Assembly: GCF_001570985.1 (NCBI RefSeq)
Contig: NZ_BCSS01000002.1
Coordinates: 1-64,000, forward strand
Reading direction: 5' to 3'
From: Janibacter limosus NBRC 16128
GTDB taxonomy: Bacteria > Actinomycetota > Actinomycetes > Actinomycetales > Dermatophilaceae
Length of the DNA stretch: 64,000 bases
Part shown: positions 1 through 64,000 of the stretch, in pieces
Position numbering within the stretch: position 1 is the first letter of the stretch
How the letters are laid out: each line of letters begins with the position of its first letter
Made by a program: the position numbers and the translations under genes
Notes under the pieces: model-generated
Database searches by the model: none
Told to the model about the DNA's origin: nothing
Seen by the model: the letters and a program-made list of their open reading frames with translations, nothing else

Positions 1-2
1 CA

Positions 3-245
3 CCCGGCTGGCGGGCGCAGGTTGTCTCGACCGGGTTGGATCCCGGCGGTGGACCGCACGAAGTCGCCCTCACGACCCCGACCGGCACGGACTACTCCTG
101 CGTGGCGCCACCCTTGTTGGGGCATGGCCGATCGCGTGACCCCGACCCGTCGTGCCGCACGCAGACATGGCATCGAGAGGGTGCCTTCGAGACGACACGT
201 TCACCGATCGAGGTCCACTACGAGGTGCTGCTCGACGCGGCGTAG
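3..245 (+). CDS. C-terminal tail of a probable DUF222/HNH-type protein (5' end outside window)
   Basis: The frame is open from the window edge to a TAG at 243-245. It contains the segment HEVALTTPTGTDYSCVAPP, which resembles the TPTG-x-x-Y-x-x-x-PP region near the end of actinobacterial DUF222/HNH endonuclease-like proteins. The last residues are IEVHYEVLLDAA. The catalytic HNH part would lie upstream, outside the window. The call rests on this short tail only; competing short frames overlap the same stretch. The 78 bases up to the next gene hold only its promoter. Confidence 0.45.
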   Translation, partial: PGWRAQVVSTGLDPGGGPHEVALTTPTGTDYSCVAPPLLGHGRSRDPDPSCRTQTWHREGAFETTRSPIEVHYEVLLDAA

Positions 246-308
246 AGGGCTGCGCCCCAACCAGCTTCTTGTGTCGGCACGTGGCACGTGGCAACCGGGG
301 CCAGCACC

Positions 309-314
309 TAGACT
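309..314 (+). promoter_or_regulatory. -10-like TAGACT before the methyltransferase
   Basis: TAGACT lies 9 nt before the ATG at 324. This fits the TAnnnT-to-start arrangement found before many genes in this window and suggests a leaderless or near-leaderless mRNA. No clear -35 is visible. Confidence 0.45.
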
Positions 315-323
315 CGCTGGACC

Positions 324-1448
324 ATGGACAACATCAGCTGGGTCGAGGACGGCGCCGATCGGCTGACCGGGTGGCACTCCGAGAGCGGCGCCCCCGCTCC
401 GACCAAGGTCGTCGTGGCCAATGACGCACTGACTGCGGACACCGCCATGCGCATGGTGCGCTCGGGGACCGCGATCCTCTGGCGCGGCGATTATCACAAT
501 GCTCGGCAGCTGCTGAAGGCGCTGGATCGTCGCGTCCAGCGACGCACCGCCAAGCGTGAGCGCGGCGAGGTGACCTTCGCCAGCCACCGAGTCGTGCGCA
601 CCGAGCGCGCCACCCTCCTCGGACGCCTGCTCGTCGAGCTCGAGGACGACCACTCGCTCGACCTGCGACGCGCTCCGGACGTCCGCGAGGCGTGCACCGC
701 CGCCTACGGCGAGCCGAGCGGCAAGGTCATCGCGCTCACCGAGCTGCTCGGGGTCATCGGCGCGCACCAGTGGCAGGCGAAGGGAGTGCACGTCCCGGGT
801 CTGGGGGAGAGCGTGCACCCCGGCTATGGCGTCTTCTCGCCCGTGCGAGGCGAGTACGTTGACCTCGTCGTCAATGCGCCCCTGGGCGACACCCCTCCCC
901 GGACCGCCTTCGACCTCGGCACGGGCACGGGCGTCCTGGCCGTGGTGCTGGCGCGCAGGGGCATCGGTCACGTGGTCGCGACCGACATCAACCCGCGCGC
1001 GGTGGCCAGCGCCGCCGACAACATCGCCCGGCTCGGCGTCTCCGAGCGGGTGACCGCGCTCGAGGCGGACCTCTTCCCAGAGGGCCGCGCCGACCTCGTC
1101 GTGTGCAACCCTCCGTGGCTGCCGGGCGAGCCGACCTCCGCGCTCGAGGCCGGCATCTACGACCCCGGCTCCGACATGCTGCGTCGCTTCCTCTCCGGGC
1201 TGGCCGAGCACCTCGAGCCCGGAGGTGAGGGATGGCTGGTCCTGTCGGACCTGGCCGAGCGGCTCGGGCTGCGGACCCGCGAGGAGCTGCTCGGCTGGAT
1301 CGTCGATGCCGGGCTGCGCGTCACCGACCGGCTCGAGACGGTGCCGCGCCATGGTCGCGCTGACGACGCAAAGGACGCGCTCCACGAGGCCCGTCGCGGT
1401 GAGGTCACCTCGCTGTGGCGGCTGGCCGTCATCAGCAGCGTGGGGTAG
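324..1448 (+). CDS. Class I SAM-dependent methyltransferase (HemK/MTS-like)
   Basis: 374 residues. The C-terminal half is a Rossmann methyltransferase: motif I (DLGTGTGVLAVVLARRG, about residues 196-212) binds SAM. Motif IV is CNPPW (about 260-264), the NPP[YW] signature of enzymes that methylate planar nitrogens in RNA bases or glutamine side chains (RsmC, HemK and MTS types). The N-terminal 180 residues form a separate domain that probably binds the substrate. The substrate cannot be read from the sequence. The start is the ATG just after the TAGACT hexamer. The mgtE gene follows after 2 nt, so the two are probably cotranscribed. Confidence 0.75.
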   Translation: MDNISWVEDGADRLTGWHSESGAPAPTKVVVANDALTADTAMRMVRSGTAILWRGDYHNARQLLKALDRRVQRRTAKRERGEVTFASHRVVRTERATLLGRLLVELEDDHSLDLRRAPDVREACTAAYGEPSGKVIALTELLGVIGAHQWQAKGVHVPGLGESVHPGYGVFSPVRGEYVDLVVNAPLGDTPPRTAFDLGTGTGVLAVVLARRGIGHVVATDINPRAVASAADNIARLGVSERVTALEADLFPEGRADLVVCNPPWLPGEPTSALEAGIYDPGSDMLRRFLSGLAEHLEPGGEGWLVLSDLAERLGLRTREELLGWIVDAGLRVTDRLETVPRHGRADDAKDALHEARRGEVTSLWRLAVISSVG

Positions 1449-1450
1449 CA

Positions 1451-2806
1451 ATGCCCGAGCCCGAGCCCGAGCACCTCGACATCGACGGCGTGCGCCGACT
1501 CGTCCAGGAGCGTGAGCTCACCCTCCTGTCCGAGAGGTCTCGCGCCCTGTCGGTGCGACAGCTGGTGGAGGGGATCGAGTCGATGCCGATCTCCGACTCG
1601 GCCGTGATGTTCCGGTTGCTCGACAAGGACCTCGCGGCAGCCGTCTTCGACGACCTGGACACAGCCACCCAAGCGGACCTGATCAGCCACCTCGGCCACG
1701 CCCCGCTCACCATGGTCTTCGCCGGACTCGACCCCGATGAGCAGGCCCGGTTGCTCGACGAGCTCCCGGCACGGGTGGCCACCCGGCTCGTGGGCGCCTT
1801 CGGCGAGCACGAGCTCGACGCCACCATGGAGCTCCTGGGCTACCCCGTCGGCTCCGTGGGCAGACGGATGTCATCGGTGGCCGTGCGGGCCACGGAGGAC
1901 GAGACCCTCGGTGAGGTGCTGGACGCCGTGGGACGACACGACGGCGACGCAGACGTCGTGTCGGTGATCCCCGTGACGAGCCGTGGCCGCACCCTGCTCG
2001 GGAGCGTCGACATGGTGGACCTGCTGCGGCACCCGAGGGAGACCACGGTCGGGGCCGTCATGGACCGTGATCCACGATCCGTGATGACCGAGGACGACGC
2101 CGAGCACGCGGCTCGCCGGATCCTCGACACCGGTCAGCTGCTCATGCCCGTCGTCGACCTCGAGAGCCGGCTCGTGGGGGTGCTGCCCATCACCGATGCC
2201 GCACGCCTGGACAAGAGGGCGGTGGCAGAGGACCAAGCGCGCGCCGGAGCCACCGAGCCCCTGCGGCGTCCCTACCTCCTGACACCGATCCATGTCATCG
2301 CCCGCGCCCGCGTCGTCTGGCTCTTCGTCCTGGCGATCTCTGCGGTGCTCACCGTGCAGGTCCTGGAGATGTTCGAGGCCACCCTCGAGCAGCAGGTGGC
2401 CTTGGCCCTCTTCATCCCCCTGCTCACCGGCATCGGTGGCAACACCGGGTCGCAGGCGGCCACGACGGTGACCCGCGCACTCGCCATGGAGGAGGTCCGC
2501 AAGCGGGACGTTGCCAGCGTCGCCTTCAAGGAGGTGCGCATCGGTGTGTGCCTCGGCCTGCTGCTGGCGACGGTCGCCTTCGCCATCGCGACACTGGTCT
2601 ACGGGCCGGGGATCGGTGCGGTCATCGGCCTGACCCTGGTGGTCAACTGCCCGATCGCTGCCACCGTCGGCGGGGTCGTCCCCATCGTGGCCAGAGCGTG
2701 TCGCGTGGACCCGGCGGTCTTCTCCACCCCGTTCATCTCGACCTTCTGCGACGCCAGCGGCCTGCTCGTCTACTTCCTCGTGGCCATCTCGATCCTGGGC
2801 CTGTGA
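1451..2806 (+). CDS. mgtE: MgtE-family magnesium transporter
   Basis: 451 residues in the canonical MgtE order. An N-terminal helical domain of PE-rich repeats (to about 120) is followed by tandem CBS domains (about 125-250, including MDRDPRSVMTEDDAE) and five membrane helices after residue 280. The membrane part keeps the family signature around PLLTGIGGNTGSQAATTVTR, which lines the ion pore. The family imports Mg2+ and gates it through the cytosolic CBS region. I chose the ATG at 1451 rather than an in-frame start at 1415 inside the methyltransferase, because homologues begin close to the helical domain and only 2 nt then separate the genes. A second Mg2+ carrier, CorA, is encoded at 27992-28996. 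Confidence 0.93.
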   Translation: MPEPEPEHLDIDGVRRLVQERELTLLSERSRALSVRQLVEGIESMPISDSAVMFRLLDKDLAAAVFDDLDTATQADLISHLGHAPLTMVFAGLDPDEQARLLDELPARVATRLVGAFGEHELDATMELLGYPVGSVGRRMSSVAVRATEDETLGEVLDAVGRHDGDADVVSVIPVTSRGRTLLGSVDMVDLLRHPRETTVGAVMDRDPRSVMTEDDAEHAARRILDTGQLLMPVVDLESRLVGVLPITDAARLDKRAVAEDQARAGATEPLRRPYLLTPIHVIARARVVWLFVLAISAVLTVQVLEMFEATLEQQVALALFIPLLTGIGGNTGSQAATTVTRALAMEEVRKRDVASVAFKEVRIGVCLGLLLATVAFAIATLVYGPGIGAVIGLTLVVNCPIAATVGGVVPIVARACRVDPAVFSTPFISTFCDASGLLVYFLVAISILGL

Positions 2807-2906
2807 CCGCTGCGCCGCCGGGCCTGATGGAGCGTGCGTGTGCCGAACGAGGTCATCGCTCCGGCACCCGGCACCCGGCGGTCGTCAGCCGCCGTGGGCC
2901 CGGGAC

Positions 2907-4031
2907 TCAGGAGGCGCGGACGGCCTCGACGATCGCGGCGGCCGCATGGTCGATCTCGTCGCGCGTCGTCCCCCTCCCGAGGGTCAGCCGCAGCGCCCCG
3001 AGTGCGGTGGCGTGGTCGATCCCCATCGCCAGCAGCGCCGCAGAGGGAGTGTGCGTCCCGGCATGGCAGGCGCTGCCGGTGGAGGCCGACAGGCCCGACA
3101 TCGACTCGAGGAGCTGCGCGCCCAAGCGCCCTGGTACGGCCACCATGAGCGTGTTGGGCAGACAGCCCTCGACGGGGGAGACCCGGACCAGGCCCGCGAC
3201 CGCAGCAGCCAGCCGGTCCCACAGGAGGTCCCGCAAGTCGCTCTGCCGGTCGGCCTCGCTCACCAGCAGCCCGGCCGCGAGCTCGGCCGCCGTGCCGAGC
3301 CCGACGATGCTCGCGACGTCCTCGGTGCCAGGCCGGATCCCCCCTTCCTGCCCGCCACCACGCATCACGGGCGTGAGCCCGGTGCCACGTCGCACGTAGA
3401 GGGCGCCAACGCCCTTCGGCCCGTAGAGCTTGTGCCCCGCGATCGACAGCAGGTCCACGTCGAGGTCGTCGACCGCGACCGGGATCTTGCCCACGCTCTG
3501 CGCCGCGTCTGCGTTCACGACGCCACCGGCCGAGTGCACGCGTGCGGCAAACTCTGCGACCGGCTGGATCGCACCCGTCTCGTTGTGCGCCAGGATCAGC
3601 GTGCCCAACCCGACTCTGCCTGAGGGGAATTCGTCAAGGCGGACTCGGCACTCAGTGTCCACCGGCAACTCGTGGACAGCCCATCCGTGCTGGGTCGCGA
3701 TGTGGGCCAGTGGCTCGACGGTCGCGGGGTGCTCGATCTGCGAGGTCACAGCGACGTGGGGCGTGGCGACGGCAGCGCTGCCACGGATCGCCAGGTTGTT
3801 GGACTCCGTTCCTCCGGAGGTGAAGACGACCTCGTCAGGATGCGCCGCGATGAGCTGGGCGACCTGCTCACGAGCCAGGTCGACGGCAGCGCGGGCCGTG
3901 CGGCCCTGGGATGAGGCGCTCGACGGGTTGCCGAAGTGCTCCGTGAGGTAGGGCCACATGGCGTCCGCGACCTCCCGCGCGATCGGGGTCGTCGCGTTGT
4001 GGTCGAGGTACACATCCGTGTGGTCGCTCAT
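2907..4031 (-). CDS. Cysteine desulfurase (NifS/IscS family)
   Basis: 374 residues, the normal family size. It begins MSDHTDVYLDHNATTP, the typical PLP-fold N-terminus. SIAGHKLYGPKG (about residues 205-216) carries the lysine that binds pyridoxal phosphate, and STGSACHAGTHTPS near residue 325 holds the cysteine that accepts sulfur. The enzyme turns cysteine into alanine plus persulfide for Fe-S cluster or tRNA thiolation. No iscU or mnmA partner is adjacent, so the acceptor is unknown. The start at 4031 was preferred over an upstream in-frame ATG that would add 68 unrelated residues overlapping the divergent phzF-like gene. A possible -10 (CAGGAT) lies 6 nt upstream. Confidence 0.92.
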   Translation of the reverse strand: MSDHTDVYLDHNATTPIAREVADAMWPYLTEHFGNPSSASSQGRTARAAVDLAREQVAQLIAAHPDEVVFTSGGTESNNLAIRGSAAVATPHVAVTSQIEHPATVEPLAHIATQHGWAVHELPVDTECRVRLDEFPSGRVGLGTLILAHNETGAIQPVAEFAARVHSAGGVVNADAAQSVGKIPVAVDDLDVDLLSIAGHKLYGPKGVGALYVRRGTGLTPVMRGGGQEGGIRPGTEDVASIVGLGTAAELAAGLLVSEADRQSDLRDLLWDRLAAAVAGLVRVSPVEGCLPNTLMVAVPGRLGAQLLESMSGLSASTGSACHAGTHTPSAALLAMGIDHATALGALRLTLGRGTTRDEIDHAAAAIVEAVRAS

Positions 4032-4050
4032 GTCTCCATCCTGCCTGCGC

Positions 4051-4056
4051 GATGAT
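4051..4056 (+). promoter_or_regulatory. -10-like GATGAT before the PhzF-like gene
   Basis: GATGAT is followed by 6 nt and then the ATG at 4063. The spacing matches the leaderless pattern of the window, though the first base departs from TAnnnT. It lies in the 31-nt gap between two divergent genes, so their promoters must overlap. Confidence 0.35.
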
Positions 4057-4062
4057 GAGGGC

Positions 4063-4902
4063 ATGCCCCGCACCCGCCCCTTCGCCCAGGTCGATGTCTT
4101 CGGCTCCCAGCCATACCGCGGCAACCCGCTCGCCGTGGTGCTTGACGCCGATGGGCTCAGTGACGAGCAGATGCAGCGCCTCGCCCTGTGGACCAATCTC
4201 TCGGAGACCTCCTTCGTCCTGCCTGCGACGACCACCGCGGCGGACTACCGGGTGCGCATCTTCACGCCATCCCGGGAGCTTCCCTTCGCCGGTCACCCGA
4301 CGCTCGGCACGGCCCACGCCTGGCTGGAGCACGGCGGCAGTCCACGTGCAGAGGACCGTGTCGTGCAGGAGTGCGCTGCGGGACTGATCGAGGTGCGCAG
4401 GGGGGAGTCCGGCCTGGCCTTCGCGGCGCCACCACTCGTGCGCGAGGGGCCCCTCGACGCTGTCGAGCTCGACAACATCTGCGAGGGGTTCGGCATCGCA
4501 CGCGACGCAGTCGAGGCCCACCAGTGGGTCGACAACGGACCCGGCTGGGCCGCGATCCGGCTCGCCAGCGCCGAGGACGTCCTGGCGCTTGAGCCGGACT
4601 GGTCACGGCTGAGCGGGCGCAAGCTGGGTGTCGTCGGGTTCCACCCGCAGGGGAGCGAGGCGTTGTACGAGACCCGCGCCCTCGTCGGCGACCTGGCCGT
4701 CGAGGACCCGGTCACCGGCAGCCTCAACGCGAGCCTCGCCCAGTGGCTTGTCGGTGCAGGGGAGGCCCCGCAGCGTTACGTCGCCACACAGGGGACCCGG
4801 GTCGGGCGAGAGGGCATCGTCGCCATCGATGTCGGCGATGACGGGGCCGTCTGGGTCGGTGGCGCCACGACCACCCTCATCCGGGGAACCATCAGCCTCT
4901 GA
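4063..4902 (+). CDS. PhzF-family isomerase/epimerase
   Basis: 279 residues with the two-lobed DAP-epimerase-like fold of the PhzF family. The N-terminus (QVDVFGSQPYRGNPLAVV) and LSETSFVLP are the usual first-lobe motifs; the conserved glutamate of the latter is the proposed catalytic acid. Lobe two has DPVTGSLNASLAQWL. In phenazine producers PhzF isomerises trans-2,3-dihydro-3-hydroxyanthranilate, but no other phenazine gene is present here. This is more likely one of the many PhzF paralogues of unknown substrate. The start at 4063 is the first ATG beyond the divergent gene and begins exactly at the conserved fold. Confidence 0.85.
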   Translation: MPRTRPFAQVDVFGSQPYRGNPLAVVLDADGLSDEQMQRLALWTNLSETSFVLPATTTAADYRVRIFTPSRELPFAGHPTLGTAHAWLEHGGSPRAEDRVVQECAAGLIEVRRGESGLAFAAPPLVREGPLDAVELDNICEGFGIARDAVEAHQWVDNGPGWAAIRLASAEDVLALEPDWSRLSGRKLGVVGFHPQGSEALYETRALVGDLAVEDPVTGSLNASLAQWLVGAGEAPQRYVATQGTRVGREGIVAIDVGDDGAVWVGGATTTLIRGTISL

Positions 4903-4905
4903 CCG

Positions 4906-4911
4906 TAGGCT
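4906..4911 (+). promoter_or_regulatory. -10 TAGGCT before the small membrane protein
   Basis: TAGGCT, then 7 nt, then the ATG at 4919. It lies just after the stop of the PhzF-like gene, which suggests that the small downstream gene has its own leaderless promoter. Confidence 0.5.
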
Positions 4912-4918
4912 GACACGC

Positions 4919-5152
4919 ATGGCACGCATCGTCACTGATCAAAAGACCCGAGTCGTCAGCGCTCCGGTGGCGATCATCGTCGCCATCCTCTCGGCCGGCT
5001 ACATGCTGCCGTGGGCCATCGCCGCCGTGCGGGGCACCCGCAACGCGTGGTCGGTCTTCTGGATCAACCTGCTGCTCGGCTGGACCGTCGTCGGGTGGAT
5101 CATCGCGCTCGTCATGTCGATCAAGGAGCACCGCATCCTCGAGGTGCGCTGA
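4919..5152 (+). CDS. Superinfection-immunity-like small membrane protein
   Basis: 77 residues with two membrane helices (about 15-37 and 45-66) and a short charged C-terminus ending KEHRILEVR. The helices carry MLPWAIAAVRGTRN and INLLLGWTVVGWIIALV, matching the Imm_superinfect family (PF14373-type), named after the T4 Imm protein that blocks DNA entry by a second phage. Most chromosomal bacterial members have no proven phage role, and no phage genes are near. The assignment is by motif memory, not alignment. Confidence 0.75.
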   Translation: MARIVTDQKTRVVSAPVAIIVAILSAGYMLPWAIAAVRGTRNAWSVFWINLLLGWTVVGWIIALVMSIKEHRILEVR

Positions 5153-5165
5153 CCCTTGGAGACGG

Positions 5166-5255
5166 CCCTTCGAGTCGGTTGCTGCGCAACCTCCTCAGGG
5201 AGCGGGAGACGGTTCCTGAGGAGCGAGGCCGCCCACGGCCGAGCGTCTCGAAGGG
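5166..5255. repeat. Bipartite palindromic repeat (REP-like)
   Basis: The ends form an imperfect inverted repeat: CCCTTCGAGTCG at 5166-5177 against CGTCTCGAAGGG at 5244-5255, with CTCCTCAGGGA (5191-5201) against TTCCTGAGGAG (5213-5223) inside. Each half has its own hairpin: GGTTGC-TGC-GCAACC at 5177-5191 and GGCCG-CCCA-CGGCC at 5227-5240. A second, half-length copy lies at 63622-63658. The element sits between two rightward genes and could act as an mRNA hairpin or terminator, or as a mobile REP-type sequence. No RAYT transposase is nearby. Confidence 0.7.
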
Positions 5256-5318
5256 CAGGGAGTGTGCTGGGCGCAACTCGGTGGTGCCCACCCCAGATAT
5301 CGGGGAGGATCCCCCTTC

Positions 5319-7004
5319 GTGGGACATGTTGACGTGACCGGAGTCCGATACGAGCTCTCGGACGGACGGGTGCTGCTCGACGAGGTCTCCTTCCGCGTCG
5401 GCGAGGGCGCCAAGGTCGCGCTCGTGGGCGCCAACGGCGCCGGCAAGACCACCTTGATGCGCATCATCACCGGCGAGCTCACGCCGCACGCCGGGGCGGT
5501 CGCCCGCACCGGTGGGCTCGGGATCATGCGCCAGCACGTCGGAGCCGGGCTGGGGGAGGCGCCGACGGTCGCCGACCTGCTGATGTCGGTCTCTCCCAAG
5601 GCCGTCCGCGACGCTGCCGCCGAGGTCGATCGGCTCGAGCTGAGGCTGATGGAGACCGAGGACGAGCGCACCCAGATGCAGTACGCGACCGCGCTGTCGG
5701 ACTACGGCGATGCCGGAGGCTACGACCAAGAGGTCGTCTGGGACGTGTGCACGATCGCAGCGCTGGCTGTCCCCTTCGAGCGATGCAAGTACCGGGAGCT
5801 GTCGACCCTCTCCGGTGGCGAGCAGAAGCGGCTCGTCCTCGAGTACCTGCTGCGCGGACCCGACGAGGTGCTGCTGCTCGACGAGCCGGACAACTATCTC
5901 GACGTGCCGGGCAAGATCTGGATGGAGGAGCAGATCCGTGCCTCGGACAAGACGATCCTCTACATCAGCCACGACCGCGAGCTCCTGGCCAACACCGCGA
6001 CGCGCGTCGTCACCGTGGAGCTCGGCAGCGCCGGCAACCGGGTGTGGACGCACCCGGGTGGCTTCGGGAGCTACCACGAGGCCCGGCAGGAGCGCTTCGC
6101 CCGCTTCGAGGAGCTGCGCAAGCGGTGGGACGAGGAGCGGGTCAAGCTCAAGGCGCTCGTCCTCATGTACAAGCAGAAGGCGAAGTACAACTCCGACATG
6201 GCCACGCGCTACCAGTCGGCGCAGACCCGGCTGGCGCGCTTCGAGGCCGAGGGCCCCCCGTCCGAGCAGCCGCGTGAGCAAAAGGTCACGATGCGCCTGC
6301 TCGGTGGCCGTACGGGCAAGCGTGCCGTGGTCTGCGAGCGGCTCGAGCTGACCGATCTCATGCAGCCCTTCGACCTCGAGGTCTGGTACGGCGAGCGGGT
6401 GGCCGTGCTGGGGTCCAACGGCTCCGGCAAGTCGCACTTCCTGCGGCTGCTCGCGGCCGGTGGGAGCGACCCCGAGATCGACAACCTGCCGGTCGGCGAG
6501 GCCGTCATCGCTCCCGTCGCCCACAGCGGCCTGGCCAGGCTCGGCGCGCGCGTGCGCCCGGGCTGGTTCGTGCAGACGCACGAGCACCCCGAGCTGATCG
6601 GTCGCACGCTGCTGACGATCCTGCACCGCGGTGACGACCACCGCTCCGGGCTGGGGCGTGAGGCGGCCAGCCGGGTGCTCGACCGCTACGAGCTGGCCCA
6701 CCAGGGCGAGCAGGTCTTCGAGTCACTCTCCGGCGGTCAGCAGGCGCGCTTCCAGATCCTGCTCCTCGAGCTGTCCGGTGCCACGCTGCTCCTGCTCGAC
6801 GAGCCGACCGACAACCTCGACGTCGAGTCCGCCGAGGCGCTCGAGGAGGGGCTGGACGCCTTCGAGGGGACCGTCCTCGCGGTCACTCACGACCGCTGGT
6901 TCGCCCGCGGCTTCGACCGGTACCTCGTCTACGGCGCCGACGGGCGCGTGCGGGAGACCGACGAACCCGTCTGGGACGAAGGGCGGGTCACCCGCGCCCG
7001 GTGA
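5319..7004 (+). CDS. ABC-F family ATPase
   Basis: 561 residues with two ABC cassettes and no membrane segment, the ABC-F plan of ribosome-associated ATPases. Walker A motifs are GANGAGKT (37-44) and GSNGSGKS (about 366-373), and signatures are LSGGEQKR and LSGGQQAR. The usual LDEPTNHLD is altered in both cassettes: LDEPDNYLD in the first and LDEPTDNLD in the second. A charged linker rich in Lys/Arg/Glu near residues 255-320 corresponds to the ABC-F tRNA-interacting region. I chose GTG 5319 because GGGGAGG lies 10 nt upstream and the protein then starts at the conserved GHVDVTGVRYELSDG. Family members act in translation quality control or antibiotic resistance; which applies here is unclear. 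Confidence 0.9.
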   Translation: MGHVDVTGVRYELSDGRVLLDEVSFRVGEGAKVALVGANGAGKTTLMRIITGELTPHAGAVARTGGLGIMRQHVGAGLGEAPTVADLLMSVSPKAVRDAAAEVDRLELRLMETEDERTQMQYATALSDYGDAGGYDQEVVWDVCTIAALAVPFERCKYRELSTLSGGEQKRLVLEYLLRGPDEVLLLDEPDNYLDVPGKIWMEEQIRASDKTILYISHDRELLANTATRVVTVELGSAGNRVWTHPGGFGSYHEARQERFARFEELRKRWDEERVKLKALVLMYKQKAKYNSDMATRYQSAQTRLARFEAEGPPSEQPREQKVTMRLLGGRTGKRAVVCERLELTDLMQPFDLEVWYGERVAVLGSNGSGKSHFLRLLAAGGSDPEIDNLPVGEAVIAPVAHSGLARLGARVRPGWFVQTHEHPELIGRTLLTILHRGDDHRSGLGREAASRVLDRYELAHQGEQVFESLSGGQQARFQILLLELSGATLLLLDEPTDNLDVESAEALEEGLDAFEGTVLAVTHDRWFARGFDRYLVYGADGRVRETDEPVWDEGRVTRAR

Positions 7005-7045
7005 CGTCAGGCCGGCCCGTGGCGCACGCGGCGTCGGGGCAACCC

Positions 7046-8980
7046 TCAGAACTCGGCGAGGTCCGCCATCATCTCGGTGGTCAGCCACGCGTCGGGGATG
7101 CCGAAGCCATTGACGAGGGTGGCAGCATGCGGACGCAGCTCGCCGCACAGCTGGTTGACCCGCGCCACGACTCCCTTGGACTGGCTGGAGCTGAGTCGGC
7201 CGTGCTCGATGAACCACGCCCGGTTGGCCTCGACGGTGCTGAAGACGAAGAGGTCGCAGACCAGGTCGAGCAGGTCTCGGCCAGGACCCTGAGGTGCCTC
7301 GTCGATGGCGGTGACGAAGGCCTCGAGCATGATCCGGTCGACGTGGGCCCGAGCCGCGTCGAGCAGGTGGTCCTGCGCCTCGTTGAAGACCGTGAAGGCG
7401 TCGGCGTCCTCGTCGCCCGCCCCGCGCAGGCGCATGGCGAGGGTCTCGGTCAGGTGCGACTCGCGATCCTCGAAGAAGGCGAGCTGGCCACCCCGCTCGA
7501 GCAGGGCGTCATCCCCGTCCTTGCCCGGTGCGCCGGAGATCAGGCGCTGGATGAGCGAGCCACCGATGGTGCGCTCGATGACCGAGGTCGTCACCTGACG
7601 GGCGCCGAAGAGGATGGCCCCACGCGTGTCGAGCTCCTGGAAGTCGCTCTTGTACTCGGTGAGCATGCCCTTGGCCACGAGCTGCAGGAGCACCGTGTTG
7701 TCACCCTCGAAGGTGGTGAAGACATCGGTGTCCGCCTTGAGGTCGGTGAACCGGTTGAGCGTCATGTAGCCGGCTCCACCACAGGCCTCACGGCAGACCT
7801 GGATGGTGTCCGTCGCGTGCTCGGTCGTGATCGCCTTGAGCCCGGCCGCCCGTGCCTCGAGCTCGCGCTGTGCGGACTCGTCGGTGATCTCCCCGGTGTT
7901 GATGGCGGCCATCCTTTCCACCAGTGCGTTCTGAGCGAGGGCTAGCGCGTAGGACTTCGCCAGGCGCGGGAGCAGCTTGCGCTGGTGGGCGCGGTAGTCC
8001 AGGACCACGACCTCGTGCTCACCGTCGGGGTAGTGGAACTGCGTGCGCTGCAGGCCGTAGCGGACGGCGATCGTCAGAGCGCTGCGGGCGGCCGCCCCTG
8101 CGCCGGCAGCGACCGTGACCCGGCCGCGGACGAGGGTGCCGAGCATGGTGAAGAAGCGCCGGTTGATGCTCTCGATGGGGGAGGAGTAGCGGCCTTCGTC
8201 GTCGATGTCGCCGTACTTGTTGAGCAGGTTGGCGCGCGGCACCCGGACCTGGTCGAACATCAGCCGGCCGTTGTCGACGCCCAGCAGACCCATCTTGGAG
8301 CCGCAGTCACCGATGGTGACCCCGGGCATCGCCTGACCCGCCTCATCACGGAGCGGCACCAGCACGCAGTGCACGCCTTGGCTCTCGCCGCCGACGACGA
8401 GCTGGGCGAAGACGGCGGCCAGACGGGCGTCCCTGGCGGCGCCCCCGATGTAGTCCTTGCGAGCAGCGGGCGAAGGGGAGTGGATCACCAGCTCGTCCGT
8501 CTCGGGGTCGTGGGTGGCCGTGGTGAGGATCGACTGCACGTCGGAGCCGTGACCCGTCTCGGTCATCGCGAAGCACCCGGGGATGGACAGGTCCGCCATG
8601 CCCGGCAGGTAGCGCTCATGGTGCTGCTCGGTGCCGAGGTTGGCGATCGCGCCCCCGAAGAGCCCGAACTGCACTCCGGCCTTGACGAACACCGACAGGT
8701 CACCGTGCCCGGTCATCTCGAGACCGGTGACCGAGGCGCCGACGTCGCCGGTGCCACCGACGGACTCCGGGAGGGTGGCGCGCACCAGCTCCGTCGTGCT
8801 CAACGCGGTGACGAGCTCCAGGGTGCGCTGACGGTGCTCGTCCAGTCCCAGTCGTAGATCGGGCACAGCGACGGGGAAGCGTGGGTCGGCACGCAGCTCT
8901 TGCCTGATGGCCCCCCATCGACCGTCGAGGACGATGCGGATCTGCTCGGCGACGGGGTCCTTGGTCTGCTCGGCGCTCAT
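7046..8980 (-). CDS. Acyl-CoA dehydrogenase/oxidase-like flavoprotein (long form)
   Basis: 644 residues, much longer than a standard acyl-CoA dehydrogenase (about 380-400). It resembles acyl-CoA oxidases: a dehydrogenase fold followed by an extra C-terminal helical domain after about residue 460. CFAMTETGHGSDVQ is the flavin/substrate loop. CREACGGAGY and DTDVFTTFEGDNTVLLQLV are typical of oxidase-type members, with Glu in FEGDN at the catalytic position. It should introduce a trans-2 double bond into an acyl-CoA. A GAGGAT hexamer 7 nt before the ATG at 8980 and a hairpin upstream suggest a transcription unit separate from the neighbouring catabolic operon. Confidence 0.85.
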   Translation of the reverse strand: MSAEQTKDPVAEQIRIVLDGRWGAIRQELRADPRFPVAVPDLRLGLDEHRQRTLELVTALSTTELVRATLPESVGGTGDVGASVTGLEMTGHGDLSVFVKAGVQFGLFGGAIANLGTEQHHERYLPGMADLSIPGCFAMTETGHGSDVQSILTTATHDPETDELVIHSPSPAARKDYIGGAARDARLAAVFAQLVVGGESQGVHCVLVPLRDEAGQAMPGVTIGDCGSKMGLLGVDNGRLMFDQVRVPRANLLNKYGDIDDEGRYSSPIESINRRFFTMLGTLVRGRVTVAAGAGAAARSALTIAVRYGLQRTQFHYPDGEHEVVVLDYRAHQRKLLPRLAKSYALALAQNALVERMAAINTGEITDESAQRELEARAAGLKAITTEHATDTIQVCREACGGAGYMTLNRFTDLKADTDVFTTFEGDNTVLLQLVAKGMLTEYKSDFQELDTRGAILFGARQVTTSVIERTIGGSLIQRLISGAPGKDGDDALLERGGQLAFFEDRESHLTETLAMRLRGAGDEDADAFTVFNEAQDHLLDAARAHVDRIMLEAFVTAIDEAPQGPGRDLLDLVCDLFVFSTVEANRAWFIEHGRLSSSQSKGVVARVNQLCGELRPHAATLVNGFGIPDAWLTTEMMADLAEF

Positions 8981-9027
8981 GCCCCGCATCCTCGCAGACC
9001 CCACTGCCGCAGGGGAGACCCCGCTTG

Positions 9028-9047
9028 GGTGACCCCACCCGGTCACC
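9028..9047. promoter_or_regulatory. Hairpin between the two acyl-CoA dehydrogenase genes
   Basis: GGTGACC-CCACCC-GGTCACC is a perfect 7-bp inverted repeat with a 6-nt loop. It sits between the stop of the ACAD11-like gene at 9057 and the start of the next gene at 8980. It may end the upstream operon or act as an operator. There is no U-tract, so the role is uncertain. Confidence 0.4.
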
Positions 9048-9056
9048 TCGCCCCGG

Positions 9057-10304
9057 TCACTCCGGGACGCTGATGTCCCCCGGCGGCAGCTCGGGCTCGA
9101 TGCGCAGCTCGGTGCGGGCCAGCGAGCGCAGGTGGACCTCGTCGGGGCCGTCGAAGAGCCGCATCGCCCGGTGCCAGGCGTACATCGCCGACAAGGGCGT
9201 CACATCCGTCACGCCAGCCCCGCCGTGGACCTGGATGGCCCGGTCGATGACCTGCGTGGCCGCGCGGGGCACGGCCACCTTGGCCATGGCGACGAGGTCT
9301 CGTGCGGCCCGGTTGCCTTCGGTGTCGATCACCTGGCAGGCCTGGTGGCAGATGAGCCGGGCCTGGGTGATCTCCAGTCGCGACTCGGCGATCTGCTGCT
9401 GGACGACCCCTTGGTCGCTGAGCGGGCCGCCGAAGGCCACACGGTCCTTGGCGCGGGCCACCAGGAGGGCCAGGGCTCGCTCGGCAGCACCGAGTGCACG
9501 CATGCAGTGGTGGATGCGGCCCGGCCCGAGCCGCAGCTGGGCCGCGGCGAAGCCACCCCCTGCGTCGCCCAGGAGGTTGGTCACCGGGACGCGCACGTCG
9601 GTGAACGTGACGATGGCGTGGCCGTGCTGGTCGTGGTGGCCGAAGACGGGCAGGTCGCGCACGATCTCGACACCGGGGGTGTCGGTGGGGACGATGATCA
9701 TGGACTGCTGACGATGCGCGTCGGCGTCGGGGTCGGTCCGGCCCATGACGATGAGGACCGTGCACCGCGGGTCCATGGCACCACTCGTCCACCACTTGCG
9801 GCCGTTGATGACGTAGGTGTCGCCGTCGCGCTCGATCCTGGTGCGGATGTTGGTGGCATCACTGCTCGCCACGTCCGGCTCGGTCATCGCGAATGCCGAT
9901 CGGATCCGGCCGTCCAGCAGGGGCTCGAGCCACTGCTCGCGCTGCTCCGGTGTCCCCACGAGGTGGAGCAGCTCCATGTTGCCGGTGTCGGGCGCGGCTC
10001 CGTTGATGGCTTCCGGACCCATCTCGAGGCTCCACCCCGACAGCTCGGCGATGGGGGCGTACTCGAGCTGGGTTAGACCCGACTCCGAGGGCAGGAAGAG
10101 GTTCCACAGACCACGCTCCTTGGCGCGGGACTTCAGGTCCTCCAGTACCGGCGGCGCGTCGTGGAGTCCTCCGTGAGCTCGCTGTCTCGCGTAGGTCGCC
10201 TCCGCGGGGAGGACCTCGTCCCGCATGAAGTCGCGCATCCGCAGGCGCAGCTCCTCGGCGTGCTCGGACGGCGGGGCCAGTGGACGGGCGGTGTGGACGG
10301 CCAT
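9057..10304 (-). CDS. Acyl-CoA dehydrogenase, ACAD11-like
   Basis: 415 residues. FAMTEPDVASSDATNI is the FAD-binding loop, RVAFGGPLSDQG the dimer region, and QVHGGAGVTD the C-terminal FAD-contacting motif. The motif series, including EPDVASSDATNI, matches the dehydrogenase half of ACAD10/ACAD11-type proteins. In vertebrates that half is fused to an aminoglycoside-phosphotransferase-like kinase; here such a kinase is encoded by the adjacent gene, 8 nt upstream in the same direction. The pair is therefore a split form of that fusion. Start ATG 10304 begins MAVHTARPLAPPSEHAEEL. Confidence 0.9.
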   Translation of the reverse strand: MAVHTARPLAPPSEHAEELRLRMRDFMRDEVLPAEATYARQRAHGGLHDAPPVLEDLKSRAKERGLWNLFLPSESGLTQLEYAPIAELSGWSLEMGPEAINGAAPDTGNMELLHLVGTPEQREQWLEPLLDGRIRSAFAMTEPDVASSDATNIRTRIERDGDTYVINGRKWWTSGAMDPRCTVLIVMGRTDPDADAHRQQSMIIVPTDTPGVEIVRDLPVFGHHDQHGHAIVTFTDVRVPVTNLLGDAGGGFAAAQLRLGPGRIHHCMRALGAAERALALLVARAKDRVAFGGPLSDQGVVQQQIAESRLEITQARLICHQACQVIDTEGNRAARDLVAMAKVAVPRAATQVIDRAIQVHGGAGVTDVTPLSAMYAWHRAMRLFDGPDEVHLRSLARTELRIEPELPPGDISVPE

Positions 10305-10312
10305 GGTGGTCC

Positions 10313-11365
10313 TCAGGGGTGTGAGCCGGCATGAGCGGCTGTGGCGGAGTCGAGCAGATGGGGGACGAGCGGGCCGATCCGCTCGAAGTCCTCGCCGACG
10401 GTCATCCCCTCGTCATGACGATGGCGGATGCCCTCGAAGATCGCGGCGATCTTGTAGGACGCGAAGGCGAGGTACCAGTCGAGCCGGTCCAGGTCCAGGT
10501 CGGACATCTCCGCATAGGAGTCCACGAGGGCCTGACGTCCCGGGTAGCCGGACTGGTCGCCCGGGTGGGCGGCGATGGGTGAGTCCAGTCCCTTCAGGCC
10601 GTCCCACCACACGAGTGTGTTGGCGACGTCTGCCAGTGGGTCACCGCGGGTGGCCATCTCCCAGTCGAGGATGGCGACGATCGTGTCTCCACGATCGACG
10701 ACGACATTGTCGAGGCGGTAGTCACCGTGGACGAGTCGCGTGCGCTGGGTCCTGGGCAGATCGCCGCGAAGGGAGGCAGCGACCTCGTCGAAACGGGGGA
10801 GGAGGGGGGAGTCGATTGATCCCACCTGTCGCAACCACCGATCGATCTGTCGCTCCAGGTATCCCTCGGGACGCCCGAGGTCGCCCAGACCCACCTCGTC
10901 GGGATCGACGGCGTGCAGCTCGGCCAGGCACTGCATCAGGCGGCGGGCCAGGATGTCCGGATCCGCCACGTGGGCGAGCTGGTCGCGCTCCCTGAGGACC
11001 TCCCCTTCGGCGAAGCCCATGATGAAGAAGGGGGCGCCCAGGATGGCCTCGCCCTCGGCGCCGGCCAGGTGCACCGGTCGCGGGACCGGGACGCTGCTCG
11101 GGTGGAGCGCCTCGATCATGCGGTACTCACGCCCCATGTCGTGCGCGGTCTCGAGGACGGCCCCCAGCGGTGGGCGGCGCAGGACCCAGCGCCGATCTCC
11201 GTCGGTCAGGAGATAGGTCAGGTTGGAGCGGCCGCCCGAGATCAGCGATGCGTGCAGCGCCCCATCGCCGACCTCGGGCAGGTGCTCGGCCAGGTACGGA
11301 CCCAGGCGGCGAAGGGGGAGCCCCGGCAGGTCCCCTTCGGCCGGTGGGACCGTCGGATCAGCCAC
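10313..11365 (-). CDS. Aminoglycoside-phosphotransferase-like kinase (ACAD10/11 N-terminal type)
   Basis: 350 residues. LVHGDYRLDNVVVD is the catalytic loop (HGDxxxxN) and AILDWEMATRGDPLADVA the metal-binding DWE motif of the APH/choline-kinase fold. The conserved start ends with RRPPLGAVLETAHDMGREY. In ACAD10/11 the homologous domain phosphorylates 4-hydroxyacyl-CoA so that the partner dehydrogenase can act; LvaA in the Pseudomonas levulinate pathway is comparable. The GTGA-like 8-nt overlap with the upstream ligase gene implies translational coupling. Aminoglycoside resistance is unlikely in this context. Confidence 0.85.
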   Translation of the reverse strand: MADPTVPPAEGDLPGLPLRRLGPYLAEHLPEVGDGALHASLISGGRSNLTYLLTDGDRRWVLRRPPLGAVLETAHDMGREYRMIEALHPSSVPVPRPVHLAGAEGEAILGAPFFIMGFAEGEVLRERDQLAHVADPDILARRLMQCLAELHAVDPDEVGLGDLGRPEGYLERQIDRWLRQVGSIDSPLLPRFDEVAASLRGDLPRTQRTRLVHGDYRLDNVVVDRGDTIVAILDWEMATRGDPLADVANTLVWWDGLKGLDSPIAAHPGDQSGYPGRQALVDSYAEMSDLDLDRLDWYLAFASYKIAAIFEGIRHRHDEGMTVGEDFERIGPLVPHLLDSATAAHAGSHP

Positions 11366-13004
11366 GAAGCTGCCTGCGCAGGATCTTGCCCGTCACCGTC
11401 TTGGGGAGCTCTTCGATGATCTCGAGCTGGCGGGGGTACTTGTACGCCGCCATCCGCTCCTTGCAGAAGGCGATGATCTCGTCCGGCTCCACCTGCTGAC
11501 CCGCCCGCAGACTGACGAAGGCCTTGACCGTCTCGCCGCGCTTGTCGTCCGGCACCCCGATGACGGCTGCCTCGCGGACCGCGGGGTGCTCGGCCAGGAC
11601 GTCCTCGACCTCCCGCGGCCAGACCTTGTAGCCGGAAGCGTTGATCATGTCCTTCTTGCGGTCGACGATGAAGATCCAGCCGTCCTCGTTCATGAACCCG
11701 ACATCGCCACTGTGGAGTGCTCCACCGGGCAGGGACGCGGCGGTCTCGGCCGGCTTCTGCCAGTACCCGGCCACGATCTGCGGACCCTCGGCGACGATCT
11801 CGCCGATCTCGCCGAGAGGGAGGTCGACCCCGTTGTCGTCCTGGATGCGCACGATCGTCGACGGCACCGGAGCCCCGACCGAGAGGGCCCCCGACGCTGG
11901 ATCGACCGGTGACGCTGCCCCGAAGGGGGTGAGCGTCATGGGGCTCGTCGTCTCCGTGAGTCCGTAGGCGTTGTGCACCTGGCGACCCGTCGCCTCCCTG
12001 AATCGTCGCTCGGCCGTGGGCGAGATCGCTGCTCCGCCCGAGTACACCGTCTGCAGCGACGAGAAGTGGTCAGCCGTGGCCTCGGGATGATCGAGCAGTG
12101 CGTTGAAGGCAGTGATCGCCCCGATCGTGCACGTCGGACGGTGCCTTGTGAGGGCGTCGAGAATGACGCCGGGCTCGAAGCGGTAGGCGAGCACCAAGGG
12201 CATCGGCGCCAACAGGCTGACGGCGATGTGCCCGATGAGACCGGTGATGTGGAAGAGCGGTGCGATGCCCAGCACGGAGCCTCCGGGCGCGAACTTCGCA
12301 CAGTCTCGATAGACCATTGCGGTGAAGACGACATTGCCGTGGGTGTTCATCGCCCCCTTCGGCTGTCCCGTGGTGCCCGAGGTGTAGGTGAGGAAGGCGA
12401 TGTCCTGCGCCGTCGGGGTGACCGGCGGCGGCGACTGACCGCGGTGGCGGTCCATGAGCTCCGCCAGGTCGGTCGTGCCCTCGTGACGGGCGCGGGTGGT
12501 GCCGGTGAAGAGCCGCGCGTCCGCCTCGGTCTGGTACTCGAGCTCACTCGTCGTCAGGACCAGACGCACGGTCGACTCCGGGACGACGTGGCGCGCGAAC
12601 TGGTCGTAGAGGCCCTCCTGGGACAGCAGGACGGTGGCCCCGGAGTCCTCCAGCAGGTACGTCAGCTCCCTCTCCCTGCTCATCGGGTTGATCGAGACGA
12701 GCATCCCGCCGGCCTTCCAGGCGGCGATCATCGCGATGACGAACTGCGGGATGTTCTGCAGGTAGACCGCCAGTCGGTCACCGGGTGCGAATCCTTCGGC
12801 CAGCAGGCCGCAGGCCAGCGCATCGCTCAGCTCGTCCAGCTCACGCCGGCTGAGGACGCCGTCGAAGTACCTGATGGCATCTCCGTCGGGGTCGGCCCGC
12901 ACCCCCGCCCTGAACATGTCCAGGGCGGAGGTGTGCTCGGGCTCGATCGTGGCGGTCTGGTCTCCGTACAGTCCGAGCCACGGCTTGTCGTCGTACGCAG
13001 TCAT
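11358..13004 (-). CDS. AMP-forming acyl-CoA synthetase
   Basis: 548 residues, full length for the ANL superfamily. The P-loop-like motif is FLTYTSGTTGQPKGA (about residues 197-211). YGLTETTSPMTL gives motif A5, SGDVGFMNEDGWIFIVDR the adenylate-binding core, and VTGKILRRQL ends with the C-terminal catalytic lysine. It activates a carboxylic acid to its CoA thioester through an acyl-adenylate. Position upstream of the kinase and dehydrogenase suggests that it supplies the CoA ester they use. Only 7 nt separate it from the cyclase-family gene, with GAGGCGGAG just before the ATG. Confidence 0.92.
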   Translation of the reverse strand: MTAYDDKPWLGLYGDQTATIEPEHTSALDMFRAGVRADPDGDAIRYFDGVLSRRELDELSDALACGLLAEGFAPGDRLAVYLQNIPQFVIAMIAAWKAGGMLVSINPMSRERELTYLLEDSGATVLLSQEGLYDQFARHVVPESTVRLVLTTSELEYQTEADARLFTGTTRARHEGTTDLAELMDRHRGQSPPPVTPTAQDIAFLTYTSGTTGQPKGAMNTHGNVVFTAMVYRDCAKFAPGGSVLGIAPLFHITGLIGHIAVSLLAPMPLVLAYRFEPGVILDALTRHRPTCTIGAITAFNALLDHPEATADHFSSLQTVYSGGAAISPTAERRFREATGRQVHNAYGLTETTSPMTLTPFGAASPVDPASGALSVGAPVPSTIVRIQDDNGVDLPLGEIGEIVAEGPQIVAGYWQKPAETAASLPGGALHSGDVGFMNEDGWIFIVDRKKDMINASGYKVWPREVEDVLAEHPAVREAAVIGVPDDKRGETVKAFVSLRAGQQVEPDEIIAFCKERMAAYKYPRQLEIIEELPKTVTGKILRRQLRG

Positions 13005-13011
13005 CTCCGCC

Positions 13012-13968
13012 TCACTTGATGACGATGGGGTTCACGGGCGAGCCGCTGCCCCTGTCGACCTTGAGCGGCGCGGCGGCGTAGAAGAGCTCGTAGACGCCGT
13101 CCTCGGCACAGTCCGCGGCGAGTGCCTCCAGGTCGACGATCTCCGTGAAGGCGATCCCGAGGTTGCGCATGAGCGCGTTGTGCAGCGTCAGGGCCACACC
13201 GTTGTCGGGGTCCGTGGTGACCTCGTTGGCGATGGTGTCCGTCACGAGGTTGGGGATCTCCATGTCGGCGAACCACTGCACCAGCTCCGGGCTGTACTGC
13301 AGACCCGGCTCGCAGAAGTCCTCGTAGAAGGCGTCACCGAGCGTGAAGAAGAGGGCGAGGTAGTTGGTGCGGATGATGATGATGTCGCGCTTGCGCAGCT
13401 CGACGCCCTGCTTCTCGGCGCAGGCGATGAGGTCCTCGTGCGTGTAGGTCTCGGCCGACTCCAGGTTGTCCTTGCCGAGGTACCGGGCCATGTCCAGCAG
13501 GACCGCACGGCCCACGACCCCCCGGTCGGCGATGGGGCGCACGCTCGCCTTGTCCATGCCACCGACCGTGGTCCGGGCGTCGTACCCGTTCCACAGCTTG
13601 CCGTCGTACCAGACGTGACCGAGGGCGTCGTACTGGGTGGACCCCTGGAGGAAGGCCTCGATCTTGTCGTCGGCGTAGTGCAGACCACCGGGGAAGGCCG
13701 GTGCGTCGTCGGAGTCCCAGGTCGACTCGTCGAGAAGCTGGGTGCGCACGGCAGCCTTGCGGCTGGGCCAGACCGGGTCTCCCTTGGGGTCGCCGATGAG
13801 CCGCTGGATCGGGAAGACCTTGCCACTGCGGATGAGACCGGCGGCGGCGATCACCTGCTCCGCGCCGAGGTAGTTCAGGCTGCCGACCTCGTCATCGGGT
13901 CCCCACTTGCCCCAGTTCGACGGGGCGTCCTTGAGCAGGTCGGTCAGGTCGGGTGCGGTGTCGGTCAT
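13012..13968 (-). CDS. Cyclase-family metal-dependent hydrolase
   Basis: 318 residues of the PF04199 cyclase/kynurenine-formamidase-like family. The motif QGSTQYDALGHVWYDGK replaces the textbook HxGTHxDxPxH but keeps the Asp and His positions, a variant found in the longer members. The first gene of the leftward catabolic operon, it starts at ATG 13968 behind an AAGGAGGAG ribosome site, the strongest in this region. Upstream in-frame residues to 14001 have no support. Such enzymes hydrolyse amides or lactones, so it may open a lactone or amide feeding the hydroxyacyl-CoA route; that is inference from neighbours. Confidence 0.8.
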   Translation of the reverse strand: MTDTAPDLTDLLKDAPSNWGKWGPDDEVGSLNYLGAEQVIAAAGLIRSGKVFPIQRLIGDPKGDPVWPSRKAAVRTQLLDESTWDSDDAPAFPGGLHYADDKIEAFLQGSTQYDALGHVWYDGKLWNGYDARTTVGGMDKASVRPIADRGVVGRAVLLDMARYLGKDNLESAETYTHEDLIACAEKQGVELRKRDIIIIRTNYLALFFTLGDAFYEDFCEPGLQYSPELVQWFADMEIPNLVTDTIANEVTTDPDNGVALTLHNALMRNLGIAFTEIVDLEALAADCAEDGVYELFYAAAPLKVDRGSGSPVNPIVIK

Positions 13969-14067
13969 GGCTCCTCCTTGAGCGCTGGACTTCCAGAACA
14001 ATCACTAGGTTCAAGCAGTGACATGACCACCGTGCTAGCCAGCCAGACCGTTGTCAACGGTGATCAT

Positions 14068-14084
14068 GTTCAGCAATACTGAAC
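14068..14084. promoter_or_regulatory. Candidate operator GTTCAG-N5-CTGAAC
   Basis: A perfect 6-bp inverted repeat with a 5-nt spacer. A related half-site pair, CAGAAC (13994-13999) and GTTC (14009-14012), lies toward the cyclase gene. On the minus strand TTGACA at 14057-14052 could be a -35. The repeat lies between the divergent regulator and catabolic operon, as expected for an autoregulated local repressor. Confidence 0.45.
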
Positions 14085-14107
14085 GCTTTGGAGAAGCTAG
14101 GAGCCGG

Positions 14108-15010
14108 ATGCGGGAGAGCGCGGAGCCATCGCTCCACAGGATAGCCATGGGTCTGGCAGTGCGTGAGCTGCGGCGCCGGCGGGGCCTGACGGTGCGGCAG
14201 CTGGCGACCCAGATCGGCGTCAGCGTCGGCACGGTCAGCGCCATCGAAAACGGACACGTGGGTACCTCGTCGGAGCGGGTGGTGACCCTGGCTGATGCGC
14301 TCGGTGTGCGCGCGGACCGCTTGCTCGTCGGCATCGCGGACCCGATCCGGGACGAGCGCTGGGGTCCGGCCGTTGCCGGTGCCGGGCGGGAGGACCCCGA
14401 GGACTGGCGTCACTACGAGCCCCTCGAGCTGGACCCCGCCCTGCGGGGAGCGCTGGAGAGCTTCCTCGAGTTCGGGTACCACGGGTCGACGATGCGGGGC
14501 GTGGCCGAGCGGGCCGGGCTGTCGGTTGCCGGTCTGTACCACTACTACTCGAGCAAGCAGCAGCTCCTCGTGACGATCCTCGATCGGACCATGGAGGAGC
14601 TGCAGCGTCGGACCACGGCAGCGGGCACCGCAGCCACCGATCCCTGGACTCGCTTCGCGCTCCTCGTGGAGTGCCAGGCGCTCTTCCACAGCCATCGACG
14701 CGAGCTGGGCTTCATCGGAGCGACGGAGATGCGCAGCCTCGCGAGGCCGGCGCGGGAGCGCATCGCTCGGTTGCGTCGGCAGGAGCAGGCCACGATCGAT
14801 GCAGAGGTCCTCGCCGCCTGCCTGGCCGGTGCGTTTGGTACCCCACGGCCGCGTGAAGCTGCTCGGGCGGTCGTGACGATGTGCACTGCCATCCCGCAGT
14901 GGTACCGGCACGGTGGCGATTCATCGCCGGAGCAGGTGGCCGACTCCTACGTCGACTTCGCGCTGGACCTCGTCCAGTGCGACCCGTCCAGACGGCCCCA
15001 GTGGGAGTGA
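14108..15010 (+). CDS. Two-HTH regulator: N-terminal XRE domain plus TetR domain
   Basis: About 300 residues from ATG 14108. In-frame starts at 14051 (TTG), 14066 and 14147 are possible; I excluded the first two because they would place the operator-like repeat inside the coding region, and TAGGAG precedes 14108 by 4-5 nt. An XRE-type HTH (RELRRRRGLTVRQLATQIGV, then SVGTVSAIENG) occupies roughly the first 75 residues. A complete TetR HTH follows: STMRGVAERAGLSVAGLYHY, then YSSKQQLL. A helical ligand-binding domain completes the protein. Divergent orientation to the cyclase-ligase-kinase-dehydrogenase operon suggests that it controls that operon, perhaps in response to an acyl-CoA. Confidence 0.8.
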   Translation: MRESAEPSLHRIAMGLAVRELRRRRGLTVRQLATQIGVSVGTVSAIENGHVGTSSERVVTLADALGVRADRLLVGIADPIRDERWGPAVAGAGREDPEDWRHYEPLELDPALRGALESFLEFGYHGSTMRGVAERAGLSVAGLYHYYSSKQQLLVTILDRTMEELQRRTTAAGTAATDPWTRFALLVECQALFHSHRRELGFIGATEMRSLARPARERIARLRRQEQATIDAEVLAACLAGAFGTPRPREAARAVVTMCTAIPQWYRHGGDSSPEQVADSYVDFALDLVQCDPSRRPQWE

Positions 15011-15028
15011 GGCACGGGCGGTCGGCGT

Positions 15029-16447
15029 CTAGGTGACGCTGCTGTCGAGCTCCTTGTCGGCGACGGGGAGGCGGGAGAGGGCCAGCGCCGCGAGCAGCGC
15101 CGACCCGGCGCAGATGCCCCACACCGTGACGTAGCCCGACATCGGTGCGTGCCCGGCGGTCGGGTCCGAGATGCTGCCGGTCGAGGCCAGCGCGACGGCG
15201 AAGAGCGCCGAGGCCACGCAGCCGCCGACGGTCTTGGTCGCATTGGTCAGCCCGGCGGCCTCCGCGGTACCTCCGTGGGTCGCGACGGCTGCCGCGGCCG
15301 CCGGGAGCGATGCGACGAGGGCGCCGGAGCCCAGCCCGGCGATCCCCATGGCGAGCATCGCGTGGACCAAGGCCTCGTGCAGGGGGATGAAGGTCGCGTA
15401 GCCGATGGCCACGAGCACGGCGGACGCGACGAGCATCCAGCGCACCCCGAGACGACGAGCGGCGAAGGGGGACAACAGCGCACCGATCGCCATGCAGACG
15501 ACGTAGAGACCGATGAGGTTGGCGATCGACGCGGCGTCCACCCCGAGTCCGTAGCCGACCTCCGCGGGGTCGGTGCGGGCGAAGGTCGACAGGGGGATCT
15601 GGGCACCAAGCACGCTCATGCCGAAGAGGGCGGCGGCCAGCTGGACGGGCCACATGCCGGGTGCGGCGAGGGCTCGCACGTCGATGAGTGGCGACGCGCT
15701 GCTCTGCTCCACCCGGACGAAGGCGTAGAGGACCGCGCACCCGAGGATGACGAGCGCCCAGGCAAGGGGACTCGCAAGCCCTTGGAGCCGGACGACGACG
15801 AGGCCCCCGAGCACGAGCAGCAGGCTCAGGCTGAGCAGCCCGGTGCCCGGCAGGTCGAGCCGGCCGGTCGCCGGCGCGGACTCGTCCCGTACACCGAGGA
15901 CGATGGCCACGAGCGCGATGGTCGTCGCTGCAGCCGGGATCGCCAGCAGGCCAGTCATGCCCAGGATCGGTTGCAGCGCACCGGCGCTCAGCGCGCCCGC
16001 GATGACACCGACCTCGAGTGCGAGCACGAGCAGGGCTGCACCCCGGCGCACGAGCGCAGGTCGATCCGGGGCATCCCGGGAGCGCTCGTGCAGGATCGCG
16101 ATCTCCATCGGCAGCCACACGGTGTACGCCCCCTGCAGGGCCCAGCCGATGAGGAAGGTCCAGAAGCCCGGGGCGAAGGCCACGAGCCATCCTCCCGCCG
16201 CAGTGATCAGTGTCGCGGTGATCAGGATGCGGCGGTGCCCGTGGAGGTCGCCGAGCCGCGAGAGGACCGGGACCGCGAGTGCGGCCACGATGAGTTGGGC
16301 CGCCTCGAACCAGTTGACGTCGCCGTCGGCGATGTGGAGGTGCTCGGCGATGTCGCTGTAGATCGGCGTGTAGTAGCCCTGCAGGATGCCGGAGGCGATC
16401 TCGACAGCGGCAAGGAACCCGACGATCCGCCAGATGGTGGGACTCAT
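15029..16447 (-). CDS. MFS transporter
   Basis: 472 residues with about 12-14 hydrophobic helices. The loop between helices 2 and 3 contains LSRLGDLHGHRRIL, the MFS motif A (G-x-L-x-D-x-x-G-R-R), slightly altered. The length and the later TNATKTVGG segment fit the DHA2/drug-efflux type rather than sugar importers. The ATG at 16447 overlaps the stop of the upstream M20 hydrolase gene by 4 nt (ATGA), so the two are translationally coupled. The pair may export or import a product related to the hydrolase substrate. The substrate is unknown. Confidence 0.85.
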   Translation of the reverse strand: MSPTIWRIVGFLAAVEIASGILQGYYTPIYSDIAEHLHIADGDVNWFEAAQLIVAALAVPVLSRLGDLHGHRRILITATLITAAGGWLVAFAPGFWTFLIGWALQGAYTVWLPMEIAILHERSRDAPDRPALVRRGAALLVLALEVGVIAGALSAGALQPILGMTGLLAIPAAATTIALVAIVLGVRDESAPATGRLDLPGTGLLSLSLLLVLGGLVVVRLQGLASPLAWALVILGCAVLYAFVRVEQSSASPLIDVRALAAPGMWPVQLAAALFGMSVLGAQIPLSTFARTDPAEVGYGLGVDAASIANLIGLYVVCMAIGALLSPFAARRLGVRWMLVASAVLVAIGYATFIPLHEALVHAMLAMGIAGLGSGALVASLPAAAAAVATHGGTAEAAGLTNATKTVGGCVASALFAVALASTGSISDPTAGHAPMSGYVTVWGICAGSALLAALALSRLPVADKELDSSVT

Positions 16448-17820
16448 GGCGTGGCGCCGTCGGGTGCGACCGTTGCGGCGCCCAGCGAGTCGAGCAGGGC
16501 GCGGTACCACCGGATCCCGTCGAGGAAGTCCTCGACACCGAGTCGCTCGTCGTAGCTGTGGATGGACTCGCGCTGCTCGGCGCTCATCCGGAAGGGCGCG
16601 AAACGGTAGACCCGAGGACAGATCTGGGTGAAGTGCCGCGAGTCGGTCGCCGCGTACATGACATAGGGGACCGGGACCGCCTCGGGGAAGACCTGCGTGA
16701 CCGTGCGCTCCAGCAGCGCGAAGGCGGGGTCGTCGGTGGGGGACAGGGGGCTGGGCTCGTGGGCCTCGTCGACCGCGACGGCGATGTCCTTGCCGACGAT
16801 GCGTCGGATGCGCTCGGTGGCGGCGGCGGTGCTCTCGCCGACGGCGATCCGCAGGTTGAGGCCGGCATGCACCGAGGTCGGACTGACATTGATCGCCGGG
16901 GACCCCGAGAGGGTGGTCACGGCGACCGTCGTCCGGGCCAGGGCCGCAGCCTCGGGACCGGCCGCCACGAGGACCCGTGCCAGTGCGGTCGAGAACCGGT
17001 CCGCGCGCTCGACCAGCGGACGGACGGGGGCCGGCAGGTGCGGGGCCAGGCGGCGCAGCATCTCCACTGTCGCGGGGGAGAGGTGGGCGGGGAAGGGGTG
17101 CCGCTCCAGCCGGGTGATGGCGGCGGCGATGCGGGCGGCGGGACCCCCCTTCGCCGGTCGGGACGCGTGTCCGCCTCGTCCGCTGGCGGTGAGGCGAAGG
17201 GAGAGGACTCCCTTCTCCGAGACGCCCACGACACCGAGCGGTCGGGTGACGCCGGGAAAGGCGCCGGACGCGACGGCGCCGCCTTCGTCCAGCACGAACC
17301 ACGGCGTCACGCCGCGGGATCGCAGGATCTCGACGGCATTGCGCGCGCAGGTGCCCATGACCTCCTCGTCGCTGCCGAAGGAGAGCCAGACCTCTCGGGC
17401 CGGGCGCTGCCCGTCGGCCAGGAGCGTCTCGACCGCGGCGATGACGGCCACGAGCTGCCCCTTGTCATCGAGCGTCCCGCGCCCCCAGATCTCGCCGTCG
17501 ACGACCTCCGCGGCGAGCGGTGGATGGGTCCAGCGACTCTCGTCCCCGAGCGGCACGACGTCCATGTGCGCCATGAGGACGACCGGGTCGGCCGAGGCGG
17601 TGGGGGACTCAGGATCGGCCGGCACGCGGATCAGCAACCCGTGTGGCGGTACGTCGACGACCTCACCGATCTCATGGGTCAGGGGGAAGTGCTCACGCAG
17701 CAGTCGATGCAGCTCGACGAAGGGTGCGGGGTCGGTGTCGCCGCCGTCCGCGGAGGCGACGGTGTGCAGGCGCAGGAGGTCGCGCAGCGCGGTGACGCTG
17801 GGGTGTTCGATCGTGGACAT
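16444..17820 (-). CDS. M20-family metallohydrolase (PM20D1/CPS1-like)
   Basis: 458 residues. Metal and catalytic motifs are MAHMDVVPLG (HxDVVP), WGRGTLDDKGQL (bridging Asp) and FGSDEEVMG (general-base Glu with metal Glu), followed by a lid domain and FSTALARV. The large size and motif set resemble carboxypeptidase-S and PM20D1-like members, which cleave or make N-acyl-amino-acid or peptide bonds. The mRNA probably starts at the ATG itself (see 17827-17832). It is coupled to the downstream MFS gene and lies 23 nt after the stop of a TetR gene. Confidence 0.85.
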   Translation of the reverse strand: MSTIEHPSVTALRDLLRLHTVASADGGDTDPAPFVELHRLLREHFPLTHEIGEVVDVPPHGLLIRVPADPESPTASADPVVLMAHMDVVPLGDESRWTHPPLAAEVVDGEIWGRGTLDDKGQLVAVIAAVETLLADGQRPAREVWLSFGSDEEVMGTCARNAVEILRSRGVTPWFVLDEGGAVASGAFPGVTRPLGVVGVSEKGVLSLRLTASGRGGHASRPAKGGPAARIAAAITRLERHPFPAHLSPATVEMLRRLAPHLPAPVRPLVERADRFSTALARVLVAAGPEAAALARTTVAVTTLSGSPAINVSPTSVHAGLNLRIAVGESTAAATERIRRIVGKDIAVAVDEAHEPSPLSPTDDPAFALLERTVTQVFPEAVPVPYVMYAATDSRHFTQICPRVYRFAPFRMSAEQRESIHSYDERLGVEDFLDGIRWYRALLDSLGAATVAPDGATP

Positions 17821-17826
17821 GACCAG

Positions 17827-17844
17827 ACACTACTCGTCAGTAGT
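17827..17844 (-). promoter_or_regulatory. Leaderless promoter with inverted repeat before the M20 gene
   Basis: On the minus strand the -10 TAGTGT (17832-17827) lies 6 nt before the ATG at 17820. It overlaps a perfect inverted repeat, ACTACT-CGTC-AGTAGT at 17829-17844. The arrangement of repeat, hexamer and start is nearly identical to that before the MFS gene at 24910, pointing to a shared regulator. Confidence 0.55.
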
Positions 17845-18518
17845 CAGTCGGAGGACTGCTTCCACGCGATCTTGATGCCGGACCAGGCCAGGTTGCTCAG
17901 CTGCTCGCTCAGCTCCTCGCGGGTGAAGTCGCCGGCGAGGCCGGCCAGCCAGGCATCCGCGCCGGCGCGGACCAGGCCGACGAGCGACTGACCCCACAGG
18001 CGAGCGGGGGCAGGGTCGTTGCCGCGGTCGACGAGGGCGCCCGCGATGAGGTCGCTGATCTGTCCGGCCATCTTGCCCGTGGCACTGGCGACGGCCTGTG
18101 CGGCGTTGCCCGACTTCTCCGCACCGACGATGGGGGCCGAGACGATGAAGCGGTAGAGCTCGGGATCGCGCTCGACGAGCTGCAGGTAGGCGTCGATCGC
18201 CGCGCGGATGACCGATCCGGGATCCAGGTCGAGGGTGCCCAGCCCGCCACCCTGGGTGGTCTTGCCCAGGACGGTGCCGATGTCGCGCAGGATCAGCTCG
18301 TCCACGCGATCGGCCACGGCCTGGTAGAGACCGTGCCGGTCGGAGAAGTGCCGGTAGAAGACCGTCTTGGAGGTCCCTGCCTCGGAGGCGATCTCGTCCA
18401 TGCCCACAGAAGCGCCCCGCGTGCGGATGGTGCGGATCGCCGACTCGACGAGTGTCTTGCGACGCTCCTGGCGATGCGCCTCCCAGCGGGCGCTGCGGCC
18501 GTCGGTGGTGGTGCTCAC
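17844..18518 (-). CDS. TetR-family regulator
   Basis: 224 residues. The N-terminal HTH is GMDEIASEAGTSKTVFYRHF, then SDRHGLYQAV, and the rest is a helical ligand domain ending WSGIKIAWKQSSD. I placed the start at GTG 18518 (VSTTTDGRSARWEAHRQERR), because further upstream residues would run through the large palindrome. The palindrome begins 7 nt from this start and covers the divergent promoter of the fadA2-fabG4-htdX operon. The simplest reading is an autoregulated repressor of that operon, sensing an acyl-CoA or fatty acid. Confidence 0.88.
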   Translation of the reverse strand: MSTTTDGRSARWEAHRQERRKTLVESAIRTIRTRGASVGMDEIASEAGTSKTVFYRHFSDRHGLYQAVADRVDELILRDIGTVLGKTTQGGGLGTLDLDPGSVIRAAIDAYLQLVERDPELYRFIVSAPIVGAEKSGNAAQAVASATGKMAGQISDLIAGALVDRGNDPAPARLWGQSLVGLVRAGADAWLAGLAGDFTREELSEQLSNLAWSGIKIAWKQSSD

Positions 18519-18524
18519 AACGAA

Positions 18525-18561
18525 GGACGGTAGCAGGTACTTGCGGTACCTGCTACCGTCC
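18525..18561. promoter_or_regulatory. 16-bp perfect inverted repeat, TetR operator
   Basis: GGACGGTAGCAGGTAC (18525-18540), spacer TTGCG, then GTACCTGCTACCGTCC (18546-18561). It lies between the TetR gene and the divergent thiolase operon. The spacer plus next base gives TTGCGG (18541-18546) as a possible -35, and TATCGT (18563-18568) or TATAAG (18568-18573) as a -10. Binding here would block the operon promoter and the regulator's own. Confidence 0.75.
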
Positions 18562-18644
18562 GTATCGTATAAGTGCAGACATGGGATCACGGGCACGCCG
18601 CCCTGGTCCCGAACCGACTCCAACTCACGACCAGGAGACCTGTG

Positions 18645-19934
18645 GTGGCTAACAACCAGCCGCGTCGCGCCGCCGTCCTCGGTGGCAACCGCATCCCCTT
18701 CGCCCGCCAGTTCGGCCCGTACGCCGAGGCGTCCAACCAGGACATGTTCACCGCTGCCCTGGACGGCCTCGTCGCCCGCTACAACCTCGGTGGCAAGCAC
18801 CTCGACGAGGTCGTCGGCGGAGCGGTCATCAAGCACTCCCGCGACTTCAACCTCACCCGTGAGTCGGTGCTCGGCTCCGCCCTCGCGCCGACCACCAGCG
18901 CCTACGACCTCCAGCAGGCGTGCGGCACCGGTCTCGAGGCCGCGATCCTCGTCTCCAACAAGATCAAGCTCGGCCAGATCGACGCCGGCATCGCCGGTGG
19001 CGTCGACACTGCCTCCGACGCGCCGATCATGGTGACCGAGTCCCTGCGCAAGAAGCTGCTCAAGGTCAACCGCGCCAAGGGTGGCAAGGCCCAGGCCCTA
19101 GCCCTGGCCAGGATCCGCCCGACCGACATCGGCATCTCCACCCCGGCCAATGTGGAGCCGCGCACCGGCCTGTCCATGGGTGACCACATGGCCATCACGG
19201 CCAAGAAGTGGGGCATCACCCGCGAGGCGCAGGACGAGCTGGCCATGAAGAGCCACCACAACCTCGCGCGCGCCTACGACGAGGGCTTCCAGGACGACCT
19301 CATGACCAGCTTCATGGGTGTGTCCAAGGACCAGAACCTGCGCGCCGACTCCTCGATGGAAAAGCTCGCGAAGCTCAAGCCGGTCTTCGGCAAGGGCGAC
19401 GACGCGACGATGACCGCCGGCAACTCGACCCCGCTGACCGACGGCGCGTCCGTCGTGCTGCTGGGCTCCGAGGAGTGGGCCGCCGAGCAGGGTCTGACCC
19501 CGCTCGCCTACTTCGTCGACGGCCAGGCAGCCGCGGTGGACTACGTCCACGGTGCCGAGGGTCTGCTCATGGCTCCCGCCTACGCCATCCCGCGCATGCT
19601 CGAGCGTCAGGGCCTCACCCTCCAGGACTTCGACTACTACGAGATCCACGAGGCCTTCGCTGCCACCGTCCTGTCCACGCTCAAGGCGTGGGAGGACGAC
19701 GAGTGGTGCCGCGAGAAGCTCGGCCGTGACGGAGCGCTCGGCTCCATCGACCGCGACAAGCTCAACGTCAACGGCTCCTCGCTGGCCGCCGGTCACCCCT
19801 TCGCCGCCACCGGCGGTCGCATCGTGGCCTCCCTGTCGAAGATGCTCCACGCCAAGGGCGCGGGCAGCCGCGGCCTGATCTCCATCTGCGCTGCAGGTGG
19901 GCAGGGCGTCGTGGCCATCCTCGAAGGCGCCTGA
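18645..19934 (+). CDS. fadA2: Acetyl-CoA acyltransferase (thiolase, FadA2/FadI-like)
   Basis: 429 residues from GTG 18645, with CCAGGAG 7 nt upstream (GTG 18642 is equally in frame). The nucleophilic cysteine is in LQQACGTGLEA (Cys93). NVNGSSLAAGHPFAATGGR has the conserved GHP histidine, and CAAGGQGVVAILEG ends the protein with the second catalytic cysteine. Thiolases split 3-ketoacyl-CoA or condense two acyl-CoAs. Gene order fadA2-fabG4-htdX mirrors a fatty-acid group known in mycobacteria, which supports the name. It is the first gene of an operon under the upstream palindrome. Confidence 0.9.
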   Translation: MANNQPRRAAVLGGNRIPFARQFGPYAEASNQDMFTAALDGLVARYNLGGKHLDEVVGGAVIKHSRDFNLTRESVLGSALAPTTSAYDLQQACGTGLEAAILVSNKIKLGQIDAGIAGGVDTASDAPIMVTESLRKKLLKVNRAKGGKAQALALARIRPTDIGISTPANVEPRTGLSMGDHMAITAKKWGITREAQDELAMKSHHNLARAYDEGFQDDLMTSFMGVSKDQNLRADSSMEKLAKLKPVFGKGDDATMTAGNSTPLTDGASVVLLGSEEWAAEQGLTPLAYFVDGQAAAVDYVHGAEGLLMAPAYAIPRMLERQGLTLQDFDYYEIHEAFAATVLSTLKAWEDDEWCREKLGRDGALGSIDRDKLNVNGSSLAAGHPFAATGGRIVASLSKMLHAKGAGSRGLISICAAGGQGVVAILEGA

Positions 19935-19965
19935 GCCTTCCCGACCTCTTTCAAGGAGAACCCTC

Positions 19966-21303
19966 ATGGGATTCGAGTACGGCAAGTTCGTCAGCTCCGG
20001 TCTGGGCAAGCAGATCGCCAACACCCTCGGCCTGCCCCGACCGACCACCCTGCGCCGCCACAAGGCCGGCGCGCCGCTCATCAACGGCGCGGTGCTCCTC
20101 GCCGGCCACGGTGACGCACCTGTCGCCGCTGCGCTGACCGAGGTCCTGTCCGCCGACGGCGTGCAGATCGCCACGTCGCCGTCGACCTCGGTCGCCGGTG
20201 TCATCGTGGACATGACGCAGGCCAGGACGCCGGCCGACCTGGAGACCCTGCGCGGGATCCTCGCGCCGGCACTGAAGACCCTCGCGCCCACGGGCCGGGT
20301 CATCGTCATCGGCCGCCCGGTCGCGGACACCGACGATGTCGCCGAGGCCGCGGCGCGCCGCGCCCTCGAGGGCATCGTGCGCTCCGTCGGCAAGGAGATG
20401 CGCGCCGGCGGTACGGCCAACATGGTCTACGTCGCGGAGGGTGCTGACGCCAACGCCGAGGCCACCGTCCGCTTCTTCCTCTCCGGCCGCTCCGCGTACG
20501 TCTCGGCGCAGGTCGTGCACGTCGGTGACTCCGTCGCCGACATCGATCTCCCGCAGAGCTGGGATGCCCCGCTCGAGGGCAAGGTCGCTGTCGTCACCGG
20601 TGCCGCCCGCGGCATCGGCGCGGCGATCGCCCAGGTCCTCGCCCGCGACGGCGCGACCGTCGTGTGCGTCGACATCCCCGCCGCAGGCGGTCCGCTCGCC
20701 GAGGTCGCCAACACGATCGGTGGCTCCGCGCTGCAGGTCGACGTGACGGCCGAGGACGCCGGGACCAAGATCGTCGAGCACGCCACCTCGCTGCACGGCG
20801 GCTTCGACATCGTCGTGCACAACGCCGGCATCACCCGGGACAAGCTCCTGGTCAACACCGACGCCGACCGTTGGGGCTCCGTCCTCAACGTCAACCTGCT
20901 GTCGATCCTGAAGATGAACGAGGCACTCGTCCCGGCCATCAACGAGGGCGGCCACATCGTCAACGTCTCCTCCATCGCAGGCATCGCGGGCAACCGCGGT
21001 CAGGCCAACTACGGCGCCAGCAAGGCCGGTGTCATCGGGATGACCTCGAGCCTGGCCAAGGACCCGCAGGTCCTGGCCAAGGGCGTCACCGTCAACGCGG
21101 TGGCCCCGGGCTTCATCGAGACCGAGATGACCGCCAAGATCCCGCTCGCGACCCGCGAGATCGGCCGTCTGACCAACTCCCTCTCGCAGGGTGGTCTGCC
21201 GGTCGACGTCGCCGAGACGATCGGCTGGTTCGCGTGGGACAGCAACCGCGCCGTCACGGGCAACACCGTGCGCGTGTGCGGTCAGATGATCCTGGGCGCC
21301 TGA
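19966..21303 (+). CDS. fabG4: FabG4-type 3-oxoacyl-ACP/CoA reductase
   Basis: 445 residues, the long form of FabG. An N-terminal flavodoxin-like domain of about 200 residues precedes the SDR domain. The SDR part has the NAD(P) motif TGAARGIG (211-218), VHNAGITRD, and the catalytic set in IVNVSSIAGI and NYGASKAGV. Mycobacterial FabG4 is NADH-dependent and acts on 3-ketoacyl-CoA. The ATG at 19966 follows CAAGGAG by about 8 nt. It should work between the thiolase and the HtdX-type hydratase, in elongation or oxidation. Confidence 0.92.
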   Translation: MGFEYGKFVSSGLGKQIANTLGLPRPTTLRRHKAGAPLINGAVLLAGHGDAPVAAALTEVLSADGVQIATSPSTSVAGVIVDMTQARTPADLETLRGILAPALKTLAPTGRVIVIGRPVADTDDVAEAAARRALEGIVRSVGKEMRAGGTANMVYVAEGADANAEATVRFFLSGRSAYVSAQVVHVGDSVADIDLPQSWDAPLEGKVAVVTGAARGIGAAIAQVLARDGATVVCVDIPAAGGPLAEVANTIGGSALQVDVTAEDAGTKIVEHATSLHGGFDIVVHNAGITRDKLLVNTDADRWGSVLNVNLLSILKMNEALVPAINEGGHIVNVSSIAGIAGNRGQANYGASKAGVIGMTSSLAKDPQVLAKGVTVNAVAPGFIETEMTAKIPLATREIGRLTNSLSQGGLPVDVAETIGWFAWDSNRAVTGNTVRVCGQMILGA

Positions 21304-22148
21304 TGGCTGTCCAGACCGTCAAGAGCATCCCGGCCCTGGGCCCGATCTACGCCAAGGCAGCGCTGCCGGGCAAGAAGCCCGGCACGACGCTGCCGGACAC
21401 GCAGCTGCGCCTGGTCGGCCACACGGTCGACCGGAGTGACCTGCTGCAGTACCAGCGGATCTGCGGGTTCAACAACAGCGACGTGCTGCCGCACACCTAC
21501 CCGCACGTCGTCGGTTTCCCGCTGCAGATGCAGCTCATGGCGGGCAAGGGCTTCCCCCTGCCCCTGATGGGACTGGTCCACGTCGAAAACGTCATCACGG
21601 TCCACCGTGAGATCCGCTTCGACGAGGTCCTCGACATCACGGTCTCGGCGGACAACCTGCGCGCCCACCCCAAGGGCAAGGTCGTCGATCTGGTCACCGA
21701 GGTGGACGTCGACGGGGAGCGTGCGTGGGAGGGTCGCTCGACCTATCTCGCACGCGGTCGCGGTGACGCGGACGCAGAGCGTGGCGAGCAGCCGCCGGCG
21801 ATGCCGCCCGGCCCGGCCGTCGCCAAGTGGAGCCTGCCGGGCGACCTGGGTCGCACCTACGGCCTCGCCTCCGGCGACATCAACCCGATCCACATGAGCG
21901 CGGTCACGGCCAAGGCGATGGGCTTCCCCAAGGCCATCGCGCACGGCATGTGGACCTATGCCCGTGTCCTCGGTGCCATCGGCCCGGTCACCAGTGGGCC
22001 GTGCACGAGCCACGTGTGGTTCAAGAAGCCGGTCCTCCTCCCGGGCAAGGTCGACTTCGTGATCGACAAGGGCGGCGACCAGGTCGTCGCGGGTCTGCGC
22101 AGCACGCGCAAGCCCGAGACCGAGCACCTGGTGCTCACCCTGGGCTGA
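21303..22148 (+). CDS. htdX: MaoC-type 3-hydroxyacyl dehydratase (HtdX-like)
   Basis: 281 residues with a double hot-dog fold. The hydratase-2 motif YGLASGDINPIHMSAVTAK, with its Asp and His, starts about residue 188 in the second hot dog. The N-terminal half is the non-catalytic hot dog. It hydrates enoyl-CoA or dehydrates (R)-3-hydroxyacyl-CoA. The ATG overlaps the fabG4 stop (TGATG), so translation is coupled. A strong hairpin terminator follows at once, closing the three-gene operon. Confidence 0.9.
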   Translation: MAVQTVKSIPALGPIYAKAALPGKKPGTTLPDTQLRLVGHTVDRSDLLQYQRICGFNNSDVLPHTYPHVVGFPLQMQLMAGKGFPLPLMGLVHVENVITVHREIRFDEVLDITVSADNLRAHPKGKVVDLVTEVDVDGERAWEGRSTYLARGRGDADAERGEQPPAMPPGPAVAKWSLPGDLGRTYGLASGDINPIHMSAVTAKAMGFPKAIAHGMWTYARVLGAIGPVTSGPCTSHVWFKKPVLLPGKVDFVIDKGGDQVVAGLRSTRKPETEHLVLTLG

Positions 22149-22160
22149 TCCACCCTCGAG

Positions 22161-22199
22161 CGAAGGCCCGTGTCCTGCAACGGCGGGCACGGGCCTTCG
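22161..22199 (+). terminator. Rho-independent-type hairpin after htdX
   Basis: CGAAGGCCCGTG (22161-22172) pairs perfectly with CACGGGCCTTCG (22188-22199) around a 15-nt loop. It lies 13 nt after the htdX stop, in the 89-nt gap before the convergent GH1 gene, so it could serve both directions. There is no long U-tract, as is common in actinobacteria. Confidence 0.75.
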
Positions 22200-22237
22200 T
22201 CAGCTGTCCCTCTGGCCACCGGATCCGCTTCTTCCGG

Positions 22238-23620
22238 TCACGATGACGCCCGCACCTGGCTGATCCGACCGCGCAGCCAGGCATAGCTGTCCTTGGGAGT
22301 GCGCTCCTCTCCCTCCCCGATGCCCACCCGCACGAGACCGAAGCGTTGCGTGTATCCCTCGGCCCACTCGAAGTTGTCGAGCAGCGACCACACGAAGTGG
22401 CCCCGCACGTCGACGCCGGCATCGATCGCGTCCGCCACGGCATCGAGGTGGGCATCGAGGTACCTGATGCGCGCGTCGTCGTGCACGGCTCCGTCCTCGA
22501 CCACGTCGTGGGTCGAGCAGCCCGACTCGGTGATGTAGATCGGGGGGAGCCGGTCGCCGTAGCGCTCCCGCAGCTGCACGAGCAGCTCGGTGAGGCCCTC
22601 GGGCACGACGGGCCAGCCGAAGGCCGTCCGCTCGGCCGCTTCCACGGGCACGAGGGCGAAGGGGATGCCCTCCGGGATCTCGATCGGCGGTTCCTCGCCG
22701 GGGGAGGTGGTCGACGCGGCGACGACCGCGGCCGAGCCGGGTGCGCCGACCGTGGTCGGGTTGTAGTAGTTGACCCCGTAGGCGTCGAGGGGCTCGCTGA
22801 TGATCGCCAGGTCCTCGGCGACCGGGCCGAGCATGCCCTCGCCCATGCCGTTGGGGTACTCCCCGAGGAGGATCGGCTCGGCGAAGGCGCGATTGTGGAT
22901 CGTGTCGTACAGCGCTGCCGCAGCGACGTCCTCGTCCGCGTCGCTGGCGGCGTGCACCGGGGTGTGGTTGTTGGCGGTACCCACGACGCGCACGCCCGCA
23001 GCCCGCAGTGCGCGTGTGGCCAGCCCGTGGCCGAGCAGGAGGTGGTGGGCGGCAGCCAGCGCCTCGAAGCCGCGGGCCTCGCCGGGCGCGTGGAGGCCGA
23101 GGGCATGCCCGAAGAGGGTGACGACGACCGGTTCGTTGACCGGCAGCCACATCGCGACCCGGTCCGCGAGCCGTTCGCCGACGATCGCTGCGTACTCACC
23201 AAAACGCTCGGCCGTCTCACGGGTCATCCATCCTCCCTTCGCCTGGAGGGCCGAGGGCAGGTCCCAGTGGTACAGCGTGACGAAGGGAGCGATCCCCGCC
23301 TCGCACAGTGCGTCCACGCCGCGGTCGTAGAAGTCGAGCCCGGCCGGGTTCACCGACCCGGACCCGGTCGGCTGGATGCGGGGCCAGGCGATCGAGAAGC
23401 GGTAGGCGTCGACGCCCAGGCCGCTCAGCAGGTCGACGTCCTCGTCCCAGCGGTGGTAGCTGTCGCAGGCGACCGCGCCGGAGGAGCCGTCCCGGATCGC
23501 ACCGGGACGGTCGCAGAAGTCGTCCCAGATGCTGCGGCCACGACCACCGGCGGTGACGCCCCCTTCGATCTGGTAGCTGGCGGTGGACGTACCGAAGACG
23601 AAGTCGTGCGGGAGGGGCAT
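22238..23620 (-). CDS. GH1 beta-glucosidase
   Basis: 460 residues, the usual GH1 length. It starts MPLPHDFVFGTSTASYQIEG, the family N-terminal signature. Acid/base Glu is in WLPVNEPVVV (about 165) and the nucleophile Glu in IYITESGCSTHD (about 365); the more common ITENG is ITESG here, keeping the Glu. WSLLDNFEWAEGY lines the sugar-binding site. It should hydrolyse beta-glucosides taken up by the MFS transporter encoded 9 nt upstream in the same operon. AGGAG lies about 7 nt before the ATG. No signal peptide is visible, so it is cytoplasmic. Confidence 0.93.
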   Translation of the reverse strand: MPLPHDFVFGTSTASYQIEGGVTAGGRGRSIWDDFCDRPGAIRDGSSGAVACDSYHRWDEDVDLLSGLGVDAYRFSIAWPRIQPTGSGSVNPAGLDFYDRGVDALCEAGIAPFVTLYHWDLPSALQAKGGWMTRETAERFGEYAAIVGERLADRVAMWLPVNEPVVVTLFGHALGLHAPGEARGFEALAAAHHLLLGHGLATRALRAAGVRVVGTANNHTPVHAASDADEDVAAAALYDTIHNRAFAEPILLGEYPNGMGEGMLGPVAEDLAIISEPLDAYGVNYYNPTTVGAPGSAAVVAASTTSPGEEPPIEIPEGIPFALVPVEAAERTAFGWPVVPEGLTELLVQLRERYGDRLPPIYITESGCSTHDVVEDGAVHDDARIRYLDAHLDAVADAIDAGVDVRGHFVWSLLDNFEWAEGYTQRFGLVRVGIGEGEERTPKDSYAWLRGRISQVRASS

Positions 23621-23629
23621 GGGGATCTC

Positions 23630-24910
23630 CTAGTCGACGCTCTTGATGTTGCGGATGAGCAGGGCCGCGCCGATGCCGATGACGGCGGCGAGCAGGTAGA
23701 GCGCCCGGTACCCGGCGGCATGGGTCTGGTGCGCCGCGAACCACGTGATGATCGGGCCGGCGATCGCGGGCGCAAGGACCTGCGGGAGGGCGTTGGCGAT
23801 GTTGATGACGCCCAGGTCGCGGGCTCGGTCGCCAGCGCGTGGCAGGACCTGGGTGATGAGGGCGAAGTCGACGGCGAGGTAGATGCCGTACCCGAGCCCG
23901 AGGATGACGGCTCCGACCAGGGCCGCCGGCCAGGTCTGGACGAAGGCGAGCAGCAGCGCGGCACAGGACATCACGAGCCCGGAGCCGATGACGAAGGGCT
24001 TGCGCACTCCCAGCCGGTCGGACCAGATGCCCGCGACGATCGCCGAGACGATGAGGACGCTCGCGTAGAGCAGGGTGAGGACGAGCACGCCGAGCTCGGG
24101 GTCCTCGACCTGCACGGCGTCGGTGAGGAAGAAGAGCAGGTAGAGGGTGCAGATGGAGTTGGCGATCGTCGCGAGGAAGCGGGTGGCCCACGCCCAGGCG
24201 AAGTCCGGGTGGCGCCGGGGCGAGATCCAGAAGCCGCGGAAGAAGGCGCCGACACCCATCGTCGGGAGCAGGCCACGGGGGAGCGGACGGTCCAGCGACC
24301 GCAGGACGAAGGGGGCGACCGCCACGAGGACGAGGACGGCCAGGACGAGATAGGCACCCTGCACGCCGACGACCAGCGTGGCGACGGCGGTGCCGGCGAC
24401 GATCCCCAGGGTCTGGGTCATCCCGACGACCCCGCTGACCAGCCCGCGCTGCTCGACGGGGACGAGGTCAGGGACCGCCGCGGTGAGCGCGGCCAGCGTG
24501 CCGTTGAGCCCTGCCTGCACCAGGCACCACGCGAGCATCATCGTCGGGACCGTCTCGGCGAGGGCGAGCAGGACGAGCCCGACCGAACCGACGAGCGTGC
24601 CACCGACCACCCACGGGACTCTCCGGCCGAAGCGTGAGGTCGTGCGGTCGCTCAGGGCGCCGGCGAGCGGGTTGGCCAGCGTCGAGATCAGGGCGCCGAC
24701 ACCGGTGACGAGCGAGAGCGTGGCCTCCTTGTGGTCGGGCGTCAGCGCAGCGGCCTGCAGCCCGAGGAGCACCTGGATCGGCCCGAACCAGCCGGCGCAC
24801 ATCCCGACGCCGGCCAGGCCGAGCCGGGCGATCCACCCGATCGGCACGGGGGTCGTGGGCTCGGCGAAGGGGTCGTGACCGTCGACGGTGACGGCCTCGG
24901 GAGGTTGCAT
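23630..24910 (-). CDS. MFS transporter, sugar-linked
   Basis: 426 residues with about 12 helices. Repeats of motif A appear as LAGALSDRTTSRFGRRVP and VAGIWSDRLGVRKP in the two halves, the pattern of glycoside/cation-symporter-like carriers. It is cotranscribed with the GH1 glucosidase, so beta-glucoside uptake is likely. The mRNA appears leaderless, with -10 TAGCAT 6 nt before ATG 24910. Confidence 0.87.
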   Translation of the reverse strand: MQPPEAVTVDGHDPFAEPTTPVPIGWIARLGLAGVGMCAGWFGPIQVLLGLQAAALTPDHKEATLSLVTGVGALISTLANPLAGALSDRTTSRFGRRVPWVVGGTLVGSVGLVLLALAETVPTMMLAWCLVQAGLNGTLAALTAAVPDLVPVEQRGLVSGVVGMTQTLGIVAGTAVATLVVGVQGAYLVLAVLVLVAVAPFVLRSLDRPLPRGLLPTMGVGAFFRGFWISPRRHPDFAWAWATRFLATIANSICTLYLLFFLTDAVQVEDPELGVLVLTLLYASVLIVSAIVAGIWSDRLGVRKPFVIGSGLVMSCAALLLAFVQTWPAALVGAVILGLGYGIYLAVDFALITQVLPRAGDRARDLGVINIANALPQVLAPAIAGPIITWFAAHQTHAAGYRALYLLAAVIGIGAALLIRNIKSVD

Positions 24911-24916
24911 GACCAG

Positions 24917-24933
24917 ATGCTACTCAGGAGTAG
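24917..24933 (-). promoter_or_regulatory. Leaderless promoter with inverted repeat before the MFS-GH1 operon
   Basis: Minus-strand -10 TAGCAT (24922-24917), 6 nt from the ATG, overlaps CTACT-CAGG-AGTAG (24920-24933). From the start codon outward this matches the element before the M20 gene at 17820 in base sequence and in spacing. Confidence 0.55.
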
Positions 24934-24979
24934 TCACAAAGTGTGGCGGCTGTCACACCTGACTGCCATGCTCGATGAC

Positions 24980-25345
24980 ATGGCACACGGAGACATCACG
25001 CACATCGACATCCCGGTCACCGACCTGTCGGCGGCCACGAGCTTCTACAGCGGCCTCTTCGGCTGGCAGATCGCCGAGGCTCCCGGCTACGAGGGCTATC
25101 CCATGTGGCAGGCCCCCAACAGGATCAGCGGTGGCGGGCTGGCGCCTCGCGGCGAGGGCTTCGAGCACCCGAGGTCCTATGTCGAGGTCGACTCGATCGA
25201 CGAGACCCTCACCAGGGTGGTCGAGTCGGGGGGCTCGGTCCTGATGGACAAGTCACCCATCTCGGAGACGAGCTGGTTCGCCGTCCTGTCCGACCCCGAC
25301 GGCAACCCGATCGGCCTCTACGAGGGGACGACCGAGACCGGCTGA
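24980..25345 (+). CDS. VOC-family (glyoxalase-like) protein
   Basis: 121 residues, one VOC module. It starts MAHGDITHIDIPVTDLSAAT, with FYSGLFGW and, near the end, VLSDPDGNPIGLYE, the paired beta-alpha-beta-beta-beta halves with possible metal ligands His and Glu. The substrate is unknown; members include dioxygenases, isomerases and resistance proteins. An in-frame ATG at 24968 would add four residues. Its 3' end overlaps the convergent MOSC gene by 28 nt. Confidence 0.8.
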   Translation: MAHGDITHIDIPVTDLSAATSFYSGLFGWQIAEAPGYEGYPMWQAPNRISGGGLAPRGEGFEHPRSYVEVDSIDETLTRVVESGGSVLMDKSPISETSWFAVLSDPDGNPIGLYEGTTETG

Positions 25346-26052
25346 CCCGAGCGCACGAGCCCGGGCACAATGACCTCGGCGTCCACGCCGAAGGGGAGCT
25401 CGCCGCTCGGGTGCGCTTGATCGGCCAGCGTCCGCAGGTGCGTCCGGTCGAGGAGCCCGCTCGCGGGGGCGATGTCGATGACCCGGCAGCGCGGGACGGC
25501 GCCGCGGACCCGGACGACGGCATCACCCAGGGCCAGGACGGTCCCGGGCTCGGGGTCGTGGTCGGCGCTGATGGTGAAGGTCGCCCTGAAGCGGGAGCTG
25601 TCCTGCTCGCCCAGCGTGGCCAGCGCGCCCGTCGTGACGATGGAGACCGGCGCGCCGTAGACGACCTCACCGGGACGGCCCACGCGCGCCAACCTCACCT
25701 CGCGGCCGAGGTGGCGAGCGATGACCTCGGCATGCGGTGAGTCCATGATCTCCAGCCGCGCGTCACGGCCCCAGTAGTCGCTCACGAGCGTCTCGCCCGT
25801 CGGCTCGGGTGCGCCCGTGACCGAGCCCGCGTCGGGCGTGCAGACGGCCAACGAGGAGCCGTCCCACCTGGCGTCGACGAGCACCATGCGTGGGTGCTCG
25901 ACCGTGCGCAGCACCCGGGCCCGGTCGACATCGACGAGGCAGAAGACTCGGTCGCCCACCGGGCCCCGGCGATCGAGCTGCACCTGCGTCAGGGCCGCGT
26001 GCCGAGCGCCCTTGAGCGGGGTGAGGCCGATCCGGGTGATGTGCACGGCCAC
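25318..26052 (-). CDS. MOSC-domain protein
   Basis: 244 residues. The N-terminal beta-barrel (MOSC_N, starting ITRIGLTPLKGARHAALTQV) is followed by a MOSC core with PRCRVIDIAPASG, where Cys marks the sulfur/molybdenum-cofactor site of this fold. Such proteins include the YcbX and mARC types, which use the molybdenum cofactor to reduce N-hydroxylated compounds. No moa or moe genes are present. The start is GTG 26052. It converges with the VOC gene, their ends overlapping. Confidence 0.82.
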   Translation of the reverse strand: MAVHITRIGLTPLKGARHAALTQVQLDRRGPVGDRVFCLVDVDRARVLRTVEHPRMVLVDARWDGSSLAVCTPDAGSVTGAPEPTGETLVSDYWGRDARLEIMDSPHAEVIARHLGREVRLARVGRPGEVVYGAPVSIVTTGALATLGEQDSSRFRATFTISADHDPEPGTVLALGDAVVRVRGAVPRCRVIDIAPASGLLDRTHLRTLADQAHPSGELPFGVDAEVIVPGLVRSGQPVSVVPS

Positions 26053-26073
26053 CAGTCAACCACCGGCCACACG

Positions 26074-26079
26074 TAGGCT
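26074..26079 (+). promoter_or_regulatory. -10 TAGGCT before the ArgE/DapE-like gene
   Basis: TAGGCT, 7 nt, then ATG at 26087. No ribosome-binding site fits in the gap, supporting leaderless transcription. Confidence 0.55.
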
Positions 26080-26086
26080 GCGGGGC

Positions 26087-27412
26087 ATGAGCGAGATCAC
26101 CGCGCCCGAGCAGGAGGTCGTGCGCATCTGCCGCGACCTGCTGCGCATCGACACGAGCAACTACGGCCCAGGTCAGGACGGGCCGGGGGAGCGAGAGGCG
26201 GCCGACTACGTCGTCGCCCAGCTGCGAGAGGTGGGGCTGGAGCCACAGGTCTTCGAGTCCGAGCCCGGTCGCACCACCGTCTCCATCCGCATCCCGGGCG
26301 CCGACCGCGAGCGCGGCGCACTGTGCATCCACGGCCACCTCGATGTCGTCCCGGCCGATGCGCAGGACTGGAGCGTTCCCCCCTTCGACGGGGTGGAGCA
26401 GGACGGCTGCCTCTGGGGGCGCGGCGCCGTCGACATGAAGGACATGGTCGCGATGATGCTCGCGTGCGTGCGGCAGCTGGCGCGCACCAGCACCGTGCCG
26501 CCGCGGGACCTGCTCTTCGTCTTCTTCGCGGACGAGGAGGCCGGTGGAGTCCTCGGCAGCCAGTTCATGGTCAAGGAACACCCAGAGGTCTTCGAGGGGG
26601 TCACCGAGGCGATCAGCGAGGTCGGTGGCTACAGCGTCACCGTCGAGGACGCGCAGGGGCAGCCGCACCGTGCCTACCTGCTCCAGACCGCTGAGAAGGG
26701 GATCGCCTGGCTCCACCTCGAGGCCAAGGGGACAGCCGGCCACGGCTCGGTCCCGACATCGGACAACCCGATCGTCCACCTCGCCGAGGCGATCTCTCGG
26801 ATCGACGCCCACAAGTGGCCACGGGAGTTCATCGTCTCCGTGCGTGGCCTGCTCGACGGGCTCTCCGAGATCACCGGCGTCGGCTACAGCGACGAGGACG
26901 CCGAGGCACTGCTCGAGCGCATCGGCCCGGCCGCCGGCTTTGTCAGAGGCGCCCTGCAGGACACGGCCAATGTGACCATGCTCGACGCCGGCTACAAGCA
27001 CAACGTGATCCCTCAGACGGCGTCCGCCGCGCTGGACTGCCGATTCCTCCCCGGCCACGAGGAGGACCTCATGGCGACCATCCGTGAGCTCGCCGGTGAG
27101 CACGTCGAGGTCGTCGTCGACCACAAGGACATCTCGCTGGACTCTCCCTTCGAGGGCGACCTCGTGGACCGTATGCGGGCAGCCCTGCTGGCGGAGGATC
27201 CCGAGGCGTCGATCCTGCCGTACTGCCTCTCCGGCGGCACGGACAACAAGGCGCTGTCGACGATCGGCGTGACCGGCTACGGCTTTGCACCGCTGCGGCT
27301 GCCCGCGGACCTGGACTTCGCGCCGATGTTCCACGGGATCGACGAGCGGGTGCCGCTGGAGTCCCTGGAGTTCGGGGCCAAGGTCCTGTGGCGCCTCGTC
27401 GAGGACTGCTGA
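26087..27412 (+). CDS. M20-family peptidase (ArgE/DapE/dipeptidase type)
   Basis: 441 residues. Motifs are CIHGHLDVVP (metal His and Asp), WGRGAVDMKDMVAM (bridging Asp), and FFADEEAGG (catalytic and metal Glu). The small dimerisation lid contains KGTAGHGSVPTSDNP. The cytosolic enzyme should release an acyl or amino-acid group from a small amide substrate. It is shorter and only distantly like the M20 enzyme at 16444-17820, so they are unlikely to be recent duplicates. The start is fixed by the -10 spacing. Confidence 0.88.
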   Translation: MSEITAPEQEVVRICRDLLRIDTSNYGPGQDGPGEREAADYVVAQLREVGLEPQVFESEPGRTTVSIRIPGADRERGALCIHGHLDVVPADAQDWSVPPFDGVEQDGCLWGRGAVDMKDMVAMMLACVRQLARTSTVPPRDLLFVFFADEEAGGVLGSQFMVKEHPEVFEGVTEAISEVGGYSVTVEDAQGQPHRAYLLQTAEKGIAWLHLEAKGTAGHGSVPTSDNPIVHLAEAISRIDAHKWPREFIVSVRGLLDGLSEITGVGYSDEDAEALLERIGPAAGFVRGALQDTANVTMLDAGYKHNVIPQTASAALDCRFLPGHEEDLMATIRELAGEHVEVVVDHKDISLDSPFEGDLVDRMRAALLAEDPEASILPYCLSGGTDNKALSTIGVTGYGFAPLRLPADLDFAPMFHGIDERVPLESLEFGAKVLWRLVEDC

Positions 27413-27418
27413 CAGGGC

Positions 27419-27619
27419 TCAGCGTGACGGGCGGGCCGGCGGACGCGGGACACGGATGATCTTGCGCCGCAGCCAGGCCCTCTGGACCCCGCTCAGGTAG
27501 ACGACGGTGCGGTGCAGCTCCCAGTGCCCGTACTCGGCGTGATCGGTCAGCTCTTGGCGGATGGCAGCGCGCCCAGCGCCCCTGGGGAACTGGACGGTGC
27601 GGAACTCGTACTCGGGCAT
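27419..27619 (-). CDS. DUF5703-like small conserved protein
   Basis: 66 residues beginning MPEYEFRTVQFPRGAG, with DHAEYGHWELHR and VWLRRKIIR-like end VQRAWLRRKIIRVPRP. This pattern matches a small actinobacterial family of unknown function (DUF5703, from memory). It is divergent from the acidic protein gene at 27658; the gap is 38 nt. An ATG at 27628 would add three residues. CACAAT lies 7 nt before ATG 27619 and may be its -10. Confidence 0.7.
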   Translation of the reverse strand: MPEYEFRTVQFPRGAGRAAIRQELTDHAEYGHWELHRTVVYLSGVQRAWLRRKIIRVPRPPARPSR

Positions 27620-27644
27620 CGGTGCCATTGTGGCCCAAGGGCTG

Positions 27645-27650
27645 TAGCGT
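27645..27650 (+). promoter_or_regulatory. -10 TAGCGT before the acidic protein gene
   Basis: TAGCGT, then 7 nt, then ATG 27658. It shares a 38-nt divergent gap with the small gene on the other strand. Confidence 0.55.
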
Positions 27651-27657
27651 CAGGCCC

Positions 27658-27981
27658 ATGAGCGACCCGCGCCCCGCACTCAATCAGCTGATCGCCGCCT
27701 TCGAGCGCCACCTCGAGGCCTCTTCCCAGCGTCGTGGCGAGGACGACCCGACGGTTGTCGCCGCCTACGAGGACCTCGCCGACGCCTTCGAGGCCTACGA
27801 CGACGCCCTCCATGACGCGACCGGAGAGATGACGCCCCTCGTGGTCGTCGACGAGCAGTTCATGGTCGACGACGACGACGATGATGACTCCGACGACTAC
27901 GACGATGACGAGGACGACCAGTCCTACTCCGGTCTCGACGGCGAGGACTACGACGCCGAGGAGTCCAAGAGCGGAGCCTGA
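27658..27981 (+). CDS. Conserved actinobacterial acidic protein
   Basis: 107 residues. The first 70 are a predicted helical region (ALNQLIAAFERHLEASSQRR, DLADAFEAYDDALHDATGE), followed by a disordered tail with seven consecutive Asp residues and further Asp/Glu runs. This plan is shared by a conserved actinobacterial family sometimes mislabelled primosomal protein. I know no proven function. The tail suggests binding to a basic partner or to divalent metal; CorA is encoded next door, convergent, but a link is speculative. Confidence 0.75.
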   Translation: MSDPRPALNQLIAAFERHLEASSQRRGEDDPTVVAAYEDLADAFEAYDDALHDATGEMTPLVVVDEQFMVDDDDDDDSDDYDDDEDDQSYSGLDGEDYDAEESKSGA

Positions 27982-27991
27982 CCGGCCGGGG

Positions 27992-28996
27992 TCAGAGCCA
28001 GCCGGACCGCTTGAAGAGGCGGTACAGCCCGAAGCACAGCAGCGCCATGGCGAGCAGGGCGAGCGGGTAGCCGTAGTAGAACTCGCCGTCGCCGACGTGC
28101 ACGCTCAGTGACAGCTCGGGCATGCCCTCGAAGTTCATGCCGTAGATCCCAGCGACCATCGTCGCCATGGCCGCCATGGCCGCCCACGCGGAGATCTTGC
28201 GCATGTCCTGGTTCTGCTGCACTCCGACCTGGGCGAGGTGGGCGCTCAGCACGTCCGAGAGCAGCCGGTCCTGGGACTCGGTGTTGTCGTTGACCAGGGA
28301 CAGGTGGTCGAAGACATCGCGGAAGAGCAACCGCAGCTCCTCGCTCGGCACCGGCGACACGGCGCCGACGAGCTGGGACAGTGGTCGCGCCAGGGGTAGG
28401 GAGGCCCGCTTGAACTCCAGGACCTCGCGCTTGAGCGCGTAGATCTCCCCGGTGTCGACGGTGCGGCCGGGGGAGAAGACTGCGGCCTCGATGTCGTCGA
28501 GGTCGGCCTGCAGCTCGTCCTCGATCTCCAGGTACTGGTCGACGACGAAGTCGATGATGGCGTGGAAGACGCCCCACGGCCCCAGCCGGAGCGCGTCATG
28601 GCCATGGTCCTCCAGCCGGGTGCGCAGACCCGCGAGCGGGCTGGCCCCGCCACGTCGCACGGTGACGATGTAGTCGGGACCGACGAAGACCATGATCTCC
28701 CCGGACTCGACGTCCGAGGTCTCCTCGACATAGCGCAGTGGCCGCAGCACGACGAAGTGCACGTCGCCGTAACGCTCGATCTTGGGGCGCTGGTCACCCT
28801 TGACGGAGTCCTCGATGGCGAGCGGGTGCAGCCCCAGCTGCTCGGAGACCTCGGCGAAGGTCCGTCGGGAGGGATCGCGCATGCCGATCCACAGGAAGTC
28901 GTCGCCGTCGCTCTCGCGGACCTGCGCCAAGGTCTGCCCGATGTCCTCGCACGGCAGGCGGCGTCCTGCGCTGTAGCGGGCTTGGTCCACGATCAT
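27992..28996 (-). CDS. corA: CorA-family magnesium/cobalt channel
   Basis: 334 residues. A large cytosolic funnel domain is followed by two C-terminal helices. The selectivity motif YGMNFEGMPEL contains the diagnostic GMN triplet at the end of the first helix. The C-terminus is basic (LFKRSGWL), as usual. CorA pentamers admit Mg2+. Start ATG 28996 has GACGAT 6 nt upstream, a possible leaderless -10. The gene is divergent from the histidine phosphatase and convergent with the acidic protein. Confidence 0.93.
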   Translation of the reverse strand: MIVDQARYSAGRRLPCEDIGQTLAQVRESDGDDFLWIGMRDPSRRTFAEVSEQLGLHPLAIEDSVKGDQRPKIERYGDVHFVVLRPLRYVEETSDVESGEIMVFVGPDYIVTVRRGGASPLAGLRTRLEDHGHDALRLGPWGVFHAIIDFVVDQYLEIEDELQADLDDIEAAVFSPGRTVDTGEIYALKREVLEFKRASLPLARPLSQLVGAVSPVPSEELRLLFRDVFDHLSLVNDNTESQDRLLSDVLSAHLAQVGVQQNQDMRKISAWAAMAAMATMVAGIYGMNFEGMPELSLSVHVGDGEFYYGYPLALLAMALLCFGLYRLFKRSGWL

Positions 28997-29033
28997 CCCG
29001 GCATCGTCTCAGGAGGTGCCCGCGCGCGGCGCC

Positions 29034-29039
29034 TAAGGT
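29034..29039 (+). promoter_or_regulatory. -10 TAAGGT before the histidine phosphatase
   Basis: TAAGGT, then 7 nt, then GTG 29047. The spacing chooses this GTG over the in-frame start at 29038, which lies within the hexamer. Confidence 0.55.
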
Positions 29040-29046
29040 GGGTGGC

Positions 29047-29763
29047 GTGGCGTACTGCATCCTCATCCGGCACGGGCGGTCGACCGCCAACACCCAAGGA
29101 GTCCTCGCGGGCTGGACGGAGGGGGTCGCTCTCGACGAGACCGGGGTCGAGCAGGCGCAGGCGCTCGTCGAGCGGCTGCAGGGCACACCGCTGGTGCACC
29201 TCGCGACCTCCCCGCTGCAGCGTTGTCGGGAGACCGCCCAGCCGCTGCTCGGTGCCTACGACCTCGACGCCCAGGTCCATGACGGGCTGGGGGAGTGCCG
29301 GTACGGGGCATGGACCGGACGTCCGCTCAAGGAGCTCGTCGACGAGCCGCTGTGGCGCACCGTGCAGGACCAGCCGAGCCAGGCTGTCTTCCCCGATGGC
29401 GAGTCCTACCCGGGTGAGTCGATCTCGGCGATGGCCGAGCGGGCCGTGGCCGCGATCCGTGAGATCGACGCCGAGGTCAGCAGCGCGCACGGAGCGCATG
29501 CCGTGTGGGCCGCGGTGAGCCACGGGGACGTCATCAAGGCGATCATCGCCGACGCGGTGGGGACCCCCCTCGACGACTTCCAGCGGGTGCACGTCGACCC
29601 GGCCTCGATCTCGGTCATCCACTACACCGACACGCGACCCATGCTGCTGCGCAGCAATGACACGGGCAGCTCCGCCCTGCGACCGCCGGCTCCCCAGCAG
29701 GACACCCCGGTGAGTGGGGACGCGGCGGTCGGCGGAGGCGCAGGACTAGGGTCTGAGTCATGA
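29047..29763 (+). CDS. Histidine phosphatase (phosphoglycerate-mutase-like)
   Basis: 238 residues. ILIRHGRSTANTQGVLAG contains the RHG motif whose histidine is phosphorylated, and AVSHGDVIKA has the second catalytic histidine. MSMEG/TIGR-type actinobacterial members share the arrangement with a downstream DUF3090 gene. The last 30 residues are a Ser/Pro/Gly-rich tail. The stop overlaps the next ATG (ATGA). This is the first gene of a likely cluster with DUF3090 and the SCO1664-like gene. The substrate is unknown. Confidence 0.85.
   Translation: MAYCILIRHGRSTANTQGVLAGWTEGVALDETGVEQAQALVERLQGTPLVHLATSPLQRCRETAQPLLGAYDLDAQVHDGLGECRYGAWTGRPLKELVDEPLWRTVQDQPSQAVFPDGESYPGESISAMAERAVAAIREIDAEVSSAHGAHAVWAAVSHGDVIKAIIADAVGTPLDDFQRVHVDPASISVIHYTDTRPMLLRSNDTGSSALRPPAPQQDTPVSGDAAVGGGAGLGSES
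29747..29752 (+). promoter_or_regulatory. Internal -10 TAGGGT before the DUF3090 gene
   Basis: TAGGGT, 7 nt, then ATG 29760. It lies inside the 3' end of the phosphatase gene, so DUF3090 may have both operon and leaderless mRNAs. Confidence 0.4.
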
Positions 29764-30287
29764 CCGTCGTCGAGTTCGACCCTCCGGAGCGCTTCGTGCT
29801 GGGCACCGTGGGCGCGCCCGGGCAGCGCACCTTCTTCCTCCAGGCGAGCGATGGCACCCGCCGGGTGCAGGTTGCCCTGGAGAAGCTGCATGCCCAGGTG
29901 CTCGCGGAGCGGATCGGTGAGCTCCTCGACCAGGTCGCCGGGCGCGAGGCGACCATCGCCGCGGCCGCGGCCGCAGCCGACAATGCCCCTCTCGACACCC
30001 CGATCGACGAGGACTTCCGGGTCAGCGCCCTCGCGCTGTCGTGGGACGACGACCGGCACATGGTGCTCATCGAGGCGCACGACCACGACCCGGACGAGGT
30101 CGACGAGCTCGACCCGCTCACGCAGCTCAACAGCCTGCGGGTCTCGTTGCACCCGGCCCAGGCCAGGGCCTTCGCCCGCCGGTGCGAGACCGTCGTGCGC
30201 GCCGGTCGTCCGCCCTGCCCCTTCTGCGGCGGACCGGTCGACGAGGGTGGCCACATCTGTCCCCGAGCCAACGGCTACAAGCGCTGA
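29760..30287 (+). CDS. DUF3090-family protein
   Basis: 175 residues. Typical family features are FVLGTVGAPGQRTFFLQA at the N-terminus and FRVSALALSWDDDRHMVLIE in the centre. The C-terminus has the zinc-ribbon-like CPFCGGPVDEGGHICPRANG, with three cysteines plus a histidine. Function is unknown. It is conserved next to the histidine phosphatase, SCO1664-like and mshC genes, suggesting a shared process. The 4-nt overlap with the phosphatase gene and 3-nt gap to the next gene indicate one operon. Confidence 0.87.
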   Translation: MTVVEFDPPERFVLGTVGAPGQRTFFLQASDGTRRVQVALEKLHAQVLAERIGELLDQVAGREATIAAAAAAADNAPLDTPIDEDFRVSALALSWDDDRHMVLIEAHDHDPDEVDELDPLTQLNSLRVSLHPAQARAFARRCETVVRAGRPPCPFCGGPVDEGGHICPRANGYKR

Positions 30288-30290
30288 CCC

Positions 30291-31079
30291 GTGGGTACAC
30301 CCCCTTCGCTCACCGACGGTGAGCTCGTCGTCCTGGGCCGTCACCCGCTCGCCAGCAATCTCGTGCTCGTCGCTGAGGTGCGACGAGCGGACGCTCCCGC
30401 CGTGACGGTCGCCTACAAGCCGGTGGACGGCGAACGTCCGCTGTGGGACTACCCCGACGGCACCCTCGCGGCCCGTGAGGTCGCTGCCTCGCGCATCGAC
30501 GCCTGGGGCCGCTTCGGCCTCGTGCCCGAGACGGTCTGGCGCGACGGGCCGCTCGGCCCCGGAGCGGTGCAGCGCTGGATCGGTGAGGTGACCAGCCTGT
30601 GCCCGACCCCGGTGGCGGTGACGCCGCCCGACGCGGTCCCCGACGGCAATCTCGTGGTCCTGGAGGGCGAGGACGAAGGGGGCCGCCCCCTGCTCCTGTC
30701 GCACCCCGATGACCCCCGGCTGAGGTCGATGGCCGTGCTGGACGCGGTCATCAACAACTCCGACCGCAAGGGCGGGCACATCCTGTCCCACGACGACCGC
30801 TTGTGGGGGATCGACCACGGGGTGGGGCTGGGTGCCGAGCCCAAGCTGCGCACCGTGCTGTGGGGGTGGGCCGGCGAGCCGATCCCGCAGGAGGACCGGG
30901 ACCGCCTCACGCACCTGGTCGAGGCCCTGGGGCGCGAGGACGTGGTCGCCGAGCTCACGGTCCTGCTCACCCGCCTGGAGGTCGATGCCCTGGGCGCTCG
31001 GGTGGAGTGGCTGCTGACCGCAGGCACCCACCCGGAACCCTCAGGGGAGTGGCCATCCATCCCGTGGCCACCGCTGTGA
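30291..31079 (+). CDS. SCO1664-family protein (kinase-like fold)
   Basis: 262 residues from GTG 30291. VLDAVINNSDRKGGHIL (NNSDRKGGH) and WGIDHGVGLG correspond to the catalytic HRD/N and DFG-like segments of PI3/PI4-kinase-like folds found in this family. It begins with LVVLGRHPLASNLVLVAEV and YKPVDGERPLWDYP. The conserved linkage in actinobacteria of phosphatase, DUF3090, this protein and MshC suggests a phosphotransfer step, but no reaction is known. It is the last gene before the separate promoter of mshC. Confidence 0.82.
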   Translation: MGTPPSLTDGELVVLGRHPLASNLVLVAEVRRADAPAVTVAYKPVDGERPLWDYPDGTLAAREVAASRIDAWGRFGLVPETVWRDGPLGPGAVQRWIGEVTSLCPTPVAVTPPDAVPDGNLVVLEGEDEGGRPLLLSHPDDPRLRSMAVLDAVINNSDRKGGHILSHDDRLWGIDHGVGLGAEPKLRTVLWGWAGEPIPQEDRDRLTHLVEALGREDVVAELTVLLTRLEVDALGARVEWLLTAGTHPEPSGEWPSIPWPPL

Positions 31080-31090
31080 CCCCGACCTCG

Positions 31091-31096
31091 TAGGCT
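31091..31096 (+). promoter_or_regulatory. -10 TAGGCT before mshC
   Basis: TAGGCT, then 6 nt, then GTG 31103; leaderless spacing. Confidence 0.55.
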
Positions 31097-31102
31097 GTCC
31101 GC

Positions 31103-32344
31103 GTGAGAGCCTGGCCGTCCCCCCACCTGCCCGTCGTCCCCGGAGAGCCCATCTCCCTTCGCCTGCACGATGTGGCGCGCGGTGAGGTGGCGCCGGTCGA
31201 GGCGGCCGACCCCGCCCGCCTCTACGTCTGTGGCGTGACGCCCTACGACACCACCCACATGGGTCACGCCGCGACCTACGTGACCTTCGACCTCGTGGGC
31301 CGCGCGCTGCGTGACGGCGACCGAGCGGTCACGTACGTACAAAATGTCACCGATGTCGACGACCCGCTCTTCGAGCGCGCTGCACGTGACGGCATCGACT
31401 GGCGGGACCTGGGACAGGACCAGATCGCGCTCTTCCTCGAGGACATGACCGCGCTCGGTGTGATCCCCCCGGATCACTTCATGGGTGTCATGGAGTCGAT
31501 GCCCGCGATCATCGACGCCGTGCAGGGACTCGTCGCTCGTGGCATGACCTATGAGGTCGTCGAGGGCGGCATCCGGGACACCTATCTCGACCTCGCCGCT
31601 GCCGGCGGCCTCGGGGAGCTGAGCCACCTGAGCCGGGAGACGATGCTCGAGTTCTCTGCCGAGCGTGGCGGCGATCCGCAGCGCCCCGGCAAGCGCGACC
31701 CCCTCGACCCGATGCTGTGGCGCGGCGAGCGTGACGGCGAGCCCGCCTGGGACGCAGGCGCGCTCGGCCGCGGCCGACCCGGCTGGCACATCGAGTGCAC
31801 GGCCATCGCGATGGCGCACCTCGGTGACCGGATCGACGTGCAGGGTGGCGGCACGGACCTCGTCTTCCCCCACCACGAGATGTCGGTCGTGCAGGCCGAG
31901 GCGCTCACGGGGGAGCGGCCCTTCGCCGCGCACACGACGCACCAGGCGATGGTCGCCTACGACGGCGAAAAGATGAGCAAGTCCAAGGGCAACCTCGTGC
32001 GGGTCTCGACGCTGCGCGGGGAGGGCGTGGACCCGATGGCGATCCGGCTCGTGCTCCTGGCGCACCACTACCGCGGCGAGTGGGAGTGGACCGACGCGGA
32101 CCTGACCCAGGCGCAGGCACGTCTGGAGCGCTGGCGCTCGGGCCTGTCCACGGATGGCGGTCCAGACGCGAGCGAGACAGTCGCCGCGGTGCGCGCGGCC
32201 CTGGCGGATGACCTCGACACCCCGGCGGCGCTGGCCGCGGTCGACGCGTGGGTCGAGCGCTCGCTCAGTGCCAGCGGCGACGTGCGCTCGGCGCCCGGTG
32301 AGCTCGCTCGGGCGATCGACGCGCTGCTGGGCATCCGCCTCTGA
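31103..32344 (+). CDS. mshC: Cysteine:GlcN-Ins ligase MshC (mycothiol synthesis)
   Basis: 413 residues, exactly the MshC size. It belongs to the class I aminoacyl-tRNA-synthetase fold, close to CysRS but shorter. LYVCGVTPYDTTHMGHAATY bears the HIGH-like motif (THMGH) and a zinc cysteine, while GGGTDLVFPHHEMS gives more zinc ligands and GEKMSKSKGN the KMSKS loop. It joins cysteine to glucosaminyl-inositol with ATP. The presence of mshC shows that the host makes mycothiol. The upstream cluster (phosphatase, DUF3090, SCO1664-like) is a typical neighbourhood. Confidence 0.94.
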   Translation: MRAWPSPHLPVVPGEPISLRLHDVARGEVAPVEAADPARLYVCGVTPYDTTHMGHAATYVTFDLVGRALRDGDRAVTYVQNVTDVDDPLFERAARDGIDWRDLGQDQIALFLEDMTALGVIPPDHFMGVMESMPAIIDAVQGLVARGMTYEVVEGGIRDTYLDLAAAGGLGELSHLSRETMLEFSAERGGDPQRPGKRDPLDPMLWRGERDGEPAWDAGALGRGRPGWHIECTAIAMAHLGDRIDVQGGGTDLVFPHHEMSVVQAEALTGERPFAAHTTHQAMVAYDGEKMSKSKGNLVRVSTLRGEGVDPMAIRLVLLAHHYRGEWEWTDADLTQAQARLERWRSGLSTDGGPDASETVAAVRAALADDLDTPAALAAVDAWVERSLSASGDVRSAPGELARAIDALLGIRL

Positions 32345-32374
32345 GGCGCTGACGCCCGCGGACAAGCCCGTGGA

Positions 32375-33232
32375 TCAGCCGGGGCCGGCGGTGTCCTCGC
32401 CCCGGCGACGCAGGTACCGCTCGAACTCCTTGGCGATCGCATCGCCGCTGGCCTCCGGCAGCTCCGAGGTGTCCTGCGCGCTCTCCAGCGCGGAGACGTA
32501 CTCGGCGACGTCCTCGTCGGTGTTGGCGAGCTCGTCGACGCCGCGCTCCCACGCGCGGGCCTCGTCCTCGAGCTCACCGTGCTCGATGACCGTGTCGAGG
32601 AGGTCCTCCAGCTGCGCGAGCAGCGCCAGGGATGCCTTGGGGCAGGGGACCTGCGAGGCGTAGTGGGGGACAGCCGCCCACGCGGAGATCGAGACCATCT
32701 CGGCCTGGTGGGCCCCGTCCGCGACGACGCCGGTGATGCCGGTCGGGCCCTCGTAACGGGACGGCTCCAGCTCGTGACGGTAGGCGGTGGGCTCGTCCTC
32801 GCTGGAGCAGGTGACGGGGATCGGACGCGAGTGCGCGACATCGGCGAGCAGGGCACCGAGGGTGATCACCGTCGACACGCCGTGGGAGGCGGCGAGGTCG
32901 AGGATCTCGGCCGTGAAGGCCCGCCAGCGGAAGGAGGGCTCGATCCCGGTCACGAGCAGTACGTCCCGACCGAGGCTGTCCGGAGAGGCGAGCAGGATGC
33001 GGGTGGTGTTCCAGTGGAGGCCTCGCCCCTGTCCCTGGTTGATGACCCGGGGCCGGGTGACCTGGAAGTCGTAGTAGTCCTCGGGGTCGATCGCCGCCAC
33101 GGTCTCGGCGTCCCAGAGGTCGCCCAGGTGCTCGATGACACGGGAGGCGGCCTCGCCGGCGTCGTTCCAGCCCTCGAAGGCACAGATCATCACCGGGTCG
33201 TGCAGCTCGGGCAGGTCCTCGATCTCGATCAC
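32375..33232 (-). CDS. PAC2-family protein
   Basis: 285 residues, starting VIEIEDLPELHDPVMICAFE and GWNDAGEAAS, the PAC2 hallmark. PAC2 proteins are related to eukaryotic proteasome-assembly chaperones and are common in actinobacteria with proteasomes; their bacterial role is unproven. GTG 33232 was preferred over GTG 33238 because the -10 TAGGCT then sits 7 nt away, as in the other leaderless genes, while 33238 would leave 1 nt. The C-terminus is acidic and ends with a basic stretch. A proteasome link is inference only. Confidence 0.85.
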   Translation of the reverse strand: MIEIEDLPELHDPVMICAFEGWNDAGEAASRVIEHLGDLWDAETVAAIDPEDYYDFQVTRPRVINQGQGRGLHWNTTRILLASPDSLGRDVLLVTGIEPSFRWRAFTAEILDLAASHGVSTVITLGALLADVAHSRPIPVTCSSEDEPTAYRHELEPSRYEGPTGITGVVADGAHQAEMVSISAWAAVPHYASQVPCPKASLALLAQLEDLLDTVIEHGELEDEARAWERGVDELANTDEDVAEYVSALESAQDTSELPEASGDAIAKEFERYLRRRGEDTAGPG

Positions 33233-33239
33233 CTGCACC

Positions 33240-33245
33240 AGCCTA
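33240..33245 (-). promoter_or_regulatory. -10 TAGGCT before the PAC2 gene
   Basis: On the minus strand TAGGCT occupies 33245-33240, 7 nt before GTG 33232. It lies 8 nt from the divergent -10 of the HAD gene (33254-33259), so two polymerases could not bind at once. Confidence 0.55.
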
Positions 33246-33253
33246 CGTCGGGC

Positions 33254-33259
33254 TACCGT
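33254..33259 (+). promoter_or_regulatory. -10 TACCGT before the HAD hydrolase
   Basis: TACCGT, 8 nt, then GTG 33268. It is back to back with the PAC2 promoter. Confidence 0.45.
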
Positions 33260-33267
33260 GTCGCCCT

Positions 33268-33972
33268 GTGAGCACTGTGATCCCCGCGCCTGCGTCGCGC
33301 GATCTGCCCGCTGCCGTCCTGTGGGACATGGACGGCACCCTCGTCGACACCGAGCCCTACTGGATGCGCGCCGAGCACGAGCTCGTCGAGGAGTTCGGCG
33401 GCACGTGGACCCACGAGCTGGCGCTCCAGCTCGTCGGCAACCCGCTGCTCGTCTCGGCGAGGTTCATCCTCGAGAACTCACCCGTCGACCTCTCACCCGA
33501 GGAGGTCGTGCACCGGCTCCAGTCGCGGGTCATCGAGCAGATCGCGCACGAGATCCCGTGGCGGCCGGGTGCACGCGAGCTGCTCGCCGCGTGCCGGGAG
33601 GCGGACCTCCCGTCGGCCCTGGTCACGATGTCGTGGACGGACCTGGCGCAGGCCGTCGTCGACGCGACGGAGCCGGGCTCCTTCGGCCTCGTGGTGACAG
33701 GTGACATCGTCACGCAGGGCAAGCCGCACCCCGAGCCGTACCTCACGGCTGCCGCCCGGCTGGGCGTCGATCCCGCCGCCTGCGTCGCCATCGAGGACTC
33801 GCCGACCGGCGTCCGCTCGGCCGTCGCCGCTGGTGTGCCGACCCTGGCCGTCCCGCACGTCGTCGAGGTCCCGGCCATCGACGGTGCGGTGCCGCTGACC
33901 ACGCTGGTGGGGGTCACCCCCTTCGACCTCATGGCGTTGGCCACCGGTGCCCAGCAGCCCGCACGACCTTAA
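33268..33972 (+). CDS. HAD-superfamily hydrolase (subfamily IA)
   Basis: 234 residues. Motif I is VLWDMDGTLVDTEPYW, with the nucleophile Asp and acid Asp; motif II is SALVTMSW (Thr); the lysine of GKPHPEPYL and IEDSPTGVRSA (motif IV acid pair) follow. The helical cap lies between motifs I and II. It is a phosphatase of the beta-phosphoglucomutase/Gph type with unknown substrate. The stop is three bases past the stop of the convergent RecB-like gene. Confidence 0.85.
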   Translation: MSTVIPAPASRDLPAAVLWDMDGTLVDTEPYWMRAEHELVEEFGGTWTHELALQLVGNPLLVSARFILENSPVDLSPEEVVHRLQSRVIEQIAHEIPWRPGARELLAACREADLPSALVTMSWTDLAQAVVDATEPGSFGLVVTGDIVTQGKPHPEPYLTAAARLGVDPAACVAIEDSPTGVRSAVAAGVPTLAVPHVVEVPAIDGAVPLTTLVGVTPFDLMALATGAQQPARP

Positions 33973-34804
33973 GGGCGAGCGGGCGAAGGGGGCGTCTCGG
34001 CTTCGGGGGTGATGATCTCGATCGTCTCGGGCAGGTCGGGGGGAGTGCCGCCGAAGGCGGGGCAGAGCGGCTTGAAGTCGCACCAGCCGCACAGCTTCGT
34101 CGGGTTGGGGCGGAAGTCCCGCGCCGCCACCGCCTGCTCGATCGCTGACCAGACCGCCCGGACATTGCGCTCCAGGGCCAGGAGGTCGGCCTCGTCCGGG
34201 ACATAGCGGATGACCGTGCCGTCCTTGAGGTAGACCAGCTGCAGCAGGTCGGGGACCCGACCCGTGCGACGCCAGATGACCAGCCCGTAGAACTTCATCT
34301 GGAAGAGCGCCTTGCCCTCGAAGCCCGCCGCGGGCGTGCGCCCCGTCTTGTAGTCGACGACCCGCACCTCCCCGGTGAGGGCGACGTCCAGCCGGTCGAT
34401 GATGCCGCGCAGGACGAGCCCGTCGACCTCGGTCTCGACCTTGACCTCACGTTGAGAGGGCTCGAGTCTCGATGGGTCCTCGAGGGTGAACCATCGGTCG
34501 ACGAGCTTCTCAGCCGCGAGGAACCACGACTGCTCGCTGAGCGAGGCGTCGTCGGCCAGCATCTCGGCCAGCTCGGGTCGTTCGGCGACCAGGGCGGCCC
34601 ACTGACCCGGCACCAGTGCCCGGGCGGCCTCGGGGGTGCGCTCGGCTGCGGGCAGGTCGAAGATCTCCTCGAGCACGGCGTGCACGAGCGTCCCACGAGC
34701 CGCTGCCGGTGACGGTGCCTCCTCGAGGCGGTCGATCGTGCGGAAGCGGAACTTCAGCGGGCACTGCTTGAAGTCGGCTGCGCGAGAGGGGGAGAGCGCG
34801 GCCC

Positions 34805-34808
<4 letters not shown>
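33969..34808 (-). CDS. RecB-family PD-(D/E)XK exonuclease
   Basis: 279 residues from GTG 34808. [18 protein letters not shown] begins the RecB nuclease-like domain. [14 protein letters not shown] holds the early histidine, VEVDG-like [15 protein letters not shown] the Asp, and [12 protein letters not shown] the D-x-K core. [14 protein letters not shown] gives the C-terminal cysteines that, with Cys in QCP, bind an Fe-S cluster in Cas4-like members. It probably degrades or processes DNA ends. GTG overlaps the metH stop (GTGA), so it is translated from the metH mRNA; the coupling is unexpected functionally. Confidence 0.88.
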
Positions 34809-38527
<3,719 letters not shown>

Positions 38528-38589
38528 CGTGAAGATCCTGTCGAAGGGGGCGGAGTGCGTCTTCATTATCCCCATCCGGGCCTCTCGCC

Positions 38590-38595
38590 TAAGGT
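38590..38595 (+). promoter_or_regulatory. -10 TAAGGT before the site-2 protease gene
   Basis: TAAGGT, 7 nt, then ATG 38603. It lies in the 75-nt gap divergent from metH. Confidence 0.55.
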
Positions 38596-38602
38596 CAGGT
38601 CC

Positions 38603-40746
<2,144 letters not shown>

Positions 40747-40805
40747 GCAGACGCGAGAGACTGGCAGGGAGCGCCGTCACCACGGCGGGAAGGGAGCACA
40801 AGTCC

Positions 40806-42467
40806 ATGACCACCGACCCCACCCCCCAGGACGTGCGGGCACTGCAGGACAAGCTGACGCACCAGCAGTCGCAGATGTCCACCGTCGCCTCGCAGAACGA
40901 GCGCCTCGTGCGCACGCTCAAGGATGCCCGCCAGCAGATCGTCTCCCTGCGTGAGGAGATCGAGCGCCTGGCCCAGCCCCCTTCGTCCTATGCCGTGATC
41001 GTCGACGTCCACGAGGACGACAAGACGGTCGACGTGCTCTCCGGCGGACGCAAGATGCACGTGGCCGTCTCCCCGGCGGTGGAGCTGAGCGAGCTCGGCG
41101 TCGGCCGCGAGGTGCGGCTCAACGAGGCGATGAATGTCGTCTCCGTCCACGCCGAGGACGTCGCCGGCGAGGTCGTGGTCGTCAAGGAGGTCCTCGACGA
41201 GGACCGCCTGCTCGTGCTCATGCGCCAGGACGAGGAGCGGGTCGTGCGCCGCGGCAGCCGGGTCACCGACAAGCAGGTGCGCGTCGGTGATGCCGTGCTC
41301 GTCGACCAGCGCAGCAACATCGCGGTTGAGCGGATCCCCCGGGCGGAGGTGGCCGACCTCGTCCTCGAGGAGGTGCCCGACCTCGACTACGACGACATCG
41401 GTGGGCTCAGCGCGCAGATCGAGGCGATCCGCGACAGCGTCGAGCTGCCCTACCTGCACGCCGACCTCTACGAGCGCCACCAGCTCAAGGCACCCAAGGG
41501 GGTCCTGCTCTACGGTCCTCCCGGCAACGGCAAGACGATGATCGCCAAGGCGGTCGCGGCGTCGTTGGCGCGCAAGGTCGCCGAGCGCACCGGGCAGGAG
41601 AGCGCGACGGCGTACTTCCTCAACATCAAGGGCCCCGAGCTGCTCAACAAGTACGTCGGGGAGACCGAGCGACACATCCGGGTGATCTTTCACCGCGCCC
41701 GGGAGAAGGCCAGCGACGGCACGCCCGTGGTCGTCTTCTTCGACGAGATGGACAGCCTCTTCCGCACCCGCGGCTCGGGCGTCTCCTCCGACGTCGAGAC
41801 GACGATCGTGCCGCAGCTGCTCGCCGAGATCGACGGCGTCGAGGGCCTGGACAATGTCATCGTCATCGGCGCGACCAACCGTGAGGACATGATCGACCCC
41901 GCGATCCTGCGTCCCGGGCGCCTCGACGTGAAGATCAAGATCGAGCGGCCCGATGCTGAGGGCTCGCGCGACATCTTCAGCAAGTACCTCACCGCCGACC
42001 TGCCGCTGCACCCCGAGGATCTCGAGGAGCACGACGGCGACCGCCAGGCCACGGTGGACGGGATGATCGACGCCGCGGTCGAGCACATGTACGCGGAGTC
42101 GGACGCCAACCAGTTCCTCGAGGTCACCTACCAGGGTGGCGACAAGGAGATCCTGTACTTCAAGGACTTCAACTCCGGCGCGATGATCCAAAACATCGTC
42201 GACCGGTCCAAGAAGGCCGCGATCAAGGACTTCCTCACCACGGGCATCGAAGGGGTGCGCGTCGGCCACGTCCTCGACGCGTGCATCGCGGAGTTCAAGG
42301 AGAACGAGGACCTGCCCAACACGACCAACCCCGACGACTGGGCCAAGATCTCGGGCAAGAAGGGCGAGCGGATCGTCTACATCCGCACGCTCATCGGCGG
42401 CAAGTCCGGCGGGGCCGAGCCGGGTCGCTCGATCGACACGGGGTCACGGACGGGTCAGTACCTCTAG
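40806..42467 (+). CDS. arc: Proteasome-associated ATPase ARC/Mpa
   Basis: 553 residues. A coiled coil (about 8-55) that recognises Pup is followed by two OB-fold domains (60-190) and an AAA+ domain with Walker A GPPGNGKT (about 236-243) and Walker B FFDEMDS (about 311-317). It ends GQYL, the penultimate-Tyr motif that opens the 20S core gate. The hexamer unfolds pupylated substrates into PrcA/PrcB. The ATG at 40806 lies 8 nt after GGGAG. Uncommonly, dop does not follow at once; about 3.5 kb of other genes intervenes. Confidence 0.96.
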
Positions 42468-42514
42468 ACCTACACGGGCCTGTACGAGCCCGGCCTCGAA
42501 GACCTGCGGGCGGA

Positions 42515-42841
42515 GTGGTCCGAGTGGTCGCGCTGGACGCAGGGGCGCTGTTCGCGGCCAACCCGACGGAGCCCATGACCATCGGCCCCGTCAAGCAGAC
42601 CGAGGTGCTGGCCCGAGCGGCGCAGGAGAACCGGGACCAGCAGATGCTGGCCGATCTCCAGGCACTGAGGGTCGAGACCACCGCTTTGCCGGATGACGCT
42701 GGCCTCCGACTGGCGCGGCTGCGGGCTCACACCAGCGCGAAGATGGCCGACTGCTGCGTGCTGCTCACCCCTGAGCGCCAGTTCGCACGAGGAGGAACGC
42801 CAGTGGCTACACCTGTACGACGGCCACCAGCAGGGGGATGA
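42515..42841 (+). pseudogene. PIN-domain (VapC-like) remnant
   Basis: The frame has VVALDAGALFAANP, like the start of PIN toxins with the first catalytic Asp, then LRVETTALPDDAGLRLARLR and KMADCCVLL, like the last third of the domain with a later Asp. The middle is too short for a full fold of about 130 residues, and the frame runs on into ARGGTPVATPVRRPPAGG, overlapping the convergent gene. No antitoxin is adjacent. A decayed toxin is the best reading; a chance frame is the alternative. Confidence 0.45.
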
Positions 42842-43190
42842 TCGCCGCGAATCCCATGCCGATGGCGGCGCCGACAGACCCCACGGCCATCGTGCTGCGC
42901 CCGGGCATGTGGTCCCCGTGCACCGTGGCTGTCGTGACGACCAGCGAGACGATGAGCCCGAGGGCCGCACACGGGACGACGAAGAAGGCGGGGACCCATG
43001 CCCAGCTGATCGCGGTCGTGGCTGCCGGGATGAGGTCTCCCGGGGTCTGCACGCCCGGCGCCAGGGTGAGGCCGACGAGGGCGACGCACACCAGTGGGAC
43101 GGTGACGACGAACCAGAGCAGCGTGACGGAGCTCGAGACCGCAGCGCGGGCGCATCGGGAGCCGCCTGCGTGGGCGACGGTCGCGTTCAT
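42807..43190 (-). CDS. Small four-helix membrane protein, unknown
   Basis: 127 residues with about four hydrophobic helices (residues 20-42, 52-72, 74-95, 100-125), Gly/Ala/Val rich. I do not recognise a family. TAGGCT 6 nt before ATG 43190 supports expression as a leaderless gene. Its 3' end overlaps the PIN-like frame on the other strand. It is one of the genes separating arc from dop. Confidence 0.65.
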   Translation of the reverse strand: MNATVAHAGGSRCARAAVSSSVTLLWFVVTVPLVCVALVGLTLAPGVQTPGDLIPAATTAISWAWVPAFFVVPCAALGLIVSLVVTTATVHGDHMPGRSTMAVGSVGAAIGMGFAAIIPLLVAVVQV

Positions 43191-43196
43191 GTCCGA

Positions 43197-43202
43197 AGCC
43201 TA
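43197..43202 (-). promoter_or_regulatory. -10 TAGGCT before the four-helix protein
   Basis: Minus-strand TAGGCT (43202-43197) lies 6 nt before ATG 43190. Confidence 0.5.
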
Positions 43203-43260
43203 GTGCTTGCGACAGGGGCACAGCGACGGCTCGGGCACAGCGACACTGATCAGCACGCTG

Positions 43261-43860
43261 TCAGTCGCCCTCGGGCTGACGGGGCTGTCGGATCCCCAGC
43301 TCGCCGACGACCCGACCGCGCTCGGCGGGCGGCACGACTCCGCGCCCGGGGGTGTGATCATCGGGTCCCCGCAGGTCCTCCAGTCCGAGCGGATCACCGA
43401 CCTGGGTGTGCTCCACGGGCGGGTGCACGCGCCCGCGCCCCGAGCCCGTGGGCCGCTGCGCGTCCGGTCGACGTCGGTCGAGCGCCCACAGCACGAGCCG
43501 CCAGCCGACGAGGGTCACGCCCAGGAAGAGCGTGGCCACGATGACGAAGGGGAGGGCCGTGCCCTGACCGACCATGTCCCGCAGGGCCATCCCGCCGAAG
43601 ACGGTGGCGATCCACACAGTCGCCCCATGCCACAGCCGGGTCGGCCAGGTGCGGCTCGACAGGGCGACGACGGTCCACCCGATGGCCAGGCCGGCGAGGA
43701 AGGGCCAGGCCGTCTCCCACCAGCCGGCGGGGTCGAGCGGCTCGGCGTGGGTGCGTCGCCCGATGAGGGTGAAGACGGCGACGACGAGGACGTCGAGCCC
43801 GGCCGCGATCGCGGTGCGGCGACCGGGAGAGGTCAGCAGCTCGTCGCGGACACCAGCCAT
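43261..43860 (-). CDS. DUF3054-family membrane protein
   Basis: 199 residues. Four helices cover about 15-130, with the family-like segments AIAAGLDVLVVAVFTLIGRR, FLAGLAIGWTVVALS and GGMALRDMVGQGTALPFVIV. The C-terminal 70 residues are a polar Pro/Gly/Arg-rich tail. Function is unknown. It starts 1 nt after the stop of the upstream alpha/beta hydrolase and is likely the last gene of a three-gene leftward operon. Confidence 0.8.
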   Translation of the reverse strand: MAGVRDELLTSPGRRTAIAAGLDVLVVAVFTLIGRRTHAEPLDPAGWWETAWPFLAGLAIGWTVVALSSRTWPTRLWHGATVWIATVFGGMALRDMVGQGTALPFVIVATLFLGVTLVGWRLVLWALDRRRPDAQRPTGSGRGRVHPPVEHTQVGDPLGLEDLRGPDDHTPGRGVVPPAERGRVVGELGIRQPRQPEGD

Positions 43861-43861
43861 G

Positions 43862-44857
43862 TCAGGCTCCCTGCGCCAGGTGCCGGCGCAGCTCGTCGAC
43901 GAGCTCGGCCCGGTGCTGGGCACCGGCCCGCGTCACTCCGGAGAAGCTGGCGAAGCCGTGCGGCAGCCCCACGTAGTTGGTGACCCGCACTGGGACCCCG
44001 GCCTCACGCAGCGCCTCTCCGTACCGCAGCCCGTCGTCGCGGATCGGGTCGAGGTCGGCGGTCTGGATGAGCGCGGGGGCCACCCCTGCGACATCGCCGA
44101 AGAGGGGCGAGACGAGGGGGTCGGTCAGCGAGACGGCATCGGCCGCGTCACCGATGTAGTGCGCGCGGAAGGCGAGGATCTTGGCCTCGGTGAGGATCGC
44201 CCCCTCGGAGTGCTCCTTGATGGACGGCGAGGCCATCGTCAGGTCGGTCGCCGGGTAGAGCAACGCCTGGTGGCGGATGACCGGCTCCCCGTCCGTCGTG
44301 CGCAGGTCCCGCAGCTGCTGCGCGACGACCGCTGAGAGGTTGCCCCCGGCAGAGTCCCCGCACAGCGCGATCCGCTCCCGGTCGACGCCGTGGTCGGCGT
44401 GCTCGTGCAACCACTGCGTGACGTCGATCGCGTCGAAAGCGGCGGTGGGAGCACGGTGCTCGGGTGCCATCCGGTAGTCGACGCTCACGACCACCGCATC
44501 GAGCTCGGCCGCGAGGTGGGTGCACAGCGGGTCGTACATGGGTGTGGAGCCCTGCACCCAGCCACCGCCGTGGAAGTACACGACGAGGGCGCGTCCCTCC
44601 CTTCGTCCTGACGGCGTGTACCAGCGAAGGGGGATCGACGCACCGTCACGGGCGGGAGCGCTGCCCTCGTCGATGGCCACGTCTGCGCGCACCCGACCGG
44701 TGATCCAGGAGAAGGGGGCCGACCTCGGGTACACCTTGACCCTGGCCGCCTCGATGTCCTCCAGGGTGGCGTCGACGATCGATACTCGCCCGACGTTGTC
44801 GAGGAAGGTGGTCACCAGACCCACCAGGGGGGCCAGGCCGGGGTAGGGACGCTTCAC
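43862..44857 (-). CDS. Alpha/beta hydrolase, HSL (family IV) type
   Basis: 331 residues. VVYFHGGGWVQGSTPMYD gives the oxyanion HGGGW motif, ALCGDSAGGNLSAVV the nucleophile Ser (GDSAGG), DPIRDDGLRYG the acid Asp, and GLPHGFASF the catalytic His. This full triad marks an esterase of the hormone-sensitive-lipase type, cytosolic. GTG 44857 overlaps the stop of the next hydrolase gene (GTGA). The two look like diverged tandem duplicates with the same motif order. Confidence 0.9.
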   Translation of the reverse strand: MKRPYPGLAPLVGLVTTFLDNVGRVSIVDATLEDIEAARVKVYPRSAPFSWITGRVRADVAIDEGSAPARDGASIPLRWYTPSGRREGRALVVYFHGGGWVQGSTPMYDPLCTHLAAELDAVVVSVDYRMAPEHRAPTAAFDAIDVTQWLHEHADHGVDRERIALCGDSAGGNLSAVVAQQLRDLRTTDGEPVIRHQALLYPATDLTMASPSIKEHSEGAILTEAKILAFRAHYIGDAADAVSLTDPLVSPLFGDVAGVAPALIQTADLDPIRDDGLRYGEALREAGVPVRVTNYVGLPHGFASFSGVTRAGAQHRAELVDELRRHLAQGA

Positions 44858-45825
44858 GGGTGCTCCTGGTGCAGGTGGTGGGTGACCTCGGCGACGAGCT
44901 CGTCGAGTGCCGCGTGGGCGGCCGGAGCGAACCCCGGGAAGGTGATGAAGCCGTGCGGCGCACCGCGATAAGTCGTCGCGCGCACCTCGACGCCGGCGTC
45001 CTGCAGGGCGGCGGCGTAGGCCAACCCGTCAGGCCGAAGGGGGTCGTGCTCGGCCGTCTGGACGAGCGCCGGTGGCAGGCCGGTGAGCTCGCCGAGGGCG
45101 GGGGAGAGCAGCGGGTTGCGCTCGTCGCCCTCGTCGCCGAGGTAGAGGCTGCGGAAGGACCGCATCATGTCGGGCGTCAGCAGGACGAAGCGTCGGTCGG
45201 CCCCCTGGAGCGCCTCGACCTCACGCTCGGTGAGGTCCGGTGCGGGGTAGACCAGGGCCTGGTGCCGCAGTCCGGCGAAGCCCTCGTCGCGCAGCTGCTG
45301 CGCCACCGCAGCGGCGAGGTTTCCGCCGGCCGAGTCCCCGGTGACCCCGACGGAGTCCGCCCGTGCCCCCAGCTCGGCTGCGTGCTCGATCGCCCAGTGG
45401 GTCGCGTCGAGGCAGTCGTGGACGGCCAGGGGAGCGCGGTGCTCGGGCGCCATCCGGTAAGCGACCGTGACCACGACGACCTGCGCCCGCGCCGCGACGG
45501 CGGTGCACCACGGGTCGTAGACGCCGATGTTGCCGATGACGAAGCCGCCCCCGTGGAAGTGCACGAGCAGCGGAAGGGGACCGCTCGCGCCATCGGGTCG
45601 GTGCACCCGGACCTTGAGCTCGTACCCGTCGCGGGTGGTGATCCGCTGCGATGTCGAGGTGACTCCGGAGGTGGGTGTGCCGAGGATCCACGTGTACGGC
45701 CGCCGCATCGGCAGGCTGCCGCGCATCCGCGACAGCTCCGCAGGGGTCATCTCCTCCGCGATCGCCGCCGACCGGGTCAGCCGGTCCAGCAACCGCGTGC
45801 GCCAGGGCATCCAGGGTCTCGTCAC
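44854..45825 (-). CDS. Alpha/beta hydrolase, HSL type (paralogue)
   Basis: 323 residues from GTG 45825; GTG 45849 and ATG 45810 are alternatives. I prefer 45825 because TGGAAT lies 6 nt before it. The triad is complete: VHFHGGGFVIGNIGVYD, VTGDSAGGNLAAAV, HDPLRPDGLAYAAAL and GAPHGFITF. The N-terminal 40 residues form a helical cap. It is the first gene of the operon with its paralogue and DUF3054. The substrates are unknown. Confidence 0.87.
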   Translation of the reverse strand: MTRPWMPWRTRLLDRLTRSAAIAEEMTPAELSRMRGSLPMRRPYTWILGTPTSGVTSTSQRITTRDGYELKVRVHRPDGASGPLPLLVHFHGGGFVIGNIGVYDPWCTAVAARAQVVVVTVAYRMAPEHRAPLAVHDCLDATHWAIEHAAELGARADSVGVTGDSAGGNLAAAVAQQLRDEGFAGLRHQALVYPAPDLTEREVEALQGADRRFVLLTPDMMRSFRSLYLGDEGDERNPLLSPALGELTGLPPALVQTAEHDPLRPDGLAYAAALQDAGVEVRATTYRGAPHGFITFPGFAPAAHAALDELVAEVTHHLHQEHP

Positions 45826-45857
45826 GCGCCCATTCCAGCATGTCCGCACCCCTTCTG

Positions 45858-45902
45858 GTGGAGGTGTGCGCGCAGACGAAAGGTCGGCGGGTCTACCTCC
45901 AC
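45858..45902. repeat. Palindromic repeat, copy 1 (45 bp)
   Basis: It begins GTGGAGGTGTGCGCGC and ends GCGGGTCTACCTCCAC, a palindrome with 8-bp outer arms (GTGGAGGT/ACCTCCAC). It matches copy 2 at 39 of 45 positions with no gaps. The distance between copies is 66 bp. Copy 1 has less perfect inner arms, consistent with drift. No similar element is seen elsewhere in the window. Confidence 0.85.
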
Positions 45903-45923
45903 CGCGGCGGCTCGGTCTTCCCA

Positions 45924-45968
45924 GTGGAGGTATACGCGCGGATGAAGGGTCGGCGGGTATACCTCCAC
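45924..45968. repeat. Palindromic repeat, copy 2 (45 bp)
   Basis: It begins GTGGAGGTATACGCGC and ends GCGGGTATACCTCCAC, with 12-bp perfect arms (GTGGAGGTATAC/GTATACCTCCAC) around a central region with GGGTCGG. It ends 6 nt before the dop -10, so it covers the likely -35 region. An mRNA hairpin, protein-binding site or mobile element are all possible. Confidence 0.85.
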
Positions 45969-45974
45969 CGCGCC

Positions 45975-45980
45975 TAGGGT
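45975..45980 (+). promoter_or_regulatory. -10 TAGGGT before dop
   Basis: TAGGGT, 6 nt, then ATG 45987; leaderless spacing. The palindromic repeat lies directly upstream. Confidence 0.6.
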
Positions 45981-45986
45981 GAGGGC

Positions 45987-47483
45987 ATGAGCGTGCGTCG
46001 GGTCATGGGCATCGAGACGGAGTACGGGATCGCGGTGCCGGGGCAGCCCTGGGCCAACCCGATGGCGGCATCGGGTGAGGTCGTGACGACCTATGCCCGG
46101 GCACATGGGCTACGGGCGGGGCACGGCGCGTGGGACTACAGCGACGAGCACCCGCTGGTCGACGCGCGCGGGTTCGAGATGCCGAGGGCGCGGGCCGACA
46201 TCTCGCAGCTGACCGACGCCGAGGACCCCTCGTTGGCCAACGTGGTCCTCGCCAACGGCGCCCGCCTCTACGTCGACCACGCGCACCCGGAGTACTCCTC
46301 GCCGGAGGTGACCTCCCCGCGCGATGCCATCGTCTGGGACCGGGCGGGCGAGCTGGTCATGCGCGAGATCGTCGCGCGGCTGGCCCAGCGCGAGCCGGGG
46401 ATCAACCTCTACAAGAACAACACCGACGGCAAGGGCGCGTCCTACGGGACCCATGAGAACTACCTCGTGAGCCGGGTGACCCCCTTCGACCGCATCGTCT
46501 CGGGGCTCACGCCCTTCTTCGTCGCCCGCCAGGTGATGTGCGGTGCCGGGCGCGTCGGGATCGGGCAGGAGAGCGAGCACGCTGGGTACCAGATCGCCTC
46601 CCGCAGCGACTTCTTCGAGGCGACCGTGGGCCTGGAGACGACCTTCAAGCGGCCGATCATCAATACTCGCGACGAGCCCCACGCCGACCCCGACCAGTGG
46701 CGTCGGCTGCACGTGATCATCGGTGACGCCAACCAGGCGGATGTCGCCAACCTCGTCAAGCTTGGCTCGACCTCGCTCGTGCTGCGCCTGATCGAGGCCG
46801 GCGCGATCGACCGCGACCTGGAGATCCTCCACCCGGTCGAGTCGCTCAAGGTGATCTCGCACGACCCCACGTGCCGGGCCACCGTCCGGCTGCGCGACGG
46901 TCGCGACCTCACCGCCGTGCAGATCCTCACCGAGTACCTCGAGATGGCGACCTCCTTCGTCGAGCGCGAAGGGAGCGACCCCGCCACCGACGAGGTCCTG
47001 CACCACTGGGAGCGGCTCGTCGGCCTCCTCGCCGGCGACCCGATGGACGCGGCCGCCGACATCGACTGGGTCGCCAAGCTCGCTCTCCTGCAGCGCTACC
47101 GGGACCGCGACGGACTCGCGTGGGACGACCACCGACTGCGCGCGATCGACATCCAGTGGTCCGACGTGCGCCCCGACAAGGGCATCTTCCACAAACTCGA
47201 GGCGGGCGGACGGATCACCCGGCTGACCTCCGAGGAGGACGTGGCGGCCGCGGTGAGCACGCCGCCGGCCGACACCCGCGCCTGGCTGCGTGGGCGCATC
47301 GTCGAGGCCTTTGGGCCGCAGGTCATCTCGGCCTCGTGGGACTCCGTCGTCCTGCGGCTGCCGGGTGCCGGTCGCGTGGCGCGCCTGTCGATGCTTGATC
47401 CGCTGGCCTACGGACGCGAGGCGACCGAGGCGCTCGTGTCGGCAGGCGACATCGACGACCTCGTGGCGACCCTCGGGGCATAG
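45987..47483 (+). CDS. dop: Pup deamidase/depupylase Dop
   Basis: 498 residues of the carboxylate-amine-ligase fold shared with PafA and glutamine synthetase. MGIETEYGIAVPGQ has the metal-binding Glu pair, and NNTDGKGASYGTHENYLV the nucleotide site. The insert after residue about 38 (GLRAGHGAWDYSDEHPLVDA) is the Dop loop that PafA lacks. Dop converts the C-terminal Gln of Pup to Glu and removes Pup from proteins. Pup here ends in Gln, so Dop is required. The next gene is pup, with its own promoter. Confidence 0.95.
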   Translation: MSVRRVMGIETEYGIAVPGQPWANPMAASGEVVTTYARAHGLRAGHGAWDYSDEHPLVDARGFEMPRARADISQLTDAEDPSLANVVLANGARLYVDHAHPEYSSPEVTSPRDAIVWDRAGELVMREIVARLAQREPGINLYKNNTDGKGASYGTHENYLVSRVTPFDRIVSGLTPFFVARQVMCGAGRVGIGQESEHAGYQIASRSDFFEATVGLETTFKRPIINTRDEPHADPDQWRRLHVIIGDANQADVANLVKLGSTSLVLRLIEAGAIDRDLEILHPVESLKVISHDPTCRATVRLRDGRDLTAVQILTEYLEMATSFVEREGSDPATDEVLHHWERLVGLLAGDPMDAAADIDWVAKLALLQRYRDRDGLAWDDHRLRAIDIQWSDVRPDKGIFHKLEAGGRITRLTSEEDVAAAVSTPPADTRAWLRGRIVEAFGPQVISASWDSVVLRLPGAGRVARLSMLDPLAYGREATEALVSAGDIDDLVATLGA

Positions 47484-47486
47484 GCT
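47481..47486 (+). promoter_or_regulatory. -10 TAGGCT before pup
   Basis: TAGGCT overlaps the dop stop. The leader is about 25-30 nt and includes a normal AGGAG ribosome site (47508-47512). This gives pup-prcB-prcA a promoter of its own, with a leader, unlike dop and pafA. Confidence 0.45.
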
Positions 47487-47517
47487 CGGGGCAGACCCCC
47501 TTCGGATAGGAGCAGCG

Positions 47518-47715
47518 ATGGCGCAGGAGCAGATCCGACCCCAGTCCAACGGTGGCGGCGATGACGCGCAGCCCGAGGACGGCTTCGGTCAGGTGGGCGC
47601 GACCAACGCGGCCCGCGACGAGGACATCGACTCGGTGCTCGACGAGATCGACGGTGTCCTGGAGTCCAACGCCGAGGAGTTCGTCAAGGGCTTCGTGCAA
47701 AAGGGCGGTCAGTGA
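47518..47715 (+). CDS. pup: Prokaryotic ubiquitin-like protein Pup
   Basis: 65 residues, disordered, acidic, with the ARC-binding helix in the second half ([20 protein letters not shown], then [12 protein letters not shown]). The C-terminus GGQ is the immature form that Dop deamidates to GGE before PafA ligates it to lysines. The start follows AGGAG by 5 nt. Its stop overlaps prcB GTG (GTGA), so Pup and core production are coupled. Confidence 0.97.
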
Positions 47716-48536
47716 GCCGAGACCCCGCGCAGGGACGACTGCCGGCGGCCTTCCTCGCCGCCGGCGGCTCATCCTTCACGGAGTTCGTGAGTCAGCACGA
47801 CCCGGACCTGCTGCCCGGCGGGCGCGCGGTGCCGGCCACGCCGATGATCGACGTCCCGCACGGCACGACGATCGTCACCCTGACCTGCTCCGGTGGGCTC
47901 GTCATGGCGGGGGACCGCCGGGCGACGATGGGCAGCCTCATCGCCAACCGCGACATGCGCAAGGTCTTCGCCGCCGACGACCACAGCCTCGTCGGCATCG
48001 CCGGCGCGGCCGGCCCGGCGATCGAGATGGTGCGCCTCTTTCAGGTCGAGCTCGAGCACTACGCCAAGGTCGAGGGCACCCTGATGTCCCTCGAGGGCAG
48101 GTCCAACCGCCTCGCCGCGATGCTGCGGGGCAACCTCGGTCTGGCCATGCAGGGGCTGTCCGTCCTCCCGGTCCTCGGTGGCTATGACGCCGGTCGGGCC
48201 GCGGGACGGATCTTTTCCTATGACGTCACCGGTGGCTGCTACGAGGAGCAGGAGCACCACAGCATCGGCTCGGGCTCGCTCTTCGCCCGCGGTGCCCTCA
48301 AAAAGCTCTGGCAGCCCGACCTCGACCGGGCTGGCGCGATCCGCGTCGCCCTGGAGGCGCTCTACGACGCGGCCGACGACGACTCGGCGACCGGTGGCCC
48401 CGACGTGCACCGCCGCATCTGGCCGATGGTCGGCGTCGTCGACGCGGCGGGCGTGACCTTCGTCGACGAGGCCGAGTGCGAGAGCATCGTCGCCACGATC
48501 CTCGCCGACCGCCGCGAGGGGAGGGGAGCGCGGTGA
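47712..48536 (+). CDS. prcB: 20S proteasome beta subunit
   Basis: 274 residues from GTG 47712. A propeptide of 51 residues ends at VPHG, followed by the catalytic Thr52 in [21 protein letters not shown] and the later [13 protein letters not shown] are typical beta-subunit motifs with the catalytic Asp/Lys environment. Autocleavage exposes the threonine. Overlaps: Pup stop at the start, prcA start at the end (both GTGA). Confidence 0.97.
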
Positions 48537-49228
48537 CCCAACCTCCCTTCTACGTCTCGCCCGAGCAGGTGATGGCCGACCGGGCCGACTTCGCCCGCGC
48601 CGGGATCGCCCGCGGTCGCTCCGTCGTCGTCCTGGGCTATGACGACGGCATCCTGCTCGTCGCCGACAACCCGAGCAGCCGCTCGCTCAACAAGATCGGC
48701 GAGATCTACGACCGCATCGCCTTTGCGGGCGTCGGCAAGTACAACGAGTTCGAAAACCTGCGGGTGGCCGGCATCCGCTACGCCGACCTGCGCGGCTACT
48801 CCTACGACCGCTCCGATGTCACGGCGCGCGGTCTGGCCAATGCCTACGCGCAGACGCTCGGCACCGTCTTCACGCAGGACCAGAAGCCCTACGAGGTCGA
48901 GATCGTCGTCGCCGAGGTGGGCGCGGTCCTGGCCGATGACCGCATCTACCGCCTCACCTACGACGGGTCCGTCGCTGACGAGCACGGATGGGTGGCGGTC
49001 GGCGGGGACAGCACGCGGCTCAACGAGGCGCTCGGTGAGCGCTGGCGCCCGGGCATGGACCTGCAGGACGCCTTCGCGCTGGCGGTGGACGTGCTCTCCC
49101 TCCCCTCCGAAGGGGGTGACCCGGCCGAACGGATCGCGGACGAGGCCCTCGAGATGGCTGTGCTGGAGCGACACCGGACACGACGCTGCTTCCGTCGGGT
49201 CAGTGCCCCCCTTCGCGCAGACGGATAG
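48533..49228 (+). CDS. prcA: 20S proteasome alpha subunit
   Basis: 231 residues from GTG 48533. [20 protein letters not shown] is the alpha-type N-terminal gate region; the beta-like fold then follows without a catalytic Thr. It forms the outer rings that hold the gate and dock ARC's GQYL tail. A C-terminal extension of about 25 residues ([18 protein letters not shown]) is basic. Confidence 0.96.
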
Positions 49229-49231
49229 CCT
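49226..49231 (+). promoter_or_regulatory. -10 TAGCCT before pafA
   Basis: TAGCCT, 6 nt, then GTG 49238. It overlaps the prcA stop, allowing pafA to be expressed independently of the core genes. Confidence 0.55.
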
Positions 49232-49237
49232 GCCGAC

Positions 49238-50629
49238 GTGGAACGACGCATCTTCGGGATCGAGACCGAGTTCGGCATCACCGCCGTCACCGACGGGCAA
49301 CGACGGCTGACGCCGGACGAGGTGGCGCGCTATCTCTTCCGCAAGGTCGTCACGTGGGGGCGATCGAGCAATGTCTTCCTGCCCAACGGCTCCCGTCTCT
49401 ATCTCGACGTGGGTAGCCACCCCGAGTACGCGACCGCCGAGTGCGACGACCTGGTCACCCTCATCGCGCACGACCGCGCGGGCGAGCTGATCGTCCAGGA
49501 CCTCGTCGATGACGCGCAGGCACGGCTGAAGGAGGACGAGGTCGCCGGCGAGATCTATGTCTTCAAGAACAATGTCGACTCCGCAGGCAACTCCTACGGC
49601 TGCCACGAAAACTTCCTCGTCGCGCGCACGTCCAACTTCGGCGAGGTGACCGAGCGGCTGCTGCCCTTCCTCATCACCCGTCAGCTGATCGCGGGCACTG
49701 GCAAGCTCATGGCCAACGGACGCGGCGGGGCCACGTTTTCCGTCAGCCAGCGAGCCGACCACATCTGGGAGGGCGTCTCGTCGGCGACGACCCGCTCACG
49801 CCCGATCATCAACACGCGGGACGAGCCCCACGCGGACGCCGAGCACTACCGCCGGATGCACGTCATCGTCGGCGACTCGACGATGACCGAGACCACCACG
49901 CTGCTCAAGGTCGGCTCTGCCCACCTCGTGCTGCGGATGCTCGAGGACGGGGTGGCCCTGCCGGACATGGCGCTGGACAACCCGATCCGGGCGATCCGCG
50001 ACATCAGCCTCGACCGCACCGGCCGCGCGCGGGTCAAGCTCGCCGACGGTCGGCGGATGAGCGCCCTGGAGATCCAGGGCGAGTACCTGTCCCGGGCCAA
50101 GGACCACGCCGCTCGCGAGGGCATCGACGACGCCGTGAGCGTGCAGGTGCTCGACCTGTGGGAGCGCACGCTGGACGCCATCACCGCCGACCACCTGGCC
50201 TCGGTCGGCACCGAGATCGACTGGGTCATCAAGTACCGGCTGCTCGACGCCTATGCCGCCAAGCACGGTCTCGACATCGCCGACCCGCGACTGGCCCAGC
50301 TCGACCTCGCCTACCACGACATCGACCCTCGCCGGGGGGTCCACCACCTGCTCCAGAGGGCGGGCAAGGTCGCGCGGGTCGTGACCGACGAGGACATCGC
50401 CGCAGCCGTCGACACGCCGCCGCAGACGACTCGGGCGCGGCTGCGCGGCGAGTTCGTGCGCACGGCCCGGGAGCACGGCCGCGATGTCACGGTCGACTGG
50501 GTGCACCTGAAGATCAACGACGAGGCGCAGCGCACCGTCCTGTGCAAGGACCCCTTTGCCGCGGTGGACGAGCGGGTGGACCGGCTGCTGGAGATCCTCT
50601 CCGCACCACGAGGTCCGCGCGGACCCTGA
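49238..50629 (+). CDS. pafA: Pup-protein ligase PafA
   Basis: 463 residues. [20 protein letters not shown] lacks the long Dop loop, which separates it from Dop, the paralogue encoded upstream. [20 protein letters not shown] and [20 protein letters not shown] are the ATP and metal sites. It phosphorylates the C-terminal Glu of Pup and joins it to substrate lysines. A 14-bp palindrome, GGTCCGCGCGGACC (50612-50625), lies in the last codons and may be a terminator stem. Confidence 0.96.
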
Positions 50630-50655
50630 GTCAGGCGATGTCCAGACTCCGTGGT

Positions 50656-50661
50656 TAGGGT
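50656..50661 (+). promoter_or_regulatory. -10 TAGGGT before the FKBP lipoprotein gene
   Basis: TAGGGT about 38 nt before GTG 50700, with GAGG (50690-50693) as the ribosome site. This is a leadered promoter. Confidence 0.45.
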
Positions 50662-50699
50662 GATCCGGCCAGAGTGTCCCCGAACCATCGAGGTTGATC

Positions 50700-51743
50700 G
50701 TGCCCCAGAAGGCCACCCGTCTGACCGCAGCCGTCGCGGCGTCCGTCGCTGCGCTGCTCACGCTGAGCGCCTGCGGCGGCGACTCCGAGTCAGACCCCAC
50801 GAGTGCGGCGAGCGATCCGTCGGCATCGGCCTCGTCGTCCGAGCCGTCGCCGGTCACCCTGGCTGATCCCAAGCCGGAGGACGCCAAGGCGGTCAAGGAC
50901 ATCAAGGTCACACAGGCCTCGGACAAGAAGGCACCCAAGATCTCGATCAAGGACAAGCCGCTCAAGGTCAGCGAGACGACCCGCACGATCCTGGACGAGG
51001 GCACGGGCGAGGACGTGCCCGACACCGGCTTCGTCGAGGTCGACCTGGCGATGTACTCCGGCAAGGACGGCAAGATGATCGCCGACTCGGAGACCTACTC
51101 GAGCGGACCGATCGTGCTCGCCATGGAGACCCAGGGAGCTCTGCCGGGGCTGATCAAGTCGATCAAGGACCAAAAGGTCGGCTCGCACGGCGTCTCCGTC
51201 ATGCCGCCCAAGGATGTCTTCGGTGAGCAGGGCGCGCCGCAGTACGGCGTCGACGGCAAGGACAGCCTCGTCCTCGTCTACGACGTGCGTGGTGTCATGC
51301 CGACCGAGGCCGAGGGCACCACGGTGACCCCGCCCAAGGGCCTGCCCACGGTCAAGGTCAACAAGGACGCTCCTGCTGACATCACGATCCCCAAGGACGT
51401 CAAGAAGCCCAAGAAGCTGGTCCAGCAAAAGCTCATCGAGGGCAAGGGCAAGACGCTCAAGAAGGGCGATCAGGTCTACGTCAACTACACCGGCGTGACC
51501 TTGGACGACGGCAAGATCTTCGACACCACCTTCAAGGAGGGGCGCGGCACCTACGCCTTCGGTCTGGGTGTGGAGCCCTCCATCCCGGCCTGGGACAAGT
51601 CCCTCGTGGGCGCCACGGTCGGTGACCGACTGCTGCTCGTCGTGCCATCCAAGGAGGGCTATGGCAAGGAGGGCTCTCCGGATGGCACCATCAAGCCCAA
51701 CAAGGACCTGGTCTTCGTCGTGGACATCCTCGGCGCCTACTGA
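50700..51743 (+). CDS. FKBP-type peptidyl-prolyl isomerase lipoprotein
   Basis: 347 residues. A signal peptide ends with the lipobox LSAC (Cys about residue 25), so the protein is secreted and lipid-anchored. A Ser/Asp-rich linker follows. The C-terminal FKBP domain (KKGDQVYVNYTGVTLDDGKI, FGLGVEPSIPAWDKSLVGA, LLLVVPSKEGYGKEG) is well conserved. The central 120 residues look like a second, diverged FKBP domain (VEVDLAMYSGKDGK). It should aid folding of exported proteins. The next gene encodes a cytosolic single-domain FKBP. Confidence 0.9.
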   Translation: MPQKATRLTAAVAASVAALLTLSACGGDSESDPTSAASDPSASASSSEPSPVTLADPKPEDAKAVKDIKVTQASDKKAPKISIKDKPLKVSETTRTILDEGTGEDVPDTGFVEVDLAMYSGKDGKMIADSETYSSGPIVLAMETQGALPGLIKSIKDQKVGSHGVSVMPPKDVFGEQGAPQYGVDGKDSLVLVYDVRGVMPTEAEGTTVTPPKGLPTVKVNKDAPADITIPKDVKKPKKLVQQKLIEGKGKTLKKGDQVYVNYTGVTLDDGKIFDTTFKEGRGTYAFGLGVEPSIPAWDKSLVGATVGDRLLLVVPSKEGYGKEGSPDGTIKPNKDLVFVVDILGAY

Positions 51744-51778
51744 TCCCACCCACCCGCCACACCCACAAGGAGACGCAC

Positions 51779-52165
51779 ATGCCCTTTGACCCCAGCACGA
51801 CCAAGCCCGAGATCGACTTCCCGGAGGGCGAGGCGCCCACCGAGCTCGTCGTCGAGGACATCGCCGTCGGTGACGGCGCCGAGGTGACCCCCGGGTCGCC
51901 CATCCAAGCCCACTACGTCGGTGTCGCCCACTCGACCGGCGAGGAGTTCGACGCCTCCTGGAACCGCGGGGCCCCCCTCGCCTTCACCGCAGGCATCGGA
52001 CAGGTCATCAAGGGCTGGGACGACGGCCTCCTCGGCATGAAGGAGGGTGGTCGCCGCAAGATCACCATCCCGCCGCACCTGGGCTACGGCGACCGCGGCG
52101 CGGGCGCAGCCATCAAGGGTGGCGAGACCCTGATCTTCGTCGTCGACCTCGTGCAGGTCGGCTGA
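51779..52165 (+). CDS. Cytosolic FKBP-type peptidyl-prolyl isomerase
   Basis: 128 residues, one FKBP domain without a signal peptide. IQAHYVGVAHSTGEEFDASW, GIGQVIKGWDDGLLGMKEGG and IPPHLGYGDRGAG contain the active-site aromatic and Asp residues. ACAAGGAGA lies about 8 nt before the ATG. It follows the lipoprotein FKBP gene by 35 nt and converges with the DUF3866 gene. Confidence 0.93.
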   Translation: MPFDPSTTKPEIDFPEGEAPTELVVEDIAVGDGAEVTPGSPIQAHYVGVAHSTGEEFDASWNRGAPLAFTAGIGQVIKGWDDGLLGMKEGGRRKITIPPHLGYGDRGAGAAIKGGETLIFVVDLVQVG

Positions 52166-52168
52166 CTC

Positions 52169-53266
52169 TCAGGACAGCAGCGAGGCCGCATGACGGCCGG
52201 CCAGGGCCGCGGTGAGGAAGGGCGTCATGTCCTCCGCCGCGGCCCTGCCCATGCTCACGAGGGGAACCGGGCTGCTCGAGAGCGCCTCGGCGACCCCGTC
52301 AGGGGGCAGGACCACCAGCCGAGGGAATCCCGCGGTAGACGCCATCGCCGTCGTCACCTGCTCGCGCACCCGGGGCCACGGCGCCTGATCGCTGTCCGGC
52401 ACGACGACATCGGCACGGCCGAGCAGCGCGCGCGTGATCACCGTGGTCGTGTGGTGCGACAGCCCGAGGTGCCGAGGGCGAGGGTCGCTGCCCGACACGC
52501 GCGGGACCGCGATGGCGTGGCCGCGCAGCACGTGGACGGCGTTGAGCGCGTCGCCGGTGGACAGCCCCGACCATCCCCAGGTCGTCGACGAGCCGGCATT
52601 GCCCGGGCCCTGGGCCATGACCACGAGGTCGCACCCCAGGACATGCCGTGCGGCCAGCAGGGCCGAGTGGACGGTGATCGCCTCGTGCTCCCCACCGAAG
52701 GCCTGACCGGCGGTGATCGTCGTGGCCAGCCACCCGGCGTCGACGAGCTCTGCAGCGCTGTCCGACAGGGCGAAGGGGAGGGCCGCCGAGTCCGTCATCA
52801 CGTACGCCACGCGGGCGTCGGGCGCGACCGAGCGGATCCCGGCGAGCACGGCCGGAAGGGTGGAGTGCAGCTCCGCGACGACGACCGGCATCCCGTGCAG
52901 GTCGCCGGCGGCGATGTCGGGATGGTCGCGCATCGCCTCGTGGTGCGCAGACTCCTGCTCCTCGAGGGCCAGCACCATTTCCTGCAGCGGTGTGTACCGA
53001 GCCTTGACGATGTGGCCGGGAGCCTCCGCCGGGTCCGTCGGGAGCTGCGAGCGGTTGGCCACGACGAGCGCGTGACCCCCGGTGCCAAGGCGCCGGCGCA
53101 ACGCCGAGATGTTGAGCAGGACCGTGTCGCCGACCTGGGGCGAGCCCACGAGACCGGTGAGGGCGAGGGCGGGCGTGTCGCTCCCGTCGACCTCGACGCG
53201 CAGCCGAGTGGCTCCCTGACGGGAGCCGGTGATCTCGCGGACCACGCCGCTGCGCCAGTGGATCAT
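52169..53266 (-). CDS. DUF3866-family protein
   Basis: 365 residues starting MIHWRSGVVREITGSRQGAT, the family N-terminus. The first 75 residues look like a beta-barrel, followed by an alpha/beta domain with VVMAQGPGNAGSSTTWGWSG and GLSHHTTTVITRALL. Function is unknown, but the gene is regularly found between pafA and pafB in actinobacteria. I chose ATG 53266 over a start at 53314 because TAACCT lies 7 nt upstream and the first would overlap pafB. Confidence 0.83.
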   Translation of the reverse strand: MIHWRSGVVREITGSRQGATRLRVEVDGSDTPALALTGLVGSPQVGDTVLLNISALRRRLGTGGHALVVANRSQLPTDPAEAPGHIVKARYTPLQEMVLALEEQESAHHEAMRDHPDIAAGDLHGMPVVVAELHSTLPAVLAGIRSVAPDARVAYVMTDSAALPFALSDSAAELVDAGWLATTITAGQAFGGEHEAITVHSALLAARHVLGCDLVVMAQGPGNAGSSTTWGWSGLSTGDALNAVHVLRGHAIAVPRVSGSDPRPRHLGLSHHTTTVITRALLGRADVVVPDSDQAPWPRVREQVTTAMASTAGFPRLVVLPPDGVAEALSSSPVPLVSMGRAAAEDMTPFLTAALAGRHAASLLS

Positions 53267-53273
53267 GTCCGGC

Positions 53274-53279
53274 AGGTTA
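53274..53279 (-). promoter_or_regulatory. -10 TAACCT before the DUF3866 gene
   Basis: Minus-strand TAACCT (53279-53274), 7 nt before ATG 53266. It shares a 38-nt divergent gap with pafB. Confidence 0.5.
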
Positions 53280-53304
53280 GCCTCAGCGTGACGAAGGGAG
53301 CGAT

Positions 53305-54294
53305 GTGGCTGCACCCAACACGCCCGCCGCGAAGACCGAGCGCCTGCTCAACCTGACGATGAGCCTGCTCTCGTCGCGGATCCCGGTACCCAAGCAGCGG
53401 ATCCGACGCATGGTCGAGGCCTACCAGCTCGTGGAGTCCGACGAGGCCTTCGACCGGATGTTCGAGCGCGACAAGGAGGACCTGCGTGCCATGGGCATCC
53501 CGCTGGTCACCGAGGACATCGGGATCTTCGAGGACGAGCAGGGCTATCGCATCGACCAGCGCGAGTACGCGCTGCCGCCCGTCGAGCTCGCCGCGGACGA
53601 GCGCGCCGTCGTCGGCCTCGCCAGCCGTGCGTGGGCGCACGCGACGATGGCCGGCACGGCAGCGACCGCCTGGCGCAAGGTGGCTGCGAGCGACGAGGTG
53701 GGGGAGGACCCCTTCGCCGGTCTGGAGCCACAGCTCGGAGGCGCCGAGCCGGCCTTCGAGCCGCTCAAGGACGCCGTCCTGTCGGGGACGTCGGTCCGCT
53801 TCGACTACGCCCGCCCCGGGACCGAAGGGGCCGCCCCTCGCCGGGTCGAGCCCTGGTACCTCACCGCGTGGCACGGTCGCTGGTACCTCGTCGGGCACGA
53901 CCTCGACCGCGCAGCGACCCGTGTCTTCCGGCTCTCGCGCGTCACCTCCGCCGTGACCGTCACACGCGACCCGATCACTGTGGCGATCCCCGACGACATC
54001 GACCCGGTGCGCATGATCGCCGCGATCGATGGCCGTGAGCCCTCCCAGTCGCCCGCCGTGCTGCGCATGCGCACCGACGCCGGTCACTGGCTGCGCCGCC
54101 GAGCCGATCGGGTCGAGCCGATCGACGAGCAGTGGGACCGGGTGCACCTGCAGCACGCCGGCCTGCATGGCTTCGCCAGCGAGATCGCCAGCCACGGCGC
54201 TGATGTCGTCGTCGAAGAACCCGCCGATCTGCGGGAGGCGGTCATCGACCACCTGCGCGCGGTCGTCGAGGTGCACCAAGGGAGCGTGCGATGA
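53305..54294 (+). CDS. pafB: WYL-domain regulator PafB
   Basis: 329 residues. The N-terminal winged HTH (RLLNLTMSLLSSRIPVPKQR) precedes a WYL domain with EPWYLTAWHGRWYLVGHDLD, and a WCX C-terminal part. PafB pairs with PafC to form the LexA-independent DNA-damage activator described in mycobacteria. GAAGGGAG lies 6 nt before GTG 53305. The stop overlaps pafC (ATGA), fitting a 1:1 complex. Confidence 0.93.
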   Translation: MAAPNTPAAKTERLLNLTMSLLSSRIPVPKQRIRRMVEAYQLVESDEAFDRMFERDKEDLRAMGIPLVTEDIGIFEDEQGYRIDQREYALPPVELAADERAVVGLASRAWAHATMAGTAATAWRKVAASDEVGEDPFAGLEPQLGGAEPAFEPLKDAVLSGTSVRFDYARPGTEGAAPRRVEPWYLTAWHGRWYLVGHDLDRAATRVFRLSRVTSAVTVTRDPITVAIPDDIDPVRMIAAIDGREPSQSPAVLRMRTDAGHWLRRRADRVEPIDEQWDRVHLQHAGLHGFASEIASHGADVVVEEPADLREAVIDHLRAVVEVHQGSVR

Positions 54295-55253
54295 GTCGTC
54301 CGAGCGTGGAGTCCGCGACGAGCCGCGTCCAGCGTCTGCTGACGATGGTCCCGTGGCTCGTCAGCCGTCAGGGCATCGAGATCGAGGAGGCCGCGGCCGG
54401 CCTGGGCATCACCGAGCAGCAGCTCGTCGCCGACCTCGACCTGCTCTTCATGTGCGGCTACGGGCAGATGCCCGACGAGATGATCGAGGCCAGCTATGAG
54501 GGCGGTCGGATCTTCGTCACCAACGCCGACGCGATCGCCCGCCCGCTGCGCCTGAGCGTCGACGAGGCGATCTCGCTCATCGTCGGGCTGAGGTCCTTGG
54601 CCGCGAGCGGTGCGGGGGAGAGCAGTGCTGTCGAGCGCGCCCTGACCAAGCTCGAGGAGGCCACCGGATCCATCCCCGGGATGGAGCGCGTGGTCGTCGT
54701 CGAGGACGACACGCAGGTCGGGCAGACGACGGCCGTGCTGCGTGACTCGCTGGCGGCCGCCCGCAGAGTGCATCTGACCTATGTCGTCCCGAGCCGCGAC
54801 GAGCGCACCGAGCGCGATGTCGACCCGATGCGGCTGGCCCACGTCGAGGGGCACTGGTACCTCGAGGGCTGGTGCCATCGAGCCCAGGACGTGCGCCTCT
54901 TCCGCGCGGACCGGATCGAGGCCGTCGAGGTCCTCGACGAGGCAGCGACGCCGCCGGAGGGCGTGGCCCGACGCGACCTGAGTGCCGGGGCCTACCAGCA
55001 GGGCGCTGGTGATGTAGCCGTCACGCTGCGGCTGAGCCCGGCTGCCCACTGGGTCGCGGAGTACTACCCGGTGACCTCTCGGGAAACATCCGGCGAAGAC
55101 CTCGTCGTCACCCTGCCCACGAGCAACGAGGGTTTCCTGCGCCGCCTGGTGCTGAGGTTGGGGGGTTCTGCCGAGGTCACCGGGCCCGGTTCACTGCGCG
55201 AGGCCGTCGTCCTCCACGCGAGCGAGGCACTGTCGGCATACGGCACGCCCTGA
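54291..55253 (+). CDS. pafC: WYL-domain regulator PafC
   Basis: 320 residues, same layout as PafB: HTH (VQRLLTMVPWLVSRQGIEIE), then WYL-like LAHVEGHWYLEGWCHRAQDV and WCX. Its HTH is more divergent, as expected for the second half of the heterodimer. In mycobacteria PafBC binds a RecA-independent promoter motif after DNA damage; ssDNA sensing is proposed. It is followed by tatA with a separate promoter. Confidence 0.92.
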   Translation: MSRPSVESATSRVQRLLTMVPWLVSRQGIEIEEAAAGLGITEQQLVADLDLLFMCGYGQMPDEMIEASYEGGRIFVTNADAIARPLRLSVDEAISLIVGLRSLAASGAGESSAVERALTKLEEATGSIPGMERVVVVEDDTQVGQTTAVLRDSLAAARRVHLTYVVPSRDERTERDVDPMRLAHVEGHWYLEGWCHRAQDVRLFRADRIEAVEVLDEAATPPEGVARRDLSAGAYQQGAGDVAVTLRLSPAAHWVAEYYPVTSRETSGEDLVVTLPTSNEGFLRRLVLRLGGSAEVTGPGSLREAVVLHASEALSAYGTP

Positions 55254-55284
55254 GCGTCGTCCCCTGACGCACAGGGACGAGGCA

Positions 55285-55290
55285 TACACT
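55285..55290 (+). promoter_or_regulatory. -10 TACACT before tatA
   Basis: TACACT 33 nt before ATG 55324; GAAAGG (55311-55316) is the likely ribosome site. This is a leadered promoter for tatA-tatC. Confidence 0.45.
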
Positions 55291-55323
55291 GAATTCGTTG
55301 GTCGCCATCCGAAAGGTTCTGCC

Positions 55324-55593
55324 ATGCCCAATCTGGGCCCCATGGAAATCATCCTCATCCTCGTCGTCATTCTGCTGCTCTTCGGCTTCAAGAAGCTTCC
55401 GGATGCCGCGCGCAGCGTCGGCAAGTCCGCTCGGGTCTTCAAGTCCGAGGTCAACGAGATGAAGGAAGAGGACCGCCAGCGCGAGGAGGCCAAGAAGTCG
55501 CGCGAGAGCGGCGCCACGCCCACCGCCGACGACAGGCCCTCCATCGACGAGGCCAAGCCCCGCACGGACGACCAGTCCGGCCCGGTTGCCTGA
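55324..55593 (+). CDS. tatA: Twin-arginine translocase subunit TatA
   Basis: 89 residues. One N-terminal helix (MEIILILVVILLLFGFKKLP) with the FGxKKLP hinge, then an amphipathic helix (AARSVGKSARVFKSEVNEMK) and a charged tail. It forms the Tat pore with TatC, encoded next. No tatB is present in the window, typical of actinobacterial tatA-tatC pairs, which encode TatB elsewhere. Confidence 0.95.
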   Translation: MPNLGPMEIILILVVILLLFGFKKLPDAARSVGKSARVFKSEVNEMKEEDRQREEAKKSRESGATPTADDRPSIDEAKPRTDDQSGPVA

Positions 55594-55618
55594 GCCAGCC
55601 CCCTTCGCCCCTTCACGC

Positions 55619-56476
55619 ATGACCAGACGCGAGCGCACGCCCAAGGACCCTGAGGGGCGGATGCCGCTCAAGGCGCACCTGCTCGAGTTCCGCAACCGGC
55701 TGATCAAGGCTGCCCTCGCGATCGTCGTCGGTGCCGTCGTCGGCTGGATCATCTACAACCCAGTGCACATCGGTTCCTTCACGTATGCAGGGGTGTACGA
55801 CCAACTGACGTACCCCTTCGACGAGTACAAGGCGACCAATCCCGACAGTGTCGTCACGCTGAACTTCGGCAACGCGACCTCGGCCTTCACCACCCAGCTC
55901 GGCCTGTCGCTCTTCACGGGTGTGATCATCTCCAGCCCCATCTGGGTCTGGCAGATCTGGGCCTTCATCCTCCCGGGTCTGACCAAGAAGGAGCGGCGCC
56001 TCTCGCTGGGGGTCTTCGGCACGGCCCTGCCGCTCTTCCTCGCCGGGTGCTTCTTCGCCTACCAGACTCTGCCCAAGGCCCTGCTCATCCTCTTCGGGTT
56101 CACCCCCGACGACGACAAGTCGAGCAACATCCAGCAGGCGAGCGACTACTTCACCTTCATCACCCGCTTCATCCTCGCCTTCGGCCTGGCGTGGCTCCTG
56201 CCGGTCTTCCTCGTCGGCTTGTGCGCGATGGGGATCCTCTCGGGCAGGACCCTGAAGAAGTCCTGGCGGATGGCGATCCTGCTCATCTTCATCGCGTCGG
56301 CGGTCATCACCCCGACACCGGACCCCTTCACGATGTTCCTCCTGGCGGGTCCGCTGTGCGCGCTGTACTTCATCGCCCTCGCCATCTGCCTGGTCATCGA
56401 CAGACGACGTGTGCAGTCGGGCGCGGAGCCCGACTGGTCGGACCTGTCCGACGACGAGGCCTCCCCGCTGACCTGA
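55619..56476 (+). CDS. tatC: Twin-arginine translocase subunit TatC
   Basis: 285 residues, six helices. MPLKAHLLEFRNRLIKA contains the conserved HLxExRxR entry that binds the RR signal peptide, followed by QLGLSLFTGVIISSPIWVWQ and ASAVITPTPDPFTMF. I chose ATG 55619; an in-frame TTG at 55586 overlapping tatA would add 11 residues. The helicase follows after 40 nt with its own promoter. Confidence 0.95.
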   Translation: MTRRERTPKDPEGRMPLKAHLLEFRNRLIKAALAIVVGAVVGWIIYNPVHIGSFTYAGVYDQLTYPFDEYKATNPDSVVTLNFGNATSAFTTQLGLSLFTGVIISSPIWVWQIWAFILPGLTKKERRLSLGVFGTALPLFLAGCFFAYQTLPKALLILFGFTPDDDKSSNIQQASDYFTFITRFILAFGLAWLLPVFLVGLCAMGILSGRTLKKSWRMAILLIFIASAVITPTPDPFTMFLLAGPLCALYFIALAICLVIDRRRVQSGAEPDWSDLSDDEASPLT

Positions 56477-56504
56477 CCGGGCGCAGGAGTCGCACTCGCT
56501 GGCA

Positions 56505-56510
56505 TAGCGT
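56505..56510 (+). promoter_or_regulatory. -10 TAGCGT before helY
   Basis: TAGCGT, 6 nt, then ATG 56517; leaderless spacing. Confidence 0.55.
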
Positions 56511-56516
56511 GGGGGC

Positions 56517-59363
56517 ATGTCCTCTCCCGCCGACCGTTACGCCGCTGCCCGTCGACGCAGCGGTGCGGAGCTGACCGCCTTCGCCGCGTCCGTCGGCTTC
56601 GAGCTCGACCCCTTCCAGATCGAGGCCTGCGAGGCGGTCGAGGCGGGCCACGGGGTGCTCGTGGCCGCCCCCACCGGTGCCGGCAAGACGATCGTCGGTG
56701 AGTTCGCGGTCCACATGGCGCTGGCCCGCGGGCAGAAGGCCTTCTACACCACGCCGATCAAGGCGCTGAGCAACCAGAAGTACCACGAGCTCGCCGAGCG
56801 GCACGGCCACGACAACGTCGGGCTGCTGACCGGCGACACCTCCGTCAACGGCGAGGCGCCGGTCGTCGTCATGACGACCGAGGTCCTGCGCAACATGATC
56901 TACGCCGGGTCCACGACGCTCGACACGCTCGCCTTCGTCGTCATGGACGAGGTGCACTACCTCGCCGACCGATTCCGTGGAGCGGTCTGGGAAGAGGTGA
57001 TCATCCACCTGCCGAGGTCGGTCCAGGTGATCTCGCTGTCCGCGACCGTGAGCAATGCCGAGGAGTTCGGCGACTGGCTCGCGGAGGTCCGAGGCGGCAC
57101 CGAGGTCGTCGTCTCCGAGGTGCGTCCGGTCCCGCTGTGGCAGCACATGCAGGTGGGGCGCGATGTGCACGACCTCTTCGTCGACGAGGAGAGTGCCGCG
57201 CAGGGTTCGCCTGCCAAGGTCAACCCCGAGCTGCTCGACGCCATCCGCGACAAGGTCCGCTCCGGAGGTGGCGACGGTCCGTCGCACGGTGGCAGGGACG
57301 GGCGCCCGGGTCGAGGGGGGCACGGTGGCCGTGGAGGACGGGACCGCCGCGGCGGTCGTGACACCAGGGACTCGCGAGGCCGTGGTGGCCACAGCGCCCC
57401 GGGCCCGCGCGGGGGTGGGGGCCGCTTCGGTGGCGCAGCCTCGCGCACCGAGGTCATCCGCGAGCTCGACCGTGACGGTTTGCTCCCGGCGATCACCTTC
57501 ATCTTCAGCCGCGCCGGGTGCGACGGCGCGGTGGGCCAGCTGCTGGGCAACGACGTTCGCCTGGTCTCCGAGCGCGAGGGCGAGCGCAACCGGCGCACCG
57601 TCGAGGAGCGCACCGCGTCCCTCGAGGGGGAGGACCTGGACGTCCTGGGCTACCACCAGTTCGTCGAGGGCATCTCGCGCGGATTCGCCGCCCACCACGC
57701 CGGGATGCTCCCACTCTTCCGCGAGGTCGTCGAGGAGCTCTTCACAGCCGGACGCATCCGTGCGGTCTTTGCCACGGAGACCCTGGCACTGGGCATCAAC
57801 ATGCCCGCCCGCACCGTGGTCCTCGAGAAGCTGGTGAAGTTCAACGGCGAGTCGCATGTCGAGATCACCCCTGCGGAGTACACCCAGCTGACCGGACGCG
57901 CGGGTCGTCGTGGCATCGACGTCGAGGGGCACGCCCTGGTCGTGTGGTCGCGCGGGATGGACCCGATGGCGGTGGCCGGTCTCGCGCAGACCCGGACCTA
58001 TCCCCTTCGCTCCAGCTTCAAGCCGACCTACAACATGGCCGTCAACCTCGTCGCCCAGGTGGGCCGGCAGACGGCCAAGGAGGTGCTGGAGACCTCCTTC
58101 GCCCAGTTCCAGGCCGATCGGTCCGTCGTGGGGATCGCGACCCAGGTGCGCGACCAGCAGGAGTCCCTGCAGGCGTACGCCGAGGCGATGCACTGCCACG
58201 TCGGTGACTTCCGCGAGTACGCGGCGCTGCGCCGCCGGATCACGGATCTGGAGAAGGAGGGCTCGCGCAAGCGCAATGTCAATCGTCGCGCGGAGATCGC
58301 CGTGTCGCTCGAAGCCCTGCGCGTCGGTGACATCGTGCGCCTCGGTGGACGACGGGCCGGTGTCGCGCTCGTCATCGCGCCGCCGCGCTCGTACAAGGGA
58401 GAGATGTCAGCGCCCACCGTCCTCACGGAGGACAAGCAGGTCCGCCGCCTGACCGCCACGGACCTCGATCGACCGCTCACTCCCTTCGGCCGACTCGCGG
58501 TGCCCAAGGGGTTCAACCCCAAGTCGGTCAAGCAGCGCTCCGACCTCGCCGCGACGCTGCGGATCAAGGCGCCCCACGAGGACGCCCCGAGTGTGCGGCG
58601 GCACGCCAAGGAGAGCGCGCAGGGGGAGGACGAGCGCCTCGAGCAGCTGCGGCGGGAGCTGAAGTCGCACCCCTGCCACCAGTGCCCGGAGCGGGAGGAC
58701 CACGCCCGGTGGGCGGCCCGCTGGTGGAAGCTCAAGCGGGACAACTCCGCCCTGCAGCGCAAGGTGGAGATGCGCACCAACTCGGTGGCGCAGACCTTCG
58801 AGCGGATCTGCACGGTGCTCGTGCAGCTGGGCTACCTGGGCGAGGACGGTGAGAGCGTCACCGAGCTCGGCAGCAGGCTGCGTCGGCTCTACACGGAGAA
58901 GGACCTGCTCGCGGCCGAGTGCCTGCGCGGTGGGGCGTGGACGAGGCTCGACCCCGCCGAGCTGGCTGCCGTCGTCTCGATGCTCGTGCACGAGCCACGG
59001 CGCGACGAGCACGAGGCCTTCCCCCGGATGCCCACGGACGGCGTCTCCGACGCGTGGCTGGACATGGTCCGGCGCTGGAGCGAGCTCGAGGACCTGGAGG
59101 GTGTGCATGCGCTGCAGCAGACCGGGGAGCCCGACGGGGGACTGGCCTGGGCCATCCACCGGTGGGCCAGCGGCCGACGCCTCGACGAGGTGCTGTCGGG
59201 GTCGGAGCTCACGGCTGGCGACTTCGTGCGTCGCTGCAAGCAGGTCGTCGACCTGCTCGACCAGGTGGGCGATGCCGCACCCGAGCCGCACCTGCGCGGC
59301 GTGGCCCGCACCGCCGTCGACAAGGTGATGCGTGGCGTCGTCGCCGCCGACCGGCTGGACTGA
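56517..59363 (+). CDS. helY: Ski2/Mtr4-like DEAD/H helicase HelY
   Basis: 948 residues. Walker A APTGAGKT (about 51-58), DEVH in VVMDEVHYL, SLSATVSN (motif III), GLLTGDTSVN, and QLTGRAGRRG (motif VI) make a complete SF2 helicase. The C-terminal 350 residues match the Mtr4/Ski2-type helical region. Mycobacterial HelY is near tatC, as here. Between residues about 248 and 305 there is a Gly/Arg-rich low-complexity insert of RGG repeats. The enzyme probably remodels RNA or DNA-RNA structures; its role in actinobacteria is poorly known. Confidence 0.92.
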   Translation: MSSPADRYAAARRRSGAELTAFAASVGFELDPFQIEACEAVEAGHGVLVAAPTGAGKTIVGEFAVHMALARGQKAFYTTPIKALSNQKYHELAERHGHDNVGLLTGDTSVNGEAPVVVMTTEVLRNMIYAGSTTLDTLAFVVMDEVHYLADRFRGAVWEEVIIHLPRSVQVISLSATVSNAEEFGDWLAEVRGGTEVVVSEVRPVPLWQHMQVGRDVHDLFVDEESAAQGSPAKVNPELLDAIRDKVRSGGGDGPSHGGRDGRPGRGGHGGRGGRDRRGGRDTRDSRGRGGHSAPGPRGGGGRFGGAASRTEVIRELDRDGLLPAITFIFSRAGCDGAVGQLLGNDVRLVSEREGERNRRTVEERTASLEGEDLDVLGYHQFVEGISRGFAAHHAGMLPLFREVVEELFTAGRIRAVFATETLALGINMPARTVVLEKLVKFNGESHVEITPAEYTQLTGRAGRRGIDVEGHALVVWSRGMDPMAVAGLAQTRTYPLRSSFKPTYNMAVNLVAQVGRQTAKEVLETSFAQFQADRSVVGIATQVRDQQESLQAYAEAMHCHVGDFREYAALRRRITDLEKEGSRKRNVNRRAEIAVSLEALRVGDIVRLGGRRAGVALVIAPPRSYKGEMSAPTVLTEDKQVRRLTATDLDRPLTPFGRLAVPKGFNPKSVKQRSDLAATLRIKAPHEDAPSVRRHAKESAQGEDERLEQLRRELKSHPCHQCPEREDHARWAARWWKLKRDNSALQRKVEMRTNSVAQTFERICTVLVQLGYLGEDGESVTELGSRLRRLYTEKDLLAAECLRGGAWTRLDPAELAAVVSMLVHEPRRDEHEAFPRMPTDGVSDAWLDMVRRWSELEDLEGVHALQQTGEPDGGLAWAIHRWASGRRLDEVLSGSELTAGDFVRRCKQVVDLLDQVGDAAPEPHLRGVARTAVDKVMRGVVAADRLD

Positions 59364-59372
59364 CTCAGTGAC

Positions 59373-60308
59373 TCACTGACGCAGCGCGGTGGCGACTCGG
59401 TCGAAGGCTGAGGTCAGGCCGTGCTCGACGGCCAGCCGGCTCATCGCTGCCGGGTCGACGATGTCCGCCGGCAGGTGGATGTCCACGTCGCCGACCGGGA
59501 CGTCATGCGCGACGCGCACGACGAGCGGGGCGACGTCGAGGTAGTCGCTGGCCTCCTCGAGCCGCAGCCGTCGGGCACCCTTGATCGTCGGGTCGCCAGC
59601 CGCGAGTGCCTCGCGCACCCCGGCGAGAGAGCCGAAGTCCCGGATGAGGGTCGCGGCCGTCTTGTCGCCGATCCCCTTGACGCCCGGGAGCCCGTCGCTG
59701 GTGTCCCCACGCAGAGCGGCCATGTCCGCATAGGCGTCGCCCGTGCTCACGCCGTACTTGCCCTCGAGGAAGGCCTGGGTGATGACATCGGGGTCGCGCA
59801 CCCCGCCGCGTGCGGTGTAGAGGACCCGGGTGGACGAGGCATCGTCGACGAGCTGGAAGAGGTCGCGGTCGCCGGTGACGATGTCGATCGGCATGACATC
59901 GCGGTAGCGCATGGCATAGGTGCCGATGACGTCGTCGGCCTCGTAGTGGGCAGCACCCACGCGGGCGATGCCGATCGACTCGAGGGCGGCCACGATGAGC
60001 GGGACCTGGGGGGACAGCTCGTCCGGGACGTCCTCGCCGTCGGCGGCGTCCTCGGAGACCCGGTGGGCCTTGTAGGTGGGGATCGCGTCGACCCGCCACT
60101 GTGGCCGCCAGTCGTCGTCCCAGCAGGCGACGACGTGCGTGGGCCGGTAGCGGGTGATCAGGGTCGCGACCATGTCGAGGAAGCCGGCGACCGCATTGGT
60201 CGGCAGACCCGATGGGACCGGTGCCCGCTCAGGCACCCCGTAGAAGGCACGGAAGTACAGCGAGGCGGAGTCGAGCAGGAGCAGGCGGTCACGCGCCGAG
60301 TCGGACAT
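59373..60308 (-). CDS. 5'-3' exonuclease (Pol I N-terminal domain-like)
   Basis: 311 residues, a stand-alone flap-endonuclease-like domain. LLLDSASLYFRAFYG, WDDDWRPQWRVDAIPTYKAH, HYEADDVIGTYA and IVTGDRDLFQLVDD hold the metal-binding Asp cluster, and GVKGIGDKTAATLI the helix-hairpin-helix that grips DNA. It should remove 5' flaps or primers. ATG 60308 lies 7 nt after a clear -10; further upstream residues to 60344 would cross the divergent Lrp promoter. Confidence 0.92.
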   Translation of the reverse strand: MSDSARDRLLLLDSASLYFRAFYGVPERAPVPSGLPTNAVAGFLDMVATLITRYRPTHVVACWDDDWRPQWRVDAIPTYKAHRVSEDAADGEDVPDELSPQVPLIVAALESIGIARVGAAHYEADDVIGTYAMRYRDVMPIDIVTGDRDLFQLVDDASSTRVLYTARGGVRDPDVITQAFLEGKYGVSTGDAYADMAALRGDTSDGLPGVKGIGDKTAATLIRDFGSLAGVREALAAGDPTIKGARRLRLEEASDYLDVAPLVVRVAHDVPVGDVDIHLPADIVDPAAMSRLAVEHGLTSAFDRVATALRQ

Positions 60309-60315
60309 GGCCCCG

Positions 60316-60321
60316 ACCCTA
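60316..60321 (-). promoter_or_regulatory. -10 TAGGGT before the 5'-3' exonuclease
   Basis: Minus-strand TAGGGT (60321-60316), 7 nt before ATG 60308. It is 13 nt from the Lrp gene's divergent -10. Confidence 0.55.
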
Positions 60322-60334
60322 CGGGTCCCTCGCC

Positions 60335-60340
60335 TATGGT
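60335..60340 (+). promoter_or_regulatory. -10 TATGGT before the Lrp-family gene
   Basis: TATGGT, 6 nt, then ATG 60347; leaderless spacing. Confidence 0.55.
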
Positions 60341-60346
60341 TCACCC

Positions 60347-60769
60347 ATGGAAGCGGCCGATCGACGCATCATCGACCTCCTGCGCGCCGACGGGCGGATG
60401 AGCTACACCGACCTGGGCAAGGCGATCGGGTTGTCCACCTCCGCGGTGCACCAGCGGGTGCGCCGGCTCGAGGAGCGCGGCGCCATCACCGGCTACACCG
60501 CCGTCGTCGACGCCTCCGCGCTGGGCACGCCGCTCACCGCCTTCATCTCGGTCGCGCCGCTGGACCCCAGCGCCCCGGACGATGTGCCCGATCGGCTGCA
60601 GGGCATCGAGGAGATCGACGCGTGCTACTCCGTCGCCGGGGACGCCAACTACCTCCTCCGGGTGCGGGTGAGCACACCGCAGGCCCTCGAGGAGCTGCTG
60701 GGCAGGATCCGCAACCGCGGGGGAGTGTCGACCCGCACCACCGTCGTCCTCAGCACCTCGTGGGAGTGA
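60347..60769 (+). CDS. Lrp/AsnC-family regulator
   Basis: 140 residues. The winged HTH is AADRRIIDLLRADGRMSYTD and LGKAIGLSTSAVHQRVRRLE, followed by a RAM ligand-binding domain with VAGDANYLLRVRVSTPQALE. Lrp proteins sense amino acids. The stop overlaps the lnt GTG (GTGA), so it heads an operon with lnt, ppm and fxsA and may regulate it, together with the exonuclease divergent to it. Confidence 0.9.
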   Translation: MEAADRRIIDLLRADGRMSYTDLGKAIGLSTSAVHQRVRRLEERGAITGYTAVVDASALGTPLTAFISVAPLDPSAPDDVPDRLQGIEEIDACYSVAGDANYLLRVRVSTPQALEELLGRIRNRGGVSTRTTVVLSTSWE

Positions 60770-62343
60770 TCACGGCCTTGCCCGCGCGACTCCTCCTGGC
60801 GCTCGCCGGCGGGCTGTGCCTGTGGCTGTCATTCCCCGACCACGACCTCGGGTACCTCGCGATCGTCGGGGTCGCCCTCGTGGGGATCGCGATGTGGGAC
60901 GTACGGCCGCGCACGGGAGCGCTGCTGGGTCTGGTTGCCGGTGTCGCCTGCTTCGTCCCGACGCTCAGCTGGTCGGGAATCTTCGTCGGCAAGTTCCCGT
61001 GGTTCGCCCTGGCCATCACGGAGGGGCTCTACCTCGCCGCGATGGGCGCGGTCCTCGCCGCGGTCCAACGCCCGCTCATCCGTGCCGGTCGGCTCCTGCC
61101 TGCGGCACTGCTCGTCCCCGTGCTCTGGGTGCTGCAGGAATGGCTGCGCGGAACCCTGCCGTACGGCGGTTTCCCGTGGGCGCGCATCGCCTTCTCCCAG
61201 GCGGACACCCCCTTCGCCCGGTGGGCCGCCATCGGGGGAGCGCCCCTGATCACCTTCGTCGTGGCACTGATCGCCGTGCCCGTCGTACTCGTCGTCGTCA
61301 CTCGACGGGTCCCTGTCGTCGCGGTCGCGCTCGCCGTCGTGGCGGGGCTCGCGGCCTTCGTCGTTCCCGTGCCCACGAGCGGCGAGTCGAGCGCGCGGGT
61401 CGGTCTCGTGCAGGGCAATGTGCCCCGGGCCGGGTTGGACTTCAACGCGGAGCGGCGCCAGGTCCTGGACAACCACGTCGCCGGCACGGAGATCCTCGCG
61501 GAGCGGCACGAGGACCTCGACCTGGTCATCTGGCCGGAAAACTCCTCCGACATCGACCCGCTGCGCAATGTTGACGCCAAGGAGCAGGTCCAGCGTGCCC
61601 TGGACGCGGTCGACACACCCATCATCGTCGGGGCGATCCTCGACGAGCCGGCGCCGGCGGTGTCCAACGCCTCGCTGCTGTACGTGCCGGGCGGGGGAGA
61701 GCCGCAGCGCTACGTCAAGCAGCACCCCGTCCCCTTCGCCGAGTACGTGCCCCACCGTGAGTTCTACCGGCTCTTCAGCTCCAAGGTGGACCTGGTGCGG
61801 GACGGCTTCGCCAAGGGCGACCGCAATGTCGCCTTCCCCATTCAGGGCCGAGACGGTGACTTCACCGCAGTACCGACCATCTGCTTCGAGGTGGCCTACG
61901 ACGGTCTGATGCGCTCGGCGGTCAAGGACGCCGAGGCGAAGGGGAAGCCCAGCCTCCTCGTCGTGCAGACCAACAACGCGACCTTCGGGTACTCCGCCGA
62001 GTCGACGCAGCAGTACGCCATCTCGCGGATCCGGGCCATCGAGCACGGCCGCAGCGTGGCGCACGTCTCCACCGTCGGGGTCTCCGGGTTCATCAACCCC
62101 GACGGGTCGAGCACCCCGACCACGGAGCTCTTCACCGCGGCCCAGCCCGTCGATGACGTCGTCCTGCGCAGTGGTCTGACGATCTCGGACCGTCTCGGAC
62201 CGTGGGTCGAGTGGGGGAGCGGCCTCGTGCTGCTCCTGGCCGTGGCGTGGCGACTGCGCCGATCCCGGACGGGTAGGGTCGAGTCCCGGTCGACCGACGA
62301 CCGCTCCACCGTCCAGATCGAGGAAGCCTCCACCGGTGCCTGA
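60766..62343 (+). CDS. lnt: Apolipoprotein N-acyltransferase
   Basis: 525 residues from GTG 60766. About seven N-terminal helices are followed by a periplasmic/extracytoplasmic nitrilase domain. The catalytic triad is visible: Glu in VIWPENSSDI, Lys in RYVKQHPVPFAEYVP and Cys in TICFEVAYDG. It N-acylates the lipoprotein cysteine, the final step in lipoprotein maturation, for example of the FKBP lipoprotein encoded at 50700. An 8-nt overlap with ppm indicates tight coupling; in mycobacteria these two activities are fused in Ppm1. Confidence 0.94.
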   Translation: MITALPARLLLALAGGLCLWLSFPDHDLGYLAIVGVALVGIAMWDVRPRTGALLGLVAGVACFVPTLSWSGIFVGKFPWFALAITEGLYLAAMGAVLAAVQRPLIRAGRLLPAALLVPVLWVLQEWLRGTLPYGGFPWARIAFSQADTPFARWAAIGGAPLITFVVALIAVPVVLVVVTRRVPVVAVALAVVAGLAAFVVPVPTSGESSARVGLVQGNVPRAGLDFNAERRQVLDNHVAGTEILAERHEDLDLVIWPENSSDIDPLRNVDAKEQVQRALDAVDTPIIVGAILDEPAPAVSNASLLYVPGGGEPQRYVKQHPVPFAEYVPHREFYRLFSSKVDLVRDGFAKGDRNVAFPIQGRDGDFTAVPTICFEVAYDGLMRSAVKDAEAKGKPSLLVVQTNNATFGYSAESTQQYAISRIRAIEHGRSVAHVSTVGVSGFINPDGSSTPTTELFTAAQPVDDVVLRSGLTISDRLGPWVEWGSGLVLLLAVAWRLRRSRTGRVESRSTDDRSTVQIEEASTGA

Positions 62344-63121
62344 CTCCCTCCAGCCGCGTCCGCCGATCGAGCGGGTCGCCGTGCTCATCCCCACCTACAA
62401 CGAACGCGACAACCTGCCGCTCGTCGTCGAGCGGGTGCGGGCCGCGGTGCCGACCGCCGATGTCGTGGTCCTCGACGACAACTCTCCTGACGGCACCGGC
62501 GAGGTCGCCGATGCATTGGCGGCCGGCGACGATCACGTCAAGGTCCTCCACCGCCAGGGCAAGGAGGGCTTGGGTGCTGCCTACCTCGCCGGCTTCGCGT
62601 GGGCGCTCGAGCGGGGGTACGACGCCGTCGTCGAGATGGACGCTGACGGGTCCCACCGCCCGGAGCACCTGCCCACCATGCTCGAGGTCGCGGCAGACGC
62701 CGACCTGGTCATCGGCTCGCGCTATGTGCGCGGAGGCAAGATCGTCAACTGGCCGCTGGATCGCAAGGCGATCAGCATGGCCGGCAACATCTACATCAAG
62801 GCCATCCTCGGGATGCCGGTCAACGACGCGACGGCCGGTTATCGCGTCTACCGCGCCGAGACGCTGCGCACGATCGGTCTGGACAAGGTCGAGAGCGCGG
62901 GCTATGTCTTCCAGACCGATCTGACGGTGCGGACCGTGCGTGCCGGACTCACGGTCGTCGAGGTCCCGATCACCTTCATCGAGCGTGAGATCGGCGACTC
63001 CAAGATGGACGGGGACGTGGTCCGCGAGTCGATGGCGCGCATCACGCGCTGGGGCCTGGCCCATCGCCGAGGACAGCTGCTGCGACTCCTCGACCGAGAG
63101 CCGACCTGGCACCGACTGTGA
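62336..63121 (+). CDS. ppm: Polyprenol monophosphomannose synthase
   Basis: 261 residues, GT-A fold, GT2 family. AVLIPTYNERDNLPLVVERV binds the nucleotide, VVLDDNSPDGTGEV and EMDADGSHRPEHL carry the metal-binding Asp residues, and YRVYRAETLRTI and FIEREIGDSKM complete the dolichol-phosphate-mannose-synthase pattern. It makes the polyprenyl-phosphate-mannose used for lipoglycans and protein mannosylation. GTG 62336 starts inside lnt. Confidence 0.93.
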   Translation: MPDSLQPRPPIERVAVLIPTYNERDNLPLVVERVRAAVPTADVVVLDDNSPDGTGEVADALAAGDDHVKVLHRQGKEGLGAAYLAGFAWALERGYDAVVEMDADGSHRPEHLPTMLEVAADADLVIGSRYVRGGKIVNWPLDRKAISMAGNIYIKAILGMPVNDATAGYRVYRAETLRTIGLDKVESAGYVFQTDLTVRTVRAGLTVVEVPITFIEREIGDSKMDGDVVRESMARITRWGLAHRRGQLLRLLDREPTWHRL

Positions 63122-63621
63122 TCCACGGACCTGCACCGACACGGCGCCGCCGCCGACTGGCGCTGGTGCCCCTTGCCCTGGTGCTCTGGGTGATCCTCGA
63201 GGTGGCCGTCCTCATCGCGGTCGGTCGCTGGATCGGCTTCTGGCCGACGCTGCTCCTCGTCATCGTGCTCTCCGCGCTCGGCGCCTGGCTCCTGCGTCGC
63301 GAGGGCCGCAAGACCTGGCAGTCGCTGCGGACGGCACTGCGCAGCGGCCAGATGCCCAGTCGAGAGATCGCGGACGCCGTGCTCGTCTTCGTCGGCGGCG
63401 TGCTGCTCACCCTGCCCGGCTTCGTCTCCGGCATCGTCGGCCTGGTCTTCGTGCTGCCGTTCACCCGCCCGGTCGCCCGCATCGGGCTCGAGACACTCGT
63501 CGCCCGACGGTTGCTGGCCGCGGGGATGTCGGTGGCTCCCGGGGAGGCGCGGGTGCGTCGCACACGTGACCGTGACGAGGGTGACGGCGACGTCGTGGAG
63601 GGCGAGATCGTCGACGAGTGA
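63118..63621 (+). CDS. fxsA: FxsA-family membrane protein
   Basis: 167 residues from GTG 63118, overlapping the ppm stop (GTGA). Two or three helices (ALVPLALVLWVILEVAVLIA, LLLVIVLSALGAWLLRREG, LPGFVSGIVGLVFVLPFTRP) carry the FxsA pattern, followed by an acidic tail. FxsA was described in E. coli as relieving exclusion of phage T7 by the F plasmid; its normal cell role is unclear. It ends the lnt operon, 60 nt before a terminator. Confidence 0.88.
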   Translation: MIHGPAPTRRRRRLALVPLALVLWVILEVAVLIAVGRWIGFWPTLLLVIVLSALGAWLLRREGRKTWQSLRTALRSGQMPSREIADAVLVFVGGVLLTLPGFVSGIVGLVFVLPFTRPVARIGLETLVARRLLAAGMSVAPGEARVRRTRDRDEGDGDVVEGEIVDE

Positions 63622-63658
63622 CCCTTTGAGGCGGTTGCTTCGCGACCTCCTCAGGGAG
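63622..63658. repeat. Half copy of the bipartite REP-like repeat
   Basis: CCCTTTGAGGCGGTTGCTTC, then CTCCTCAGGGAGC matches the left half of the repeat at 5166-5255, including the small GGTTGC/GCGACC hairpin with one wobble pair. It begins 1 nt after the fxsA stop. The right half is missing, so single halves may spread or persist alone. Confidence 0.75.
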
Positions 63659-63681
63659 CAAAAGGTGCGATGAGTGCGCAC

Positions 63682-63720
63682 GAAGAAACCCGCACGACCA
63701 TCCGGTCGTGCGGGTTCTTC
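63682..63720. terminator. Bidirectional terminator between fxsA and rbpA
   Basis: AACCCGCACGACC (63687-63699) pairs with GGTCGTGCGGGTT (63704-63716) around ATCC, a 13-bp stem, extended by GAAGA/TCTTC with a bulge. T-rich flanks on both sides suit termination of both convergent genes. Confidence 0.85.
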
Positions 63721-63736
63721 GATGCCTACGTGATGA

Positions 63737-64000
63737 TCAGGCGGTGCGCTTGCGCGGCTTCTCGCCACGCTTGGCGCGCAGCAGCGCCAGACGCTCCTCG
63801 AGGAGCTCCTCGAGCTCGGGGATGGAGCGACGCTCGAGCAGCATGTCCCAGTGGGTACGCACGTGCTTGGCGGGCTTGAGCTCCGGCTCCGGACCGTCGA
63901 TCAACTTGCCGAGCTTGCCGCAGCGGCACTCCCAGGTGCTGGGGATGTCGGCCTCGACGGAGAAGGGCAACTCGGTCTTGTGGCCGTCGTCGCAGACATA
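63737..64000 (-). CDS. rbpA: RNA-polymerase-binding protein RbpA (5' end outside window)
   Basis: The last 87 residues. YVCDDGHKTELPFSVEADIP and WECRCGKLGKLI match the zinc-binding core domain. THWDMLLERRSIPELEELLE is the sigma-interacting C-terminal domain, and the end is basic. RbpA stabilises open complexes of the housekeeping sigma factor in actinobacteria. The start lies beyond the window edge. Confidence 0.94.
   Translation of the reverse strand, partial: YVCDDGHKTELPFSVEADIPSTWECRCGKLGKLIDGPEPELKPAKHVRTHWDMLLERRSIPELEELLEERLALLRAKRGEKPRKRTA

Follow-up and report, generated by a model that had tools for sequence, protein, structure and literature searches.

REP palindromes have known ties to Y1 (RAYT) transposases. 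Some palindromic repeats, the CGTC REPs, apparently have no dedicated transposase (PMC3733652). The AbiEi protein binds two 23-bp inverted repeats located 3 bp apart in its own promoter (PMC7319586). In the open-access literature, as represented by titles and the openings of abstracts, neither DUF559 nor AbiEi was linked to dispersed palindromic repeats. In the tandem element upstream of dop in Janibacter limosus NBRC 16128, neither end carries a GTAG/GTRG (or CGTC) tag that is left unpaired, as GTGGAGGT pairs with ACCTCCAC at both ends, and other subfamilies of the element are also without GTRG (e.g., TTCGATGT).

The window is the whole stretch of 64,000 nucleotides that was analyzed. It belongs to a draft genome (G000) that comprises 101 contigs and 3.38 Mb, and Janibacter provides the closest named relatives of its dop. 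The paired dyads occupy the gap that separates dop, which encodes a Pup-ligase-family protein (PF03136, 3.1e-182), from an esterase gene of divergent orientation (Table 1). The first-pass annotation had described two 45-bp copies 66 bp apart, with 39 of 45 identical positions, each copy being a palindrome with the ends GTGGAGGT and ACCTCCAC; all of this was borne out, coordinates included, the 66 bp being the start-to-start distance. Its account of copy 2, with perfect 12-bp arms (GTGGAGGTATAC/GTATACCTCCAC) that stop 6 nt short of the probable dop -10 and a position covering the -35 region, likewise agrees with the sequence, and it was right to dismiss a reading of the copies as repeated peptides. 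A TANNNT motif is located about 6 nt ahead of the dop start codon in the window and in several relatives. Since TAGGGT is a plausible -10 only 6 nt from the ATG, the dop transcript may be leaderless. The octamer CCCCTTCG/CGAAGGGG was considered as a part of the element and rejected, being common all over the window with no consistent adjacency to the copies. It is over-represented in the window's genome, with 44 occurrences in the 64 kb (e.g., at 5312, 47497 and 55600), 40 of them inside predicted genes.

Table 1. Features of the tandem element and its neighbors, in window coordinates.
Feature	Coordinates	Strand	Remarks
Element copy 1, 45-bp dyad	45858..45902	.	Sequence, pattern and profile matches
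Spacer between copies, 21 bp	45903..45923	.	19-21 bp across the 20 pairs listed
Element copy 2, 45-bp dyad with 12-bp perfect arms, adjoins dop promoter	45924..45968	.	
Probable dop -10, TAGGGT	45975..45980	+	6 nt before start codon; predicted function
dop, Pup-ligase family, downstream neighbor	45987..47483	+	Outside element
Divergent neighbor, alpha/beta hydrolase (Abhydrolase_3), esterase gene	44854..45810	-	Start codon uncertain

The element pair is not specific to dop. Exact matches to GTGGAGGT-N15..40-ACCTCCAC were found 7 times in the genome, as compared to 0 for a control with the reversed pattern; with 3 mismatches allowed the numbers were 113 and 54, which shows that loose patterns are noisy. 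A covariance model was built from 24 copies and used to score 150 of 5192 candidates, so that the site count is a lower bound. It gave 78 strand-matches at E ≤ 0.01, representing at least 40 distinct sites at 27 places, with nothing between E 7.4e-4 and 0.01. A position-weight scan over the window and 23 loci identified 40 sites, each scoring above 45, as compared to below 0 for the reversed control; relative to the covariance model, it recovered one extra partner site on contig C41 and missed a place on C50. The sites that were read form 26 units, 14 pairs and 12 singles, with the pairs spaced 64-66 bp apart (64 bp in 3, 65 bp in 15 and 66 bp in 2 of 20 pairs from this genome and its relatives). 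A repeat family, raised as a possibility in the first-pass annotation, is thus upheld by further copies in the genome and in relatives. Stray ends are almost absent, with 49 of 51 half-site matches in the genome falling within element places, and on this count an IS bearing these sequences as its ends was rejected.

The gene context of the copies was assigned from simple gene calls of our own. In the J. limosus genome, the elements are dispersed, intergenic and near gene 3' ends, as are REPs: of 26 places, 14 are flanked by convergent genes and 10 by tandem genes, while one is at a contig edge and one, the dop place, is divergent (convergent versus divergent, p = 0.001). In the loci from six relatives (G005, G006, G007, G008, G010, G012), 12 places are convergent, 7 are tandem and 2 are within a predicted gene; the single divergent one is the dop place of G012. 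Because divergent places are so rare, the family tends to avoid promoter regions, with dop as the exception. The convergent bias is not universal, since the 22 places in G001 are mostly tandem (15, with 5 convergent, 1 divergent and 1 inside a gene). In G022, a predicted gene that encodes PrmC_N and methyltransferase domains contains an element, with in-frame read-through (L239:6552-6595).

At the dop place, one element is present in G010 and G012 (Dop 96% identical), none in G002, G003, G004, G008, G009 and G011 (Dop 81-91% identical), and another sequence in G015 (Dop 97%), in a comparison that covers ten of the 16 Janibacter genomes. The implication of the first-pass annotation that the pair is a regulatory element of dop is therefore not sustained, as most other copies are located at the 3' ends of genes, none of the other 25 places is divergent, and six relatives have no element upstream of dop. 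The element may have effects on dop.

Elements with exact ends were found in 17 of 58 genomes, searched with a wider gap range, and in 18 of 186 genomes of the same taxonomic family. Their numbers are patchy, ranging from 0 to 40 per Janibacter genome, with 11 in G077, 15 in G202 and 7 in G022. Across species, the ends and a length of 44-45 bp are kept while the interior varies. A search of viral contigs gave 25 stretches with the end pattern of the element. The dyads in G001 are arranged in arrays with further half-sites (L166-L185). In these GTGGAGGT arrays the spacings between dyads and extra half-sites recur at 36, 27-29, 17-19 and 14 bp, and a second repeat resembling CAACTGCCCGGGCA is found several times beside elements (L166, L172, L175). 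No mechanism emerged from position correlations in the G001 elements.

We compared the pairing of arms from the same copy to that of arms swapped between copies. The values were 81.6% versus 81.5% for 24 copies, 0.784 versus 0.797 (sd 0.006) for 71 copies and 0.714 versus 0.747 (sd 0.007) for 37 copies from G001, so that arm covariation within the Janibacter family is absent in the first set and slightly negative in the other two. The mean MFE was -24.1 for same-copy arms and -25.6 for swapped arms. On the evidence of these sequences, the element within Janibacter is not a selected hairpin; its halves vary independently, like the half-sites of a DNA-binding protein. Across subfamilies the arms change together, so that the dyad symmetry itself is maintained. 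No consistent excess of matching flanks indicative of a target-site duplication was found in 51 units (offsets -2 to 8, lengths 2-8). Insertion into the loops of terminator hairpins was also considered and rejected, as flank complementarity was not above permutation (p = 0.13).

A comparison of the genes adjacent to elements revealed one recurrent family. What the first-pass annotation missed is that the palindromes bracket, and co-diverge with, this AbiEi-nuclease-like gene. The partner gene in J. limosus (G000:C41:31017-31952) has element pairs on either side. Five members were aligned, and the alignment was used to search 54 genomes. Members at E ≤ 1e-15 were present in 39 of these (85 matches in total), and one locus from each of 30 genomes entered the comparison. 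All of the ten best partner genes (>420 bits) have GTGGAGGT elements nearby. The elements are 45 bp long at eight of the ten, in each case on either side of the gene, and five of the eight were absent from the seed alignment. The bracket is looser in G077, where the downstream elements are about 750 bp past the partner gene, beyond a predicted peptidase-like gene. Distant members are associated with other palindromes, such as TTCGATGTATT..AATACATCGA in G199, GTTGATGCCAC..GTGGCATCAA in G030 and ACGTGTGTGAAG..CTTCACACACGT in G016, and the subfamily-specific palindrome around partner genes is typically 44-50 bp long. In a few loci (e.g., L264, L267, L277, L278), no dyad was selected on the upstream or the downstream side.

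Flank-to-flank similarity exceeded that of 30 shuffles in 29 of the 30 partner loci (score ≥50 in 22), the sole failure being L253, as compared to 6 of 69 control loci (score ≥50 in none), where the control is one orthologous gene, dop, and not a mix. With 60 shuffles, 27 of 30 loci passed and L253, L257 and L270 failed. A phylum-wide search of 246 genomes yielded matches in five genomes, including that of J. limosus, and three of the genomes are from other families of the class; all five new genes passed the flank test. So did the one contig from a phage collection with a relative of the partner protein (1 of 1), as well as a distant 70-bit paralog in G022. No relatives of the partner protein were found in IMG/VR, searched with two short peptide patterns, or in plasmids. 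A divergent AbiEi/DUF559-like gene in G022 (L241:6573-7574) is flanked by direct repeats of about 128 bp that hold a 48-bp palindrome, GTAGGGAGCGGATC.., which raises the possibility that a far broader class of genes is bracketed.

Across 30 loci with automatically picked dyads, the similarity of the palindromes was correlated with that of the proteins (r = 0.65; 0 of 2000 permutations). At least two exact copies are present in 8 of 8 Janibacter genomes with a close gene, as compared to 2 of 8 without (one-sided p = 0.0035, for genomes that are related and not independent). G001 has the most exact copies (40), yet no close gene; GTCGAGGT palindromes flank the only family gene that it has. In G202, there are 15 exact copies and no gene above 420 bits. 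A 400-kb sample of G407 (20 stretches, two of them placed on genes) contained one dispersed copy besides the bracketing ones, and strong amplification is therefore perhaps special to some lineages. In G013, a partner-gene fragment (model positions 183-252) is located beside element half-sites (C1:803945-804282), which is probably a decayed unit.

The partner protein is about 310 residues long. Its N-terminal 190 residues match the PADLOC profile for AbiEi in 15 of 16 members (best 1.6e-12; 6.4e-26 for the distant L285 protein), and Pfam AbiEi_4 in only 6 of 16 (best 0.004). The C-terminal part gives a weak match to DUF559 in 8 of 16 members (best 5.6e-4), to mREase_II in 7 of 16 (best 8.9e-6) and to PvuRts1I at E 0.05, the latter spanning D..EID..H. 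Residues E207, D238 and E248 are invariant and D250 is near-invariant. None of the six proteins first scanned reached the curated Pfam/NCBIfam cut-offs. We predict that an AbiEi-like DNA-binding part is fused to a PD-(D/E)XK (DUF559/PvuRts1I-like) nuclease-like domain, the nuclease half being assigned from weak profile matches. The AbiEi operator of 23+3+23 bp (PMC7319586) would fit the 44-50 bp dyad. AbiEii was not matched by any of ten proteins encoded near the partner gene or at the add-deoC gap (5 loci); a Pfam scan of seven proteins gave NadA, GST_C_2, A_deaminase, DeoC and Peptidase_M50B.

The elements that bracket the gene have GTGGAGGTaaaCgCGC as outer and GTGGAtGccgACtCGC as inner arms, so that the left and right elements are mutually inverted. 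In 18 other pairs, 36 of 36 outside arms are of the outer type and, more weakly, 21 of 36 inside arms are of the inner type; a polarity difference of this size was never matched by shuffled labels in 20,000 trials. Among single elements, 53 of 62 arms are of the outer type. The pairs thus look as if they were gene-less miniatures of the gene-bracketing unit. The pair at dop has no such polarity, all four arms being outer, one of them barely (1.4), and its copies are unusually alike, for which reasons we interpret it as a solo element that inserted and was later duplicated by 66 bp.

We also compared the gap at the 3' end of deoC, next to add, in 15 Janibacter genomes. Element-gene-element units occupy it in G006 and G008, and element pairs do so in G000, G010 and G012. 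Single elements are found there in G011, G013 and, in weaker form, G007, whereas the palindrome in G003 is of that genome's own type. The gap contains no element in G001, G002, G004, G005, G009 and G014. The upstream gene was seen to be add in G000, G002-G006, G008, G009 and G011, with the A_deaminase and DeoC domains confirmed.

Bracketing, co-divergence of palindrome and protein, gene-less pairs of the same polarity, solo copies, presence or absence at the same site and arms that do not covary in Janibacter are all seen in the genomes compared, and together they suggest that the palindrome family is a type of small mobile DNA that has not been described before. The dop pair is likely to be a dispersed, non-autonomous member of a REP-like and probably mobile family that is served by the AbiEi-nuclease protein. 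We also lean, more cautiously, towards an Actinomycetota-wide class of miniature mobile DNA in which an AbiEi-PD-(D/E)XK fusion, and not an HUH or DDE transposase, recognizes subfamily-specific palindromes of 44-50 bp and spreads them, leaving solo and paired intergenic copies. The autonomous unit would be about 1.2 kb, with a left palindrome or palindromes, the gene, and an inverted right palindrome or palindromes. Two AbiEi-like modules would bind the two half-sites of about 22 bp, by analogy with AbiEi on its operator, the nuclease domain would cut at or near the half-sites, and repair or strand transfer would then spread copies, with gene 3' ends favored where insertion is tolerated. A solo copy may have reached dop in a common ancestor of G000, G010 and G012, displacing the sequence upstream of the dop -10 on arrival, with the 66-bp duplication following in the window's lineage. 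Movement and cleavage are what we infer from sequence comparisons, and the case for movement is weakened by the lack of a target-site duplication, of a close gene in the element-rich G001 and G202, and of strong nuclease matches.

The independent variation of the arms is also what would be seen if the palindromes were operators of an AbiEi-like repressor-nuclease, with the bracketing copies controlling their own gene and the dispersed ones, spread by ordinary duplication, serving as a regulon, decoys or landmarks. The upstream dyad is mostly less than 200 bp from the predicted start of the partner gene, and AbiEi antitoxins bind paired 23-bp inverted repeats in their own promoters (PMC7319586). 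However, autoregulation is a rather unlikely explanation, since a second copy is near or just past the stop codon in most loci, the dispersed copies avoid divergent, promoter-containing regions (14 convergent versus 1 divergent in J. limosus), and gene-less pairs and presence or absence at the same site fit better with mobility. An operator specific for dop, to which the location of copy 2 over the -35 region would lend itself, is the least probable of all readings in view of the dozens of copies elsewhere in the genome and the element-free region upstream of dop in G002, G003, G004, G008, G009 and G011.

The preference for gene 3' ends, including convergent gaps in J. limosus and its near relatives, and the stability of the predicted hairpins (mean -24 kcal/mol) would agree with a role in RNA, as bidirectional terminators or 3'-end stabilizers. 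We consider this improbable, given that same-copy arms pair no better than swapped ones in either the 71-copy or the G001 set, that Rfam gave no match at E ≤ 1 within 45400-46400, and that such a role gives no reason for the bracketing of one gene family. Mobilization as classical REPs by a RAYT (Y1) transposase is very improbable: size, dispersal, pairing and 3'-end location are like those of GTAG REPs (PMC3733652), but PF01797 was identified in only 2 of the 58 genomes searched and in none of the 16 from Janibacter, as compared to 5 of 14 control genomes, both ends are symmetrical without a one-sided GTAG foot, and the bracketed gene belongs to a different family.

On the preferred reading of a mobile family, the unusual promoter sequence of dop, a gene of the proteasome pathway, is explained. 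More generally, a protein that resembles an antitoxin joined to a restriction nuclease has, in many genera, palindromes of its own that bracket its gene and diverge together with it. If this protein moves the palindromes, it would represent a new route by which short repeats colonize bacterial genomes, provide a function for AbiEi/DUF559-like genes that are now without an assigned role, and offer many ready protein-DNA pairs for studies of specificity.

The unit has features in common with several known systems. As in IS elements and MITEs, there are inverted end sequences and both a full-length unit and gene-less miniatures, but no target-site duplication was found, no transposase was recognized, and each end is a palindrome that also occurs alone. 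The C-terminal domain has a D-x(n)-E-x-D...H motif resembling that of PvuRts1I/DUF559 nucleases; unlike in those enzymes, an AbiEi-like module is attached to it, and palindromes form a bracket. The N-terminal module and the upstream dyad, with half-sites of about 22 bp resembling the 23+3+23 bp AbiEi operator (PMC7319586), recall the AbiE type IV toxin-antitoxin system; here, in contrast, the module is fused to a nuclease-like domain, the palindrome is also found downstream and dispersed, and the ten neighboring proteins include no AbiEii. REPs and REPtrons (PMC3733652, PMC8266576) share with the present family short and often paired palindromes, a location in intergenic regions or at 3' ends, a bracketed cognate gene and species-specific repeats. 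The elements described here differ from REPs in being full dyads of 44-50 bp, the arms of which do not covary in Janibacter, and the partner is an AbiEi plus PD-(D/E)XK-like protein, whereas that of the REPtrons is a Y1 HUH transposase (TnpA-REP/RAYT).
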